Source of the DNA: Bifidobacterium choladohabitans | Lineage (GTDB): Bacteria; Actinomycetota; Actinomycetes; Actinomycetales; Bifidobacteriaceae | Assembly: GCF_016102005.1 (NCBI RefSeq) | Contig: NZ_JACFPL010000002.1 | Location: forward strand, 496,001-560,000 | Direction of reading: 5' to 3' | DNA length: 64,000 nt | Made by a program: the position numbers and the translations under genes | In this document: positions 1 through 64,000 of the stretch, piece after piece | Layout of the letters: each line of letters begins with the position of its first letter | Position numbering within the stretch: position 1 is the first letter of the stretch | Notes under the pieces: model-generated | What the model saw: only the letters and a program-made list of their open reading frames with translations | Told to the model about the DNA's origin: nothing | Databases searched by the model: none

Positions 1-122
1 GTCCAGGGCCCGGGGCCAGTGGTCTGGTGCACGTCCCGCCAGTCCTTCAGGCGTTCAGCGACCGGGCGCTCGGCGAGCTCGTGCCGGGTGCGTACCTTGA
101 GGAATCCCTTGGGGTCGACCAT
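1..122 (-). CDS. gltD: glutamate synthase small subunit, N-terminal fragment (runs off window)
   Basis: The first 40 codons are visible and begin MVDPKGFLKV, the typical opening of the NADPH-dependent GltD subunit. GltD passes electrons from NADPH through FAD and Fe-S clusters to GltB for glutamate formation from glutamine and 2-oxoglutarate. The ATG lies one base after the gltB TGA (TGATATG), so the two subunits are probably translationally coupled. The cysteine clusters and nucleotide-binding folds lie outside the window. Confidence 0.85.
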   Translation of the reverse strand, partial: MVDPKGFLKVRTRHELAERPVAERLKDWRDVHQTTGPGPW

Positions 123-123
123 A

Positions 124-3100
124 TCAGTGCGCTCCTTCCATGACCTGGGCGTAGGTGGCGTCCCAGACACCGGGCGCGTTGAAGTCCACCTGCTCGCGTT
201 CGGCCTCTTCCATGGCCTTCTTCATGGCCAGATAACGACGGGGAACCAGATGGGTGAACCGGGCCAGCGCGCTCGGCCAGTCCTCCAGCAGCCCGGCCGC
301 AGCCTTTGACCCGGTCAGCCGGACATGCTCCCCTATGAGTTCCTTGAGCATGGCCGCCTGGTTCTGGTCGGGCTCCAGGGCCAGCAAGGAGCCGTCATTC
401 CAGGCTTCAGGATTGAGCCGGGAGGTGTCCATGTCCAGCAGGTAGGCATCCCCTCCTGAGAAGCCGGCGCCGAAGTTGCGCCCTGTGGGACCCAGAACCA
501 CTACCAGGCCGCCGGTCATGTATTCGCAGCCGTGGTCGCCCAGGCCCTCGACCACGAAGCGGCCGCCCCCGTTGCGCACGGCAAAACGCTCCCCGGCCCG
601 GCCCGCCACGAACATGTCGCCCGAGGTGGCGCCGAATCCGGCCACATTGCCGCAGATGACAGTCTGATGCGGATCGTAGCGGACGCCCTTGGCGGCGTGG
701 AGGACCAGACGACCACCGGACAGACCCTTGCCTGCATAGTCGTTGGCCTCGCCGATCACCCGGATGGTCTCGCCCCTGGGGATGAATGCACCCAGGGATT
801 GACCGGCCGAACCTGTCAGCGTGATGTCCACGGTGTTCGGAGGCAGGCCGGCCGCACCGTATTCGCGGGTGATCCTGTAGCCCAGCATGGTGCCCACGCT
901 GCGATTGACATTGCGCACGGTTGTTTTGATGGCAACCGGCCGACCCTCGTCCAGGGCGTCGACAGCCTGGTTGATCAGGTCCACATCCAGGGACTTGTCC
1001 AGTTCGTGATCCTGGGCCTGGGTGTGGTGCAGCACCGTGCCCGGGGTGGGGCCCGGCTTGCGCAGGATGGCATCCAGGTCGATGCCCTGGCTCTTCCAGG
1101 TGCGCACGGAAGGGTCCCGGCGCAGGCACTCCACGTGGCCGACCGCCTCCTCCAGGCTGGCGAATCCCAGGGAGGCCAGGATCTCCCGCACCTGGCGTGC
1201 CATGAGCATGAAGAAGTTGATCAGATCCTCGGGCCGGCCGGTGAAGCGCGAGCGCAGCTCCGGATCCTGGGTGGCTATGCCCTGGGGACAGGTGTTCTTG
1301 TGGCAGGCCCGCATCATGACGCAACCCTCCACCTGCAGCGCCGTGGTGGCGAAGCCGAACTCCTCGGCCCCCAACAAGGCCGCTACGACCACGTCGCGGC
1401 CGGTCTTGAGCTCCCCGTCGCATTGGACCACAATCCGCGAGCGCAGATCGTTCATGACCAGGGTCTGCTGGGTCTCGGCCAGGCCCAGCTCCCAGGGGGT
1501 GCCCGCGTGCTTGATGGCGTTGAGCGGGGCCGCCCCTGTTCCGCCGTCCTGGCCGGAGATGAGGACCACGTCGGCATGACACTTGGCCACGCCTGCGGCC
1601 ACGGTTCCCACCCCGTGCTCGGAGACCAGCTTGACGTGGATACGGGCCCTGGGGTTGGCCATCTTAAGGTCATGGATGAGCTGCTTCAAGTCCTCGATGG
1701 AGTAGATGTCGTGGTGGGGCGGAGGCGAGATGAGTTCAACCCCGGGTGTGGAACGCCTGACCTGGGCGATCCAGGGCGGAACCTTGGCGCCGGGAAGGTG
1801 GCCGCCCTCCCCCGGTTTGGCTCCCTGGGCCAGCTTGATCTGCAGATCGGTGGCCGAGACCAGGTAGTCGCTGGTCACCCCGAACCGTGCCGAGGCCACC
1901 TGCTTGATGCGGCTGGTCCGGGCCGGGTCTGCAATCCGGTCCGGGGATTCACCGCCCTCGCCCGAGTTGGACCTGGCCCCCAGCCGATTCATGGCCAGGG
2001 CCATGGTCTCATGGGCCTCCTGGGAGATGGACCCGTAGCTCATGGCGCCGGTGGAGAAGCGGGTGACGATGGACTCGGCGGGCTCAACCTGATCCAGCGG
2101 TATGGGTGCCCTGTCGGAGTGCAGCTCCATGAGGCCGCGCAGGGTCATACCGCGCTTGGCCGCCGCGTTCACATGGTCGGTGTAGGCCCTGAAGAGTCCA
2201 TAATCCCCGCGCTTGGTGGACTGCTGGAGCAGGAAGATGGACTCCGGGTCGTTCAGGTGGTCCTCTCCGGTGCGACGCCAGTGGTAGTTGCCGCCTGTCT
2301 CCAGGTCATGTCCGGATCCGGCGGTCCACTCGATGGGGTAGGCCACCCGATGGCGCTGGGCCACCTCGGCGGCGATCTCGTCCAGGCCTATGCCGCCCAC
2401 CAGGGAGGTGGTGCCGGTGAACCAGCGGTCGATGACCTCACGGCTCAACCCAACGGCCTCGAAGAGCTGGGATCCCCGGTAGGACATGATGGTGCTCACA
2501 CCCATCTTGCTCATGATTTTCAGGACCCCGGTGCTCAGGGCCCGGACCAGGTTGGCGGAGGCCTTTTTGGCATCCACGTGCAGGTCCCCGCTGTTGGCCA
2601 GGTTCTCCACCGACTCCAGGGCCAGGTAGGGGTTGACGCAGGCGGCTCCGTAGGCAATCAGCAGTGCCACATGGTGGACCTCGCGCACATCGCCGGCCTC
2701 CACTGCCAGCGAGACCTGGGTGCGAGTGTGCCGACGGAGCAGGTGGTGCTGGACGGCCCCGGTCAGCAGCAGGGAGGGTATGGGCCCCCAGATGTGGTTG
2801 GAGTCCCGGTCGGACAGGACGAGTACATTGCAACCCTCTTCAATGGCCTGATCCACCTCCCCTTCGATGGCCTCCAGACGCTCCTCAAGGGCCTTGCCGC
2901 CCCCGGCCACCTGGTAGAGGCCGCGGATCAGACGGGGGCGGAAGCGGCCTTCCAGGACCGGTGCCCGGTCCAGGCGCTTGATCTGGGCCATCTGCACGGA
3001 ATCCACCACAGGCAGGTCGATGTGGATCTTCCAGGCGTGCTCGGGGGTGTCCTCCAGAAGGTTGGGCTCGGGGCCGATGGCCGAGGCGATGCTGGTCACC

Positions 3101-4737
3101 AGCTCCTCGCGCTCCCAGTCCAGGGGCGGGTTGGTGACCTGGGCAAACTTCTGGGTGAAGTAGTCGAAAAGCATGCGGGACCGGCGTGAGAGTACGGCGA
3201 TGGGTGCGTCATTGCCCATGGATCCGATGGGCTCGCCGCCGGTTTCGGCCATGGGCCCCAGCAGCATGGTCAGGTCCTCCCGGGTGTAGCCGAAGGCCTG
3301 CTGTCTGCGGTGGACCGAGATGCGCGAGTAGTTGACATGCTCGCGCTCGGGCAGGTCGTCCAGACGGACGGTCCGCTCCGAAACCCACTTCCGGTAGGGG
3401 TGCAGACCAGCCAGTTGGTGCTTGATCTCGCTGTCGGGCACTATCCGGCCCTCTTCGGTATCGGCCAGGAACATGCGTCCCGGCTCCAGCCTGCCCTTGG
3501 CGACAATGGACTCCTGGGGCGTATCCTCCAGGACGCCGGCCTCCGAGGCCAGGACCAGGTGGCCGTCCTCGGTCAGCTGCCAGCGACCCGGGCGCAGGCC
3601 GTTGCGGTCCAGCTGGGCGCCCACCAGGGTCCCGTCGGTGAAGACGATGGCCGCCGGGCCGTCCCAGGGCTCGATCAGGGCGTCGTTGTACTGGTAGAAG
3701 GCCTTCAGGTCCGGGTCCATGTCCGGATCCTGCTGCCAGGCCGGAGGCATCATCATGGAGACGGCGTGGGGCAGGGACCGCCCGGCCAGGTGGAGCAGCT
3801 CAAGGGTCTCGTCGAAGGTGCCCGAGTCCGAGGCTCCGGGGGTGTTGACCGGCAGCAGCGGGGCCATGTCGCCCAGCAGCTCCGAACTCAGCTTTCCCTC
3901 GCGGGCCGACATCCAGTTGCGGTTGCCCTGGATGGTGTTGATCTCCCCGTTGTGGGCGATCATCCGGAAGGGCTGGGCCAGAGGCCAGGAGGGGAAGGTG
4001 TTGGTGGAGAAGCGGGAGTGGACGATGGCCAGGCGGGCCTTCATGGCCGGATCGCTCAGGTCGGGGAAGAAGCCCTGCAGCTGCTTGGTGGTCAGCATGC
4101 CCTTGTAGGTGACGGTCCTGCAGGACAGGGAGGCAAAGTAGACGCCCAGCTCGTGCTCGGCCCGCTTGCGGACCCGGTAGCCCAGCCGCTCGAGGTCCAG
4201 TCCCCCTCGGCCTTGAGGCCCGGCGTCGCACATGATGGGCATGAGGAAGCGGGGCATGGAGGCCAAGGCCTGCAGACCCAGTCCGTCAGGATTGGTGGGC
4301 ACCGCCCGCCAGGCCAGAACGCGCAGCCCCTCCTGGCCCGCAATCGAGGCGATGGCCTCCTCCTGGCTGGCAGCCTGTGCCGGATCCCTGTCCAGAAAGG
4401 CCATGCCCGCCAGATAATGGCCGGCTTCAGGCAGATCCCGGTAGACACGGGTGCGCATGAACTCGTCAGGCATGGAGAGCATGATGCCGGCACCATCGCC
4501 GGTGTTGGGCTCGGCACCCACGGCTCCTCTGTGGTCCAGGTTGACCAGGACGCGGATGCCCTGCTCGACGATCAGTCTTTCATCCCGTCGGTTGAGGGTG
4601 GCCACCATGCCGAAACCGCAGGCATCGTGTTCCGTATCAGGGTCATAGAGCCCTTGCGGGCCGTGAACGTGCAGATCGAGAGGGGCCGTGAATGACACCG
4701 CAATCACCTCATTCGTGGACGCGGGCGGGGCCGGCAT
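124..4737 (-). CDS. gltB: glutamate synthase large subunit (GOGAT alpha)
   Basis: This 1537-residue protein has the normal length for bacterial GltB. The N-terminal class II glutaminase domain carries the nucleophile Cys40 in HDACGFG, so about 39 residues would be removed as a propeptide. A central domain and an FMN-binding synthase barrel follow. The 3Fe-4S motif is seen as C-x5-C-x4-C in the VEGCVMMRACHKNTCPQG stretch, and Gly-rich beta-helix repeats close the C-terminus. It hydrolyses glutamine and channels ammonia to 2-oxoglutarate with electrons from GltD, encoded just downstream. The start is uncertain: ATG at 4737 has a GGTGGAG close by, but GTG at 4698 has GAGGTG at good spacing and would give a shorter propeptide. 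Confidence 0.96.
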   Translation of the reverse strand: MPAPPASTNEVIAVSFTAPLDLHVHGPQGLYDPDTEHDACGFGMVATLNRRDERLIVEQGIRVLVNLDHRGAVGAEPNTGDGAGIMLSMPDEFMRTRVYRDLPEAGHYLAGMAFLDRDPAQAASQEEAIASIAGQEGLRVLAWRAVPTNPDGLGLQALASMPRFLMPIMCDAGPQGRGGLDLERLGYRVRKRAEHELGVYFASLSCRTVTYKGMLTTKQLQGFFPDLSDPAMKARLAIVHSRFSTNTFPSWPLAQPFRMIAHNGEINTIQGNRNWMSAREGKLSSELLGDMAPLLPVNTPGASDSGTFDETLELLHLAGRSLPHAVSMMMPPAWQQDPDMDPDLKAFYQYNDALIEPWDGPAAIVFTDGTLVGAQLDRNGLRPGRWQLTEDGHLVLASEAGVLEDTPQESIVAKGRLEPGRMFLADTEEGRIVPDSEIKHQLAGLHPYRKWVSERTVRLDDLPEREHVNYSRISVHRRQQAFGYTREDLTMLLGPMAETGGEPIGSMGNDAPIAVLSRRSRMLFDYFTQKFAQVTNPPLDWEREELVTSIASAIGPEPNLLEDTPEHAWKIHIDLPVVDSVQMAQIKRLDRAPVLEGRFRPRLIRGLYQVAGGGKALEERLEAIEGEVDQAIEEGCNVLVLSDRDSNHIWGPIPSLLLTGAVQHHLLRRHTRTQVSLAVEAGDVREVHHVALLIAYGAACVNPYLALESVENLANSGDLHVDAKKASANLVRALSTGVLKIMSKMGVSTIMSYRGSQLFEAVGLSREVIDRWFTGTTSLVGGIGLDEIAAEVAQRHRVAYPIEWTAGSGHDLETGGNYHWRRTGEDHLNDPESIFLLQQSTKRGDYGLFRAYTDHVNAAAKRGMTLRGLMELHSDRAPIPLDQVEPAESIVTRFSTGAMSYGSISQEAHETMALAMNRLGARSNSGEGGESPDRIADPARTSRIKQVASARFGVTSDYLVSATDLQIKLAQGAKPGEGGHLPGAKVPPWIAQVRRSTPGVELISPPPHHDIYSIEDLKQLIHDLKMANPRARIHVKLVSEHGVGTVAAGVAKCHADVVLISGQDGGTGAAPLNAIKHAGTPWELGLAETQQTLVMNDLRSRIVVQCDGELKTGRDVVVAALLGAEEFGFATTALQVEGCVMMRACHKNTCPQGIATQDPELRSRFTGRPEDLINFFMLMARQVREILASLGFASLEEAVGHVECLRRDPSVRTWKSQGIDLDAILRKPGPTPGTVLHHTQAQDHELDKSLDVDLINQAVDALDEGRPVAIKTTVRNVNRSVGTMLGYRITREYGAAGLPPNTVDITLTGSAGQSLGAFIPRGETIRVIGEANDYAGKGLSGGRLVLHAAKGVRYDPHQTVICGNVAGFGATSGDMFVAGRAGERFAVRNGGGRFVVEGLGDHGCEYMTGGLVVVLGPTGRNFGAGFSGGDAYLLDMDTSRLNPEAWNDGSLLALEPDQNQAAMLKELIGEHVRLTGSKAAAGLLEDWPSALARFTHLVPRRYLAMKKAMEEAEREQVDFNAPGVWDATYAQVMEGAH

Positions 4738-4821
4738 GCTCCACCCATGAAGAGCCTGGTCATTGGTGACTCAACAGGATAATGCATCCACAGGTGACAT
4801 CCGTGTAACGTTCCGCGGTGT

Positions 4822-6165
4822 CTAACGAATTCCTACCGCCTCCAGGACCTGATCGATGACCAGATCGTTGAGCAGGCGGCCCCGACGGGTCACCTGGATT
4901 CTGTCACGCACGGGCAGTAGGAGGCCCTGGTCGACCAGATCCTCAAGGATCTTCGGGTCGGCCGGACGGCCCGCCTGTCTGGTCAGCCGGTCCAGCCCCA
5001 GGCCTTCGGGCAGTCGCAGGGCCAGCATGACCGTCTCCTCCAGGTCCTGCCTCCAACCCAGAAGCTCCGCATCCTGCCAGGGCACGTGTCCGGCATCCAT
5101 GGCGGCGGCCCAGTCCCTGGGGTGGGCGATGTCCCAGGAGCGAACGGCCCGGGCGTGCCGCTCCCCCGGACCGGGCTCCGGCGAAAGCCACCAGTGTGCC
5201 CCGGAATCGGCCTCCTGCGCTGCCGCTGTTCCTGTGGCCCTGAACCCGGGCGAGACGGAGCGACCGGGCTCCTGCTCCCGGGCCTCTTCCACCGGCGCCA
5301 TGCCTGTGTCCTGGCCGTCCAGGCCCCGATAGTGGGAGTGGGCGCCGGGCCCGATGCCGGCCCAGTCCACGTTGTGCCAGTAGCCCAGGTTGTGACGGCT
5401 CTCCTGGCCGGGGCGGGCCCAGTTGGAGATCTCGTACCAGTTGAGACCTGCCTGGGAGAGCATGTCGTCGGCCATCTCGTACTTGGCCGCCTCGTCATCG
5501 TCATCGGGGGCGGGCAGCTGGCCCCGGCGCACGGCTCGGCCCATCTTAGTGGTCGGTTCCAGGGTCAGGGCATAGGCGGAGACATGGTCCACGCCCAGGT
5601 CCAGGGCCGCCTGCAGACTGGTCCGCCAATCCTCGAGCCGCTCCCCCGGCGTTCCGTAGATCAGGTCCACACTGGTCCTGAGCCCCAAATCCTGGGCGGC
5701 GGCCACATCAGTGGTCACATTGGCTGGAGTGTGGGTGCGGTCCAGGGTGGCCAGGACGCTGGGCACCGCCGACTGCATGCCGAAGGACACCCGGTTGATG
5801 CCGCCCTTGAGCAGCTGCTCCAGGTAGGCCCGATCCACGGTGTCGGGGTTGGCCTCGGTGGTGACCTCGGCCCCAGGGGACAGACCCCAGAGGTCGGCCA
5901 CGGCCTCGACCATGCGCACCAGATCCCGGGCAGGCAGAATGGTGGGCGTGCCTCCGCCGAAGAAGATGGTGGACACGGGCGGCTCTATCAGACCTCGGGA
6001 GGTCTGCCAGTCGCGGACCATGCGCATCTCCTGGATGGCCAGGTCGGCGTAATGCTCCCGGCTGGCGCCCCCGCCCAGGTCGCGGGCCGTGTAGGTGTTG
6101 AAGTCGCAGTAGCCGCAACGGCGCATGCAGAAGGGCACATGGATGTAGACCTGGTAGGATCCCAC
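4822..6165 (-). CDS. hemW: radical SAM heme chaperone HemW
   Basis: The radical-SAM cluster motif CMRRCGYC gives Cys13, Cys17 and Cys20 right after the IHVPF opening, and FFGGGTP follows at about residue 70. This is the pattern of HemW, formerly annotated as oxygen-independent coproporphyrinogen oxidase, which binds heme and hands it to acceptor proteins. The 447 residues are somewhat more than usual because of a polar insertion around residues 280-330 (QDTGMAPVEE onward). It starts at GTG 6165, supported by AAGGAGGG inside the end of lepA, only four bases away. The two genes are therefore likely co-transcribed, an arrangement common in actinobacteria. Confidence 0.9.
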   Translation of the reverse strand: MGSYQVYIHVPFCMRRCGYCDFNTYTARDLGGGASREHYADLAIQEMRMVRDWQTSRGLIEPPVSTIFFGGGTPTILPARDLVRMVEAVADLWGLSPGAEVTTEANPDTVDRAYLEQLLKGGINRVSFGMQSAVPSVLATLDRTHTPANVTTDVAAAQDLGLRTSVDLIYGTPGERLEDWRTSLQAALDLGVDHVSAYALTLEPTTKMGRAVRRGQLPAPDDDDEAAKYEMADDMLSQAGLNWYEISNWARPGQESRHNLGYWHNVDWAGIGPGAHSHYRGLDGQDTGMAPVEEAREQEPGRSVSPGFRATGTAAAQEADSGAHWWLSPEPGPGERHARAVRSWDIAHPRDWAAAMDAGHVPWQDAELLGWRQDLEETVMLALRLPEGLGLDRLTRQAGRPADPKILEDLVDQGLLLPVRDRIQVTRRGRLLNDLVIDQVLEAVGIR

Positions 6166-6169
6166 CCGT

Positions 6170-8047
6170 TCAGCCCTCCTTCTTGGCGGCGGCCCGGATC
6201 TTGTCCTTGGTGTCCCGATCCTGGGTCTGGCCAGTGCTCAGGGCGGCGATGAAGGCCTCCTGGGGCACTTCGACATGTCCCAGCATCTTCATGCGCTTCT
6301 TGCCGGCCTTCTGCTTCTCCAGCAGCTTGCGCTTGCGGGTGATGTCGCCCCCGTAGCACTTGGCCAGCACGTCCTTGCGCAGGGCGCTGATGGTCTCCCG
6401 GGCGATGATCCGCGACCCTATGGCGGCCTGGATGGGGATCTCGAACTGCTGGCGGGGGATCAGCTTGCGCAGCTTCTTGGTCATCATCACCCCGTAGGCG
6501 TAGGCCTTGTCCTTGTGGACGATGGCAGAGAAGGCATCGATCTTCTCCCCCTGGATGAGGATGTCCACCTTGACCAGGTCAGCGGACTGGGTGCCGTCGG
6601 GCTGGTAGTCCAGGCTGGCGTAGCCCTTGGTCCGGCTCTTCAGCTGGTCGAAGAAGTCGAAGACGATCTCGGCCAGAGGCATCCTGTAGTGCATCTCGAC
6701 GCGCTCGGGACTCAGATACTCCATGGTCCCCATCTGCCCGCGATGGTCCTGGCATAGCTCCATGACCGGTCCGATGAACTCCTTGGGGGTGATGATGTCG
6801 GCGCTGACCACAGGCTCCAGAATCCGGCGAACCTTGCCGTCGGGGAACTCGCTGGGGTTGGTCACCGTGTGCTCGCTGCCGTCCTCCATGGTCACCTGGT
6901 AGGTGACGTTGGGGGCCGTGGCGATCAGGTCCATGCCGAACTCCCTGCTCAGGCGTTCGGTGACGATCTCCATGTGCAGCAGTCCCAGGAATCCACAGCG
7001 GAATCCGAAGCCCAGGGCCACCGAGGTCTCCGGTTCATAAACCAGGGCGGCATCGTTGAGCTTGAGCTTGTCCAGGGCATCACGCAACTCGGGGAACTGG
7101 GCGTTGTCGATGGGGAAGAGCCCGGAATAGACCATGGGCTGGGGGTCCTGATAGCCGGGCAGGGGTTCCTTGGCCGGGTTGGCCTCGGTGGTGACGGTGT
7201 CGCCCACCTTGGATTGGCTGACGTCCTTGACGCCGGTGATCACGTAGCCGACTTCCCCGGCACCCAGGGCCTTGGTGGGGGTCATGTCCGGGCTGATCAC
7301 CCCCAGCTCGATGGGGTCGTGCACGGTCGCCCGGCCCATCATGCGGATCTTCTGCCGCGCCTTGAGCTCGCCGTCCACCATCCGGATATAGGTGACGATT
7401 CCCCGGTAGGAGTCGTAGACCGAGTCGAAGATCAGGGCGCGTGCCGGAGCCTTGGGGTCCCCCTTGGGGGCCGGCACCTGGTCCACGATGCGGTCCACCA
7501 GCTCGCGGATCCCCTGGCCGGTCTTGCCTGACACACGGAGCACCTCGTCCGTGGAGCAGCCTATCAGGTTGGCGATCTCCTCGGCGTGCTTGTCCGGCTC
7601 GGCCGAGGGCAGGTCGATCTTGTTGAGGACGGGGATGATGGTCAGGTCATCCTCCAGGGCCATATAGAGGTTGGAGAGGGTCTGCGCCTCGATGCCCTGG
7701 GTGGCGTCCACCAGCAGAACCGCGCCCTCGCAGGCCTCCAGGGCCCGGGAGACCTCGTAGGTGAAGTCTACGTGGCCGGGGGTGTCGATCATGCCCAGGG
7801 TGTATTCGACGCCGTCCTTGACCCAGGGCAGGCGAACGGCCTGGGACTTGATGGTGATGCCGCGCTCCTGCTCGATGTCCATCCTGTCCAGGAACCGGTC
7901 GTGCATCTCACGCTTGGGCACGATCCCGCTCAGCTGCAGGATCCGGTCGGCCACCGTGGATTTGCCGTGATCGATGTGGGCGATGATGCAGAAGTTGCGG
8001 ATCAGCGATTGGTCGGTGAATCCTGGTTGGTTCTTGGCTTCCTGCAC
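6170..8047 (-). CDS. lepA: elongation factor 4 (LepA) GTPase
   Basis: The 625-residue protein has the complete LepA layout: P-loop AHIDHGKST at residues 23-31, [17 protein letters not shown]-like domains II, III and V, and the Lys-rich LepA-specific C-terminal domain ([16 protein letters not shown]). EF4 binds stalled or mis-translocated ribosomes and is a ribosome-dependent GTPase. The start is GTG 8047, preceded by GAGGAG. The gene is divergent from rpsT and they share a 145-bp intergenic region; on the minus strand TAGAAT at 8087-8082 could be a -10 element, but no convincing -35 is visible. Confidence 0.97.
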
Positions 8048-8192
8048 CGGTCTGCTCTCCTCACGTACGTCTGGTCTAATGATTCTAGACGATGCCCTGG
8101 GCCGAAGCGCCCGCCCCTGGCGGATTCTTCTCCCGGTCGGGTGCTACTATGGTGGGTTGTCTGTACAGATACATTCATCGTTTGGAGCAACA

Positions 8193-8453
8193 TTGGCAAA
8201 CATCAAGTCGCAGAAGAAGCGGGTCATCACCAACGAAAAGGCGCACCTGCGCAACAAGGAGGTCAAGAGCGCAATCAAGACCTCCGTGCGTTCCGTGCGC
8301 AAGGCCGTGGATGCCGGTGACAAGGAGGCCGCTCAGGCTGCCTACCAGGTGGCCGCCCGCCGTCTGGACAAGGCCGCCGGCAAGGGCGTGATTCACCGCA
8401 ACCAGGCCGCCAACCGCAAGTCCGGTCTGGCCAACGCCGTCAACGCCCTCTGA
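8193..8453 (+). CDS. rpsT: 30S ribosomal protein S20
   Basis: The 86-residue basic protein begins [10 protein letters not shown] and ends in the S20-typical [13 protein letters not shown], and it binds 16S rRNA in the 30S body. The start is a TTG at 8193 with GGAG at 8184-8187; no ATG or GTG fits the family N-terminus. Rare starts on rpsT are known in other bacteria and may throttle translation as part of autoregulation. It is a single-gene unit followed by a strong terminator. Confidence 0.95.
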
Positions 8454-8468
8454 ACCGGGGTGCCCCAC

Positions 8469-8509
8469 AAGGGCCGGTGATCCAAGCGCTTGGGTCACCG
8501 GCCCTTTTT
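8469..8509 (+). terminator. rho-independent terminator of rpsT
   Basis: The arms AAGGGCCGGTGA (8469-8480) and TCACCGGCCCTT (8495-8506) are perfectly complementary and the right arm runs into TTTTT. The stop codon of the converging TRIC-family gene lies inside the right arm, so the two genes abut at this hairpin. Confidence 0.9.
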
Positions 8510-9277
8510 GGTATCCGTGTCCTCGTCGTCGTGCTTGATGGTGACGCTGATGTCGGACCGGCCACGCATCAGGTGACGGATGGCCCTGGCCAGCTGGGCG
8601 TCGTTGAGCGGCAGCCGGGCCGAGCGCCGGTCCATCGCCCCTGGCACGAGGATGTCGAATTTCACCGAGATGATGCGCAGGACGACCACCAGGGCCACGA
8701 TGGCCAGGTCCAGGATCATGTCGACACGGGCCGGATAGAGTCCGTGCTGCTGGGCGCGCGTGGAGACCAGGGTCAGCAGGCATCCGATCAGGGAGGGCAG
8801 CGCGTACCAGTGCTGGTCCTGGATGACCGCAGGCACCTGGTTGAGGAGGATGTCTCGCAACAGGCCGCCGACCAGGGCCGTGGCCATGCCCATGAAGATG
8901 GCCGTCATGCCGCCGGTTCCGCACATCAGAGCCTTGGCGGTCCCGTTGACGGCGAAGGATCCCAGCGCCATGGCATCGGTGACCAGCATGGACCAGGTCA
9001 TCCTGCTGATTTCGGGATGGGCGACGGCCACCACCAGGCCGGATGCCAGGGTGACGATGACCGAGCCCTTGTCGGTGATGCCACTGGGCGGCACCTGACC
9101 CAGCAGGACATCGCGGACCACCCCGCCTCCCAGTGCGCTGATCCAGGAGACAAGCAGGATGGCGATGATGTCGTAGCCCTTGCGCACGGCAGCCAGACCG
9201 CCCGAAAGCCCGCAGCTCAAGATGCCCAGGTATTCAATGACCATGAAGATCAGGTTCCCCTCCAAGGCCGTCTTCAT
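8495..9277 (-). CDS. TRIC-family (YadS/UPF0126) membrane cation channel
   Basis: The 260-residue protein is built from two similar halves of about three membrane helices plus a seventh helix. Each half carries the family signature, GGGVVRDVLLG in the first and GGLLRDILLNQ in the second. These Gly-Gly-x-x-Arg-Asp loops line the pore in trimeric intracellular cation channel homologues, which conduct monovalent cations in bacteria. The C-terminus is a charged cytoplasmic tail (DDEDTDTKKGR). I chose the ATG at 9277, preceded by GGGAGGAG, over an upstream TTG at 9313. No partner gene is evident; rpsT converges on it and ilvE lies behind. Confidence 0.8.
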   Translation of the reverse strand: MKTALEGNLIFMVIEYLGILSCGLSGGLAAVRKGYDIIAILLVSWISALGGGVVRDVLLGQVPPSGITDKGSVIVTLASGLVVAVAHPEISRMTWSMLVTDAMALGSFAVNGTAKALMCGTGGMTAIFMGMATALVGGLLRDILLNQVPAVIQDQHWYALPSLIGCLLTLVSTRAQQHGLYPARVDMILDLAIVALVVVLRIISVKFDILVPGAMDRRSARLPLNDAQLARAIRHLMRGRSDISVTIKHDDEDTDTKKGR

Positions 9278-9382
9278 CCCGCGCTTCTCCTCCCGGAATC
9301 GTCCCGCACTCAAATCTGTCTATAGATTAGCCAACCCCAAGGCTGAACAGGCCGGGGATGTGTCCAAGGCCACAAAGATGAG

Positions 9383-9425
9383 GGAAGGCGGCCCAGGGCA
9401 AAAAGTTGCCCTGAAGCCGCCTTCC
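9383..9425 (-). terminator. probable terminator downstream of ilvE
   Basis: The outer arms GGAAGGCGGC and GCCGCCTTCC enclose an inner AGGGCAA/TTGCCCT stem. It sits about 35 bases after the ilvE stop. The T tract on the minus strand is poor, so termination may be partial. Confidence 0.6.
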
Positions 9426-9460
9426 TTTCAAGACCTGTCAGGCAGGAATGGGGTCAGTGC

Positions 9461-10588
9461 TCAGCAGACCTTCCACATCCAATCGTGCGGATCCTCGATC
9501 TCGCCCAGCTGGATGCCCAGGAGCTCGTTGCGCAGGTCCATGGTGACCTTGCCTGAACCACCGTCGGCCACCTGGACGTCGAAGTTCTCGGACTTGAAGC
9601 GCCCGATCGGGGTGATGATGGCAGCGGTCCCGCAGGCGAACACCTCGGTGACCTCGCCGGAGCGGATGTCGTCCAGCAGGGTGTCCAGACGGATCATGGT
9701 CTCCACCACGTCACGACCGTGGTCCTGGGCCAGGGCGATCAGGGAGTTGCGGGTGACGCCGGGCAGAATGGTCCCGGTCAGGCTGGGGGTCTCCAGGTGG
9801 CCGTCCTTGTGGACGGTGAACATGTTCATGCCGCCCAGCTCCTCCAGGTAGGTCTTGGTGGCCGCGTCGACGAAACAGACCTGCTCGCAGCCATGCTCGG
9901 CACCTCGGTTCTCACCAAGCAGGGAGGCCGCATAGTTGCCGCCGCACTTGGCGAAGCCGGTGCCGCCGGGGCCGGTGCGGAACCACTTGTCCTCCACCCA
10001 GATGCTGACCGGCTTGACACCGCCGGCGAAGTATGGTCCCGAGGGCGAGGCGATGACGCAATAATCCACTGCATGCGGGGCGCGCACGCCCAGGAAGGGT
10101 TCGGAGGCGAACATGTAGGGGCGCATATAAAGCGTGTATTCACGCCTCCTGGGCACCCAGGCCGCGTCACGGCGAACCAGGGCCGCGACCGATCCTAGGA
10201 AGTCATCGGGCTCCAGCGGGGGCAGGGCCAGACGCTTGGCTGAGTTGTAGAAGCGCTGGGCGTTGGCATCGGGCCGGAAGAGCCAGATGGAGCCGTCGTC
10301 GTGGTAGTAGGCCTTGAGCCCCTCGAAGGCCTCCTGGGCGTAGTGAAGCACCGAGGCCCCCGGATCCAGGCTGATCGGTCCGTAGGGCTCAACCCTGCGA
10401 TCCTTCCAGCCGTCATCCGAAGTCCATCCCATGTGGGTCATGTTGTCGGAGAAGAGCTGGCCGAAGGCGGGCTTGTCAATCAGCCGGGCACGTTCCTCGT
10501 CAGAGGCGGGATGATCGTTGGGAATGACCTTGAAAGCGTCCGCCAACTCATTGAGTGCCTTCGGGTCGTGATGTGATTGCTCTGCCAT
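9461..10588 (-). CDS. ilvE: branched-chain amino acid aminotransferase
   Basis: This fold-type IV PLP aminotransferase of 375 residues matches the long actinobacterial IlvE form. The PLP lysine is Lys214 in GFAKCGGNYA, and the substrate-cofactor loop GVTRNSLIALA and ACGTAAIITPI near the C-terminus are family signatures. It catalyses the last step of Leu, Ile and Val synthesis. ATG 10588 has only a weak AGAAG upstream. The leader from the rplY terminator to the start (about 130 bases) contains no clear T-box or leader peptide. The gene is monocistronic by position. Confidence 0.95.
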   Translation of the reverse strand: MAEQSHHDPKALNELADAFKVIPNDHPASDEERARLIDKPAFGQLFSDNMTHMGWTSDDGWKDRRVEPYGPISLDPGASVLHYAQEAFEGLKAYYHDDGSIWLFRPDANAQRFYNSAKRLALPPLEPDDFLGSVAALVRRDAAWVPRRREYTLYMRPYMFASEPFLGVRAPHAVDYCVIASPSGPYFAGGVKPVSIWVEDKWFRTGPGGTGFAKCGGNYAASLLGENRGAEHGCEQVCFVDAATKTYLEELGGMNMFTVHKDGHLETPSLTGTILPGVTRNSLIALAQDHGRDVVETMIRLDTLLDDIRSGEVTEVFACGTAAIITPIGRFKSENFDVQVADGGSGKVTMDLRNELLGIQLGEIEDPHDWMWKVC

Positions 10589-10720
10589 TGTCTACCACTT
10601 CTTCTTGCTACTGTATTTGGTTGCTCGGGTGCAATGCTTATGGCGATGCCCGGTACCCGAACTATCGCATAGGCAGGCGCCGACCTGTTCATCCCATTTC
10701 GCATAGTGACCGTCATACGC

Positions 10721-10756
10721 AAAAAGGCCACAGGATCCTGATGATCCCATGGCCTT
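10721..10756 (-). terminator. rho-independent terminator of rplY
   Basis: On the minus strand AAGGCCATGGGATC pairs with GATCCTGTGGCCTT and runs into TTTTT. It lies 20 bases after the rplY stop and separates it from ilvE. Confidence 0.85.
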
Positions 10757-10775
10757 GTAGAGCGGAACCCTGGGT

Positions 10776-11399
10776 TCACTCGCTCTGGGCGTCGGCCTCC
10801 GGAGCGGCTTCCGCATCGGCCTGCTCGGTCTCCTCGGTGGGGGTCTCCAGGCTCTCCTCCTTGGGGATCTCGACAGAGACGATGGATTCCTCCATATCGT
10901 CGATGACCAGCTCCGAGCCCTCGGGCAGCTTGATGTCCTTGGCCAGGATCTTATCGCCCTCGGCCAGGCCCTCCACGCTGATGTCGATGCGCTCGGGCAG
11001 GTTGGACACATCGGCCCGGACCTGCAGGTTCTGGGTGTCGATCAGGGCCACGGCGGCGCCCTTGGTCTCGCCGCTGACGAAGACAGGCACCTCCACAGTG
11101 ACCTTCTCGCCGGCACGGACCTCATAGAAGTCGATGTGCTCCACCTGGCGCTTGACCGGGTTGCGCTGCACGTCCTTGACCACGGCGGTCTTGGTCTGCC
11201 CGCCGAAGCTGATGGAGAAAAGGGCGTTGGCGCGGCGCAGGGCCAGTGTGGTCTCGCGCATAGGCAGCTTGATGTAGTCGGGCTGGGCGCCGCCGGCGTA
11301 GATGGTGGCGGGAATCTGCTGGGCCACGCGCATGCGGCGTGCCGCTCCCTTGCCGAATTGGTCGCGGACTTCGCCCTCGAGCTTAATTGTGTTGGCCAT
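10776..11399 (-). CDS. rplY: 50S ribosomal protein L25/general stress protein Ctc
   Basis: The 207-residue protein has an N-terminal 5S rRNA-binding L25 domain (about residues 1-95, KLEGEVRDQFGKGAARRMR) and a C-terminal TL5/CTC beta domain. It ends in an acidic Glu/Ala-rich tail. I set the start at ATG 11399, which has AAGGAAG upstream and matches the family N-terminus; the reading frame extends 49 codons further but without support. The 5' region is structured (see 11400-11560). Confidence 0.93.
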   Translation of the reverse strand: MANTIKLEGEVRDQFGKGAARRMRVAQQIPATIYAGGAQPDYIKLPMRETTLALRRANALFSISFGGQTKTAVVKDVQRNPVKRQVEHIDFYEVRAGEKVTVEVPVFVSGETKGAAVALIDTQNLQVRADVSNLPERIDISVEGLAEGDKILAKDIKLPEGSELVIDDMEESIVSVEIPKEESLETPTEETEQADAEAAPEADAQSE

Positions 11400-11560
11400 G
11401 TTGGCTTCCTTCCTTGTCTGGTTCCTCAAGACCGACCTGGGCCGGTCCTGGCGCATCGCCGCGTCGGATTCCGGACCGCCCATAAGGAATGGCCGCCGAT
11501 GATCCAGCCGAGTCGATAACGGAGGCCGTGAAGCCTCCCTCGCCAAAGCAACGTGCCCAC
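11400..11560 (-). promoter_or_regulatory. structured 5' leader of rplY
   Basis: On the minus strand GCTAAAGT (about 11558-11565) is a possible -10 region. It is followed by a perfect hairpin, GGAGGC-6 nt-GCCTCC (11521-11538), and a second stem built on GACCGG/CGGTC near 11430-11450. This may be an autoregulatory leader, but no known rplY leader family is recognised. Confidence 0.3.
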
Positions 11561-11634
11561 TTTAGCACCGGGCCCGCCCTTCTCCAAGTAGGCGGCTATT
11601 CTGGACATATCCCGCGATTATTGAAGGAGACAAC

Positions 11635-13656
11635 GTGTCGTTACTAGCATCGGTCAAATCTTTTGTGGCACACCAGGTGGGTCATGGGGAGGGACCGACT
11701 GGCGAGGAGAATGAGGATCCGTCGCAGGCTACCCCCCGGGCCGCCGAGGAGTCACTCGCCCTGCCCAACACGCATTTCTGGTCTGCCGATTACGCCACCA
11801 CCACGCGCATGGATCCGGCCTCGGGACTGCTTTCGGCCACCACCGCCGGCATGGGACCGGTGCCAGACGACATGACCGTCTATGACATCTACGCCGACCG
11901 GGCCCGCCGCACCCCCGATCAGCCGGTTCTGCACTTTGTGGAGAACGGCAGCTGGACCTACCGGACCGGCCGGGAGATCCTGCACGACATCAGGACCACC
12001 GCCAAGGGCTTCCTGCACTACGGGCTGAAGAAGGGCGATGCCGTGGCCTTCATGTGCAGGACCAGCTACGAGTGGGACATCGTGGATGCCGCGGTCCTGT
12101 CCATCGGCGGGGTCATCGCCACCATCTACGACACCGATTCGGCCGAGCAGATCCGATTCATCGTCAACAACTCCGATGCCAGGCTGCTGGTGGTGCAGAC
12201 CGCTGAGATGCGGGCCAAGGCCGAGGGGGCCGACAAGGAGTGCCCCACCCTGGAGCGGATCGCCTGCCTGGAGTCCGGGGCCCTGCAGGAGCTGCAGGCC
12301 TACGGGGAGTCGGTCAGCGACGCCGAGCTTGACGAGCGGATCAACTCCATCCATAAGACCGACCTATGCTCCATCGTCTACACCTCGGGTTCCACAGCGG
12401 CGCCCAAGGGCGTGGAGATGACCCATGAGCATTACTGCCAGCTGGCCAGGAACCTGAACGCCTTCATCCCCAATCTGACCCACGACCCGGATGGATCCAT
12501 CCTGCTCTTCCTGCCCCAGGCCCACACCTTCGCCCGGGCCATCAGCTACGGGGTCGTCTACGGGACCATGCATGTGTACATCTCCTCCGGACTGGCCACC
12601 CTGCTGTCCGACCTGCAGGAGTCCAAGCCCACGGTCATCATCGGCGTGCCCAGGGTTTTCGAGAAGGTCTACAACGCCGCCTCCCAGAAGGCCGGGCACG
12701 GCATCAAGGGCAGAATCTTCAACGGGGCTGCACGGGCGGCTCGCGCCTACATGGAGGACATCTCACGCCAGGGCTGGCCGACCAGGCGCAGCGCCCTGCG
12801 GCGTGCTCTCTACGACCCGCTGGTCTATTCTTCTTTGCGCCAGGTCCTGGGCGGACGGGCCAAGTGGATCGTCTCAGGAGGCGCTCCCCTGGACCCGGAG
12901 CTGCTGGGGTTCTTCCGCGGATCCAATGTCCCGGTCTATGAGGGCTACGGCCTGACCGAGACCACTGCACCCTGCGCCTTCAACCCCCTGGGCACCCCCT
13001 ACCACAGAGGCTCGGTGGGCATCCCCTTCCCGGGATTCACCATCCGCATCGCCTCGGACGGCGAGGTGCAGATCAAGGGTGTCTGCGTATTCCACCGCTA
13101 CCACAAGAACGAGGAGGCCACCCGCGATTCCTTCACCGAGGACGGCTGGTACGCCACAGGTGACCTGGGGCGGCTCTCCCGTGACGGGTTCCTCTTCCTG
13201 ACCGGGCGCAAGAAGGATCTGATCATCACCGCCGGCGGCAAGAACGTCTCCCCCAGGCCCATCGAGGAGGTCATCGAGCGTTCCGAGATCGTCTCCCAGG
13301 CCCTGGTTCTGGGCGATAAGCGGCCCTTCATCTCGGCCCTGGTCACCCTGAACGAGTCCGCCCTGCGGCCCTGGCTGGCCTCCAAGGGACTGGATCGCAA
13401 CATGTCCCTGCAGGAGGCGGCACAGAACGCCGTGGTCCGGGCCGAAGTCCAAGGGTACGTGGACCGGGCCAATGAGGGCGTCTCCCGGGCTGAGTCGGTG
13501 CGCAAGTTCATCATCCTGCCCGAGGAGTTCACCCAGGACAACGGGCTGATGACACCTTCGATGAAGGTCATCCGGCCCAAGGTCATCGAGCGTTACGCCG
13601 ACCTGCTGAACAGCCGGATGTACACGGCCAAGCGCACCCCGGCGCCCCGCCGCTGA
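11635..13656 (+). CDS. long-chain fatty acid-CoA ligase (AMP-forming, FadD15-like)
   Basis: The 673-residue adenylate-forming enzyme has the P-loop YTSGSTAAPKG at residues 249-259, the A5 motif YEGYGLTETT, and the A7/A8 region WYATGDLGRL followed by GRKKDLIITAGGKNVSP. It activates fatty acids as acyl-AMP and then acyl-CoA. An acyl-CoA role in lipid remodelling or exogenous fatty acid use is likely; no beta-oxidation genes are nearby. The GTG start at 11635 is backed by GAAGGAGA. The first 40 residues are polar and low in complexity, probably a flexible leader. It converges on era with only six bases between. Confidence 0.88.
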   Translation: MSLLASVKSFVAHQVGHGEGPTGEENEDPSQATPRAAEESLALPNTHFWSADYATTTRMDPASGLLSATTAGMGPVPDDMTVYDIYADRARRTPDQPVLHFVENGSWTYRTGREILHDIRTTAKGFLHYGLKKGDAVAFMCRTSYEWDIVDAAVLSIGGVIATIYDTDSAEQIRFIVNNSDARLLVVQTAEMRAKAEGADKECPTLERIACLESGALQELQAYGESVSDAELDERINSIHKTDLCSIVYTSGSTAAPKGVEMTHEHYCQLARNLNAFIPNLTHDPDGSILLFLPQAHTFARAISYGVVYGTMHVYISSGLATLLSDLQESKPTVIIGVPRVFEKVYNAASQKAGHGIKGRIFNGAARAARAYMEDISRQGWPTRRSALRRALYDPLVYSSLRQVLGGRAKWIVSGGAPLDPELLGFFRGSNVPVYEGYGLTETTAPCAFNPLGTPYHRGSVGIPFPGFTIRIASDGEVQIKGVCVFHRYHKNEEATRDSFTEDGWYATGDLGRLSRDGFLFLTGRKKDLIITAGGKNVSPRPIEEVIERSEIVSQALVLGDKRPFISALVTLNESALRPWLASKGLDRNMSLQEAAQNAVVRAEVQGYVDRANEGVSRAESVRKFIILPEEFTQDNGLMTPSMKVIRPKVIERYADLLNSRMYTAKRTPAPRR

Positions 13657-13662
13657 ACAGGA

Positions 13663-14616
13663 TCAGAACCCCAGGCGCTCCAGCTGCTTGGGGTCGGTCT
13701 GCCAGTTGCGGGCCACCTTGACGTGCAGATCCAACCGGACCTTGCGACCCATGGTCCGGTTGACGGCGGTGCGCAGCTTCTTCTTCACCCGCACCAGGTG
13801 CTCGGCCCCACGCCCGATGACGATGGGCTTCTGGGAGTCGCGCTCCACATAAATACCTATATGGACCGTATCGCGCCCGCCCTCCGGATCCGGCTCGATG
13901 GACTCCACGCGGACGGCCAGGGAGTGGGGCAGCTCGTCGTCGAGCTCCTCCAGATAGGCTCCGCGGACCATCTCGGCGATCATATCCTCAGGGCGCTCCT
14001 CGGTCAGCTGGTCGTCGGGATAGAGCTGAGGTCCCTCGGGCATGGCATCGATCAAAACCTGTGCCACCTCGTCCACGTTATCAGCCTCCAGGGCACTGAC
14101 CGGAACAATCTGGGAGAAGTCGGCAAAGGCACCAATCTCCAAGAGCTTGTCCACCAGCTGGCCCTTGTCCAATTGGTCGATTTTGGTCACTACGGCAATC
14201 AGGGGCTTCCGCCAGATCCATTTGCCGTCCTTGTCCTTGCGGGCGAAGTCGGACCGTAGCCGACTGAGAATGCGGCGGTCTCCGGGGCCGATGGCCTGGT
14301 CGGCGGGCAGCAGAAACGCAATGGCGTCCACGTCCGACAGGGAGGCCTCGACCACGTCGTTGAGCCGTTGGCCCAGCAGGGTGCGCGGACGGTGGATGCC
14401 CGGGGTATCCACCAGGACCACCTGGGCCTCAGGGCGGGTCATAATCCCCCGGATGGCCTTGCGGGTGGTCTCCGGCCGGGAGGAGGCGATGGCGATGGGC
14501 CTGCCAACCAGGGCGTTCATGAGGGTGGACTTGCCCACATTGGGCCGGCCCACTACTGCCACAAACCCCGATCGGTGGACCGGCACCTTGGCGTCGCTGT
14601 GTTCTTCCTTGGTCAT
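13663..14616 (-). CDS. era: GTPase Era, 16S rRNA maturation factor
   Basis: The GTPase motifs are in order: G1 GRPNVGKST at residues 23-31, DTPGI, and TKID. A C-terminal KH domain carries GRGAEHLVRVKKKLR. The length of 317 is normal. Era binds the 3' end of 16S rRNA and times 30S maturation. Its ATG overlaps the stop of the upstream CBS-domain gene (ATGA), making it the last gene of the operon that begins at rsmE or phoH. Confidence 0.96.
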   Translation of the reverse strand: MTKEEHSDAKVPVHRSGFVAVVGRPNVGKSTLMNALVGRPIAIASSRPETTRKAIRGIMTRPEAQVVLVDTPGIHRPRTLLGQRLNDVVEASLSDVDAIAFLLPADQAIGPGDRRILSRLRSDFARKDKDGKWIWRKPLIAVVTKIDQLDKGQLVDKLLEIGAFADFSQIVPVSALEADNVDEVAQVLIDAMPEGPQLYPDDQLTEERPEDMIAEMVRGAYLEELDDELPHSLAVRVESIEPDPEGGRDTVHIGIYVERDSQKPIVIGRGAEHLVRVKKKLRTAVNRTMGRKVRLDLHVKVARNWQTDPKQLERLGF

Positions 14617-16025
14617 GAATTCTCCTGACTGTCCTGCTCGGGTTGTTCCCCGTCGGTCTGTTGGTCTTCCTGCTCCACACCGTCCTCCAGGGCGATGCTG
14701 GATCCGTTGGCCGGCTCGACCACGATGGTGGCGATTTTCTTGCGGCGGCCAACCGCTTCGCCCGCAGTCAGCCTGATTCCCCGGGTCACCGCCGATGAGC
14801 CTGAGACCGGCACGGAACCCAGCAGCTTGGTCAGCAGGCCGTAGACCGTATCCACATCGTCCTCGTCGATGGTTATCTCGTAGAGCTCCTCCAGGTCGGC
14901 GATGGGCGTGCGGACCGGCAGCTGCCAGGTATGCGGGCCGATCTGCTTGGGCTCGTCGTGCTGGACCCGGTCATGCTCGTCCTCCAGCTCTCCCACGATC
15001 TGCTCGATGGCGTCCTCAATGGTGACCAGGCCTGCGATGCCCCCGTACTCGTCCACAACCACGGCCAGGTGGTGGCGGGAGCGCTGCATGTAGTGGAAGA
15101 GGTCGTCCACCGGCTTGGACTCAGGCACCAGAACGGGCCGACGGATGATGGAGGCGACCGATCTGTCGCCCTTATGGCTGAAGGCCAGGGCCCGGACCAC
15201 ATCCTTCAGGTAGACGATGCCGACCAGGTCATCCACGTCCTCCCCAATGGCGGGTATACGGGAAAATCCCGACCGGGAGAAGAGCTTCAGGGCCGAATCG
15301 AGACTGGCGTCTTTGGAGATGCAGATCATGTCGGTGCGAGGGACCATGATCTCTCGGGTCAGCGTGGTCGACAGGGTCAGCACGTTCTTCAGCATCTCGG
15401 AGATCTCCGGATCGAAGGCGCCGGCCTCCACCAGCTGGTCGACCATGGCACGACCCTGCTCGATCTGGATCTTCTCCAGCTCCTCGTCGTCGGAAAGGTC
15501 ACCGCGATGGTTTATGCGGGAACGGGCTTGGGCCTGCCGCCGACGCTTGAAAGGCGTCAGGAGGACAGCCAGCCCGACCAGACGGACGTGCTTGAGCAGT
15601 GCTTCCATGGGCTGGCGGGAGCGGCCATGAGGACCCAGGGTGACGGAGACGGCGGCCACCAGGATGGCCATGACCACTCCGCACAGCAGTTGCTCCCAGA
15701 AGGGCAGGCCGCCAAGAGCAGCCATGCAGGCCACCAGGACGCCGACCATGATGTCGCAGATGATGCGGAAAAAGGCACAGGCGCTTCCGGTCACCTGCCG
15801 TTGGGAAATCAGGCTCTGGGCCCGGTGGATGCGGTCAATCCGCTTCATCCTGGAGAACTGGCTGAGTTCCTGGTCGGTCTGCAGGCCCAGGATCAAATTG
15901 TTGAGACTGGATCGGGTCACCCGGTTGAGCGCCCCCTGGGCCTCGGCAAGCGCCAGGGAGAGCACGACCAGGGCGATGACGGCCAGAGCCATGACCACCA
16001 GGGCGGCGATGGTCCGCTCACTCAT
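14613..16025 (-). CDS. CNNM/HlyC-CorC family membrane protein with CBS pair
   Basis: The 470-residue protein has an N-terminal membrane domain with about three to four hydrophobic segments (first at residues 7-28). A CBS pair around residues 210-330 includes [19 protein letters not shown] and [18 protein letters not shown] CorC_HlyC transporter-associated domain follows, and the tail is Glu/Gln-rich. Family members are linked to Mg2+ or Co2+ efflux. I placed the start at ATG 16025, eight bases inside the end of ybeY. The membrane part diverges from canonical DUF21, so the transport role is inferred. Confidence 0.85.
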
Positions 16026-16572
16026 GGGATCTGCCTCTCCGGTGGGCATCACGGCCGTACCGCTCGTAGATTTCCAGCGCATTGGTGGCCCCGGCCGGCA
16101 GCGCGGCATCCGCAATGGGCCCCTGGCGCAGCGCCAGGAAGGTCAGCAGGAGTTGGCGCTGCAGTCCGAACATCTGCGCCTCCTGCTCCCTGCTGGCATG
16201 GTCGTATCCCAGCAGGTGCAGGGTGCCATGGATGGCCAGCAGCAGCATCTCCTCCATGGTGGAATGACCGGCAGCCAGAGCCTGCTGTGCCGCCACCCAG
16301 GGGCAGATGACGATGTCGCCCAGGATGCCCTCCTGCCGATGGTTCTCGTCCCCGGGGCGCAGCTCGTCCATGGGAAAGCTCATGACATCGGTTGGCCCGG
16401 CCAGGTTCATCCAGCGCTCGTGCAGCACCGCCATGGGCTCGGGATCATTGAAGATGATGGTCATGTCGGACTGGGTGCTCACCCGCATCTGGTCCAGCAC
16501 CCACACACCCAGGTCGGAGAAGGTCTTGGCGTCGATCAGCCACTGGGTCTCGTTGGTCACTTCTACGCTCAT
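16018..16572 (-). CDS. ybeY: endoribonuclease YbeY
   Basis: The metal site [11 protein letters not shown] places His115, His119 and His125, the three zinc ligands of YbeY. The protein processes the 16S rRNA 3' end and takes part in late ribosome quality control. At 184 residues it is a typical actinobacterial length. It overlaps phoH by ATGA and the CBS-domain gene by eight bases, so the three are translationally coupled. Confidence 0.95.
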
Positions 16573-17753
16573 GCCTGCTCCCGTCCCCGGTTGCGGGCTT
16601 GATCGGCACGGTCGTAGGCCCGGACAATCTGCCCGACCAGCCGATTGCGCACCACGTCGGCCGCCTGCAGGTGTACGAAGGCAATATCGTCGATGCCGTG
16701 CAGCACCTGTTCGATGGTGGCCAGACCGGATGCAGGCCCGCCCAGATCCACCTGGGTGACGTCGCCGGTGATGACCATCTTGGTGTTGAAGCCCAGACGG
16801 GTCAGGAACATCTTCATCTGCCTGCGGGTGGTGTTCTGCGCCTCATCCAGGATGACGAAGGCATCGTTCAGGGTGCGCCCGCGCATGTAGGCCAGCGGAG
16901 CCACCTCAATGGTCTCATCGGCCAGAAGTCGGTGGAACCGCGAGGTGCCCAGCATGTCAGCCAGGGCATCGTAGAGGGGCCGCAGATAGGGATCGACCTT
17001 CTCATTGAGGGTGCCGGGCAGGAAGCCCAGGCTCTCTCCCGCCTCCACGGCAGGCCTGGTCAGAATGATTCGCCCGATGCGCCCGGCCCGGAATTCCTGA
17101 ACGGCCTTGGCCACCGCCAGATAGGTCTTGCCTGTGCCGGCCGGACCGATGCCGAAGGTGATGGTATGCGTTTCAATGGCCGCCACATAGGCGGACTGGC
17201 CAGCCGTCTTGGGCCTGATCGGACCCTTGGAGGCCTGGGTCAGGGGGCGGCGACGAACTGCAGCAGGAGCTGCCTGACCCGGATACTTGGTGTCTTCTAT
17301 GGCCTTGGCCCTCTCCGGCTCTGCAATGGCTCTTCCCCGATGATTGCGGTCTACAGAAGTACTGTCTGTCGTATTGCGATCCTGCGATTTGTAGTTTACG
17401 AAGGTTTGGTATGGCGTATTGCTGCCCGTGATTTTTTGCTCTGCTGGACGGGAGTAATCGGCTGCGTCGACGGCCCCCAAGCGACGGTGATCCAGTATTC
17501 GCCCCACCTGATCGGCATCCAGGGGAACCTGATCGGCGGTCTGCATGAGTTCGGTCAGCAGGTCCCGGATCTGGGCCGCCTGAACATCGCCCTTCCGGTC
17601 CTGGGCCCGCAGCACGATCCGGTTGCCCCGAACCAGGATGGATACTGCCGGGAAGGCGCGCTCGATCCTGTCGATGACTGCATCCTCCGGCCCCAGCACC
17701 TGAACCGGGTCGATCCCCTCCGGAATCTCCAGGGTTCGCGTAGTTACCGCCAC
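16569..17753 (-). CDS. phoH: PhoH-like ATPase
   Basis: The C-terminal half is a canonical PhoH P-loop ATPase: Walker A GPAGTGKT at residues 203-210, the [21 protein letters not shown] stretch, and Walker [10 protein letters not shown]. The N-terminus (about 20-90) looks like the single-strand nucleic acid-binding domain usually paired with it. Between them, residues about 98-165 are a polar linker ([10 protein letters not shown] onward) with more AT-rich coding DNA than its surroundings, making the protein about 50 residues longer than common PhoH-like proteins. Placement before ybeY suggests a role in RNA metabolism; the biochemical activity is not settled. Confidence 0.92.
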
Positions 17754-17793
17754 GGGTTCACTTCCTGCACGATGACGATGGTGAACATGAGCC

Positions 17794-18141
17794 TCACTCG
17801 GGCAGCACCTGTCCGGTCAGGACATGGGCGTGGACATGGAAGACCGATTGGCCGGCATCCTCCCCCGTGTTGAAGATCAGTCGGTAGGCTCCGTGGAAGT
17901 CCTGGTCGGCGATCTGCTGCGCCACCTGGACGATGTGGGCCAGAGTCTCAGGATCAGCCTTGGCCAGTTCGGCCACCGATGCGTAGTGGCGGCGCGGGAC
18001 GATCAGGACATGGACGGCGGCCTTGGGGTTGGCATCCTTGAAAGCATAGACGGTCTCATCCTCATAGACCTTCTCGCTGGGGACCTCCCCTGCCACGATT
18101 CTGCAGAAAATGCAGTCCTCCTGTCGATCGTCATCGCTCAT
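17794..18141 (-). CDS. HIT family nucleotide-binding protein (HinT-like)
   Basis: The 115-residue protein begins [13 protein letters not shown] and ends with the histidine triad HVHAHVL, the motif that cleaves AMP-lysine or AMP-amine phosphoramidates. The two early cysteines are a common metal-binding embellishment. ATG 18141 is preferred because AAGGAG sits six bases upstream; the GTG at 18147 would overlap that ribosome-binding site. It lies between rsmE and phoH, about 40 bases from phoH, probably in one transcript. Confidence 0.92.
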
Positions 18142-18230
18142 GACCACTCCTTACCGTTTGCCGACATGGCTGTTTTTGGCGTTTTCGCTGTTTTCCATCT
18201 TATTGTCGAGGTCGTATATTGCGCGCGACT

Positions 18231-19031
18231 TCATGCGCTAGGCTCAGGGGCTTCGCAGTGCCAACGACCCAGCATGTCCGCCAGCAGGGTCAAAGCCACA
18301 GGTCCGGCAAGAGCGGCCCGGAGGATGTTGCCTCCCAACCGGATCGGCAGAGCCCCCTGCCTCATCATGGCCTGAATCTCCTGATCGGCGATCCCGCCCT
18401 CGGGACCCACAACCACGGCGATCGATGAGCTCGTTCGAAGCTTGTCTGTGCGTTTACGGACCGCATCCCATCCAAGGTCGGCATCCTGGTGAAGGACCAG
18501 GACCAGGCATCCCTGATCAGTCGCCTTCCGGCACCAGGAGGCAAGACCACGGCTGTCCAGCTTGTCCAGCAGTCGAGGACGGTAGGCCCTCCGGCTCTGC
18601 TCAGTGGCTGCATCCAATGTGGCCTGCCAGTGCCGGTCGTTGCGGCCCGGCCTCCATTTGGCTATGGACCGATCAGCCTGCCAAGGCATGACCTGATCCA
18701 CCCCGATCTGCGTGGCCATGTCGATGGCCTGCTCGTCCCTGCCGCCCTTGGCCAGGGCCTGAACAAGAATCAGTTCCTTCTCGGGAGGCGCCTGCCGCCC
18801 CACAGCGGTGACCTCCACCAGGCCGGTCGAGGCGTCCCTTACCAGGGCGCTGATGCGCAGTCCGCCCCCGTCAGAAAGATCCAGCTGGTCCCCATTCTTC
18901 AGCCTCATGGAGCCCAGGGCATGGCGACGAATGTGCTCGGGCAGGGTCAGGCGCCAGCCGGTATGGAGCTCATCGCTGGCCAATGGGGAATCATCGTGGT
19001 CGGGATCCAGCAGGAAGAGGGGTGCGGTCAT
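18231..19031 (-). CDS. rsmE: 16S rRNA m3U1498 methyltransferase
   Basis: The 266-residue protein is a SPOUT-class enzyme with an N-terminal PUA-like domain. Its C-terminal knot carries VVGPEGGIADQEI and LGGNILRAALAGPVAL, the SAM-binding loops of RsmE. It methylates U1498 in the 30S decoding region. No Shine-Dalgarno is visible before ATG 19031, so translation may start on a short or absent leader. It is the likely first gene of the rsmE-HIT-phoH-ybeY-corC-era series. Confidence 0.92.
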   Translation of the reverse strand: MTAPLFLLDPDHDDSPLASDELHTGWRLTLPEHIRRHALGSMRLKNGDQLDLSDGGGLRISALVRDASTGLVEVTAVGRQAPPEKELILVQALAKGGRDEQAIDMATQIGVDQVMPWQADRSIAKWRPGRNDRHWQATLDAATEQSRRAYRPRLLDKLDSRGLASWCRKATDQGCLVLVLHQDADLGWDAVRKRTDKLRTSSSIAVVVGPEGGIADQEIQAMMRQGALPIRLGGNILRAALAGPVALTLLADMLGRWHCEAPEPSA

Positions 19032-19119
19032 GGTGTTAGGCTACAGCCCGCCGCCGAAAAGCACTCACTGCGACGACACGCTCCCCTGATCGCCCAGTGC
19101 ACGATGTCGCCTAAGATGC

Positions 19120-19125
19120 TATGAT
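19120..19125 (+). promoter_or_regulatory. putative -10 of the tRNA-Leu promoter
   Basis: TATGAT stands 25 bases before the mature 5' end. The -35 position has no good match, so this is tentative. Confidence 0.35.
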
Positions 19126-19149
19126 TGTCTCCGTTGCGATTACGCACCT

Positions 19150-19238
19150 GTCCGGGTGGCGGAATGGTAGACGCGCTAGCTTGAGGTGCTAGTGCCTATA
19201 TATATACAGGCGTACGGGTTCAACTCCCGTTCCGGACA
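19150..19238 (+). tRNA. tRNA-Leu, anticodon GAG
   Basis: The acceptor strands GTCCGGG (19150) and TCCGGAC (ending 19237) pair with discriminator A. The D arm is GCG...CGC. The anticodon stem CTAGC/GCTAG encloses TTGAGGT, giving anticodon GAG. The T arm is ACGGG-TTCAACT-CCCGT. It is class II, with a 21-base variable region whose GCCT/AGGC stem caps an unusual alternating TA loop. CCA is not encoded. Confidence 0.95.
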
Positions 19239-19412
19239 CTCGATTCCACATCGTTGGGGGCTTCTACGATTCGTATCTTCCCTGCTTTCCGTATTTGATC
19301 AACATGGCTCTTTCTGACCTGTTATCCACACTCTCCGTCGAAAATGACTCATGTTCGGTTTTCGGTTGCTTTGCCTATGCTGTTGACAGAACCAGAAGGA
19401 GGTATGGCAGAC

Positions 19413-20279
19413 GTGCTCAAGGTGAGAATCGGCTCCATCGACGATGACAGGATCGAGGCCTACACCAGGCTGACCGAGCCGCAGCTGCGCAATCGTCTGG
19501 AACCCGCCAAGGGCCTGTTCATCGCCGAGTCCCCCAAGGTCATCGCCCGCGCCCTTGATGCCGGGGTTGAGCCTATCTCCTTCCTGGTGGAAGAGCCCTG
19601 GCTGGAGGGAATGCGCTCCATGTTCGACCAGGTGGACGCAGCCTTCGGACCCAACATTCCCGTCTACGTGGCCAGCCCAGCACAGCTCAAGACCATCACC
19701 GGCTACCGGCTGCATCGGGGCGCACTGGCCGCCATGAGACGCTGGCCGCTGCCCACCGTGGAGCATATCTGCCGCTCGGCAAAACGGATAGCCGTCATGG
19801 AGAACATTGTCGACCACACCAACATCGGCGCGCTGATGCGTTCGGCGGCAGCCCTGCAGGTGGATGCGGTCCTGGTCACCCCTTCCTGTTCCGACCCCCT
19901 GTACCGCAGGGCCGCACGGGTCTCCATGGGCACGGTCTTTCAGGTTCCCTGGACAAGAATCGGCGGCGACGATGTCCACGCCTGGCCCGACCAGGGCATG
20001 AAGCAGCTGCATGATTTGGGTTTCACCACGGCGGCCATGGCCTTGAACCGGGATGCCATCAGCCTGGACGAGCTATCTGAGCGTCTAGGGCACGGGCCCG
20101 ACCGGATCGATCGCCTGGCCCTGATATTCGGTACCGAAGGGGACGGACTGAGCCACAGGACCATCGCCCGGGCGGACCTGACCGTGCGCATCCCCATGAG
20201 CCACGACGTGGACAGCCTGAATGTGGCTGCCTCGAGCGCCGTGGCCTTCTACGCGACCAGACCCGAACACGCTGGCTGA
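19413..20279 (+). CDS. TrmH/SpoU-family RNA 2'-O-methyltransferase
   Basis: The C-terminal knot domain shows the three SpoU motifs: HTNIGALMRSAAAL, ALIFGTEGDGL and IPMSHDVDSLNVAASSAVAFY. The N-terminal region is a substrate-binding domain (LTEPQLRNRLEP, FIAESPKVI). Target RNA cannot be told from sequence; 23S rRNA and tRNA are both possible. I chose GTG 19413 because AGAAGGAGGT ends ten bases upstream, whereas ATG 19404 directly abuts that ribosome-binding site. The protein is then 288 residues, usual for the family. It is alone on its strand, after tRNA-Leu. Confidence 0.85.
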   Translation: MLKVRIGSIDDDRIEAYTRLTEPQLRNRLEPAKGLFIAESPKVIARALDAGVEPISFLVEEPWLEGMRSMFDQVDAAFGPNIPVYVASPAQLKTITGYRLHRGALAAMRRWPLPTVEHICRSAKRIAVMENIVDHTNIGALMRSAAALQVDAVLVTPSCSDPLYRRAARVSMGTVFQVPWTRIGGDDVHAWPDQGMKQLHDLGFTTAAMALNRDAISLDELSERLGHGPDRIDRLALIFGTEGDGLSHRTIARADLTVRIPMSHDVDSLNVAASSAVAFYATRPEHAG

Positions 20280-20372
20280 GCCTTGCCGGCTGCACAAACA
20301 GGCAAACCTTGGCATCAGGCATCTTCGAGTATCGGTCGGGCAGCCACGGAAGGCCGGACGAACCTGACGCAA

Positions 20373-21689
20373 TCAGCCCTCTTTTGAGACGGCCTGCGAA
20401 TCCTCATGGATGTAGTCGTCCGGGTCGATGGTTCCACGCCAGCGGCCGATGGCCTTGAGGCCGTGGTACATGACCAGCGTTGCCACAGAGCCGATGGCGA
20501 TCCCGTTGAAGCTGACCCCGGCAACCGCGAAGGTGAAGTCCGCGATGCCCACGATCATGACGACGGCACCCACGGTCATGTTGACGGACTTGCCGAAGTC
20601 CACCTTGTTCTCCACCCAGATACGGATACCAAGCATGCCGATCATGCCGTAGAGCATGGTGGTGACCCCGCCGAGAACGCCGGTGGGAATGGTGTTGATG
20701 ATGGCCCCGAACTTGGGGCAGAGGGAGAGCAGGAAGGCGAAGATTGCGGCGCACCAGTAGGCGGCCGTGGAGTAGACCTTGGTGGCGGCCATGACACCGA
20801 TGTTCTCCGCGTAGGTGGTGGTGCCCGAGCCTCCGCCCAGTCCGGCCAGAGTGGTGCCCAGTCCGTCGGCCATCAGGGCGGTGCCGATCTGATCGTCATA
20901 ATCGCGTCGGGTCATCAGGGCCACGGACTTGACGTGACCGATGTTCTCGGCCACCAGGACCAGGACCACGGGGATGAACATGGCCAGGACGGACGGGTCG
21001 GCCTGAGGGGTGTGGAAGTGAGGCAGACCGAACCAGGCGGCCTTTTCCACAGCTGCGAAATCTACCTGGCCCTGGGTGACCGCAAAGATATAGCCGACGA
21101 TGACTCCCAAAAGGATGTTGAGTCGGCCGATCAGACCTTTGAAGAGCACGGCTATCAGCATGACGGCCACCAGGGTGACCAGGGCGGTCAGCGGGGCCGA
21201 TTTGAAGTTCTTCCAGGCCGAGGGGGCCAGATTGAAGCCGATGATGGCCACGATGGCACCGTTGACCACCGGCGGCATGATCATATCGATCCATCGCGAA
21301 CCGGCGAAGTGGACGATCAGGCCGATCAGGAAGAGCAGGGCGCCGGTGACCATGATCCCGAAGGAGGCCACGGCCAGACCCTTGTGGGCGGTGGTCACTG
21401 CCAGGACCGGGGCGATGAAGCCGAAGGAGCTGCCCAGGTAGGAGGGCAGACGGTTGCGGTTGATCAGCAGGAAGAGGGCCGTGGACATGGCCGTGAAGAA
21501 GAGGGTCGTAGAGGGGTCGAATCCGGTCAGAATGGGGACCAGGAAGGTGGAGCCGAACATGGCTATGACATGCTGGGCACCTATGCCAGCCGTACGTGGC
21601 CATGTGAGTCGCTCATCGGGTTCCACCACTTCGCCCGGAGCCAATGTTTTCCCGTCGCCGTGCAGTTTCCAGCCCATGGACAATGCCAT
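20373..21689 (-). CDS. uraA: uracil/xanthine permease (NCS2 family)
   Basis: This hydrophobic protein of about 438 residues has some 14 membrane segments. NCS2 signatures include QHVIAMFGSTFLVPILTGFDP near the N-terminus, plus a VAENIGHVKSVALMT stretch with the conserved acidic residue and the GLGGGSGTTTYAENIGV loop. It imports uracil or another nucleobase with protons. Start ATG 21689 is favoured: TATACT at 21748-21743 would start transcription near 21736, leaving too little leader for the GTG at 21725. No pyr genes or nucleobase riboswitch are adjacent. Confidence 0.9.
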   Translation of the reverse strand: MALSMGWKLHGDGKTLAPGEVVEPDERLTWPRTAGIGAQHVIAMFGSTFLVPILTGFDPSTTLFFTAMSTALFLLINRNRLPSYLGSSFGFIAPVLAVTTAHKGLAVASFGIMVTGALLFLIGLIVHFAGSRWIDMIMPPVVNGAIVAIIGFNLAPSAWKNFKSAPLTALVTLVAVMLIAVLFKGLIGRLNILLGVIVGYIFAVTQGQVDFAAVEKAAWFGLPHFHTPQADPSVLAMFIPVVLVLVAENIGHVKSVALMTRRDYDDQIGTALMADGLGTTLAGLGGGSGTTTYAENIGVMAATKVYSTAAYWCAAIFAFLLSLCPKFGAIINTIPTGVLGGVTTMLYGMIGMLGIRIWVENKVDFGKSVNMTVGAVVMIVGIADFTFAVAGVSFNGIAIGSVATLVMYHGLKAIGRWRGTIDPDDYIHEDSQAVSKEG

Positions 21690-21742
21690 TTCACTGTGCT
21701 TTCTCTCGTGCGCCGTGCCGGTCACGGCGGACCGGAATCATC

Positions 21743-21748
21743 AGTATA
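21743..21748 (-). promoter_or_regulatory. putative -10 of uraA
   Basis: TATACT on the minus strand, about 54 bases before the chosen ATG. The -35 candidate (CATTTC, 17 bases upstream) is weak. Confidence 0.35.
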
Positions 21749-21790
21749 TTCGCATGGGAGGACCCGAAATGGCCTACAGGACGGAATGCC

Positions 21791-22513
21791 TCACTGATAG
21801 GTGGGCATGTTCTCGAAGTTGAAGCCGATGGCAGCCAGCTGCTCGCGACCCTCAGGAGTGATCATGTCCAAGGTCCAGCGCGGCGACCAGGTCCAGTCGA
21901 TGCGGAACTCTTCGACCAGACCCGCCAAAACGCTGGCACACTGGTCCTCGATCAGGTCAGTCAGCGGGCAGGCCGGCGTGGTCAGGGTCATGGTGATGAT
22001 GGCCCTTCCCAGTTCGTCGATTTCAATGCCATAGACCAGCCCCAGGTCGACCACATCGATGCCCAGCTCGGGGTCGATGACCTGGTGCAGGGCCTCCCTG
22101 ACATCCTCCGCGGTGGCCCGGCCGATGTCGTCGACGGCCTTGAGAGGGATGGCCTCCTCAGCGGCAGCCTCAGCATCAGCGGCATTCTGGGCCGCGGTTT
22201 CCTCGCTATCTGCGACCGGCTCGCTGCCCGAGGTGTGGTCATTCGAGCCCTGGTCCGCTGACAAACTTTCAGGGGTGACTTCAGGGGCGTCTTGGTCGGC
22301 AGGCTGATTGTCAGACTTGGCCAAACCGGACTTCTTGTCCGCCTGACCGTCGACCTGCCGCATGGAACCGCCCTCGGCCGACTTCAGAACCGTTTCCGCG
22401 CCCAGGGGATTGCTGGCCAGAGCCTGTGCCGTGCCAGGATCGCTGATGGCCCTGCCCACCGAGGCCAGGATGGAGTCCTGGGGTTCGGGCACCAAATTCG
22501 TATTGCCACTCAT
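21791..22513 (-). CDS. sufT: SufT/PaaD-type Fe-S assembly protein (DUF59) with long acidic N-terminal extension
   Basis: Residues about 133-240 form a DUF59 (MIP18) domain with VIDPELGIDVVDLGLVYGI and the conserved cysteine in TTPACPLTDLI. Such proteins aid Fe-S transfer and are the usual last gene of actinobacterial suf operons. Residues 1-130 are Asp/Glu/Ala/Ser-rich and look disordered, so the 240-residue protein is about twice the usual length. Its ATG overlaps the sufU stop (ATGA). The extension continues in frame with no better internal start, so it appears to be translated. Confidence 0.85.
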   Translation of the reverse strand: MSGNTNLVPEPQDSILASVGRAISDPGTAQALASNPLGAETVLKSAEGGSMRQVDGQADKKSGLAKSDNQPADQDAPEVTPESLSADQGSNDHTSGSEPVADSEETAAQNAADAEAAAEEAIPLKAVDDIGRATAEDVREALHQVIDPELGIDVVDLGLVYGIEIDELGRAIITMTLTTPACPLTDLIEDQCASVLAGLVEEFRIDWTWSPRWTLDMITPEGREQLAAIGFNFENMPTYQ

Positions 22514-23097
22514 ACCTGCTCCTCCTTCTCACCTTTGTCGCTCTCTCGCCCAGCTGACAGGGCCTGGGCCACCGAGGCCTTCATACCCTCCCAGCCCAGC
22601 AGGGCGCACTTGATTCGCATGGGATACTTGGACACGCCCTGGAAGACCATGGCATCACCAAGGGCGTCCCGCGCCTTCTCGTCCTCGATTCCAGCGCCGC
22701 GCGATTCCATAAGCTTACGAAAGTCGGCGGCCAGATCCATGGCATGGTCAACGGTCTGCCCCTGGACCAAATCCACCATGATGGACAGACTGGCCTGGCT
22801 GATGGAGCAGCCTGAACCCTGCCAGACGATTCGCTGGATGAGGTCGGGACCTCCCTGCTCGCCAGGCGCCACCTCCACATGGATGGTGGCCTGATCCCCG
22901 CAAGTGGGATTGAACTGGTGGGACTCGGCAGCCAGGCAGGCCTCGTGCTCCACCCTGATGGTCACGCCGTCACCGTCAGAGTCTTCTCCCCCATCAGCCT
23001 GATCCCCTACACGCCCGTGAGGATCGCGGGCTGCGTCCAGGATCACCTCCTGGTACATCTGCTCCAGTTCCTCGTCATCCATCCCGAAATCCGCCAT
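22510..23097 (-). CDS. sufU: SufU-type Fe-S scaffold/sulfur-transfer protein
   Basis: The three ligand cysteines of SufU are seen as Cys66 in NPTCGDQ, Cys97 in GSGCSIS and Cys164 in IKCALLGW, with Asp68 after the first. Zinc-bound SufU accepts sulfur from SufS. The 18-21-residue insertion between the second and third cysteines that separates SufU from IscU is present. An acidic insertion at residues 32-44 (DQADGGEDSDGDG) lengthens the protein to 195. It sits 60 bases after sufS and overlaps sufT. Confidence 0.93.
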   Translation of the reverse strand: MADFGMDDEELEQMYQEVILDAARDPHGRVGDQADGGEDSDGDGVTIRVEHEACLAAESHQFNPTCGDQATIHVEVAPGEQGGPDLIQRIVWQGSGCSISQASLSIMVDLVQGQTVDHAMDLAADFRKLMESRGAGIEDEKARDALGDAMVFQGVSKYPMRIKCALLGWEGMKASVAQALSAGRESDKGEKEEQV

Positions 23098-23157
23098 GTC
23101 CTTAAACCTACCAGTATGTCTTTGTCAAAACCGTCAATGTGCTTCAGGTGAAGACTC

Positions 23158-24432
23158 TCAGGCCACCCGGAAGAACTTGCGGACTCCGGAGACGGCGTCC
23201 AGCAAGGCATCCGTGTCGGCCACGGTATTGTACACGCCGGTCGAGGCCCGGTTGGAGGCCATCAGACCGAAGTGTCGATGGACCGGCTGAGCGCAGTGGT
23301 GTCCAACGCGGATGGCAATGCCGCGCGAATCCACATACTGGCCCACGTCATGGGGATGGACCCCCTGCACGTCGAAGGCGACCGTGCCGATCCGGCCCTC
23401 GGGAGTGGTCGGCCCGAGGATGCGTACCCCGTCCAACGCCCCCAGCCTCAACAGACCGGCGGTGATGGCTTTCTCGTGTTCGGCTACGTTCTCCATGCCC
23501 AAATCCATCAGCCAATCGGCAGCTGCGCCAGCACCTATCATCTGGGCCACCGGCTGGGTGCCGGCCTCGAACCGGGCCGGAGGATCCATATAGCTGGCCG
23601 GACGGTCCAGATAGGCCAGTTCCACCATGGATCCGCCGAACGATGCCGGAGGCAACGCCTCAAGCAGTTCTCGGCGGCCATAGAGGAAGCCCACGCCGGT
23701 GGGGCCATACATCTTGTGCGCACTCCAGGCGGCGAAGTCCACATCCATGGCGTGCAGATCGATAGGCAGGTGAGGCACCGACTGGCACACATCCAGCACC
23801 ACCAGGGCACCCACCTGATGGGCACGGCGGACGATGGGCTTGATGTCAGTGATGGCACCTGTCACATTGCTGACGTGGGTGACGGCGACCACCTTGGTCC
23901 GCTCGGTGATGACCTGGTCGGCGGTATCGGCCAGAATACGGCCCTCCGGGTCCAGATCGAAGTACTTGAGGACTGCTCCGGTCCGGTAGCAGAGCTCCTG
24001 GAAGGGCAGGAGGACCGAGTGGTGCTCGGCCTTGCTGACCACCACTTCGTCGCCAGGCTTCAGGGCGAACCGACGTGCCGCCTTGCCTCCGCGGCCCAGG
24101 CTGGCGTTGCCGAAGGCGGTGGCCAGCAGGTTCAGAGCAGCTGTGGCCCCGGCGGTGACGACGATCTCCTCGCCGCCCTCCTGGCCCTCTGCGCCGACCA
24201 GGGCGGCCACGCGTGAGCGAGCATGCTCGAAGGCCATGGTGCTGCGGGCGGCCAGTTCGTGGGCGCCCCGGTGCACCCCGGCGTTGTCCTTCAGGTAGAA
24301 GTCCCGAACGGCATCGATGACCGCCAGTGGCTTCTGGGCAGTGGCAGCCGAATCCAGATAGACCAGGGGGTGGCCATGCACCTGCTGGTCCAGAATCGGA
24401 AACTGCTGCCGAATGCTGTCATCAATGACCAT
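23158..24432 (-). CDS. sufS: cysteine desulfurase SufS
   Basis: The 424-residue group II desulfurase has the PLP lysine in AWSAHKMYGPTG and the active-site cysteine in IRVGHHCAQPVH, with the short RxGHHC loop typical of SufS. It takes sulfur from cysteine and passes it to SufU. The gene begins at ATG 24432, 21 bases after sufC, with GGGAAGAGG before it. Confidence 0.96.
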   Translation of the reverse strand: MVIDDSIRQQFPILDQQVHGHPLVYLDSAATAQKPLAVIDAVRDFYLKDNAGVHRGAHELAARSTMAFEHARSRVAALVGAEGQEGGEEIVVTAGATAALNLLATAFGNASLGRGGKAARRFALKPGDEVVVSKAEHHSVLLPFQELCYRTGAVLKYFDLDPEGRILADTADQVITERTKVVAVTHVSNVTGAITDIKPIVRRAHQVGALVVLDVCQSVPHLPIDLHAMDVDFAAWSAHKMYGPTGVGFLYGRRELLEALPPASFGGSMVELAYLDRPASYMDPPARFEAGTQPVAQMIGAGAAADWLMDLGMENVAEHEKAITAGLLRLGALDGVRILGPTTPEGRIGTVAFDVQGVHPHDVGQYVDSRGIAIRVGHHCAQPVHRHFGLMASNRASTGVYNTVADTDALLDAVSGVRKFFRVA

Positions 24433-24453
24433 TACGGACCTCTTCCCTTATCC

Positions 24454-25233
24454 TCAGGCCAGGGCTGATTCGGAATCGGCGCCCTCGGGCAGGTACTGGT
24501 CGTACCCGGTTTCCTCCAGGGTGTCAGCCAGCTCGGGACCGCCGGTCTTCACGAAGCGACCGTCGGCGAAGACGTGGACGATGTCAGGCTTGATGTACTT
24601 GAGGATCCTGGTGTAGTGGGTGACCATGAGCACGCCCATACCGGTGTTCTCCTTGGCCCTGTTGACCCCCTCGGAGACGATGCGCAGGGCGTCTACGTCC
24701 AGACCGGAGTCGGTTTCGTCCAGGACCGCGAACTTGGGCTTGAGCAGCTCCAGCTGCAGGACCTCGGCCCGCTTCTTCTCGCCGCCCGAGAAGCCCTCGT
24801 TGACGGAGCGCCGGGCGAACTTGGGATCCATGCGCAGCCGCTTCATGGCATCGTTCAGATCCTTGGTCCACTGGCGGATGGCCGGGGCCTTGCCGTCGAC
24901 CTCGGTCTTGGCGGTACGCAGGAAGTTGGTCATGGACACGCCGGGCACCTCGACCGGGTACTGCATGGCCAGGAAGAGCCCGGCCTTGGCCCGCTCGTCC
25001 GGGGTCATCTTGAGCAGATCCTGCCCATCCAGCAGGGCCTGGCCCGAATCCACCTCATACTTGGGATGGCCGGCCAGCGTGTAGGCCAGGGTGGACTTGC
25101 CGGACCCGTTGGGCCCCATGATGGCGTGGGTCTCGCCGGAGTGGACGGTCAGCGTGGCCCCCTTGAGGATCTGCTTGCGACCCTCCTTGGTCTCCACTGA
25201 GACGTGCAGATCCTTGATTTCCAATGTGGACAT
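24454..25233 (-). CDS. sufC: Fe-S assembly ATPase SufC
   Basis: An ABC-type ATPase of 259 residues with Walker A GPNGSGKST, the signature GFSGGEKKRAEVLQ and Walker B FAVLDETDSGLD. These Suf-specific variants identify SufC rather than a transporter subunit. It powers the SufBCD scaffold. The ATG follows the sufD stop by one base. Confidence 0.97.
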   Translation of the reverse strand: MSTLEIKDLHVSVETKEGRKQILKGATLTVHSGETHAIMGPNGSGKSTLAYTLAGHPKYEVDSGQALLDGQDLLKMTPDERAKAGLFLAMQYPVEVPGVSMTNFLRTAKTEVDGKAPAIRQWTKDLNDAMKRLRMDPKFARRSVNEGFSGGEKKRAEVLQLELLKPKFAVLDETDSGLDVDALRIVSEGVNRAKENTGMGVLMVTHYTRILKYIKPDIVHVFADGRFVKTGGPELADTLEETGYDQYLPEGADSESALA

Positions 25234-25234
25234 G

Positions 25235-26461
25235 TCAGTTCTCCTCCAAAACGTGCTGCATCTCTTGATCCTCGCCGGCCGCCAGCCTGCGGTCGATGAC
25301 CCCCATCAGGTGCCCGGAGACGCTGGGGACGTCGATCTCCTCCACCAGTTCGCCGAAGAAGCCTCGAACCACCAGCTTGCGGGCCTCCTGCTCGGGGATG
25401 CCGCGGGACTGCAGGTAGAAGAGCTCCTCGTCGTCGAAGCGTCCGACCGAACTGGCATGGCCTGCCCCGATGATGTCGCCGTTCTCGATCTCCAGGTTGG
25501 GCTCGGAGTCGGCGATGGCCCCAGGGGTGAGCACCAGGTTCCGGTTGAGCTCGTAGGAGTCGGTTCCAGGCGCGGTGGGCTGAATGAGCGCGTTGCCCAC
25601 CCAGGTGGTGTGCGCGCCGATTCCGTCCAAGGCCCCCTTGTATACCACACGGGACTTGCAGTTGGGATGGTTGTGCACCACCATGGTCCGGTGCTCCATG
25701 TGCTGGCCGGGATCGACGAAGTAGATGCCCAGCATGTTCAGGTCGCCCTGCTCGCCGCCGAAGTCCTGGTCCATGCGCAGCCGCACCACATCGCCGCCCA
25801 GGCTGACCACAGAGTGGCGCAGGGAGGCCTCGGCTCCCAGGTGAATGCGGTGGTTGCCTACATGCTTACTGCCCTTGTCCCACTCCTGGATGAAGGTGGT
25901 CGACATCCGCGAATTGTCACCGATGTCGATTTCAACGCCCTCGGCAAGACGCGCCTGACCCTGGTGCTCGACCACCAGATCGGCCTTGGTGCCCGCCTCT
26001 GCCTTGATGACCAGGTGGAAGGCATCCAGCTCGGGGCCACCGCCGATGACGCGAACCAGCACGGGCTGATCCAGAGTGCCCTTGAGGTTGACCACGGTCG
26101 CCTGCTTGCCGCTGGCCCACTCCACAGCCGCTGCTCGGTCGCTGGGCTTGAGGACGGTGCCACAGGGAGCCTGATCCATGGGAATCCGGCTGAAGCTGAC
26201 CTGATCCGCGGGCGGTTCGGACCCGTCGATCATGGTGACTGAGACCTTGGTCAGACCGCTGGGTTTGAAGACGGTGAAGAACTCCTCCATCCGGTCGATG
26301 GGGGTGAACCGCCAGTCATCCTGCTTGCGGGTGGGCATGGGGAAGTCCTCAGGATCGAAGGAGCGGGGCTCCTTGTCGGCGCTGGACGGCATGGTGGCCG
26401 GGAAAGCATAGGGATCATTGGGATCCGCGTGCGGAATGGTTACTTCGCTCTTCTGTGACAT
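25235..26461 (-). CDS. sufD: Fe-S assembly protein SufD
   Basis: The 408-residue beta-helix protein has the C-terminal SufBD signatures HASSVGRFDDEELFYLQSRGI and ARKLVVRGFFGE. The N-terminus is SufD-like (FPMPTRKQDDWRFTPIDRMEEFF). It pairs with SufB and SufC in the scaffold. Its ATG overlaps the sufB stop by one base (TGATG). Confidence 0.95.
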   Translation of the reverse strand: MSQKSEVTIPHADPNDPYAFPATMPSSADKEPRSFDPEDFPMPTRKQDDWRFTPIDRMEEFFTVFKPSGLTKVSVTMIDGSEPPADQVSFSRIPMDQAPCGTVLKPSDRAAAVEWASGKQATVVNLKGTLDQPVLVRVIGGGPELDAFHLVIKAEAGTKADLVVEHQGQARLAEGVEIDIGDNSRMSTTFIQEWDKGSKHVGNHRIHLGAEASLRHSVVSLGGDVVRLRMDQDFGGEQGDLNMLGIYFVDPGQHMEHRTMVVHNHPNCKSRVVYKGALDGIGAHTTWVGNALIQPTAPGTDSYELNRNLVLTPGAIADSEPNLEIENGDIIGAGHASSVGRFDDEELFYLQSRGIPEQEARKLVVRGFFGELVEEIDVPSVSGHLMGVIDRRLAAGEDQEMQHVLEEN

Positions 26462-27960
26462 CAGCCTACCGAACCCTCCATCTGCAATTCGACCAAGCGG
26501 TTGAGCTCCAACGCGTACTCCATGGGCAGCTGCCGGGAGATGGGCTCCACGAACCCGCGCACTATCATGCCCATGGCCTCCTTCTCCTCCAGGCCGCGGC
26601 TCATCAGATAGAAGAGCTGGTCCTCGGAGACCTTGGAGACGGTGGCCTCGTGGGCCATGGAGACGTCGTCCTCGCGAACATCTACATGCGGGTAGGTATC
26701 CGAGCGGGAGTAGTCGTCCACCAGCAGAGCGTCGCAGACCACCGAGGAGGAGGACTTCTCGGCGCCCTTGATGATCTTGACCAGGCCTCGGTATGCGGCC
26801 CTTCCCCCGTTGCGGGAGATGGACTTGGAGACGATGGTGGAGGAGGTGTGGGGTGCCAGGTGGATCATCTTGGCGCCCGTATCCTGATACTGGCCCTTGC
26901 CGGCGAAGCCCAGGGAGAGGGTCTCGGCCTTGGCATAGGGCTCGGCCAGGATGCAGGCCGGGTACTTCATGGTGGCCTTGGACCCGATGTTACCGTCCAC
27001 CCACTCCATGGTGCCGCCCTCACGTACATAGGCGCGCTGGGTGACCAGGTTGTAGACGTTGTTGGACCAGTTCTGGACCGTGGTGTAGCGCACACGGGCG
27101 TGAGGCTCGACCACGATCTCCACGTTGGCCGCATGCAGGGAGTCGGTGGAATAGATGGGCGCCGTGCAGCCCTCCACGTAATGGACGTAGGAACCCTCGT
27201 CGGCGATGATCAGCGTGCGCTCGAATTGGCCCATGTTGGGCGTGTTGATACGGAAGTAGGCCTGCAGGGGGATGTCCACATGGACCCCCTTGGGCACGTA
27301 GACGAAGGAGCCGCCCGACCAGGCCGCCGTGTTCAGGGCGGCGAACTTGTTGTCGTCCGGAGGGATGACCGTGGCGAAGTACTTGCGGAAGAGGTCCGGG
27401 TACTCCTTGAGGGCTGTATCCGTATCCAGGAAGATGACCCCTTGCTTGCGCAGGTCGTCGCGGATGGAGTTGTAGATGACCTCGGACTCGTACTGGGCGG
27501 CCACTCCGGAGACCAGCCGCTTCTTCTCGGCCTCGGGGATGCCAAGCCGGTCATAGGTGGTGCGGATGTCGTCAGGCAGGTCCTTCCAGTCCTTGGCCTG
27601 CTCCTTCAAGGGCTTGACGTAGTACTTGAAGTCGTCTGCATCGAACCCGCTCAAATCCACGCCCCACTTGGGCATGGGCTTCTCCATGAAGGCCCGATAG
27701 CCCTTGAGACGCATCTGCAGCATCCAGTCAGGCTCGCCCTTGTCGGCCGAGATGGCCCGGACCACGTCCTCGTCGATGCCCTTGTGGGCGTTGCGCCCGG
27801 CATCGTCGGAGTCGTGCCAGCCATAGGTATAGTCGCCGAACTCGGAGATGATCTGGTCGTCTTTTTTGATTTTCTCTTCATTGACGCGGGAGCGGTCGGC
27901 CACATACTGGCTCATTTCCACATCCCGCGATGTGTCTGTCCGCTGCGAGGTGCTGTCCAC
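26461..27960 (-). CDS. sufB: Fe-S assembly protein SufB
   Basis: The 499-residue protein carries the SufB core: [29 protein letters not shown] with the conserved cysteine, and [22 protein letters not shown] near the end. SufB is where the nascent cluster forms. The start is GTG 27960 because AGGAGG lies nine bases upstream; ATG 27915 is the alternative. It opens the operon sufB-D-C-S-U-T. No sufR repressor gene precedes it here, unlike in many actinobacteria. Confidence 0.96.
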
Positions 27961-28109
27961 GAGCTGAGACCTCCTAACACACGCATGGCCGCCATATGCG
28001 GCCGATCACACCATTACAGGATAACCGGGGCACTGGTGAACCGCCAGACCCGGGCTTACGCTCTCTAAGGAATCCGACCCCTCCTCTTGACAAAGCGCCG
28101 ATATGGACA
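27961..28109 (-). promoter_or_regulatory. suf operon upstream region with palindromic hairpin
   Basis: A GGCCGC-5 nt-GCGGCC stem (27987-28003) sits ten bases before the sufB ribosome-binding site AGGAGG (27976-27971). TTCACC-16 nt-TGTAAT further upstream is a weak promoter candidate. No recognisable operator consensus is evident. Confidence 0.3.
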
Positions 28110-28144
28110 ATCGCCCGCCTCCCTATGAGAGGGAAACGGGCGAT
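28110..28144 (-). terminator. inverted repeat after pyrG, probable terminator
   Basis: ATCGCCCG and CGGGCGAT pair perfectly and enclose a CCCT/AGGG inner stem, 30 bases past the pyrG stop. The T tract is poor, so some readthrough into suf is possible. Confidence 0.55.
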
Positions 28145-28174
28145 CATAGCGAAAGAGTACGCAAGGAATCGACC

Positions 28175-29839
<1,665 letters not shown>

Positions 29840-29904
29840 GGAACTTCAGCCTATCAGGCAGGAGCGACCAGAAACCGGCCAACACTCGAGAAGGAAGGTC
29901 GGAT

Positions 29905-32448
29905 TCAGGGACGGTTCAGATGCAGGTGGTCGGCCAGGTAGCGGCCGGTCACCGAATCCGGGTTGCGGGCCACGGATTCAGGGTCGCCCTGGGCCACGAT
30001 TCTTCCGCCCCGATCACCGCCCCCCGGGCCCATATCGACCACATGGTCGGCGTTGGCGATCATGTCCAGATCGTGCTCGATGAAGACAACCGTGGCCCCC
30101 TTGCTGACCAGACGTTCCAGCACTCCGATCAGGACGCGCACATCCAGGGGATGCAGGCCGGTGGTGGGCTCGTCCAGGACGAACATGGAGCCATTCTGCC
30201 TGCGGCCCAGCTCGTTGGACAGCTTCAGCCGCTGGGCCTCCCCGCCAGACAGGGATGGGGTGTCCTCCCCCAGGGTCAGATAGTCCAGACCCAGGTCCTT
30301 CAAGGTCTGCAAGCCTCGGCGGATGGCTGTGTACTCGCGGCCCTGTGCGAAGACCTCCAGGGCCCGGCCCACCTCCATGGCCAGCAGATCGGGCAGGCTC
30401 AGCGGCTCCTGGTGGGACGGCGTGGACAGGCGATAGTGCTCGGCCTCCGGACGGTATCGACGACCCTGACAGCTGGGACAGGTGATGGGGATGTCGGGCA
30501 GGAACTGCACGTCCAGGCTGATCTGCCCGGTTCCGTCGCACTGTGGGCAGCGCAGGGATCCGGTGTTGTATGAGAATGCCGAGATGCCGAGCTTGTCCTT
30601 TTTCGCCTGGTCAGTGGCTGCAAAGAGGCGGCGCAGCCGGTCCATGAGCCCCGAGTAGGTGGCCACCGTGGAGCGCACGTTGATGCCGATGGGCGAGGAG
30701 TCCACCAGGCGAACCCTGTCGATGCCCGCCGGATCCAGGCTATGCACATGCTTGGGCATGGGGTGGCCTTGGATGCGGGCCTGAAGGGCCGGGACCAGGG
30801 ACTCCAGGATCATGGTGGTCTTGCCGGAGCCGGATACGCCGGTCACAGCCGTCATGCACCCACGAGGAATGGCCAGATCCAGAGGGTGGACCGTGTGAAT
30901 GGGTCCTGACTGCATGCGGATCCACTCATTCCCTGCAGGCATGGGATGCCGGTCCCGTACCAAAACGGACTCGCGGCCATCCAAAAAACCGGCGATGCGT
31001 GAATCCTGATCAGCGGCGATTTTTTCAGGGGTCCCCTGGGCAAGTATCCTGCCGCCGCGCTCCCCTGCTCCGGGACCCATTTCGATCAGATAGTCGGCTG
31101 ATTGCAGAACCTTGACGTCGTGGTCGACGAAAACCACCGAATTGCCGTCGGCCAGCAGGTCGCGCATGACCCCTATCAGCCCCTCAAGGTTGGCAGGATG
31201 CAGGCCGGTCGAGGGCTCATCCAGCACATAGAGCACGCCGGTTGTCTCGTTACGCACGGCCCTGGCCAACTGGGCCCGCTGCCGCTCCCCTGTGGACAGG
31301 GAGGCGCTGGAGCGGTCCAGGGTCAGGTAGCTCAGTCCCAGCTGGATCAACCGCCTGCCCATCTCGTCCAGGGTCTTGCAGAGGGCCGAGGCCATGGGCC
31401 GCATGGGTTCGGGTAGCATGGGCGGCAGCTTCCGACCCCAGTCCAGCACCTTATCCAGGGGCCATGAGGTGACCTCGGCCAGGTTGTCCCCGTTGATCTC
31501 GGGCAGACGCGCCCGCTGGTTGAGCCGGGTACCCTTGCAGTCCGGGCAGGTCCGTTCGGTCAGGAACTTGGCGACCTTGGCCAGGCGCTTGTCGTCGTTG
31601 GCCCTCTTGAGCTCCTCGGTCACCGTCAGCCGTGCGTTGCGGAAGGTGAAGTCCAGCTCGTGGACACCCTTGATCGAAGTGATGGTGATGTGCTTCTTCT
31701 CGGCCGGCCCCTCGAAGACGATCTTCCGCTCCCGATCGGTCAGATCCCGCCAGGGCACGTCGGTGCGGACTCCGAATTCGCGAACGATGTCGGGCTGTAC
31801 GTTGAAGCCGAAGGTCCGCCAGGGCACCACGGCCCCCTGGTCGATGGTCAGGCTGTCGTCGGGAACCAGGGTGGCGTCGTCCACCTCGCGCACCGTCCCG
31901 GTCCCCTGGCAGGTGGGGCAGGCTCCCAGGGAGTTGAAGGCCAGCTCCTCGGCGCTGGGAGGCTCCACCGTAGCACCGCAGATCGGGCAGGTGATGGGCA
32001 TCTCGGCCGCCACAGCCAGGGTGGGCTCCTGGCGATGGCCATTGGGGCAGACGTGGCTGGCCAGCCGGGAGAACATCAGCCTGAGCACGTTGAGCAGCTC
32101 GGTGGCGGTGCCGAAGGTGGAGCGCATGCCGCCCACGCCCGGGCGTTGACGCAGGGCCAGTGCGGGGGGCAGGAAACGCACCGAGTCCACCTGTGGGCGC
32201 TGGGCCTGGGTCATCCGCCTCCTGGTGTAGGTGGACAGGGATTCCAGGTAGCGCCGGGAACCCTCGGCATAGAGGACCCCCAGAGCCAGGGAGGACTTGC
32301 CGGAGCCTGAGACACCGGCGATGCCCACCAGGCGGTTCAAAGGAATGTCGACATCCAGATTGCGCAGGTTGTGGACCCTGGCGCCGCGGACAAGGATGGC
32401 CTTGGGCGGTGCGGGGAGTTTCCTGCCGGTCTCCCCGCTCTCACTCAT
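29905..32448 (-). CDS. UvrA-like tandem ABC ATPase (UvrA2 class, lacking the usual UvrA length)
   Basis: Two ABC modules are visible: Walker A GVSGSGKSS at residues 45-53 with LSTGERQRAQLARAV, and a second GVSGSGKTT with LSGGEAQRLKLSNEL and FVLDEPTTGLH. Zinc-type Cys motifs CPICGAT, CPTCQGTG, CPDCKGTRL, CPQCDGTG and CPSCQGRRY are retained. The 847 residues are about 100 short of housekeeping UvrA, which fits a UvrA2 paralogue with a reduced UvrB-binding region. Relatives have been linked to DNA-damaging drug tolerance or self-resistance. Its start overlaps the aroQ stop by four bases, so it is coupled to shikimate genes. A full-length uvrA presumably exists elsewhere. Confidence 0.85.
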   Translation of the reverse strand: MSESGETGRKLPAPPKAILVRGARVHNLRNLDVDIPLNRLVGIAGVSGSGKSSLALGVLYAEGSRRYLESLSTYTRRRMTQAQRPQVDSVRFLPPALALRQRPGVGGMRSTFGTATELLNVLRLMFSRLASHVCPNGHRQEPTLAVAAEMPITCPICGATVEPPSAEELAFNSLGACPTCQGTGTVREVDDATLVPDDSLTIDQGAVVPWRTFGFNVQPDIVREFGVRTDVPWRDLTDRERKIVFEGPAEKKHITITSIKGVHELDFTFRNARLTVTEELKRANDDKRLAKVAKFLTERTCPDCKGTRLNQRARLPEINGDNLAEVTSWPLDKVLDWGRKLPPMLPEPMRPMASALCKTLDEMGRRLIQLGLSYLTLDRSSASLSTGERQRAQLARAVRNETTGVLYVLDEPSTGLHPANLEGLIGVMRDLLADGNSVVFVDHDVKVLQSADYLIEMGPGAGERGGRILAQGTPEKIAADQDSRIAGFLDGRESVLVRDRHPMPAGNEWIRMQSGPIHTVHPLDLAIPRGCMTAVTGVSGSGKTTMILESLVPALQARIQGHPMPKHVHSLDPAGIDRVRLVDSSPIGINVRSTVATYSGLMDRLRRLFAATDQAKKDKLGISAFSYNTGSLRCPQCDGTGQISLDVQFLPDIPITCPSCQGRRYRPEAEHYRLSTPSHQEPLSLPDLLAMEVGRALEVFAQGREYTAIRRGLQTLKDLGLDYLTLGEDTPSLSGGEAQRLKLSNELGRRQNGSMFVLDEPTTGLHPLDVRVLIGVLERLVSKGATVVFIEHDLDMIANADHVVDMGPGGGDRGGRIVAQGDPESVARNPDSVTGRYLADHLHLNRP

Positions 32449-32915
32449 GCGTTCTCCAGCAGGTGGGCCACAGCTTCCAGGGCCAGCCGGTAGCCGTAGA
32501 AACCCAAGCCGGTGATGGTGCCGGTTGCCACCGGCGAGATGACGCTGCGTCGGCGGAAGGCCTCCCGGGATGAAGGATTGGAAATATGGACCTCCATCAG
32601 CGGCAGCCCTGCCTGGGTGACCTGGACGGCGGCATCGGCAAGCCCATAGCTGTAGTGGGTGAAGGCGGCCGGGTTGAGCACTACGGCACTGCCTTGGTCC
32701 ACGGCCTTATGCATCCAACGGATGACCTGGCCCTCGTCATCCGATTGCAGCACCTGGACATCCAGACCCAGCTGCCGACCCCAGTCTTCGCAGTCCCGGG
32801 TCAGCGTCGCCAGATCCTGACGACCGTAGACATCGGGGTCGCGCACACCCAGCCGACCCAGGTTGGGTCCGTTGACCACCAGAACCTTCCGCCTGCCCTT
32901 GTCGGCATCCGCCAT
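32445..32915 (-). CDS. aroQ: type II 3-dehydroquinate dehydratase
   Basis: The 156-residue protein shows VNGPNLGRLGVRDPDVYG with the catalytic Tyr, NPAAFTHYSYG, and HISNPSSREAFRRRSVIS with the catalytic His. It performs the third shikimate step. Aliphatic residues replace some consensus ones, but no key residue is lost. It begins three bases after aroKB and is coupled to the uvrA paralogue downstream. Confidence 0.95.
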   Translation of the reverse strand: MADADKGRRKVLVVNGPNLGRLGVRDPDVYGRQDLATLTRDCEDWGRQLGLDVQVLQSDDEGQVIRWMHKAVDQGSAVVLNPAAFTHYSYGLADAAVQVTQAGLPLMEVHISNPSSREAFRRRSVISPVATGTITGLGFYGYRLALEAVAHLLENA

Positions 32916-32918
32916 CTG

Positions 32919-34550
32919 TCATCCCTCCTTGCGTATGGCCTGGAAGGCCTCCTTGAGCGCCGAGACCGGCGGGTCGTCCAGGTGGGTGGGTTTGCCCAAA
33001 CCATCAAGAATGATAAACCGCAACTTGTTGCCACGGGCCTTTTTGTCCCGATGCATGAGGGCAAGCACCTGGTCGAAGTCTCCCCCATTCCACCAGGTTC
33101 TCAGTCCCAGCGAAGACAGAAGCCGCCGATGATAGTCGACCGCCTCCTGATCCAGGTGGCCGGTGATCCTGGCCAGCTCGGCTGCGAAGACCATGCCCAC
33201 GGACACGGCCTGACCATGCCGCCAGGTGAAATGTTCGATCTTCTCGACGGCGTGGCCCAGGGTGTGCCCATAGTTGAGGAACTCCCGCAGGCCGGACTCC
33301 TTGAGGTCCACCGAAACGTGCCGGGCCTTGACCTCGACGGTGCGTTCGATCAGATCCTGGACCACCGTGCCCAGCCATTGGTCGGACTCCTGACCGTCAA
33401 AGGCGCGTAGGGATTCGGCCCGCTCCTCCAGCTCGCGCAGGATGCCGCCGTCCATGATGAAACCGGACTTGGCCACCTCGCCCAGCCCCTCTACGAAAAT
33501 CTCATTGGGCAGGGTCCGCAGGGTCCGCAGATCAGCCAGGACGCCGGCAGGAGTGTAGAAGCTGCCGACCAGATTCTTGCCCTGCTCCAGGTTGATGCCG
33601 GTTTTGCCGCCGGTGGAGGCATCTACCATGGCCAGTAGGGAGGTGGGGCAGTTCACATAACGGATGCCCCGCATCCAGGTGGCGGCGATGAACCCGGCCT
33701 GGTCTGTGGCCGCTCCCCCGCCCAGCCCCACCACGGCGTCGGAACGGGTGAAGCCTTCGGTTGCCAGGCGCTCCCAGATGCCCTGGCTGACCTGGATGGT
33801 CTTGCCGGCCTCCGCGTCGGGAATGGTCAGATCCACCACCTGATACCCGGCCTGGCGGAGCAGGGCCCGGGCATGGTCGGAATGGCGCTGGACAGGCTGG
33901 GTATGAATCAGGGCCACCCTCATGGTCTGGTCGCCAAGCAGCTCATGCAGTCGCCCGGTCACCCCGGCGCCGATCCTCACATCGTAGGGGTCGGGACCGC
34001 TGACGTGAACCACCCGCTCAGTCAGGGCATCGGCCAGCCGTCTGGCCAGGGCACGGGGGGTGGTGTTCCTGGATTTGAGGGTGATGGTGGCCAGCTCCTG
34101 ATAGACGCTGCGGCGCTCGCGATAGAGAGCCATCCAGCGCTCCGATGCGCCGCCGCGAAGAAGGGGGCGATGATCCGACCGTGCCGCCCGGCTGACCCCC
34201 TCCTCCGGGTCGATCTGTAGGTAGACCACAGCACCGCCTGCCCGCCGATAGTCCTGCAGCGCCTGGAAGACCTCGGTGCTCATGGGAGCCCCTCCCCCCA
34301 GGGACAGGATGCCGCCGGGGAAATCCTTCAAAAGGTCCTGGATCGCCCGGGTCTCCATTTCACGGAAAGCCTGCTCGCCCTGAGTGTCGAAGATCTCGCT
34401 GACCGACCGACCTGCTTCTTGTTCGATGCACTGGTCGGTATCCCGGAAGGGCGCCTTGATCAGGGCGGCCGTCTCCCTGCCCAGCCGGGTCTTGCCCGCA
34501 CCCGGCATGCCGATGACGACGGCCCTGGGCATACTGCTGCTTTCAATCAT
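32919..34550 (-). CDS. aroKB: bifunctional shikimate kinase/3-dehydroquinate synthase
   Basis: A 543-residue fusion. Residues about 8-178 are shikimate kinase with Walker A GMPGAGKT (14-21), the shikimate-binding FRDTD (residues 35-39) and LSLGGGAP. Residues about 180-543 are 3-dehydroquinate synthase with [34 protein letters not shown] and the metal-binding [11 protein letters not shown]. The two activities are steps 5 and 2 of the pathway. The start is ATG 34550, 14 bases after the aroC stop; the upstream frame extension lies within aroC and is not needed. Such fusions are known in bifidobacteria. Confidence 0.94.
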
Positions 34551-34563
34551 GCGATTCCGCCCC

Positions 34564-35757
34564 TCACCGCAGATGCTCGGGCCAGGACTTGAGGTAGGCC
34601 TGGGCGTTGCGCCGAACCTCCTCGAGCGAGTCACCACCGAACTTCTCCAAGGCGAAGCGCGCCAGTGTCAGGTTCATCATGGCTTCGCCGATCACCGCGG
34701 CGGCAGGCACGGCGGTCACATCGGAACGCTGATGGATGGCCTGGGCAGGCTGGCCGGTGGCCACATCCACCGTGCGAAGGGCCCGGGGCACCGAGGAGAT
34801 GGGCTTCATGGCGGCCCTGACCCTGATGGGCTGGCCATTGGATGTGCCACCCTCCAGACCGCCTGCATGGTTGCTGAGTCTGCGGATGGTACCGTCAGGA
34901 CCGGGCTCCATCTCGTCATGGGCCTGTGATCCCGGGCGGTCAGCCTCCCTGAATCCATCGCCGATTTCCACGCCCTTGATGGCCTGAATGCCCATGAAGG
35001 CGCTGGCCAGGGCCGCATCCAGACGTCGGTCGTCCTCCACGTAGGTGCCCAGCCCCGCAGGCACACCATAGGCAATGACCTCGAAGACCCCGCCGGCGGT
35101 GTCGCCGTCCTTCTTGATCTGGTCGATTCTGGCCATCATCCGCTTCTCGGCATCCTTGTCCAGGGTCCTGACCGGAGAGGCATCTAGGGCGGGTCCGTCC
35201 TCAGGGCCGGGCGTGACCTCATGCCCCTCCAGGCCGACCCCGGCTATGGAGATGACATGGGAAACGGTCCGTATCCCCAGGGCCTGCTGCAGGAAGTCGG
35301 CGGCCACCGATCCCAGTGCCACTCGGGATGCGGTCTCCCTGGCAGAGGAGCGCTCTAGGACCGGACGCGCATCCGTAAACCCGTACTTGCGCATGCCGGT
35401 CAGATCGGCGTGGCCGGGCCTGGGCCTGGTCAGGGGGGCGTTGCGACCGGTCGCCGGGGACTCCTGATCGGCGGGCAGCTCGTCCACGCTCATGATGCGC
35501 TCCCACTTGGGCCACTCCGTGTTGCCGATCTCGATGGCCACCGGTGAACCGAGCGTCCGTCCATGCCTGACCCCGGTCAGCAGACGCACCTTGTCCTGTT
35601 CAAAGCCCATCCTAGCCCCGCGACCATAGCCCAGCCGACGACGGGCCAGGGCCGATTCGATATCCTTGGTGGATACGGCGACTCCTGCGGGCAGACCCTC
35701 CATCATGGCCACCAGGGCCTCTCCGTGGGATTCCCCTGCCGTCTGCCAGCGTAACAT
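34564..35757 (-). CDS. aroC: chorismate synthase
   Basis: The protein is about 397 residues. It has all three family signatures: [18 protein letters not shown] near the N-terminus, [11 protein letters not shown] with [18 protein letters not shown], and the [12 protein letters not shown]-like region ([16 protein letters not shown]). It converts EPSP to chorismate with reduced FMN. ATG 35757 is chosen because GAGGAG stands seven bases ahead; the TTG two codons earlier is less likely. It is the first gene of aroC-aroKB-aroQ-uvrA2. aroE, often just upstream in relatives, is not here. Confidence 0.96.
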
Positions 35758-35802
35758 ATTCAAGCTCCTCGTTCGTTCCTCGTTTGCCAGGTTAGGGCTA
35801 CC

Positions 35803-35808
35803 TATGAT
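35803..35808 (+). promoter_or_regulatory. -10 element suggesting a leaderless prepilin peptidase mRNA
   Basis: TATGAT ends 11 bases before ATG 35820 and no Shine-Dalgarno lies between them. Transcription would start at or next to the start codon. Confidence 0.4.
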
Positions 35809-35819
35809 TATCTTAGAAG

Positions 35820-36293
35820 ATGGTCTACCTCATCCCAGCGCCGGGACTGCTGACCGCCCTCCTCCTGGCCCTGATCGACATCCGCTCCCGGCGAGTCCCA
35901 CGTCTTCTGGTGCTCTTGGGACTGGTGCTGCAGGCTGTGACCCTGCTGGGCTTCTCCCTGATCCAGGGTCGTCCTATGCTGCTGGTGCAGTGCCTGCTGC
36001 TGACTCTGGCATGTACAGGCCTTCAGCTCCTGCTGGCCCTGGTCCGACCCGGCGCCCTGGGACTGGGCGATGTGACGGCAACGGGTCTGGTGGCCCTGAG
36101 CCTGTCTGTTCTGGGATGGACGGCCATCCTGGTCTGGTGGCTGATGATGGGCCTGCTGGGGCTGGCCGCCCTGGCTCTGGTCTGGTTGGCCCGTCGCCGC
36201 GGGTCGGTCAGGACAGACGACCCTCTCTCGCTGGCCTACGTCCCGGTCATCCTGGCCGCAGCGGTGGTGGCCCTGATCATCGAAGCCCTCTAG
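35820..36293 (+). CDS. A24-family prepilin peptidase (short form)
   Basis: The 157-residue membrane protein has about five hydrophobic segments. The two catalytic Asp motifs of type IV prepilin peptidases are present: [11 protein letters not shown] near residue 20 and [10 protein letters not shown] around residue 83 (the GxGD site). The N-terminal methylase domain and its cysteines are absent, as in short TadV/FlaK-like forms. It should cleave prepilin-like leaders of Tad or competence-type pili, but no pilin genes are nearby. It is the only rightward gene in a long leftward run. Confidence 0.85.
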
Positions 36294-36323
36294 GACCGGC
36301 AACTGGGATCCAGGGACAAGGCG

Positions 36324-37520
36324 CTACCTGCCCTGCTCGTTGTGCTGGGACTCCCAGGCCTTGTACTCCTTGACGTCGCGGTTGAACTGATCCGGGTTGT
36401 CGCTGAACCTGGTCTCTCCCGTGTCCATGTTGACGGTCACGAAATAGAGCCAATCGCCTGACTCGGGGTGCATGACCGCCTGGATGGCCTCGTCTCCCGG
36501 GCTGCCGATGGGGCCTGGTGGCAGACCCTGATGGACCCTGGTGTTGTAGGGGTCGTTGGCATTCTTCAGCATGGCATCGGTCAGCTTCAAGGCGGAGACA
36601 TTGTTGGAGTAGGCCACGGTGCTGTCCATGCCCAGGGGCATTCCCTTGGCCAATCGGTTTTCGATGACCCGGGCCACCTTGCTGTAGTATTCCGACTTGT
36701 TTACCTCGGCCTCGGTGATGGAGGCCGTGTTGAGTATGGTCTGCCGCTCCTGGCCACCTGGCACGCCCAACTGGTCCAGGTGCTCGATCCGCTTGGAGAC
36801 CAGGTTGCCCAGGATGGCCTTGGCCGAACCTGCCTTGCGTACGTCGTACTCGCCAGGCTGCAGCCAACCCTCGAAGTTGCCCTGCGCCTCCTGGGGCAGG
36901 ATGTCCTCGCCCTTGGCCTGAATCAGGGCGTCGAATTCGCTCTGCGGAACCCCGGAGAGCTGGGCGGCCCGGGCGACCACATCGCGGACCCGCTCGCCGG
37001 CCCTCACCTGCAGGAAGCCTCCGGCCTTGCTTCGGTCGGTCAGAATGGCCACCACGTCAGAGGCCTTCATCCGCAGACGCAGATCGAAGGTGCCGGGCAG
37101 GAGCCTGGATTCGGACTGTGCGCTGGTGATGGCGTGCAGGAAGGCAGCCGTGGATTTGACCACCCCGGCCTTGACCAGGTTGGCACCCACCTGATCAGCC
37201 CCCTGGCCACTCTCGACCGTGAACTCCAGGGGCTGTCCGCCCGGGCCTGGATAGTCGGGGGCGACCTCCTTGGTGGCTACGATCCGTGGGGCGCCATGGC
37301 GCAGTCCGCCCACCAGGATCACCACGCAGGAGGTGGCCAGCACAACAGCCAGGGTGACGATGACGATCATGATCTGCTTGCGATGTTTGCGTCTCTCCCG
37401 CCGACGGCGCATCTCACGACGTGAACGAGGAGGACGCGGCGGCATAGCGGAAACCGGGGCCTGCCCGTCGGCAACCCACTGGACCTTGTCCTGGAAGAAA
37501 TCCTGCATGTCGTCGGCCAA
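36324..37520 (-). CDS. mltG: endolytic murein transglycosylase MltG
   Basis: The 398-residue protein has a basic cytoplasmic N-terminus (RRSRREMRRRRERRKHRKQ region), one membrane helix at residues 49-72, a LysM-like domain, and the YceG domain with catalytic Glu270 in ASITEAEVN. It cuts nascent glycan strands and sets their length. It starts at TTG 37520, which overlaps nothing but directly follows the ruvX stop; AAGGAG inside ruvX supports it over ATG 37508. Confidence 0.92.
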   Translation of the reverse strand: MADDMQDFFQDKVQWVADGQAPVSAMPPRPPRSRREMRRRRERRKHRKQIMIVIVTLAVVLATSCVVILVGGLRHGAPRIVATKEVAPDYPGPGGQPLEFTVESGQGADQVGANLVKAGVVKSTAAFLHAITSAQSESRLLPGTFDLRLRMKASDVVAILTDRSKAGGFLQVRAGERVRDVVARAAQLSGVPQSEFDALIQAKGEDILPQEAQGNFEGWLQPGEYDVRKAGSAKAILGNLVSKRIEHLDQLGVPGGQERQTILNTASITEAEVNKSEYYSKVARVIENRLAKGMPLGMDSTVAYSNNVSALKLTDAMLKNANDPYNTRVHQGLPPGPIGSPGDEAIQAVMHPESGDWLYFVTVNMDTGETRFSDNPDQFNRDVKEYKAWESQHNEQGR

Positions 37521-38003
37521 TTAGCACTCCTTGTCGGCACGTTGGTCGTCCAGGGCCGACTGCAACAGCACAACAGCGGACTGCTGATCGACCACGGGAC
37601 GATGTCTTCGCCCGTCCACGCGGGCATCATACAGCTGACGATGGGCGCTGACGGTCGTCAGTCGTTCGTCTCGCAATACTACACTGGGCAGCTGCTCAGG
37701 GGCAATGTCGGCATCGTATGCATCCTCCTGCAGACGACTGGTCAGGGCACGCACCCAACGGGCCGCCTTTTTGGCGCTGCGACCAGCCTGGCCGCTCAGA
37801 AGCAGGGGGTGTCCGACCACGACTCGGGACACGCACTTGTCCATAATCAGGTCTTCCACCTGGTCCAGGGCCTGAAAGTAGTCGCCCTGAACCCTGATGT
37901 TGCCAGCGGGAAAGGCCAGGGTCAGCTCCGGGTCCGACAGGGCCAGACCCACCCTGGCTTCGCCAAGATCCACCCCCAGCCACACGGCTGTCTGTGATCC
38001 CAC
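37521..38003 (-). CDS. ruvX: YqgF/RuvX family pre-16S rRNA nuclease or Holliday junction resolvase
   Basis: A 160-residue RNase H-fold protein with GVDLGEARVGLALSDPELTLAFP at the N-terminus, VVGHPLLLSGQAG in the middle and RLTTVSAHRQL near the C-terminus. In other bacteria it trims the 16S 5' end and has been proposed as a resolvase. GTG 38003 lies eight bases after the alaS stop. The alaS-ruvX-mltG order is a common actinobacterial arrangement. Confidence 0.92.
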   Translation of the reverse strand: MGSQTAVWLGVDLGEARVGLALSDPELTLAFPAGNIRVQGDYFQALDQVEDLIMDKCVSRVVVGHPLLLSGQAGRSAKKAARWVRALTSRLQEDAYDADIAPEQLPSVVLRDERLTTVSAHRQLYDARVDGRRHRPVVDQQSAVVLLQSALDDQRADKEC

Positions 38004-38011
38004 GGGAGAGC

Positions 38012-40693
<2,682 letters not shown>

Positions 40694-40859
40694 GCTGCTT
40701 CTGCTCCTTCAGACCCGGTGAACGCCGAGGGGATAACGGGTCGTCCAAATGACTCGGTTGTCCGGGGTGCGAACAGGTCGCCCGCACTCCGGACTCTTAG
40801 CTGAATATGGTGATTTTACACCGGCCAGGCGCATCTGTCCTGGCCTGTCCGCCCCAGGC

Positions 40860-41099
40860 TCAGCCCTGGAAACGGTCCAGATAGCGGCGGTCCAGCTCAT
40901 CCTGCCGCTGGTGCATGGTCTGGGTGAACTGGCGTACCAGGCCGGACAGGGTCCGTGAGGCCACCTGGTCCTGGTCCTCGCCCAGCACGAATTCCCTTGC
41001 ACGCTTGGGGGTATTGGCCCTGACATAGGCCTCGGCCTTGGTCACCAGGACTACGCCTGCCGTGACGCCCAGGCCCATCCAGAAGATCCGTTTGAACAT
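40860..41099 (-). CDS. small membrane-anchored protein of unknown function
   Basis: The 79-residue protein has one N-terminal hydrophobic segment (residues 5-22, FWMGLGVTAGVVLVTKA). A basic stretch (NTPKRAREFVLGE) and an amphipathic C-terminal helix rich in Gln and Arg follow. It resembles the small actinobacterial proteins regularly found between a DUF948 gene and alaS. Its ATG overlaps the DUF948 stop by one base, so the two are made together. Confidence 0.7.
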   Translation of the reverse strand: MFKRIFWMGLGVTAGVVLVTKAEAYVRANTPKRAREFVLGEDQDQVASRTLSGLVRQFTQTMHQRQDELDRRYLDRFQG

Positions 41100-41530
41100 C
41101 AGCGGGTACCCCCCTCGTTCCCTTGGCCGTCATTGGCCTTTTTTGCTGTGGAGGACTTGGATTCGGCGCTGTTGCGGCCACCAGAAAGGAATGACGAGAT
41201 CGTCTTGCGCAGGGCATAGAGGAAGGCTGCCACTTTGATGACCGGCTTGCCCAGCATCGATCCGTACAGGTCGGTCAGGGCGCCGAGGTTGCCTGCCGTG
41301 GTCGAGGCCGCTGCGGAGATGCGATTGACGTCGGTCAGGGTCTGGTTGAGCTGGGTGACCGTGCTGGTGGACTCGTCCAGGGTGGGCACGACATGGTCGC
41401 CCGCCTGCTTGATGGTCTGTGCCAGCTGGTCGAAGAGCTTCCCTAGACGAATCAGGGGATAGATCAGAAACCCTGCCAGGATAGCGAAGGCAATGGCCGC
41501 TATCAGGCCGGCAATCTGTCCTACGTCCAT
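41099..41530 (-). CDS. DUF948 domain membrane protein
   Basis: The 143-residue protein has an N-terminal membrane helix (residues 6-26) followed by a predicted coiled region rich in Thr, Gln and Ser (DESTSTVTQLNQTLTDVNRI), which is characteristic of DUF948. A hydrophilic Lys/Ser tail closes it. The fold recalls methyl-accepting-like helices, but no function is established. It is positioned upstream of alaS as in many Gram-positive actinobacteria. GAGAGG precedes ATG 41530. Confidence 0.8.
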   Translation of the reverse strand: MDVGQIAGLIAAIAFAILAGFLIYPLIRLGKLFDQLAQTIKQAGDHVVPTLDESTSTVTQLNQTLTDVNRISAAASTTAGNLGALTDLYGSMLGKPVIKVAAFLYALRKTISSFLSGGRNSAESKSSTAKKANDGQGNEGGTR

Positions 41531-41622
41531 CTGCTACCTCTCTTCCATTGGTACGATACTGGGGACAACGCTAGCACGCGCCGTCTATCAGACCAGGCCA
41601 TGACCGGCCGGTTGAAGCCGGT

Positions 41623-42291
41623 TCAACGGTTGAAGGACCGAACCTGCAGGGCGCGCTCAAAGGGGGCCTCCGTATCGAAGTCGAATATGGTGACGCTTCC
41701 GTTGCTCGGGCGGCTGCTGGTGTCATAACGCCCGCCGCCGAATCGGTTGACCAGACTGAGCAGGGTGTTGCCGTGCGAGATCAGCAGGACACGGTCGCCA
41801 TCTTTCAGATGCGGGTCAGCGGCAATCAGTGCGAATCCGCCGGCAATGCGCGTCCAGTACTCGCTGTCGGACTCCGCGTCACCGAAGGGATCGGCCTCCT
41901 TGAGGAAGTCCCTGGTAGCCGCAAGGCCGAACTGATCCACAATCTGCTGGTAGGTTCCCGCCCCATGAGGCGCGCCTGCGGCCCACCAGGCCATGGCCAT
42001 GTCCTGCCCCTCGAAGTAGCCGTAGAACTGCTCGCGGAAGTGGCTGTCGCTGACCGGCTCAGGCTTCTTCTCCGACTGGTTCTGGTCCAGGATTCTGCGG
42101 ACTGTCTCCTGGGCGCGTGTGGTGTCCGAGCAGTAGGCGGCAGCAAAGTTCACCTTGCTCAATTTATGGCCCGCACGGTCGGCATCCTCCAGCCCCGATG
42201 CAGTCAGCGGCGAGTTGGACCAGCCTTGAAGACGGTTGTAGCGGTTGAAATAGGTCTGCCCATGGCGGACGGCATACAGATGGAGCAACAT
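41623..42291 (-). CDS. histidine phosphatase family protein
   Basis: The 222-residue protein opens AVRHGQTYFNRYNRLQGWSN, the phosphoglycerate mutase-like RHG catalytic motif, with the second catalytic His in LLISHGNTLLSLV. A long middle section (residues 85-150) suggests phosphatase rather than a glycolytic mutase role. Substrate is unknown. GATAAT just seven bases before the ATG could mean a leaderless transcript. Confidence 0.85.
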   Translation of the reverse strand: MLLHLYAVRHGQTYFNRYNRLQGWSNSPLTASGLEDADRAGHKLSKVNFAAAYCSDTTRAQETVRRILDQNQSEKKPEPVSDSHFREQFYGYFEGQDMAMAWWAAGAPHGAGTYQQIVDQFGLAATRDFLKEADPFGDAESDSEYWTRIAGGFALIAADPHLKDGDRVLLISHGNTLLSLVNRFGGGRYDTSSRPSNGSVTIFDFDTEAPFERALQVRSFNR

Positions 42292-42342
42292 GCCCCCATT
42301 ATCCCACCCATGTCCCAGCAGGCTCGGCAGATCCTGACATGC

Positions 42343-42370
42343 AAAAGGCCCCGGACGGACCGGGGCCTCA
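42343..42370 (-). terminator. rho-independent terminator of rpsD
   Basis: GAGGCCCCGG and CCGGGGCCTT form a tight stem on the minus strand followed by TTTTGC, 27 bases past the rpsD stop. Confidence 0.85.
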
Positions 42371-42396
42371 AAGTTACTAGTGGAAGTTCCTAGTGG

Positions 42397-43023
42397 TCAG
42401 CGAGCGTAGAACTCGACCACGTACTGGATGTTGATCTGAACCGGGATCTCCTCCGGCTCGGGCTTGCGGACCAGGCTGGCCTTCAGGGAGGCCAGGTCCA
42501 CGTCCAGGTAGCCGGGGACTGCGGGCAGCACATCCCGGTGGACGCCTTCGGCGGCGATCTGGAAGGGGACCATGGTCTGGCTCTTGGGCTTGACCTGGAT
42601 GGTCTGGCCGGGCTTGACCCTGTAGGAGGGACGGTCCACGATGTTGCCGTCGACCAGGATGTGGCGGTGAACCACGTACTGACGGGCCTGGGCGGTGGTG
42701 CGGGCGATGCCGGCGCGCAGGACCAGGTTGTCCAGGCGGCACTCCAGCTCGCGAAGCATGGCGGCACCGGTCTGGCCGGACTCATGGGTGCCCCGCTCAT
42801 AGGCGGCACGCAGTTGCTTCTCGGAGACGCCGTACTGGGCGCGCAGCCTCTGCTTCTCGCGCAGACGGACGGCGTAGTCGGACTCGGTGCGACGGCGGCT
42901 GCGGCCGTGCTCGCCGGGGCCATAGGGGCGCTTCTCGAACAGGCGCTGGGCCTTGGGGGTCAGGGCGATGCCCAGAGCGCGGGACAGGCGGACCTGGCGA
43001 CGCGCACGCTGAATGTTAGTCAT
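42397..43023 (-). CDS. rpsD: 30S ribosomal protein S4
   Basis: The 208-residue protein is the zinc-free S4 form, beginning TNIQRARRQVRLSRALGIALTPKAQ. The S4 RNA-binding domain (RLDNLVLRAGIARTTAQARQYVVHRHI) occupies about residues 98-160. It nucleates 30S assembly. It stands outside the alpha operon, as in other actinobacteria. AAGGA precedes ATG 43023. Confidence 0.98.
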   Translation of the reverse strand: MTNIQRARRQVRLSRALGIALTPKAQRLFEKRPYGPGEHGRSRRRTESDYAVRLREKQRLRAQYGVSEKQLRAAYERGTHESGQTGAAMLRELECRLDNLVLRAGIARTTAQARQYVVHRHILVDGNIVDRPSYRVKPGQTIQVKPKSQTMVPFQIAAEGVHRDVLPAVPGYLDVDLASLKASLVRKPEPEEIPVQINIQYVVEFYAR

Positions 43024-43342
43024 TGATGCAATCCTTACTTGCTTCTGTCGTTATCTGAACGAAGACGGCCGGAACCGTCGAGTCAGGCCTCTCCAATGCT
43101 TCACCGTGCCAAGCACGAACGACCTTGCGGCCGCCGACCCATTGATGGGCTGAGACTCCAGATAGGTCCGCGCACAAATGCGCAAACCAAGTGTTCATTA
43201 AACCACATGAGCCCGACCGGCGACAGTAGGTATGTTGTGATATATTCATACCAACGGTCGGTATGATATTCAGTCAAGGCTGGCTGACTCCCCCCAACCG
43301 ATCAGCGACGACTCGTCTCAGCGACCTGAAAGGAAAACGGCC
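43024..43342. other. rpsD/tetR divergent intergenic region (319 bp)
   Basis: No gene is seen. On the rpsD side the leader has small stems (GACGG-6 nt-CCGTC near 43060-43075 and GCGCA/TGCGC near 43170-43185) that could be an S4-responsive leader. The tetR side holds the operator described separately. Confidence 0.5.
43247..43265 (+). promoter_or_regulatory. TetR-type operator and promoter region
   Basis: CATACC-7 nt-GGTATG is an inverted repeat whose core ACCAACGGTCGGT resembles TetR/AcrR-family sites. It overlaps TATGAT at 43262-43267, a good -10 element, 76 bases before the tetR ATG. Autorepression by the adjacent regulator is inferred. Confidence 0.6.
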
Positions 43343-44029
43343 ATGGCCCGCAACGCACATCCTGAGCTGACGCAGGAACGAATCATCAAAGCCGCCACGG
43401 AGCTCTTCACCCGTCAGGGCTACGACAAAACCAGTATGCAGGACATCATCGATGCGACCGGAGGCCTGAGCAGAGGGGCCGTCTACCACCATTTTCGATC
43501 CAAGGAAGACCTCTTCGACGCCGTGGCCGACAGGTTGATGAAGGCGATGAGTGAGACGACCGGCAAGAACCATGCTCGCTCGAAGCAAGGCACGGCTTTG
43601 GAGCAGCTGCAGTCCCTCTTCTCCACCAAGCGAGCGCAAAAGAGACTGGATGCCGCGAATCTGATGTTCCGCAAATTCAACCCAAAGGCCAATCCCAAGA
43701 TGATCGGCATGGAATTCACCGCCTTGGTGGACGAGCGGGACGACTTTGTCGACCTGATCACACAGGGCAATCAGGACGGATCAATGCATGTGAACCAGGT
43801 CGAACAAGCCGCGGAGATCCTCCGCCTGCTGGCCAACATGTGGCTGCTGCCCTTCTTTCGCCAAGGCACGCAAGCTGAGCTGCGCACCAGAGCCGCCTGT
43901 TTCTTCACGATCATGCAAAGCTTGGGCATCCCCCTGCAAGATCAGGGATTCTCGGACCTTCTGGCATCCTTCGGCACCGACGCCAAAAGCAACGACCATG
44001 AGAAGACTGAAAGCGAAGTCGCGATATGA
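43343..44029 (+). CDS. TetR/AcrR family transcriptional regulator
   Basis: The 228-residue protein has a standard N-terminal helix-turn-helix at residues about 30-52 (TSMQDIIDATGGLSRGAVYHHF), and a C-terminal ligand and dimerisation domain without recognisable specificity. Its stop overlaps the ATG of the MFS gene (ATGA), so it almost certainly controls that pump. GAAAGGAAAA precedes the ATG. Codon use is slightly more AT-rich than in the neighbouring housekeeping genes. Confidence 0.9.
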   Translation: MARNAHPELTQERIIKAATELFTRQGYDKTSMQDIIDATGGLSRGAVYHHFRSKEDLFDAVADRLMKAMSETTGKNHARSKQGTALEQLQSLFSTKRAQKRLDAANLMFRKFNPKANPKMIGMEFTALVDERDDFVDLITQGNQDGSMHVNQVEQAAEILRLLANMWLLPFFRQGTQAELRTRAACFFTIMQSLGIPLQDQGFSDLLASFGTDAKSNDHEKTESEVAI

Positions 44030-45303
44030 ACCCGCCCGCTCACGACCAAGCTCCAAGTAGAGACCGCTCCAAGGGCAGAGGGCTGCTGACACTGCCCTTC
44101 ATTGCTCTTCTGACGACTGAGATTCTCTCCAATCTGGGGCAAACATGTTTGGTCTTCGCCCTTCCGCTTCACCTGCTCAACATCTCAGGATCGGCATCCC
44201 TCTATGGCATGGTCTCTGCTCTGGCGGTCCTTCCATCCATACTCCTGACCCCCCTGGGCGGAGCTCTGGCCGACCGGCTGCACAAGCAGTCCACCATGGC
44301 GGTGCTGGACATTCTGTCAGCATTGACCGCCTTCTTGTACATCCTGATAAGCCAGAAGATTGACCCGGTTTTTTTGACCGTGGCCTGCATGATGCTGGTC
44401 AATGCCTACAGGGCCTGTTACAGCCCAACCGTGCAAGCAGCCCTTCACTGCCTGGCGGACAGCAAAGACCTGACCCGCGCCTCAGCCCTGGTTTCCCAGG
44501 CGATCTCCCTGGTGGGAATGATCGGGCCAGTGTTGGCTGGCATGGTCATGGGCTTCTTCGGAATCATGCAAGTGGTCGGGGTTGCCGCCTTGGTCTGTCT
44601 TCTCTCTGCCGTCTGGATCAGAATTGCCGTCAGGATTCCTGAACCAGCACAGGACACCTCCCAAGGTCCGAGAGCACTGGTGGGCCATCTGGTCGCGGAC
44701 ACCAAAGCCGCTGCACAATTTCTGGTCAGGCACAGCAACCTCAAAGTGGTCATAGGACTCAGCCTGGCGGCCAACCTGATCTTTGCCTCGTACATCAACG
44801 TGGCCCTGCCATATATGATCACTCGGACACTGGGTCTGAGCAATGCCATGCAGGGGCTGGCCGAAGGGATACTGGCCTGCGGGAGCCTGCTTGGAGCCAT
44901 CCTGGTGTCCATCCGCCCAACCTGGTTCTATCTGCAACGGATACCCATGCTGCTCTCGGGCAGCGCCCTGGTCCTCCTGCCCATTGCAGCAGGACTGCTT
45001 CTGCATTTGCCGACTTATGTCCTCTTCGCCCTGGTAACCGGATGCATGGCTCTGGCTGCGGGAATGGTGCAGACGGTCAACATCACTTCCATGTCCTACG
45101 AGCAGATTCATACCCCTGCAATGCTGATAGGCAAAGTAATAGGGCTGACCAACAGTCTATGCATGTGCGCGATTCCGCTGGGACAGGCCGCCTTCGGCCC
45201 GCTGATCGACCACTGCCCCATGACCCTGATCATCACTGGGGTGGTCACGGTGACACTACTGACATGTCTGATTGCCAGACTGGCCATGAAGCCGGATGAA
45301 TGA
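44026..45303 (+). CDS. MFS transporter, probable drug or toxin efflux
   Basis: The 425-residue protein has about 12 hydrophobic segments and the MFS motif A-like loop GGALADRLHKQSTM between helices 2 and 3. It resembles the macrolide-efflux/enterobactin-exporter branch (MFS_3). Substrate cannot be read from sequence. Coupled translation with the TetR gene indicates substrate-induced expression. Confidence 0.87.
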   Translation: MNPPAHDQAPSRDRSKGRGLLTLPFIALLTTEILSNLGQTCLVFALPLHLLNISGSASLYGMVSALAVLPSILLTPLGGALADRLHKQSTMAVLDILSALTAFLYILISQKIDPVFLTVACMMLVNAYRACYSPTVQAALHCLADSKDLTRASALVSQAISLVGMIGPVLAGMVMGFFGIMQVVGVAALVCLLSAVWIRIAVRIPEPAQDTSQGPRALVGHLVADTKAAAQFLVRHSNLKVVIGLSLAANLIFASYINVALPYMITRTLGLSNAMQGLAEGILACGSLLGAILVSIRPTWFYLQRIPMLLSGSALVLLPIAAGLLLHLPTYVLFALVTGCMALAAGMVQTVNITSMSYEQIHTPAMLIGKVIGLTNSLCMCAIPLGQAAFGPLIDHCPMTLIITGVVTVTLLTCLIARLAMKPDE

Positions 45304-45417
45304 TCAACGAAGTGAAGGCCTTTTGAATGCCGCGCCGGCGCTTTTTCGCCATTGACGACCAGGGACCCATCGCTTAGCGACATAGACACAAAAGCGTCTC
45401 AATAAGGCTGACAGGCC

Positions 45418-45990
45418 TTACTTTGCTGAGGGGACTGTCTCGCAAATCCTCCGAGTGAAGGCGTCGCGGCGTTCAGGTGTATCAATCTTCGAATCTATGC
45501 AGCCCAGAATGCTGGCCCCGGTGAATTTGATACCGCAGAATTTCAGGATGGAGTACTTCCATCGGGTCACGGTGGAGCCATACATCTTGGAGACGAAGGC
45601 CGGCCCATGGCTGCTACTGATAATTTGCGCCGTCTTGCCTCTGAGCAGCCCCTCCGACTTAAGGCTGCTCTCATATCTGTAGGCAAATTGGGGCGTGAGT
45701 ACCCTATCCAGCCAGCCCTTGAGGATGGCCGGTTCGCCCGCCCACCAAATGGGGAAGACGAAGACCAGATGATCGGCTCGTGCAACCATGTTTTGATAAC
45801 GCTTAGGCGCTGATTCGTCCTCCATGTGCTTGACATAGCCGTAGCGAAGCACTGGGTCAAAGTCTTCCTGGCTGAGGTCGATCATTTCGACCGTGTGGCC
45901 TTTACGCCGGGCAGCTTGTGCATAAGCCTGGGCGTTGGTGTGGCTGAAACTACCTCCATAGGGTGATCCTTGAATAACGAGTATGTTCAT
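45418..45990 (-). CDS. NAD(P)H oxidoreductase, flavodoxin-like fold (MdaB/KefF family)
   Basis: This protein of about 190 residues begins MNILVIQGSPYGGSFSHTNA, the FMN phosphate-binding loop of the NQO family, and has FPIWWAGEPAILKGWLDRVL, its second signature. It should reduce quinones or other electrophiles with NAD(P)H. The start at ATG 45990 fits the family; 17 upstream codons are probably untranslated. It has its own AT-rich promoter and lies just downstream of the ABC permease gene. Confidence 0.88.
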   Translation of the reverse strand: MNILVIQGSPYGGSFSHTNAQAYAQAARRKGHTVEMIDLSQEDFDPVLRYGYVKHMEDESAPKRYQNMVARADHLVFVFPIWWAGEPAILKGWLDRVLTPQFAYRYESSLKSEGLLRGKTAQIISSSHGPAFVSKMYGSTVTRWKYSILKFCGIKFTGASILGCIDSKIDTPERRDAFTRRICETVPSAK

Positions 45991-46047
45991 ATCATTTACT
46001 TCTTCAGTTGTGCTGCATTCGGTTTTGGCTCTATTCTCCAAAATTAT

Positions 46048-46075
46048 TTTATATTCGGTAGATTACCATAAGCAA
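46048..46075 (-). promoter_or_regulatory. putative promoter of the NAD(P)H oxidoreductase
   Basis: TTGCTT (46075-46070) and TATAAA (46053-46048) are 16 bases apart. Between them is the small palindrome GGTAATCTACC, possibly a regulator site. Confidence 0.45.
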
Positions 46076-46111
46076 AACCGTTGACAGAAAGATGATATGA
46101 ATGCGGAAAAA

Positions 46112-47449
46112 CTACCCGATCATGCTGGGGTCGGAACTGACAGGAGCGACCAGGGTGGCCCGCGTGCGCATCAGGCGGGAGACCATGAGACCGAGGCAGG
46201 CATAAGCCAGTGCAAACAGTGCGACCACGGTCAACGGAAGACCCCAGGAGGCCGGACCTGCTGCGCTGGAATCCATGATTGATTGGACTGCTGTGTTGTA
46301 CCACCAGCCCGGCGTCAATTTGCCGATGGTCTGCATGACCGGAGGCAGGGGGCCTCCCGAACTTGACCCGGAGGTGAACATAACCACCAGGCCGAAGATG
46401 ACCCCTACCGAGTTTATGAGAGAAGAGGAAGGATTGAACTGAGCAAGCATGAATCCAAAGGAGGCCGCCGACACAGCGAATATCAGCATGACGAAAAAGC
46501 TCAGCAGCACCCTCCCCCAGCCAAGCGAAACCAAGGACACCCCTGACGCCGCCATGCTGAAAGCGACGAGTGCCACGTAGTATAACCAGGAGAAGCCCGC
46601 CAGGATGAGGGCTGCTGTGAGCTCCTGTCCGTTCAGGCTGCTTGATCGCATTGGAGAGGCAAGCAGGCGGCGATGTCGGTCGGGAGAACTGAAGGCTCCG
46701 AAAAGCGTAGCAACACAGACCGTCAGCGCTGTCATCAGGGGAAAGGCAGCCAGGCCGACGGTGGTGGCGAAGCCTTCCAAGAGGGCGCCATGGTCATCAT
46801 CCTTTGGGCTGGCATGGATGCCCACATGTGGCTGGCTGCTGGCATAGTGCGATACTGCATAGGCAGCCGCATCCTCGATCGCTGCAGACGAATGCAGCTT
46901 CATGGGACCGTTTTGACCCAGATCTGGTAGCAGAGCAGTGCGAAGAGCATCGAAATAACTGTCCACCTGCAGTTGTGCCAAACTGCCGCGGCTGGAATTA
47001 TAGGAGGCAGCTGTTTCAACTTTAGGGAGATCAGTGGCTTTGCTACCGCTGTGAGCTTGGGCAGCAGTATCTTCAAGCGCATCAAGAAAGCGTTGGCCAT
47101 ATCCCGCTGGAATGATGACGGTCAAATCGCTTTTGCCGGATACATTGGCGTCCTGCAGGGCTTGAGGCTTATCTTCGACTGTCACCAGTTGGGCCGACTT
47201 GCCCAGGTACCGCTCCAGACCTTGGCCCAGCTCACAACCGACCTGGTTGCCACGGTCCCTGTTGATAACGACTATTTTCGCCTTCGCGGGTTCAAAGCGC
47301 CCAACCGAGCTTGAGGCATTGGCACGTACCGCGGCCTGCATGTTTGTGGAACCGATGACAATCATGATGAGGCTCATCCCCACCAGGTACAGGAGGAGGT
47401 AGAACTTATGCGCCCAGATGACGCGCAGTGCCGTTTTACAAGTATTCAT
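46112..47449 (-). CDS. ABC-2 type exporter permease, second subunit
   Basis: The 445-residue protein has an N-terminal membrane helix (residues 16-36), a large extracytoplasmic domain to about residue 230, and five or six C-terminal helices, the ABC-2 (NatB/YhgE-like) layout. It overlaps the preceding permease gene by 14 bases. With that protein and the ATPase it should form one exporter. Substrate is unknown; regulation by the divergent two-component system is likely. Confidence 0.85.
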   Translation of the reverse strand: MNTCKTALRVIWAHKFYLLLYLVGMSLIMIVIGSTNMQAAVRANASSSVGRFEPAKAKIVVINRDRGNQVGCELGQGLERYLGKSAQLVTVEDKPQALQDANVSGKSDLTVIIPAGYGQRFLDALEDTAAQAHSGSKATDLPKVETAASYNSSRGSLAQLQVDSYFDALRTALLPDLGQNGPMKLHSSAAIEDAAAYAVSHYASSQPHVGIHASPKDDDHGALLEGFATTVGLAAFPLMTALTVCVATLFGAFSSPDRHRRLLASPMRSSSLNGQELTAALILAGFSWLYYVALVAFSMAASGVSLVSLGWGRVLLSFFVMLIFAVSAASFGFMLAQFNPSSSLINSVGVIFGLVVMFTSGSSSGGPLPPVMQTIGKLTPGWWYNTAVQSIMDSSAAGPASWGLPLTVVALFALAYACLGLMVSRLMRTRATLVAPVSSDPSMIG

Positions 47450-48629
47450 AACGTTGTTTCCTTAGGAACAGACCACAGATGGCCAGAAAGACGGCGGTCA
47501 TGATAACCAGGATGCCGCAGGTCCGGGTGAAGGGTGCCAGGCTGTCGTAGTAGACGATGTCGTAGAAGAGGTTGGAGACCTGCTTGACGGGGTTGATCAA
47601 GTGAAGGATCGGAGCGTGCTCCTGGATGGCGTTGTTGAGGTCCATAGCCAGGCTGCCGTAGAGACCGATGAAGGCGCTCAGCGTGCAGTCGATGCCTATG
47701 ACCAGGCCAACCTTCGTTTCGGTGGAAAGTTTGGGAATGGCGCCCATCATAGAACCGAAAGCAGTGGCCATGAAGGTGCCCACGGCGATGGCTATGAGAG
47801 CTATCGGGTCACGGCCGCCGGTTTGCACGCCGCAGACTGTGCGGACGAAGATGTAGGCGACCAGGAGGCTGACTGCGGAGAAGAGCCAGGAGGCCAGGAA
47901 GGCACCTGCTGCCTGCCGCCACTTGGGGCTGGGAGAACTGGCCCGTCGGGCTCCCAGGGCTGAAAGGTTGGGCTGGGTCCTGGCAATCATCTCTGCTGCG
48001 GTGCTGGCGCCGATAAGGCAGGCCATAGCGAGCACGGCAAAGAAGTAAGGTGCGGTCATCGAAGGATTGATATGGGTCAGACGGATTTGCTTAGTGTAGG
48101 TCTGTTGGCCGGATTGCAGCAGTATTTGAGTATTTGGCAAGGCCAAGGTTGAGCTTGCCGAGTTGGCCTGATTGAAGCTGACTAGCGAGGCGGAGAGAAT
48201 AGAGACCGTTATGCCTTCTGAGGCAGTTGAGTCGGATTGGATGTTGGCGGCTTCACGATCGGACAGGACCATGTTGACCCGTCCGTCAGAACCCGCGTAC
48301 AGGTAGCCGATGTCCTTCTGACTATCCAGACGTGTGTCTGCTTCGGCCCTGGAAGCCACTGTCGTCGGGATAAGCAGCTGAGTCTCATCGGTCCCTGCCT
48401 TGGGTTTCTTCGATAGTGATGAAACCAATTCGTCAGCGCCCAGGCTGGCTTTCCAGTTGGCGTCAGAGACTATGGCGAAATGTTGCGCCTCGGCAGAGTA
48501 ACCGTCTTGCAGGTTGCCCATGATGCCCAGCATCAGAGCGGCCAATATGACTGGAAATGCCAGTACCCAGAAGAGGGAGGAGGTGTTGCGTATCGAGGTC
48601 TTGACGTTGATCAGGAATGAGTTCCACAT
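47436..48629 (-). CDS. ABC-2 type exporter permease, first subunit
   Basis: The 397-residue protein has the same topology as its neighbour: one N-terminal helix (residues 19-37), an extracytoplasmic domain to about 190, then a helix cluster ending in KQRYEYL. AAGGAG precedes ATG 48629. Two unequal permeases with one ATPase suggests a heterodimeric channel. Confidence 0.86.
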   Translation of the reverse strand: MWNSFLINVKTSIRNTSSLFWVLAFPVILAALMLGIMGNLQDGYSAEAQHFAIVSDANWKASLGADELVSSLSKKPKAGTDETQLLIPTTVASRAEADTRLDSQKDIGYLYAGSDGRVNMVLSDREAANIQSDSTASEGITVSILSASLVSFNQANSASSTLALPNTQILLQSGQQTYTKQIRLTHINPSMTAPYFFAVLAMACLIGASTAAEMIARTQPNLSALGARRASSPSPKWRQAAGAFLASWLFSAVSLLVAYIFVRTVCGVQTGGRDPIALIAIAVGTFMATAFGSMMGAIPKLSTETKVGLVIGIDCTLSAFIGLYGSLAMDLNNAIQEHAPILHLINPVKQVSNLFYDIVYYDSLAPFTRTCGILVIMTAVFLAICGLFLRKQRYEYL

Positions 48630-48669
48630 GAATAGGTGCTCCTTACGGCAATTGAGCCTGGGACCGCGC

Positions 48670-49626
48670 TCAGTCGCGCAGTTCCTTGCCGGTCAGTTCC
48701 AGAAACACGTCGTTCAGGGATGGCGGACGGCTGGTCAGGTGGCCGTAGCTGGTCTGGGTGGATTCCAGGACCGTCAGCACATCCTGCAGGTTGTGCTCGC
48801 CCTGCCGGCAGTGGATGACCAGCTCCTTGCCGTCATAGTCGACGGACTGGGTCAGAGGCAGGGCGCGGATCTTGGCCAGAGTGGACTCCTGCAGGTCCAG
48901 GGTCTCGACGGTGACCTGCTCGCCGGCCTGGACCATGCCCTTGAGTTTCTCAGCAGTGCCCAGGGCGATCTGTCGGCCGTGGTCCATGATCATGATCCGC
49001 GTGCAGATCTGCTCCACCTCCTCCATGTAATGGCTGGTGTAGACCACGGTGGCCCCCTGGGCGTTCAGCCGCTCGATGCCTTCCAGGATGGCGTTGCGGC
49101 TCTGGGGATCCACGGCGACGGTGGGCTCGTCGAAGCAGATGAGGTCGGGCTGATGGGCGATGCCACAGGCGATGTTGAGCCTGCGCAACAGACCGCCCGA
49201 CAGCTTGCCGGGACGGAACTTGCGGAAGTCGCCCAGCCCTACGAAGTCTATGGCCTGTTCCACCAGCTCCTTGCGGTCGGCCTTCCTAGGCACATAGAGG
49301 GAGCAGAAATAGTCAATGTTCTCCTGCACGTTCAGTTCATTGAAAACAGCCACATTCTGTGGAACCACGCCGATATGACTTTTGAGGTCATAGGAGGTCG
49401 GGGTCATCTCCTGCCCGAATATCCGAACCGTCCCCGATTCATAGCTGAGCAGTGCCAGGATGCAGTTGATGGCGGTTGACTTGCCTGAACCATTGGGGCC
49501 GAGCAGTCCGAATACCTCACCACGACCGACTTCCATATCGAAGTGGTCCAAGGCCACCATGTCACCGTAGCGCTTCACCAATGCTCTGACCTGCAAGGCC
49601 GGCTCTTGCTCACGTGAACTGTTCAT
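48670..49626 (-). CDS. ABC exporter ATP-binding protein
   Basis: The 318-residue ATPase has Walker A GPNGSGKST at residues 43-51, Q-loop VVPQNVAVF, Walker B LICFDEPTVAVD and H-loop YTSHYMEEVEQ. The signature reads LSGGLLRRLNIACG, with Leu in place of the usual Gln, as in NatA-like exporters. A C-terminal domain of about 90 residues follows. First gene of the three-gene exporter operon. Confidence 0.92.
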   Translation of the reverse strand: MNSSREQEPALQVRALVKRYGDMVALDHFDMEVGRGEVFGLLGPNGSGKSTAINCILALLSYESGTVRIFGQEMTPTSYDLKSHIGVVPQNVAVFNELNVQENIDYFCSLYVPRKADRKELVEQAIDFVGLGDFRKFRPGKLSGGLLRRLNIACGIAHQPDLICFDEPTVAVDPQSRNAILEGIERLNAQGATVVYTSHYMEEVEQICTRIMIMDHGRQIALGTAEKLKGMVQAGEQVTVETLDLQESTLAKIRALPLTQSVDYDGKELVIHCRQGEHNLQDVLTVLESTQTSYGHLTSRPPSLNDVFLELTGKELRD

Positions 49627-49805
49627 GATTCCATCATCCCAGCTATGGCTGGCCCAACACCGTGACAGCCGTCATCGATATTGTGGATGTTCGAATCAGA
49701 CCTATTACATTTGTCATGGGTACTCCCGCATGCGGATAGGCGCAGGAAGGGGTAGCCCGCCAATTATTATTTGAGACAGTAGGACAACAGGGCGAGGAGA
49801 CATTC

Positions 49806-51068
49806 ATGGGCAGGATAGCTGGTTGGCTGGTCCTGCTTGCTTTGGGGACCTTATGCGGATCATGGTATGGTTCAGGGGTTTCAGCAACCCTGATCGCCGG
49901 CCTCCTGGCCTCTCTAGCCGCAGGGGCCCTGTGTGAATGGCTGCTGCCGGCGCCAGGTTCCATGTGGGGCGGCGCTCTGGTGTCGCTTTTGGCAATGTTC
50001 ATACCTGTCTGGCTTTTCTTCTTGCCGGCTCTGGCCTTCGAGGCGGGAGTCGGACTCGGAACCATGGTTCCAGCTACCGGATCAGCCGACTTTAAAAACA
50101 CCCAGGCCAAGGACTCTGTGCTGGCCTCCCTCAGGCAGCTCTTGGCCTTGCTGCCTGCATTCTTTTGGCTGATACCTGCCATCACTGACCTCATACTGTT
50201 CAGAGGCCTCACCCAAGGCTATGCGCTGCTTGCTTTGTTGACATCAGCACTGACGCAAGGCGGCGGACTGGCATGTGCGCACTTGGCCGTGGCTAAGGGT
50301 CGTGAATGGCGGATTGAAGACACCGAGCGCTACCGGATTCGCCAATTGCACGGCCGCATCAACGACCTGGACGAGGAGCGGGCCCAGGCAACCCGGATGG
50401 CGCATTTATCCGAGCGAACCCGGATCGCCCGAGATATTCATGACAATGTGGGCCACCAGCTCACCCGCGCCATCATGCAGATCCAGGCTGGCCGTGCGGT
50501 GGCTGAAAGCAAGGGCGATCAGGCTACCGAGCATATGCTGGATGATGTCGGCAAGACCCTGAATGAGGCCATGACCACAATTCGTCGTTCGGTGCATGAC
50601 TTGGAGGATGAGGGCACCGACTTCGCATCCCAGATGGAGGAAGCCAGCTCCGAGGCTTCTATGGGGCGGCTGAAGGTCGATCTGAACAACGGCATCGAGA
50701 CAGCGCCTGCACCAGTGTGCCGTTGCCTGGCCACCATTGTTCGTGAGGCCCTTACCAATACGATCCGCCATTCTTCAGCCAAGTCAGCGCAGGTGGTTCT
50801 GCGCGACCTTCCGGCCTTCTGGCAAATGGTGGTGCAGGATGACGGCGGGAGTCAGCAGTCGCAGCCTGACGGCACGCACCCAAAGGAGCCAGAGCTCCAG
50901 CGCGGCATGGGGCTGGCTGATATGGAGGCCAGGGCCAGAGCCTTGGGCGGCACGGCCAACAGCGGTCCCAACCGACAAGGATGGAAGGTCTTCGTATCCT
51001 TGCCCAAGGAGCCCTGGTCCAGCCACAGCACAGATGAGCAAGTAGAGGATAAGAAGGTCATGGCATGA
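49806..51068 (+). CDS. NarL-type sensor histidine kinase
   Basis: The 420-residue protein has five or six N-terminal membrane segments (about residues 5-165) with little extracellular loop. A coiled linker and a HisKA_3 dimerisation domain follow, with the phosphoacceptor His212 in RDIHDNVGHQLT. The degenerate ATPase domain has REALTNTIRHS (N box) and GLADMEARARALGG (G box). Such intramembrane sensors often detect envelope stress or the substrate of a linked ABC exporter. GAGGAG supports ATG 49806. It is coupled to the response regulator. Confidence 0.9.
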   Translation: MGRIAGWLVLLALGTLCGSWYGSGVSATLIAGLLASLAAGALCEWLLPAPGSMWGGALVSLLAMFIPVWLFFLPALAFEAGVGLGTMVPATGSADFKNTQAKDSVLASLRQLLALLPAFFWLIPAITDLILFRGLTQGYALLALLTSALTQGGGLACAHLAVAKGREWRIEDTERYRIRQLHGRINDLDEERAQATRMAHLSERTRIARDIHDNVGHQLTRAIMQIQAGRAVAESKGDQATEHMLDDVGKTLNEAMTTIRRSVHDLEDEGTDFASQMEEASSEASMGRLKVDLNNGIETAPAPVCRCLATIVREALTNTIRHSSAKSAQVVLRDLPAFWQMVVQDDGGSQQSQPDGTHPKEPELQRGMGLADMEARARALGGTANSGPNRQGWKVFVSLPKEPWSSHSTDEQVEDKKVMA

Positions 51069-51718
51069 AAGTCGCTATCGCTGATGACGATCCGATTGTC
51101 TGCTCATCCCTGTCAACGATTCTGACGGCTACCGGTACTGCAGACGTGATCTGGACAGCCAATGACGGCCAGTCAGCCCTTGAGAGTTTTCAGGCCCCTG
51201 GCGGCAGGCCTGACGTGCTGCTGCTTGACGTGCAGATGCCGGGCATGGATGGCCTGGAGGCGGCCGAACGCATCATCGCCATGGATTCGGCTGCCCGTGT
51301 GCTCTTTCTGACCACCTTTGCAGACAAGGAATATATTTCCCGCGCCCTGGCCCTGGGAGCCAAGGGGTATGTGATCAAGCAGGACGTGGCCTCGGTGGTG
51401 CCGGCCCTCCAGGCCGTCATGGCCGGGCAGACGGTTCTCGGAGCCGAGGCCGTGGCTAATCTGTCGCTTGGTAAGCAGGAGGAGCAGACGCGAAAGGACC
51501 CGTCCAAGCCTGTTCCCCGGCGCTTCCAAACCTTGACCGACCGCGAACGTGAAATCGTCGCTCTGGTGGCCGATGGCCTCGATAACCAGGCCATCGCCAG
51601 GCGGCTTTGCCTCAGCGAAGGCACCGTCCGCAATCACATCTCCGCCATCCTGGCCAAGACCAACCTGGCCAACCGCACCCAGCTCGCCGTGGAATGGCTG
51701 TCCTCGCAAGAGTCATGA
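51065..51718 (+). CDS. LuxR/NarL family response regulator
   Basis: A 217-residue regulator. The receiver has acidic residues Asp7-Asp9, phosphoacceptor Asp55 in LLLDVQMPGMDG, and the Lys of AKGYVIKQD. The C-terminal LuxR helix-turn-helix (LTDREREIVALVADGLDNQAIARRL) occupies about residues 150-210. Its ATG overlaps the kinase stop (ATGA). The divergent ABC exporter 1.4 kb away is its most likely target. Confidence 0.94.
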   Translation: MKVAIADDDPIVCSSLSTILTATGTADVIWTANDGQSALESFQAPGGRPDVLLLDVQMPGMDGLEAAERIIAMDSAARVLFLTTFADKEYISRALALGAKGYVIKQDVASVVPALQAVMAGQTVLGAEAVANLSLGKQEEQTRKDPSKPVPRRFQTLTDREREIVALVADGLDNQAIARRLCLSEGTVRNHISAILAKTNLANRTQLAVEWLSSQES

Positions 51719-51769
51719 ACGCATAGATTCTGTGGTCCCGTCCGTGGGTAGGTCCTGATTCTCGATCGT

Positions 51770-54274
51770 TCAGAGCTTTTCGATCGGCGCCAAGCGCAGC
51801 ATCAGCCTCTTGGTCCCCTCGGAGCCGAAGTCCACGGTCAGGACCGAGTTGTGCCCCTTGTCCTGAATATCGACCACCTTGCCCAGGCCATACTGGTCGT
51901 GGGCCACCCTGTCCCCCAGGGAGAAGTCCTGGATGGACAGGCCATTCGACTTGGGCTGGGCCGAGGCCCTGCCAGCGTGTGAGGTTGACGATGAGCCTGT
52001 CGTGCTCCGCCGGGTCGTGACCCTTCCATTTCTGGAGGAGGAACCGAACGGCCGCTGCGAGGAGGCCCGCGAGCGCCCGTACCCATTGCGGGAAGAGCCG
52101 AAGCCGGAGCCGAACCCGCCGAATGAACGATGGCCGAATGCACGGCCGTCGCTTTCATCCTCGAAGCCGCCGAATTCGTCCTCATCATCACCCAGGTCCC
52201 AGCCTGTGCGCATCCGCTCGTTGCCTGCCTGCCTACGCTTCCAGTCGATCAGCTCATCAGGGATGTCATCCAGGAACTGGCTGGGCAGCATCTCATTGAC
52301 CTGCCCCCACTGGGAGCGGACGGCCGCCCGGGTGAGGTAAAGACGCCGCTTGGCACGGGTCACGCCCACATAGGCCAGTCGACGCTCCTCCTGCATCTCG
52401 TCGGCATCCTCCAGGCAACGTGAGTGTGGGAAGGTTCCCTGCTCCATGCCGGTCAGGAAGACCACCGGATACTCCAGACCCTTGGCCGTGTGCAGGGTCA
52501 TCAGCGTCACCTTGCCCGAGTCATCGCCCAGGCCCGGCAGCTGGTCCGAGTCTGCCACCAGTGCCGTGGTCTCCAGGAAACCGGCCAGCGTGGCGTCGGG
52601 AGTCTTCTGCTCGAACTCGGCTGCCACGGACTGCAGCTGGCCAAGGTTCTCCAGCCTGGAGGCATCCTGCGGATCGACTGACTTGCGCAGCTCATCCAAC
52701 ATGCCGGACTCCTCCAGAACCTTCTCAACAATCTGGGACGGCTTGGTATCGTGCTCTGCGGCAAAGCCGGTCAGGGAGGTGATCAGATCCCTGAAGGCCT
52801 TCATCCGCTTGACCATCAGCGTGGAGGCCCCGGGTACCTCCTCGATATGCTGCACCCCCTGCCAGAAGGAGACCTGATGCAGATCGGCATAGGAGGTTGC
52901 CGCCGCCTCGGCACGTGCGGCCAGGCCGCGCTTGGGCACGTTGAGTATTCGCCGCATGTTCACGTCGTCCTGGGGATTGGCGATGGCGTGCAGGTAGGCC
53001 AGGGCGTCCTTGATTTCCTTACGCTCGTAGAAGCGGGTCCCGCCCACCAGCTGATAAGGCAGACCGGCGTTGATCAGCCCCTCCTCCAGGGCGCGGGACT
53101 GGGCGTTGGCCCGGTACATGATGGCCATGTCGGAGTAGGGAATGCCCTCCTCGCTGCGCAACCGGGCGATCTCGGTGGCGATCCATGCGGCCTCCTGCTG
53201 GGCGTTGTCGGCTGCATAGCCCACGATGGGCTCCCCCTTGCCCAGGGCGGTCCAGAGTTTCTTGGGCTTGCGCCCCTCGTTCTTGACAATGATTGCGTTG
53301 GCCGCATCCAGAATGGTCTGGGTGGAACGGTAGTTCTGCTCCAGGAGTATGGTCCGGGCTCCGGGGAAGTCCTTCTCGAAGTCCCTGATGTTGCTGATGT
53401 CGGCCCCTCGGAAGGCATAGATGGACTGGTCCGAATCGCCCACCACGGTGATCCAGGCCTGGTCCTGCTTGCCGGCATCGGCACCGGCCAGCTCACGCAT
53501 GAGCACGTACTGGGCATGGTTGGTGTCCTGGTACTCGTCCACCAGCACGTAGCGGAAGCGATGGTGGTAATACTGCGCCACCATCGGGGACTGCTGGAGC
53601 AGCTGGACCGTGCGTACGATCAGATCGTCGAAGTCGACCGCGTTGGCCTGAGCCAGCCGGTGCTCGTACTCGGCGTAGACCACGGAGTAGAGCTCTTCCT
53701 CGTTACCGAAACGGGCGGTGATCTGCTGGCCACGCTGACCGGGCCGGTAGTCGGGGGCGTACTCCTGCAGCTGCGTGCGCCAATCCTGCAGGTTGTTCTT
53801 GTAGTCGGAGATGTGGCTCAGAATGTTTCTGGGGGTGTAGCGCTTCAGATCGATGTTCAGATCCTTGCCGATCAGCTTGATCAGGCGCTCGGAATCGGCC
53901 GTGTCATAGATGGTGAAGCCTGATCGCAGGCCGATCTCCTTGCCATCCCGCCTCAGAATGCGCACGCAAGCCGAGTGGAAGGTAGACACCCACATGCGGT
54001 CGGCCACGGGCCCGATCAGCCGGCGCAGACGCTCGCGCATCTCCGATGCTGCCTTGTTGGTGAAGGTAATGGCCAGAATCTGGCTGGGCCAAGCGCCGAA
54101 CTGGCTGAGGATCCAGGCGATTCTGCGGGTCAGCACCCTGGTCTTGCCCGAGCCTGCACCTGCACCGATCAGCAGGGCCGGCCCCTGGTATTGCACTGCC
54201 TCGGCCTGCCGATCGTTGAGTCCCTTGAGCAGCTCCTTGGCGCTGCGCTGGATCAAGTCCGGTTCCTCGTTCAC
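51770..54274 (-). CDS. pcrA: ATP-dependent DNA helicase PcrA/UvrD
   Basis: A superfamily 1A helicase of 834 residues: Walker A GAGAGSGKTR (37-46), VDEYQDTN, GDSDQSIYAFRGAD, QNYRSTQTI, and TLHTAKGLEYPVVFLTGMEQG. The last 50 residues (FSLGDRVAHDQYGLGKVVDI) form the Tudor-like PcrA tail that binds RNA polymerase. A Gly/Arg/Ser-rich linker precedes it (about residues 700-770, RSFGGFGSGFG). It acts in nucleotide excision and mismatch repair and in clearing RecA or stalled polymerase. GTG 54274 follows AAGAGGTGG. Confidence 0.95.
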   Translation of the reverse strand: MNEEPDLIQRSAKELLKGLNDRQAEAVQYQGPALLIGAGAGSGKTRVLTRRIAWILSQFGAWPSQILAITFTNKAASEMRERLRRLIGPVADRMWVSTFHSACVRILRRDGKEIGLRSGFTIYDTADSERLIKLIGKDLNIDLKRYTPRNILSHISDYKNNLQDWRTQLQEYAPDYRPGQRGQQITARFGNEEELYSVVYAEYEHRLAQANAVDFDDLIVRTVQLLQQSPMVAQYYHHRFRYVLVDEYQDTNHAQYVLMRELAGADAGKQDQAWITVVGDSDQSIYAFRGADISNIRDFEKDFPGARTILLEQNYRSTQTILDAANAIIVKNEGRKPKKLWTALGKGEPIVGYAADNAQQEAAWIATEIARLRSEEGIPYSDMAIMYRANAQSRALEEGLINAGLPYQLVGGTRFYERKEIKDALAYLHAIANPQDDVNMRRILNVPKRGLAARAEAAATSYADLHQVSFWQGVQHIEEVPGASTLMVKRMKAFRDLITSLTGFAAEHDTKPSQIVEKVLEESGMLDELRKSVDPQDASRLENLGQLQSVAAEFEQKTPDATLAGFLETTALVADSDQLPGLGDDSGKVTLMTLHTAKGLEYPVVFLTGMEQGTFPHSRCLEDADEMQEERRLAYVGVTRAKRRLYLTRAAVRSQWGQVNEMLPSQFLDDIPDELIDWKRRQAGNERMRTGWDLGDDEDEFGGFEDESDGRAFGHRSFGGFGSGFGSSRNGYGRSRASSQRPFGSSSRNGRVTTRRSTTGSSSTSHAGRASAQPKSNGLSIQDFSLGDRVAHDQYGLGKVVDIQDKGHNSVLTVDFGSEGTKRLMLRLAPIEKL

Positions 54275-54414
54275 AAGCCACCTCTTGCCATCTGGTCTCC
54301 GTCACCATCACAGGCCGGATGGCGCACACCCGGCAAAGAACCATTTCTACCACAAAGCGGTGTCATCGATCTTGGCTCATGGGTTAGCCAGCAAGCATAC
54401 GAACAGAAATAAAG

Positions 54415-54450
54415 ACCCCGTCCGCCTTAGATAGGGAAGGCGAACGGGGT
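54415..54450 (-). terminator. rho-independent terminator of the repeat protein gene
   Basis: On the minus strand ACCCCGTTCGCCTT pairs with AAGGCGGACGGGGT (one mismatch) and is followed by CTTTATTT, 28 bases past the stop. Confidence 0.75.
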
Positions 54451-54477
54451 TTAGTCGGGGAAGTCGAGATGACCCAG

Positions 54478-54771
54478 TCAGTTGCGCACTTGGTCCTTGG
54501 CGTTGTTGACAGCCTCGGTGGCGCCCTGCTCAGCCTTGGCCTTGCCGACCTTGGCATCGGCCTTGGCCTGGTCCATCTTGTCGGAAGCGGCGTCCTTGGC
54601 GTCGCCCATCTTGTCCTGGGCAGCGTCCTTGGCGTCGCCCATCTTGTCGGCAACGGCGTCCTTGGCATCGGATGCCTTGTCCATAACGGTGTCCTTTACA
54701 TCGCCAGCGACATCGGAAATCTTCTCGCCGGCAGACTTCATGGCATCCTTTGCATCATCCAGAATCCCCAT
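54478..54771 (-). CDS. small amphipathic-repeat (LEA/apolipoprotein-like) protein
   Basis: This 97-residue protein is built of 11-residue units of the form DKMGDAKDAAQ, with Ala, Asp and Lys in a pattern typical of LEA-like amphipathic helices. Such proteins are mostly disordered in solution and are linked to desiccation or envelope stress in other organisms; no role is proven here. ATG 54771 has an ideal AAGGAGG; the upstream frame extension has no support. It has its own terminator and is likely highly expressed. Confidence 0.8.
   Translation of the reverse strand: MGILDDAKDAMKSAGEKISDVAGDVKDTVMDKASDAKDAVADKMGDAKDAAQDKMGDAKDAASDKMDQAKADAKVGKAKAEQGATEAVNNAKDQVRN
54590..54680 (-). repeat. 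33-bp tandem repeats within the small repeat protein gene
   Basis: GCGTCCTTGGCGTCGCCCAT and the next six bases occur identically at 54590 and 54623, with a diverged third copy at 54656. The period of 33 bases equals the 11-residue protein repeat, so unit gain or loss would keep the frame. Confidence 0.8.
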
Positions 54772-55018
54772 ATGGTCCTCCTTAGGTCCTTGAACGCACC
54801 GTGACGATGCGTGACCATTGCGGTCAATTTTCACTGTAACAGTCAGGGCCTTGAATCCGCGGATTGACGGGCTGACACGCCAGGAAGACACTCCAATCCG
54901 CTGGAGGTGAAACCTGGCGGATCAGGGCGGCCGGACAACAGTCCCAGAACCGGGTTATCTTGGTGTCTATCCGTCGGGACCATAGGGGCCCCGCATTCAT
55001 GACGACAAGGACGATGAC

Positions 55019-55609
55019 ATGCAGGAACTTGAGGAGCGAATCCGCCGCCAGGGCACGGTCAAGCCTGGCAATGTACTCAAGGTGGACGCCTTCCTCAATC
55101 ATCAGTGCGACGTGCGGCTCTTCGACCACATGGGCGCTGAATGGGCCCGCCTGTTCGCCGGTCACCGGATCGACAAGATTCTGACCATCGAGGCATCCGG
55201 CATCGGCATAGCCTGCCTGGCCGCCCGCCACTTCGGGGACGTGCCGGTGGTCTTCGCCAAGAAGACCCAGTCCATCAACCTTGACGGCGACCAGTACACG
55301 GCCCGCATCTACTCCTTCACCAAGCAGCGTGAGTACCCCGTCATCGTGGCCAAGCGCTTCCTCAAGGAGGGCGAGCATGTGCTGATCCTTGACGACTTCC
55401 TGGCCAAGGGCAACGCCCTGCACGGTCTGATCGACATCTGCCATGATGCCAAGGTCGTCATCGAGGGCATCGGCATCGCCGTGGAGAAGGGCTTCCAGGA
55501 GGGCGGCCGCACCCTGCGCAAAGAGGGCTACAACCTCAAGTCCCTGGCCATCGTGGAAAGCATGGACCCGGACCAGGGCACCATCACCTTTGCTCCCAAT
55601 CCTGCCTGA
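55019..55609 (+). CDS. xpt: xanthine phosphoribosyltransferase
   Basis: The 196-residue protein starts [14 protein letters not shown] and holds the PRPP-binding loop [14 protein letters not shown], both typical of Xpt. It salvages xanthine to XMP. No purine riboswitch is recognisable in the 5' region, and no xanthine permease is adjacent (uraA is 34 kb away in this window). It converges on the dehydrogenase gene. Confidence 0.93.
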
Positions 55610-55648
55610 GTAGGTCGGCACCCGGTCCGGGTCGCATAAACGATGGAC

Positions 55649-56641
55649 TCAGTCCACCTGATGCTCGCTGGTGCCGCCCTCAAGAATGGTCTTCACGTCG
55701 TTCAGCGAGATGTTGACCATGGCGGTCACGGCGGCATCGGTGTAGAAGCCGATGTGGGGCGAGACCTCGACATTGGGCATGGCCTTGAGGGTCTCCAGGG
55801 CCTGGTTGTCGACCTTGGTCCCGCTCAGGTCCTTTTCGAAGATGCCCGCCTCCCCCTCAATGGTGTCGATGGCGGCACCCGCGATGGACTTGGTCTGCAG
55901 GGCCTTGATCAGGGCCGGGGTGTCCACAATGGGGCCGCGGGCGGCGTTGATCAGGAAGGCCGAGGGCTTCATGGCATCCAGGGCCTGCGCGTTGATCAGA
56001 TGGTGGGTGGTCTCGTCCAGCGGCGTATGAACGGTGACGATGTCGGCCCGCTTCAAAAGCGTGGGTAGATCCACGTAATCCAGGGTGTCTGCCAGCTCGG
56101 GGCGGTGAACCGGATCGTTGGCGATGACGGTGGAGCCCAGGGCCCGGAAGATCCTGGCCACGGCGGATCCGATCTTGCCAGCTCCGATGATTCCCACGGT
56201 CAGGTTGTGAATCTCATGGGCCTGAAGCCCAGCCCAGGTATAGTCGTCCTTTGACTCGCGAGCGCTGGCCTCCCCCAGATGCCGGACCAGACGCATGACC
56301 TGGGCCAGGACCAGTTCGGAGACCGATCGAGGCGAGTAGGCAGGCACGTTGGTGACGACCAGCCCGTTCTCCCGAGCGGCCTGCAGGTTGACGATGTCAT
56401 ACCCCGTGATTCGCAGGGTCAGCTGCTTGAGGCCATAGTCCTTGAGCCGCTGGTAGAGCTCCGGCTCGGGCAGGGCCGCGTGCTGCTGGATGACGATGCC
56501 GTCGTATCCCTTGATCATGTCCACGGTCTTCATTCCCAGATCGTGGTCGGTGGTGTCCACCTGAATGTCATTGGCTTGCGCCCAGGCCTGAATGGCCTCC
56601 TGCTCGTCGGGGCGCACTGAATACATGAGAATACTGGTCAT
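55649..56641 (-). CDS. D-2-hydroxyacid (D-lactate family) dehydrogenase
   Basis: The 330-residue protein follows the lactobacillar D-lactate dehydrogenase layout closely. The Rossmann motif is GIIGAGKIGSA at residues 150-160, and the catalytic residues are Arg235 (NAARGPIVD), Glu264 (IEGEAGIF) and His296 (SPHIGFY). These numbers match the classic enzymes. Where those have Tyr52, which limits substrate size, this protein appears to have Ile51 (GIVIQQHAAL), so larger 2-keto acids such as phenylpyruvate may be preferred. It lies 80 bases after the aminotransferase gene on the same strand, with AAGGA before its ATG, and probably shares its transcript. Bifidobacteria normally make L-lactate, which also argues for a different substrate. 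Confidence 0.88.
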   Translation of the reverse strand: MTSILMYSVRPDEQEAIQAWAQANDIQVDTTDHDLGMKTVDMIKGYDGIVIQQHAALPEPELYQRLKDYGLKQLTLRITGYDIVNLQAARENGLVVTNVPAYSPRSVSELVLAQVMRLVRHLGEASARESKDDYTWAGLQAHEIHNLTVGIIGAGKIGSAVARIFRALGSTVIANDPVHRPELADTLDYVDLPTLLKRADIVTVHTPLDETTHHLINAQALDAMKPSAFLINAARGPIVDTPALIKALQTKSIAGAAIDTIEGEAGIFEKDLSGTKVDNQALETLKAMPNVEVSPHIGFYTDAAVTAMVNISLNDVKTILEGGTSEHQVD

Positions 56642-56721
56642 TTTCTAGTCCTTGGTAACTGTCTTCGTTGATTGTTGCTAGATGATGGTTGTGATGATTG
56701 CCGAGTGAATCGCCGGAGGGA

Positions 56722-57894
56722 TCAGCCGCGATTTTGAGCGCGCATATAGTCGCCGATCCGCTCCACGGCGGTATGCAGATCCTCCATGGAGGCGGCATAG
56801 GAGATGCGGACGTAGCCTTCTCCCCCAGGCCCGAAGCTTGCTCCGGGGATTACCGCCACCTTGGCCTTTCGAGCCAGGTCGTAGACGAAGCTCCAGCTGT
56901 CGCGCATACCCTCGGGCAGCCGGGCGAAGATATAGAAGGCCCCCTTGGGATCGATGACGTCCAGACCCACCTCTGGCAGGGCCTTGACCAGATAGTCCCG
57001 CCGCTTGCGGTAGGCCTCGCGCATCGGATCCGTGTCGTTCATGCCCTTGGTCAGAGCCTCCTGGGCCGCATACTGGGCATTGGTGGTCACCGAAGTGATG
57101 GTGAACTCGTTGACCTTGCTGATCTGATCAATGACGTCGGCCGGGCCAGCGGCGATGCCGACCCGCCATCCAGTCATGGCATGGGACTTGGAAACCCCGC
57201 CAAGAACGACCGTTTGTTCGGGCAGGATGGTGCCCATGGACACATGGGTGCCCTGATAGGTCAGCTCGGCATAGATCTCATCGCTGAGCACGAAGAAGCC
57301 GTGCTTGCGCGCCACCTGGGCCAGTGCTTCCAGATCCTCACGGGCGTAGGTCACCCCGGTGGGGTTGGTCGGATAGTTGAGCACCAGGGCCTTGACCGGA
57401 CCATCGCTGTTTTCGATGGCGGCCTCCAGCTTGTCCGGCTTGAGAATGAAGCCGTCATCGGAGGTGTCGACGAAGACGGTCTTGGCACCGCTCAGCTGGG
57501 CAATGGGGATGTAGAGCGGGAAGATGGGCGTGGGCAGGATGACCGTGTCGCCCGGGTTGATCATGGCGGTCAGGCCCGAGAAGATGCCCCCCGTGGCCCC
57601 GGCCGTAATCACCATTTGCGTGTCAGGGTCGTAGTCCAGTCCATACTTGGCGTGTAGATAGTCGGCCGCCGCCTTGCGAAGGCTGGGCATGCCGCGGCTT
57701 TCGGTGTAATGACTGTGGTTGTCCTGGATGGCCCGGATGCCCGCCTGCTTGACGTGCTCGGGGGTGAAGAAGTCAGGCTCCCCCAGGGTCAGCTTCACGA
57801 TGCCGTCTATTCCGGCGATCTCCTTGTTGAACTCGAGAATGTCGCTCGGTGCCAGGGCTTTGACCCTGGCATTCATATGATCCGCCAATGTCAT
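56722..57894 (-). CDS. class I/II PLP aminotransferase, candidate aromatic aminotransferase
   Basis: This 390-residue fold-type I enzyme has TLGEPDFFTPEHV, NYPTNPTGVTY, SDEIYAELTY and the PLP lysine in GGVSKSHAMTGWRVG, placing it in the AraT/PatA group. Substrate is not determined by these motifs. I set the start at ATG 57894, seven bases after AAAGGA; ATG 57912 six codons upstream has no ribosome-binding site. The leader upstream encodes an aromatic-rich peptide and can fold over this start, suggesting that aromatic amino acids control it. It would fit transamination between aromatic amino acids and their keto acids, with the dehydrogenase downstream acting on the keto acids. Confidence 0.88.
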   Translation of the reverse strand: MTLADHMNARVKALAPSDILEFNKEIAGIDGIVKLTLGEPDFFTPEHVKQAGIRAIQDNHSHYTESRGMPSLRKAAADYLHAKYGLDYDPDTQMVITAGATGGIFSGLTAMINPGDTVILPTPIFPLYIPIAQLSGAKTVFVDTSDDGFILKPDKLEAAIENSDGPVKALVLNYPTNPTGVTYAREDLEALAQVARKHGFFVLSDEIYAELTYQGTHVSMGTILPEQTVVLGGVSKSHAMTGWRVGIAAGPADVIDQISKVNEFTITSVTTNAQYAAQEALTKGMNDTDPMREAYRKRRDYLVKALPEVGLDVIDPKGAFYIFARLPEGMRDSWSFVYDLARKAKVAVIPGASFGPGGEGYVRISYAASMEDLHTAVERIGDYMRAQNRG

Positions 57895-58043
57895 TGGCTT
57901 GTCCTTTCCCATGCGGTTACTACAACCATTGTCGCTGGTGCCGCCCTACCGACTATGCGGTGACGATGCACGGGAAATGCTGTCGACGACTGCAGGGCCG
58001 GTGGGTTCCGATCCATGCAACCGTTCCTACAAGGCACGCGGCG
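57895..58043 (-). promoter_or_regulatory. candidate RNA switch sequestering the aminotransferase start
   Basis: UUUCCCGUGC (57977-57968) can pair with GCAUGGGAAA (57914-57905), ten pairs with one G-U, covering the ribosome-binding region. The same arm (57973-57967) can instead pair with UGCAUGG at 58019-58013, and part of it with GCACGG at 58062-58057 inside the leader peptide codons. GGCACG (58063-58058) also pairs with CGUGCC (58038-58033). There is no U tract, so control would be translational. Hand-folded only. Confidence 0.5.
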
Positions 58044-58091
58044 TCACAGATCGAATCCGTGCCACCAATAGGTAAATCGTGTGCCCTGCAT
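58044..58091 (-). CDS. aromatic-rich leader peptide (candidate attenuator uORF)
   Basis: Fifteen codons, MQGTRFTYWWHGFDL then TGA. AGGAGG is placed six to seven bases before the ATG, a better ribosome-binding site than that of the downstream gene. Phe6, Tyr8, Trp9, Trp10 and Phe13 make a third of the peptide, including adjacent Trp codons as in known trp leader peptides of actinobacteria. It is followed by 149 bases of foldable leader and then the aminotransferase. Chance occurrence of such a peptide after such a site is unlikely but not excluded. Confidence 0.6.
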   Translation of the reverse strand: MQGTRFTYWWHGFDL

Positions 58092-58122
58092 GCTGAAACC
58101 TCCTGCGGAATCTACAATCAGC

Positions 58123-58156
58123 ATTGTTGATAAGCATACTGCGGAATTTCAACAAT
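58123..58156 (-). promoter_or_regulatory. putative promoter and operator of the leader-aminotransferase operon
   Basis: TTGTTG (58155-58150) and TATCAA (58132-58127) are 17 bases apart. Transcription would begin near 58119, 28 bases before the leader peptide. The perfect inverted repeat ATTGTTGA-18 nt-TCAACAAT spans exactly these elements and could bind a repressor. Confidence 0.45.
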
Positions 58157-58659
58157 CATATGAGCGTGACCATTATTTGACCAGTCTCTTCCATTTTGCG
58201 GACGCGACTGGCATGCAAAACACGTGTTTATAGCAGGTGACACAATGCCAGACCAGATTGATCTTGAAATTTCCGGGATCTATCTTGACATTCCCTGGAA
58301 GGTTTCCTCGAATCACCCATTCACCCGGCTGGCATATCGCGGCCTGCGAATCTTTATCAGCACATTGAGAGAGCTCCACCCTCATCCACACATAAGCTCT
58401 CATCTCATTCCATTCCATCCCATTCCATCCCAACCCACGCATTGATCGGTTGCGTGCTGAGCGCAATCTTTTCGCTATGATCGGCAAGAACGAATCAGGG
58501 TGATGAACCATATCTAAGTAGTGTCGTACTGCCAAACTTGATCACGACACCGACCTTGTCTGACTGTCAGGCCTCTGCTTTGGGATCTCTGTCATATACT
58601 TTCCTTCAAAGACAGGCAAGAAAAGAAACTCTTGGATGTCGGTCAAAAGGGGTGAGGTA
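58157..58659. other. gene-poor region before the SDR gene (503 bp)
   Basis: Only short unconvincing reading frames are present. The pentamer repeat at 58406-58430 is its one clear structure. The right end contains the SDR leader, with GGGGTGAGGT before ATG 58660. Confidence 0.5.
58406..58430. repeat. pentanucleotide repeat tract
   Basis: CATTC CATTC CATCC CATTC CATCC, five units with two variants. It lies outside any supported gene, 230 bases before the SDR start. Confidence 0.75.
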
Positions 58660-59484
58660 ATGACCAATCGAGTAGCGCTGGTCACTGGGGCAACCAGCGG
58701 CATCGGGTACGAAACCGCTCGAATGCTCGCCGATCATGGATACCGGGTATATGCGGCAGGACGACGAGTCGAGCGACTGAAGCCACTGGCCGACAAGGGG
58801 GTGACGGCCCTGCAGATGGACCTGACCGACTCTGCCTCCATCGAGAAGGCAGTCGGTCGAATTCTGCAGAAGGAGAAGCGGGTCGATCTGCTGGTCAACA
58901 ACGCCGGCTACGGGTCCTATGGGCCGGTCGAGCAGGTCTCCATTGACGAGGTCCGTCGACAATTCGAGGTCAACCTCTTCGGACTTGCCCGATTGACCCA
59001 GCTGGTGCTGCCTGCCATGCGCCGAGCCAGACACGGCCGAATCGTGAACACCTCATCCATGGCAGGCCGAATGGTCACCTATATGGGTGCCTGGTACCAT
59101 GCCACCAAGTACGCCCTTGAAGCCTTCAGTGACGCATTGCGTATGGAGATGCGGCCCTTTGGCATCGACGTGGTCCTGATCGAGCCGGGGGCCATCGCCA
59201 CCAATTGGGGCGCGATTGCCGCCAACAATCTCCAAACAGTCACCCGCAAAAGCGCCTATCAAAAGGCAGGCTTCCGTGCTGCTGCCGGACTGCGCAGGCT
59301 CTACTCCAGCAGGCATTTGACCCAACCAACAACCATTGCCAAGGCCATCGTTCGTGCCTCGACGGTACGCTATCCCCGCCCACGTTACCTTCTGGGCTTC
59401 GGCGCCAAACCTCTGGTTGCCCTTCATGCCCTGCTCCCCACCCGTGCCTGGGACTACCTGATGGTCCATGCCAAGGACCTGTAA
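58660..59484 (+). CDS. short-chain dehydrogenase/reductase
   Basis: This 274-residue classical SDR has the dinucleotide motif TGATSGIG (residues about 8-15), NNAGYG, the catalytic Ser in NTSSMAGR, and the Tyr-Lys pair in YHATKYALEAFSDALRME. Its C-terminal extension resembles the group annotated as retinol or 17-beta-type oxidoreductases; the natural substrate is unknown. ATG 58660 is preferred for its GGGGTGAGGT over ATG 58636. It is the last intact rightward gene before a decayed region. Confidence 0.9.
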   Translation: MTNRVALVTGATSGIGYETARMLADHGYRVYAAGRRVERLKPLADKGVTALQMDLTDSASIEKAVGRILQKEKRVDLLVNNAGYGSYGPVEQVSIDEVRRQFEVNLFGLARLTQLVLPAMRRARHGRIVNTSSMAGRMVTYMGAWYHATKYALEAFSDALRMEMRPFGIDVVLIEPGAIATNWGAIAANNLQTVTRKSAYQKAGFRAAAGLRRLYSSRHLTQPTTIAKAIVRASTVRYPRPRYLLGFGAKPLVALHALLPTRAWDYLMVHAKDL

Positions 59485-60009
59485 ATGAAGGTACAGGCTA
59501 TTTCCAAGCCGAAACGAAAAGGGGAGTTTTATACTCTACTTGCGTAGAGAAAAATCTTTTATTTCTTATAAATCAATATTGATGATCTATAAATAGTTAA
59601 ATAGAATTAGAATTTTCTCTATGATACACTCTAGTTTTAATGCCAAAGAAACTGTATCCATACAAGTAGCTTGACAGTCATAACCGTAATCTCAATTGTT
59701 GCGACTCAAAAGTTCCATATAGTAACCATACGGCATGTAGACCAAAAGTTGATGCCTATCAAACGATTAAGAGTGCCGATATAATATTTCGCAAAATAAG
59801 AAGTAACTCCAGTAATTTTCATTAAAAGATAAAAAGAGAGTAACGGACACAATTGCTGTCTGAACGCGAACAAGGCAAGCCCATTACTGACGACCTGCTC
59901 CTCAATAGTGCGGTCTATCAGCTTGATTATTCGTTGACCGGCTGAGTTCCGGCTTACTCTTCCGCTCCAAAACAGTATTGGCACCCCCATCAGGAACAGC
60001 CAAGCGACC
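59485..60009. other. AT-rich intergenic patch (525 bp)
   Basis: Base composition drops sharply from about 59520 to 59860 compared with the surrounding GC-rich DNA. A hydrophobic reading frame on the minus strand (60011-59706, about 101 codons, starts MVAWLFLMGV) has no recognisable family and no ribosome-binding site that I trust. The patch looks like foreign or decayed DNA. Confidence 0.5.
59534..59549 (+). terminator. weak hairpin after the SDR gene
   Basis: CTCTAC-TTGC-GTAGAG, 50 bases past the stop. A TTTT run follows only seven bases later, so this is a tentative terminator. Confidence 0.35.
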
Positions 60010-60830
60010 ATGTCGACAGAAAGAAACAAGGAAATGAGTGGTTCATCCCTGCAGCAAGCAAGTCACAATCACTCCACCCGGGCATCTATTGGTACCTGGC
60101 GGATGGCCTATGAAAGTATGGTCAAGTCCAGTTCCAGTCTTGAAAAAGATGGATGGGCGCGCGATGCTGTGGAAATGCTGATTCAAGAGGTTGAGTCCAA
60201 CCCGGATTACACCTCCGTCGGTTATGGAGCCTTGCCCAACCAGGAAGGCATGATGGAGGTGGATGCCGCCTTCATGGACGGGAACAGCATGGCCTTGGTC
60301 GCAGTGGCCGGCATTCAGCATGTACTCCACCCACCCCATATCCGTGGCCAGACAGCTGAGCTGACGCCATACCAGTAGTTTCTTGGTCGGCACGGGGGCA
60401 ACTCGCTATGATCAGGTCAGCAGATTCAAAATGCGCAATATGCTGACAGACAGGCCAGAAGACGCTGGAAGCTGCCAAGGCTGCAAGACCGGAGTCTGCC
60501 GGCCCCTACCGAGGGCACGATACTGTCGGGGCCATCTCCTTGGATATGCAAGGGGTCGATGGCTGCCGGCACATCGACATCTCGGCTCTTTTTAAGCAGC
60601 CAGGCAGAGTATGTGATTCTCCCCTGCCCGGCTCGGGCTTCTATGTAGACAGCGCCATCGGAGGAGCGGCCGCTACCAACGTGAAATTCGCCTTTTGCAC
60701 AGCCAGAGAAGGCGAGCAGATACAAATACTCAGGACCCACCCGGATGGCGAGGGCAGAACACAAATCGAGCCGGTGACAAAGGAATGGCTGCAGAAATAT
60801 GAGCGCTCACTAAAGGCGCCCATCAAATGA
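60010..60830 (+). pseudogene. glycosylasparaginase (N4-GlcNAc-asparaginase) pseudogene
   Basis: Pieces of an Ntn-hydrolase of the aspartylglucosaminidase family lie in three frames. The frame from 60010 has TWRMAYESMVKS, DAVEMLIQEVE, SVGYGALPNQEG and VDAAFMDG. A second frame (about 60330-60450) has HPISVARQLS, an in-frame TGA, then FLVGTGATRY. A third (from about 60470) has GPYRGHDTVGAISLD with the catalytic Thr, GRVCDSPLPGSGFYVDSAIGGAAATN, and a C-terminal end. The roughly 70 residues usually between GGAAATG and the C-terminal beta strands are missing. At least two frameshifts, one stop and one internal deletion make it non-functional. The intact enzyme trims GlcNAc-Asn from glycoproteins. 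Confidence 0.75.
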
Positions 60831-60997
60831 CCATTTTCAATATATTGGGCGCAGGGACGGCAATGTTGCCTGATGAAAGCCATAAGTTTGAATAAACTCA
60901 TTTTTTAATTTATGCATGCTAAACATGTGATTTTAAAATCAATAGCCTCAGGCAGGCCCGTCCAATCGTCACCGCCGACTGTTGGAGGGGGGGGGGC

Positions 60998-61145
60998 ATG
61001 CCGATCGGCTATGCGAGTGTGAGCGCACTTGAGCAGAATGAGGATCTGCAGACCGACACTCTCAAGAAGGCGAGGCGTGAGAGGATCTACGTCGATTATT
61101 CCTCAGGGGCCAAACGCCAGCCGTCCGCAGCCCGACCGAGCAGAC
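60998..61145 (+). pseudogene. serine recombinase (resolvase) N-terminal remnant
   Basis: MPIGYASVSALEQNEDLQTD then RERIYVDYSSGAK matches the catalytic start of Tn3-type resolvases (consensus IGYARVST, ...ERIYxDxxSGAK). Arg of YARVS is Ser here. After GAKRQ the match continues one frame over as RPQPDRA, then stops. The rest of the catalytic domain and the DNA-binding end are gone. It ends where the DUF4062 remnant begins on the other strand. A run of ten G sits between GGA and the ATG. Confidence 0.65.
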
Positions 61146-61148
61146 GGA

Positions 61149-61766
61149 TACCGCCATGCCTGATGAGATGTTGGTCTTCAACATGTTCTCCGGGCTGGTA
61201 TCGACATTCCAGAGTCCGACCATTTTGCTGCTTTCCGCTTCCTTAGTGAATTTCATGAGCTTGTCGTGCTCATCATCGTCTTACCAGCGTCTCTCGGCAG
61301 GCCGATTCTCGGGGTGGTTGCAGACGAAGGACGGCACCCTGACATCGGGGTTGGCTTTGGCCATCTCATACTCCTCATGCGTGTAGCTCCTGTCCTCGCC
61401 GGGAGTGAGGGTGCCGTACCTGCCGCCCAGAAGCAGCACGTAGATGTCGGTGTCATTGAGCCTTTCACGGATGTAGTCGAACTGGCTACTGTTGGAGGCC
61501 ATGAAGTTCTTCATGGAATATAGCCTCCCCGACACAGTTGCGCGAATATCCTTCATATCCTCGAAGGTCGAGCTGACGAACACCGCGTAATGTTTCCGTT
61601 CCGCCTGTTTCGCTTGTGTTTTGCTCTGCTGGTGTACTTGCGGATCGTGCCCGTTGTCTAGCGTGCCTGCTTGCGATGTGGCACGAAAGACCTGGAAGAT
61701 TTGGGTATCCAAGGATCTAGGCGGCAAGGGGAAGTCCGCCTCGGCTTTTCCGCCACGTTGACCCAT
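61149..61766 (-). pseudogene. DUF4062 protein remnant (defence-associated domain) with in-frame stop
   Basis: The minus frame encodes KHYAVFVSSTFEDMKDIR, SQFDYIRERLNDTDIYVLLLGGRYGTL and SYTHEEYEMA, the core of DUF4062, whose intact forms sit at the N-terminus of STAND-type and other conflict-related proteins. A TAA at 61283-61281 interrupts it. The same frame then resumes DUF4062-like sequence (DDDEHDKLMKFTKEAESSKMVGLWN) to about 61149. A few residues around LYSMKNFMASN are missing relative to the family, and the effector or NTPase part is absent. Start position (61766) is a guess. Confidence 0.6.
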
Positions 61767-61895
61767 GATGGCGAAACGGAGGAGGTACCGAGAAGTGGGG
61801 AAGCAGTCGGCTCCTCCGCGCATCATCCCGCCCACGTCAGCCAGAACGCGGACGGGAAGAATCATTGCCGATCCGGTGCAGGACCGGAGGATTGA

Positions 61896-61940
61896 GGATG
61901 CAGCCGGCGGCGGGAAGGCAGCCCGTCCGCCGCTGCATCC
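61896..61940. repeat. large inverted repeat
   Basis: GGATGCAGC and GCTGCATCC pair perfectly, and the stem continues with GGCGG/CCGCC and CGGG/CCCG with one bulge per side, about 18 pairs around a loop of seven. It lacks a T tract. Confidence 0.75.
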
Positions 61941-62049
61941 GGATCATCCCTGGCAGGGGATGACTGCCCAGCCAGGCTGAGAAATAGAGGCAACCAAAGA
62001 AGCAGGCGGCCGACAAAGAAGCCCGGATGGGAAGCATCGCAAGGAAGGG

Positions 62050-62075
62050 GCCGCACCCCTTTGCAGGGGTGCGGC
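62050..62075 (-). terminator. terminator of the adhesin gene
   Basis: GCCGCACCCCT and AGGGGTGCGGC form an 11-pair stem with a four-base loop, 11 bases past the adhesin stop. On the minus strand CCCCTTCCTT follows, so the U tract is mediocre. Confidence 0.7.
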
Positions 62076-62085
62076 TCGGATACCG

Positions 62086-64000
62086 TCAGCGGGGCTGCTC
62101 GTCCTGCTGGCCTTCAGGCTCCGGCGCCCCGGCCTGGGCCATGACCTGCTCGCTGAACGCGAGGGCCGCCTCATGGTTCTCCGCACGCCGACGACGCATC
62201 CAGCCTCCGCCCTGGACGGCCACATAGCCGCCCAGGAGCATCAGCCCGGCAGCCAGGACGGCCAGGGCGATCTGTGAGCCCGTGGCGGGCAGGGCCGGAG
62301 GCTCGACCTTGCCGTTCCAGTCGTCGGTGTTGGACTCCACGGTGGTGTCCCCACACAGGGCCACCCCGTCGACCATGACCGCATCCTTGGGCGTCTCCTG
62401 GACGGGCTTGGCGTCGGGGTCCTTCGGGTCGAAGGGCTTGTCGTCGCCGGGGACCACGCAGGGGGCCATCGGCCGGCCGGTCACCTTGGCCCGGTCGGTG
62501 TGGTGACCGGTGACGCCCTTGAGGGTGCCGTGCACATCCACATACTTGCCGGGCTTGAGCTGGTAGCCGGACCACCCGTCCGGATACTTCCAGTCCACGA
62601 CCTGGCCGTCGCCGGCCACGGTCCTGTCCTCCAGCTTCAGGTCCCGGCCCAGGAAGACGTCCCCCCGGCCCGTGTCGGGATCGACGCCAGACTCGTTGTA
62701 GATGCGCACCGTGATGTCGGTGTCGCCGTCCACCGTCAGGGCCTGCTTGGGGTCGTTGCGGTCGCCCTGGGGTAGGCCGCTCCTGGTGTCGAATTTGACG
62801 ATCCTCAGCCTGGGGGTCATGTCCGGGGTCCGGGTCCACACCACGTTCGAGGGGTTCACCTTGTCGTTGTAGCGTTCGGTGAAACGGTTCTCGTGATGCT
62901 TGGTGACGGCCAGACGCTTGCACTGGATGTAGGCGCGCCAGCCGGCATCACGGTCGCCGGACGCGGACACCAGCGCCAGGTAGGCGGGCGTGGCCTGGAT
63001 GGTCACCTTGCCCGACCGGTCCTGCTCCAGGGTGAACAGCTCGCCCAGCTTCGGGGAGTCGAACCCGGAGCCGGCGATCCGGTCGCCCTTGCCGGCCAGC
63101 ACCTTCCCGCCCTGGTACAGGTCGCGGGTGGCGTACACGGCCCACTGGCCCGTGTACTGGTCGAACTTGGGATCCAGCTGGTCCTCGATCAGCCAACGGT
63201 CGGCCTGGGCGTATGCCCGGTTGGCCGGCAGGATGCTGCTGTCCAGCTGGTAGAGGAAGAGCCGGTCCTCGTAGATGCTCCTGCCGTTCGTGCTCTCCCC
63301 GTTGACCTTGACCACCACATCCTTGCTCGGGTTGATCGGCTTGAGCGGGTTGGACACCTGGTTGGTCTGCTTGCGCAGGTCGTTGATGACCTGCGTGGCC
63401 TTGTTCTTCACCACGTAGCCGTCCTTGACCTTGATGACCCTGTAGGGAAGCACCAGGTCATAGGTGCGGCCCAGCAGGCCCTGGTCGATGGCCGGCTCGA
63501 GCAGCGGGTTGTGGCTCCTGGCGGCGTAGGCGGCCAGGTCGGCAGGCTGCGGGTCGCCCTTGAGGATCTCCCCGGTCGCCGGCACCCTGGTGTCCACGGT
63601 CCGGGCGAACGCGTAGACGACACCGTCCTTGACCTGGATGTTGAACTTCTGGGTGTAGTCCTTGCCGTCCGAACCCTGCACCTCGATACCGGAGGGGTCG
63701 ATGGACAGGTACTCGTCGTCATAGTCGTCCACCAGGCCCAGCCGCCACACGGCGTACGCCTGGTTGGTCTGCCTGGCGTCCAGGGTGACCCGGTAGTAGC
63801 CGGTGTCGCCCAGCAGGAGGGTCTTCCCGTCGATGCTGACGCTCTGGTCCTTCGAACTGACGTCCTTCTTGACCGGGTTGAAGTCCGGCGGGGTGTTGAA
63901 CACCTCGTTGGACGGGGTCAGGCTGTTGTTCAGGGTCAGCATCCACTGGTTGTTCACCCTGTGCCCGGCAGGGGCCTGAGCATCGACGGTGCCCTCGAAC
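62086..64000 (-). CDS. LPXTG-anchored antigen I/II-like surface adhesin, C-terminal part (runs off window)
   Basis: The open frame continues past position 64000, so at least 638 residues are the C-terminal end of a larger protein. The GTG at 63957 is internal. Two regions resemble the isopeptide-stabilised C-terminal domains of streptococcal antigen I/II: VSSKDQSVSIDGKTLLLGDTGYYRV with DDYDDEYLSIDPSGIEV, and SSILPANRAYAQ with QYTGQWAVYATRD. A further domain and a DPKDPDAKP spacer lead to LPATG (62292-62278), a membrane helix and RRRR, a complete sortase signal. A charged cytoplasmic tail of about 30 residues follows, longer than usual. The family binds host glycoproteins; the ligand here is unknown. 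Confidence 0.85.
   Translation of the reverse strand, partial: FEGTVDAQAPAGHRVNNQWMLTLNNSLTPSNEVFNTPPDFNPVKKDVSSKDQSVSIDGKTLLLGDTGYYRVTLDARQTNQAYAVWRLGLVDDYDDEYLSIDPSGIEVQGSDGKDYTQKFNIQVKDGVVYAFARTVDTRVPATGEILKGDPQPADLAAYAARSHNPLLEPAIDQGLLGRTYDLVLPYRVIKVKDGYVVKNKATQVINDLRKQTNQVSNPLKPINPSKDVVVKVNGESTNGRSIYEDRLFLYQLDSSILPANRAYAQADRWLIEDQLDPKFDQYTGQWAVYATRDLYQGGKVLAGKGDRIAGSGFDSPKLGELFTLEQDRSGKVTIQATPAYLALVSASGDRDAGWRAYIQCKRLAVTKHHENRFTERYNDKVNPSNVVWTRTPDMTPRLRIVKFDTRSGLPQGDRNDPKQALTVDGDTDITVRIYNESGVDPDTGRGDVFLGRDLKLEDRTVAGDGQVVDWKYPDGWSGYQLKPGKYVDVHGTLKGVTGHHTDRAKVTGRPMAPCVVPGDDKPFDPKDPDAKPVQETPKDAVMVDGVALCGDTTVESNTDDWNGKVEPPALPATGSQIALAVLAAGLMLLGGYVAVQGGGWMRRRRAENHEAALAFSEQVMAQAGAPEPEGQQDEQPR

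Follow-up and report, generated by a model that had tools for sequence, protein, structure and literature searches.

A conserved aromatic-rich leader ORF and two exclusive RNA helices suggest ribosome-mediated attenuation of an aminotransferase gene in Bifidobacterium

Does the short, aromatic-rich reading frame ahead of an aminotransferase gene in Bifidobacterium choladohabitans report the supply of phenylalanine, tyrosine and tryptophan to that gene and, if so, with which sign? The window, i.e., the whole stretch of DNA analysed here, spans 64 kb of a genome of 2.08 Mb (G000), and was set against a comparison set of 27 genomes of the genus. A preliminary description of this DNA had reported a 15-codon minus-strand ORF with an ideal AGGAGG, five aromatic residues including Phe-x-Tyr-Trp-Trp, and an end well before the next gene, all of which was borne out. 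The ORF begins with ATG at 58091 and closes with a TGA stop ending at 58044; its Shine-Dalgarno sequence (SD), AGGAGG at 58104-58099, is followed by a seven-base spacer; five of the 15 residues are aromatic (F6, Y8, W9, W10, and F13); and the distance from the leader stop to the probable aminotransferase start, ATG 57894, is 149 nt. This ATG is likelier to be the start than 57912, given its SD, GAAAGGA, and the way in which the G017 orthologue aligns. The features of the leader and the genes behind it are as follows.

58123 to 58152, minus strand: weak promoter-like site TTGAAA-18-AACAAT just 5' of the leader, with 9 of 12 consensus matches
58099 to 58104, minus strand: SD AGGAGG of the leader ORF, without change in 13 near relatives and seven aligned sequences
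58044 to 58091, minus strand: leader ORF encoding MQGTRFTYWWHGFDL, with one of 48 sites variable in 13 genomes
58062 to 58076, minus strand: candidate sensing codons F6 T7 Y8 W9 W10, where relatives have FSYWW, FSYWW, FSYWQ and FRY
56722 to 57894, minus strand: class I/II PLP aminotransferase (PRK07309-like), listed as ORF 57912-56722
55649 to 56641, minus strand: D-isomer specific 2-hydroxyacid dehydrogenase (D-LDH family), from family searches and solved-structure matches

A scan of the 64 kb window for ORFs of 8-30 codons preceded by GGAGG gave 12 entries, the leader being counted twice among them, and it was the sole entry in which at least one third of the residues are aromatic; under the same limits, 40 dinucleotide shuffles gave 0 such ORFs. 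Conservation is, however, the stronger evidence, and the comparison of sequences confirms that the leader ORF is real and far from chance. Promoter-like sites number three on both strands as against 0.4 in shuffles, and the two hexamers of the site just 5' of the leader vary at five of six and three of six sites in the 13 near relatives. Further upstream, short GGAATG/GGGATG-like repeats (58400-58440, minus strand) lie in the spacer between the leader and a divergent SDR gene.

A DNA search with the 231-nt leader region matched 14 of the 27 genus genomes, 13 of which (the window's own included) match over nearly the whole region at 96-100% identity, whilst the match in G026 comprises 34 bases and falls on the leader codons. 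The same leader peptide is found in all 13 close genomes, and the lone variable site of the ORF, 58080, is synonymous. These 13 genomes amount to roughly one lineage and only five more lineages were seen. Aminotransferases orthologous to that of the window (61-100% identity) are present in 19 of the 27 genomes; G024 has a 40% match, and the remaining seven gave no match at E 1e-60. Among the six divergent orthologues, a leader lies directly upstream in four, namely in G017 (MLQDWRFRYRLH), G001 (MAHLSMSTLSRFSYWWRRLIL), G026 (MLHTLRRDTRRFSYWWRRLDL) and G021 (VGIRLVRLKSRFSYWQSRRDL), whose aminotransferases are 65-76% identical to the window's. Each of these leaders stands behind AGGAGG, and their aromatic motif reads RFRY in G017, where the Trp pair is absent (RFRYRLH), and RFSYWW, RFSYWW and RFSYWQ in the others. 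No leader was seen directly upstream of the aminotransferase in G002 or G012, and in the latter, where the aminotransferase is present, a covariance model search did not find one either. In an alignment of seven sequences AGGAGG and CGATTTA are invariant, which no longer holds once a displaced copy from G002 is added. The preliminary description had staked its proposal on the start, the SD and the aromatic codons being kept in close relatives, and the SD, the codons CGA TTT and an aromatic cluster are indeed shared by the window's clade and four other lineages.

It had also proposed aligning the 15 codons in search of synonymous-biased conservation; the codons are conserved, and synonymous sites of the ORF are as constrained as the others. 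This points to an RNA constraint overlapping the ORF, as would be found if the ORF were a chance frame inside a translation-independent RNA element, either riboswitch-like or a T-box. Such a frame seems extremely improbable, however, as the SD, the start and an aromatic-rich frame have been kept in five lineages despite leader lengths of 13 to 22 codons (stop included), and as no Rfam family reached its gathering score in the window stretch, L016 or L029-L032, where the five matches all fell far below it and none was a T-box or a leader. Behind the aromatic codons of the leader lie three RNA segments.

58045 to 58055, minus strand: segment R2, TTCGATCTGTG, at the end of the ORF, pairing with R3
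58007 to 58017, minus strand: segment R3, CATGGATCGGA, pairing with R2 or, as the arm 58020-58008, with R4
57990 to 58001, minus strand: segment R4, CCGGCCCTGCAG, pairing with R3

The helices R2:R3 and R3:R4 are mutually exclusive, and their pairing persists even where the sequence differs between relatives. Across the 13 close genomes no site varies in the leader SD (0 of 6) or in R2 (0 of 11), four of 23 vary between the leader stop and R3, one of 31 in the R3-R4 hairpin, and 11 of 98 from R4 to the aminotransferase ATG; in contrast, 213 of 380 third codon positions vary in the aminotransferase of these same genomes, and two more distant upstream blocks of 100 sites each vary at 88 and at all 100 sites, with gaps counted as variation. 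The lone variable site of the hairpin (58020-57990), 58015 T/C, changes a U-G pair of R2:R3 to C-G.

The pairing was also followed on eight sequences, representing six lineages at most, and the shuffle numbers given here are not probabilities. For R3:R4, 94.3% of cells are paired and nine cells are changed on both sides, with 0 of 500 shuffles as high on each; three of its pairs are changed on both sides, a number reached by 104 of 500 shuffles, and its count of further pair types was reached by 476 of 500. For R2:R3, 80.7% of cells are paired and 0 of 500 shuffles are as high; its pairs changed on both sides also number three, which 38 of 500 shuffles reach and which a slide of +2 columns yields as well, and covariation in this helix is weak. 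When the partner is slid by 1-3 columns, paired cells fall to 22.5-42.5% for R3:R4 and to 12.5-50.0% for R2:R3. By eye, the R2 core of L030 is shifted relative to the other aligned sequences, and its pairing contains a bulge. In G017 most of R2 is kept 3' of the stop codon, and R2 is thus conserved as RNA. The spacing between the Tyr codon and R2 is 18 nt in all four divergent orthologues.

Folding was modelled with a ribosome assumed to shield 12 nt from the A site onwards. For a ribosome at W9, which places the first free base 12 nt upstream of where the stop codon ends, the mean probabilities over the 13 genomes are 0.98 for R2:R3 and 0.02 for R3:R4; with the ribosome at the stop, R3:R4 has a mean probability of 0.99, the R2:R3 measure being set to 0 once R2 is cut. 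Outside the window's clade the picture is less uniform: the stalled fold of L030 retains R3:R4, and R2:R3 in L031 is at most 0.48 over the full stretch.

We consider it likely, sign included, that this leader is a ribosome-mediated attenuator of the trp or aroR kind which is ON when charged aromatic tRNA is short. A shortage of charged Phe, Tyr or Trp tRNA would stall the ribosome within FTYWW, leaving R2 (the last codons and the stop) free to form R2:R3 and so block R3:R4; R4 would then pair downstream and the aminotransferase, with the dehydrogenase, would be expressed. Where aromatics are plentiful, the ribosome would reach the stop and cover R2, R3:R4 would form, and the output element would close. 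The comparison of sequences shows a conserved ORF, SD and aromatic codons together with two exclusive helices, their pairing included. The arrangement has much that is expected of an attenuator: a short ORF with its own SD precedes an amino acid gene, a cluster of cognate codons stands at a fixed distance before the switch (except in the G002 copy), and, according to the pair counts and folding, one of two exclusive helices is blocked by the ribosome; an intrinsic terminator before the structural gene is lacking in the window copy. The attenuation reading given earlier for this aromatic leader is thereby supported in silico. Its suggestion that Phe, Tyr and Trp are sensed jointly would hold for the FTYWW codons but not for the last Phe: in the model F13 can have no part in sensing, since a ribosome stalled at that codon would still keep R2 covered.

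It might be asked whether the aromatic codons matter at all, or whether the ORF is translated and only the arrival of a ribosome or its reinitiation counts, as a sign of translation stress or by coupling. The copy in G002, which has HVLLL in place of the aromatic cluster with the helices kept, would be consistent with such a role. However, F-x-Y is kept in the four divergent orthologues, followed by W in three of the four, with the Tyr codon 18 nt away from R2 in each, and the 149 nt between leader stop and gene start are long for simple reinitiation, so that we regard this explanation as very unlikely.

The aminotransferase contains Pfam Aminotran_1_2, and its best NCBIfam model, PRK07309, gave 530 bits, below the cut-off of 576; compared with solved chains, its best match is 4my5, with the 'aromatic aminotransferase' 1dju among 35 matches. 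Aromatic specificity of the enzyme is putative, the best family score falling short of its cut-off. The dehydrogenase aligned with solved D-lactate dehydrogenases. Prephenate dehydratase matches were found in 26 of the 27 genus genomes, the exception being G001, and phenylalanine can therefore probably be made in most; an aminotransferase raised by shortage makes sense as the last step of Phe and Tyr synthesis. In G001 itself, alone of the 27 in having no prephenate dehydratase match, leader, aminotransferase, dehydrogenase and transporter stand in a row.

The same anatomy could also operate with the opposite sign, with aromatic excess, or a TnaC-like arrest by the peptide, switching on an operon whose catabolic pair makes aromatic lactic acids. 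By its families, the gene pair resembles the aminotransferase plus hydroxyacid dehydrogenase route that converts aromatic amino acids into aryl-lactates in two steps, and a DL-stop ending occurs in three of the five peptide types. However, the nucleotides of DL-stop are those of R2, and since G017 carries its R2 past the stop without coding DL, it is the RNA rather than the peptide end that is conserved. Furthermore, the model yields the closed fold once the ribosome has reached the stop and shields R2, and a peptide of 15 residues is short for TnaC-like arrest. The opposite sign would thus suit a catabolic role of the two genes yet disagree with the modelled geometry, and we consider it unlikely.

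Three further features of the window concern the output element.

57968 to 57977, minus strand: 5' arm, TTTCCCGTGC, of a predicted SD-sequestering helix, varying at one of 10 sites (L023 has A for G, by which G-U becomes A-U)
57948 to 57953, minus strand: GTCGGT, with which the R4 region (ACCGGC) pairs instead in the predicted ON fold, from the model only
57905 to 57914, minus strand: 3' arm, GCATGGGAAA, of the predicted SD-sequestering helix, overlapping the aminotransferase SD (AAAGGA 57907-57902); 0 of 10 sites vary

As judged from the modelled structures, the output element is a terminator-like hairpin in G001, G026, G021 and G002, and probably an SD helix in the window's clade. In L030, L031 and L032 a hairpin, CCCCGCAGY..GCTGCGGGG, precedes the aminotransferase start and is followed by 5, 4 and 3 U, with energies of -19.3, -27.2 and -24.1 kcal/mol, respectively. 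A terminator scan reported terminators in L030 and L231, the hairpins of L031 and L032 (4 and 3 U) not being reported, and gave no intrinsic terminator on the gene strand in the window copy or in L029. In folds running from R4 as far as the loop of the terminator, R4 paired with the 5' arm of the terminator in L030, L031 and L032; starting from a stalled ribosome, L031 and L032 favour this fold over all others as far as the loop, whereas L030 does not. The completed hairpin always wins at equilibrium, where the full terminator never opens in any of the three, and antitermination must therefore be kinetic. The pairing of R4 with the 5' arm was matched by 65, 33, 7 and 155 of 1000 R4 shuffles in L030, L031, L032 and G002, respectively, and this pairing, R4:R5, is weakly significant when taken alone.

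Within the window's clade, control through the aminotransferase SD is only moderately supported by the model. Accessibility of this SD in the 13 close genomes has a mean of 0.61 (0.31-0.90) with the ribosome at W9, 0.34 at Y8 and 0.43 at W10, and is 0.31-0.32 in all 13 with the ribosome at the leader stop. Shuffling R2 gave an accessibility of at least 0.80 in two of 100 cases (mean 0.34), the window sequence having 0.84. In L029 accessibility barely shifts (0.55-0.68). The sensing part is thus robust in these models and its coupling to the SD less so.

The distribution of the element was followed with a covariance model built from seven sequences and run against 189 genomes of the family at E 0.05, under stricter filters by which weak matches are lost. 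It matched 18 of the 189, all in this genus, the only match outside the training lineages being in G002 (E 5.3e-5). A second model, which included the G002 copy, gave 18 genus matches of 97-124 bits and a next match of 19.1 bits, which has the look of a false positive; a second copy in the window's own genome was likewise rejected, the next best match there having 15.8 bits as against 112 and lying, like L240, over the start of a lipoprotein-like ORF. A leader copy of at least 97 bits is found in 18 of the 19 genus genomes with an orthologous aminotransferase (at least 61% identity), and in 0 of the 8 others.

Pattern searches cast a wider net. An FxYWW-type pattern gave at least 120 stretches in wider genome contigs; among the matches listed there were 12 short in-frame ORFs, four of which encode MQGTRFTYWWHGFDL itself (L049, L059, L097, L153), and, by eye, none of the other eight listed stands before an aminotransferase-like ORF. 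A shorter pattern, of a kind that misses leaders such as that of G017, matched 16 of 396 genomes of the order, seven of them in the genus; four of the nine outside it are in frame, two being antisense to long ORFs, one of 152 codons and one of 55 codons. These matches outside the genus are no more than chance, a backward control having matched about 29 of the 396 genomes. A looser pattern (SD, start, TGGTGG) was uninformative in the window's own genome, with 145 matches as against 61 in the control. Among plasmids, five records match, within the aminotransferase coding sequence only.

The G002 copy (L231:1501-1691) lies behind rather than before the aminotransferase and upstream of a gene for a PTS_EIIC_2 protein. 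It comprises an SD, a GTG frame (VAMWFTHSFRRLHVLLLRSNLKQQ), R2:R3 (TCTAATCTG/CAGATTAGA), R3:R4 and a 12-pair terminator-like hairpin, and on folding forms R2:R3 with R4:R5 where R2 is free and R3:R4 where it is not. The aromatic codon cluster is absent, HVLLL (VLLL in place of YWW) standing where others have FSYWW; the leader has possibly been recoded for Leu/Val sensing. In G021 the gene after the aminotransferase is PatB/MalY-like by eye, and no dehydrogenase was seen in the 9 kb fetched. The leader therefore tracks the aminotransferase locus rather than a fixed aminotransferase/dehydrogenase pair as proposed earlier, given G021 and the placing of the G002 copy before a transporter gene. By eye, G001 also encodes an EIIC_2-like protein 3' of the dehydrogenase, as does G026, where the frame (L233:2878-3462) is short, with 194 residues only, and has a truncated or split look. 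In the window, an ORF at 54478-54891 (minus strand), near a xanthine phosphoribosyltransferase gene, has repeated DAKDA/DKM motifs and is LEA- or CsbD-like by eye. It is conceivable, though rather doubtful, that the leader is an exchangeable aromatic-sensing module, which would serve an aromatic aminotransferase route with dehydrogenase, EIIC-type transporter or PatB-like neighbours, would use a terminator or an SD output according to species, and in G002 would have moved to a transporter with Tyr-Trp-Trp recoded to Val-Leu-Leu-Leu, now reporting branched-chain amino acids.

The aroR leader of aroF in Corynebacterium glutamicum was reportedly described by Neshat et al. in 2014, and Lopatovskaya et al. 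are said to have set out, in 2010, forms of attenuation in which helices are chained or the ribosome binding site is overlapped. In trpL and pheL of E. coli, the hairpin formed with the ribosome at the stop is the terminator itself, whereas R3:R4 here has no U run behind it and a separate hairpin or the SD helix would be the output; the order of sensing codons, protected segment and alternative hairpins is nonetheless alike. Both E. coli leaders are mentioned in a review (PMC11802643). According to that review, aroR has adjacent Phe and Tyr codons (Phe-Tyr-Phe) and stalling raises transcription, Tyr supply being without effect (PMC11802643). It is the nearest precedent found, by analogy: both are actinobacterial leaders with Phe/Tyr codons before an aromatic amino acid gene, likened by features and not by leader homology, but aroF encodes DAHP synthase rather than an aminotransferase, and the present leader has Trp codons and, in the window's clade, no terminator (PMC11802643). 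The trp attenuators of Corynebacterium and Streptomyces, in the main text of an actinobacterial survey (PMC1262725), share a leader peptide with two or three Trp codons and alternative helices, which are joined there by a GC-rich terminator; they serve the trp operon or trpS and Trp only, whereas here Phe, Tyr and Trp would be read for an aminotransferase. That text names trp, trpS, ilv, leu, leuS, cys and cbs elements and, for Bifidobacterium, only a cys-type leader of cbs and a LEU element (PMC1262725). The helix chain and the overlap with a ribosome binding site, to which the present leader is similar, are named variants of attenuation, with no aromatic aminotransferase example in the text available (PMC4833913), and the word aminotransferase is absent from the main text of PMC1262725 and from the text of PMC4833913 and PMC2965389 as available. 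Our search of open-licence papers found no published attenuator of an aromatic aminotransferase in bifidobacteria, and little in print on attenuation in bifidobacteria; a switch of this type is known from other bacteria, the aminotransferase case not being found described in the literature searched.

The element would tie three aromatic amino acids to one enzyme, at the point where Phe/Tyr synthesis and the keto/hydroxy acid branch part. Aromatic keto and hydroxy acids matter in gut communities, and in bees a Lactobacillus aromatic aminotransferase has been linked to learning and memory, in the part of the study available (PMC9018956). Across the orthologues, which make up a natural series, the switch is retained whilst the output, the target gene and, in one case, the sensing codons differ, so that the rewiring of attenuators would be directly testable.
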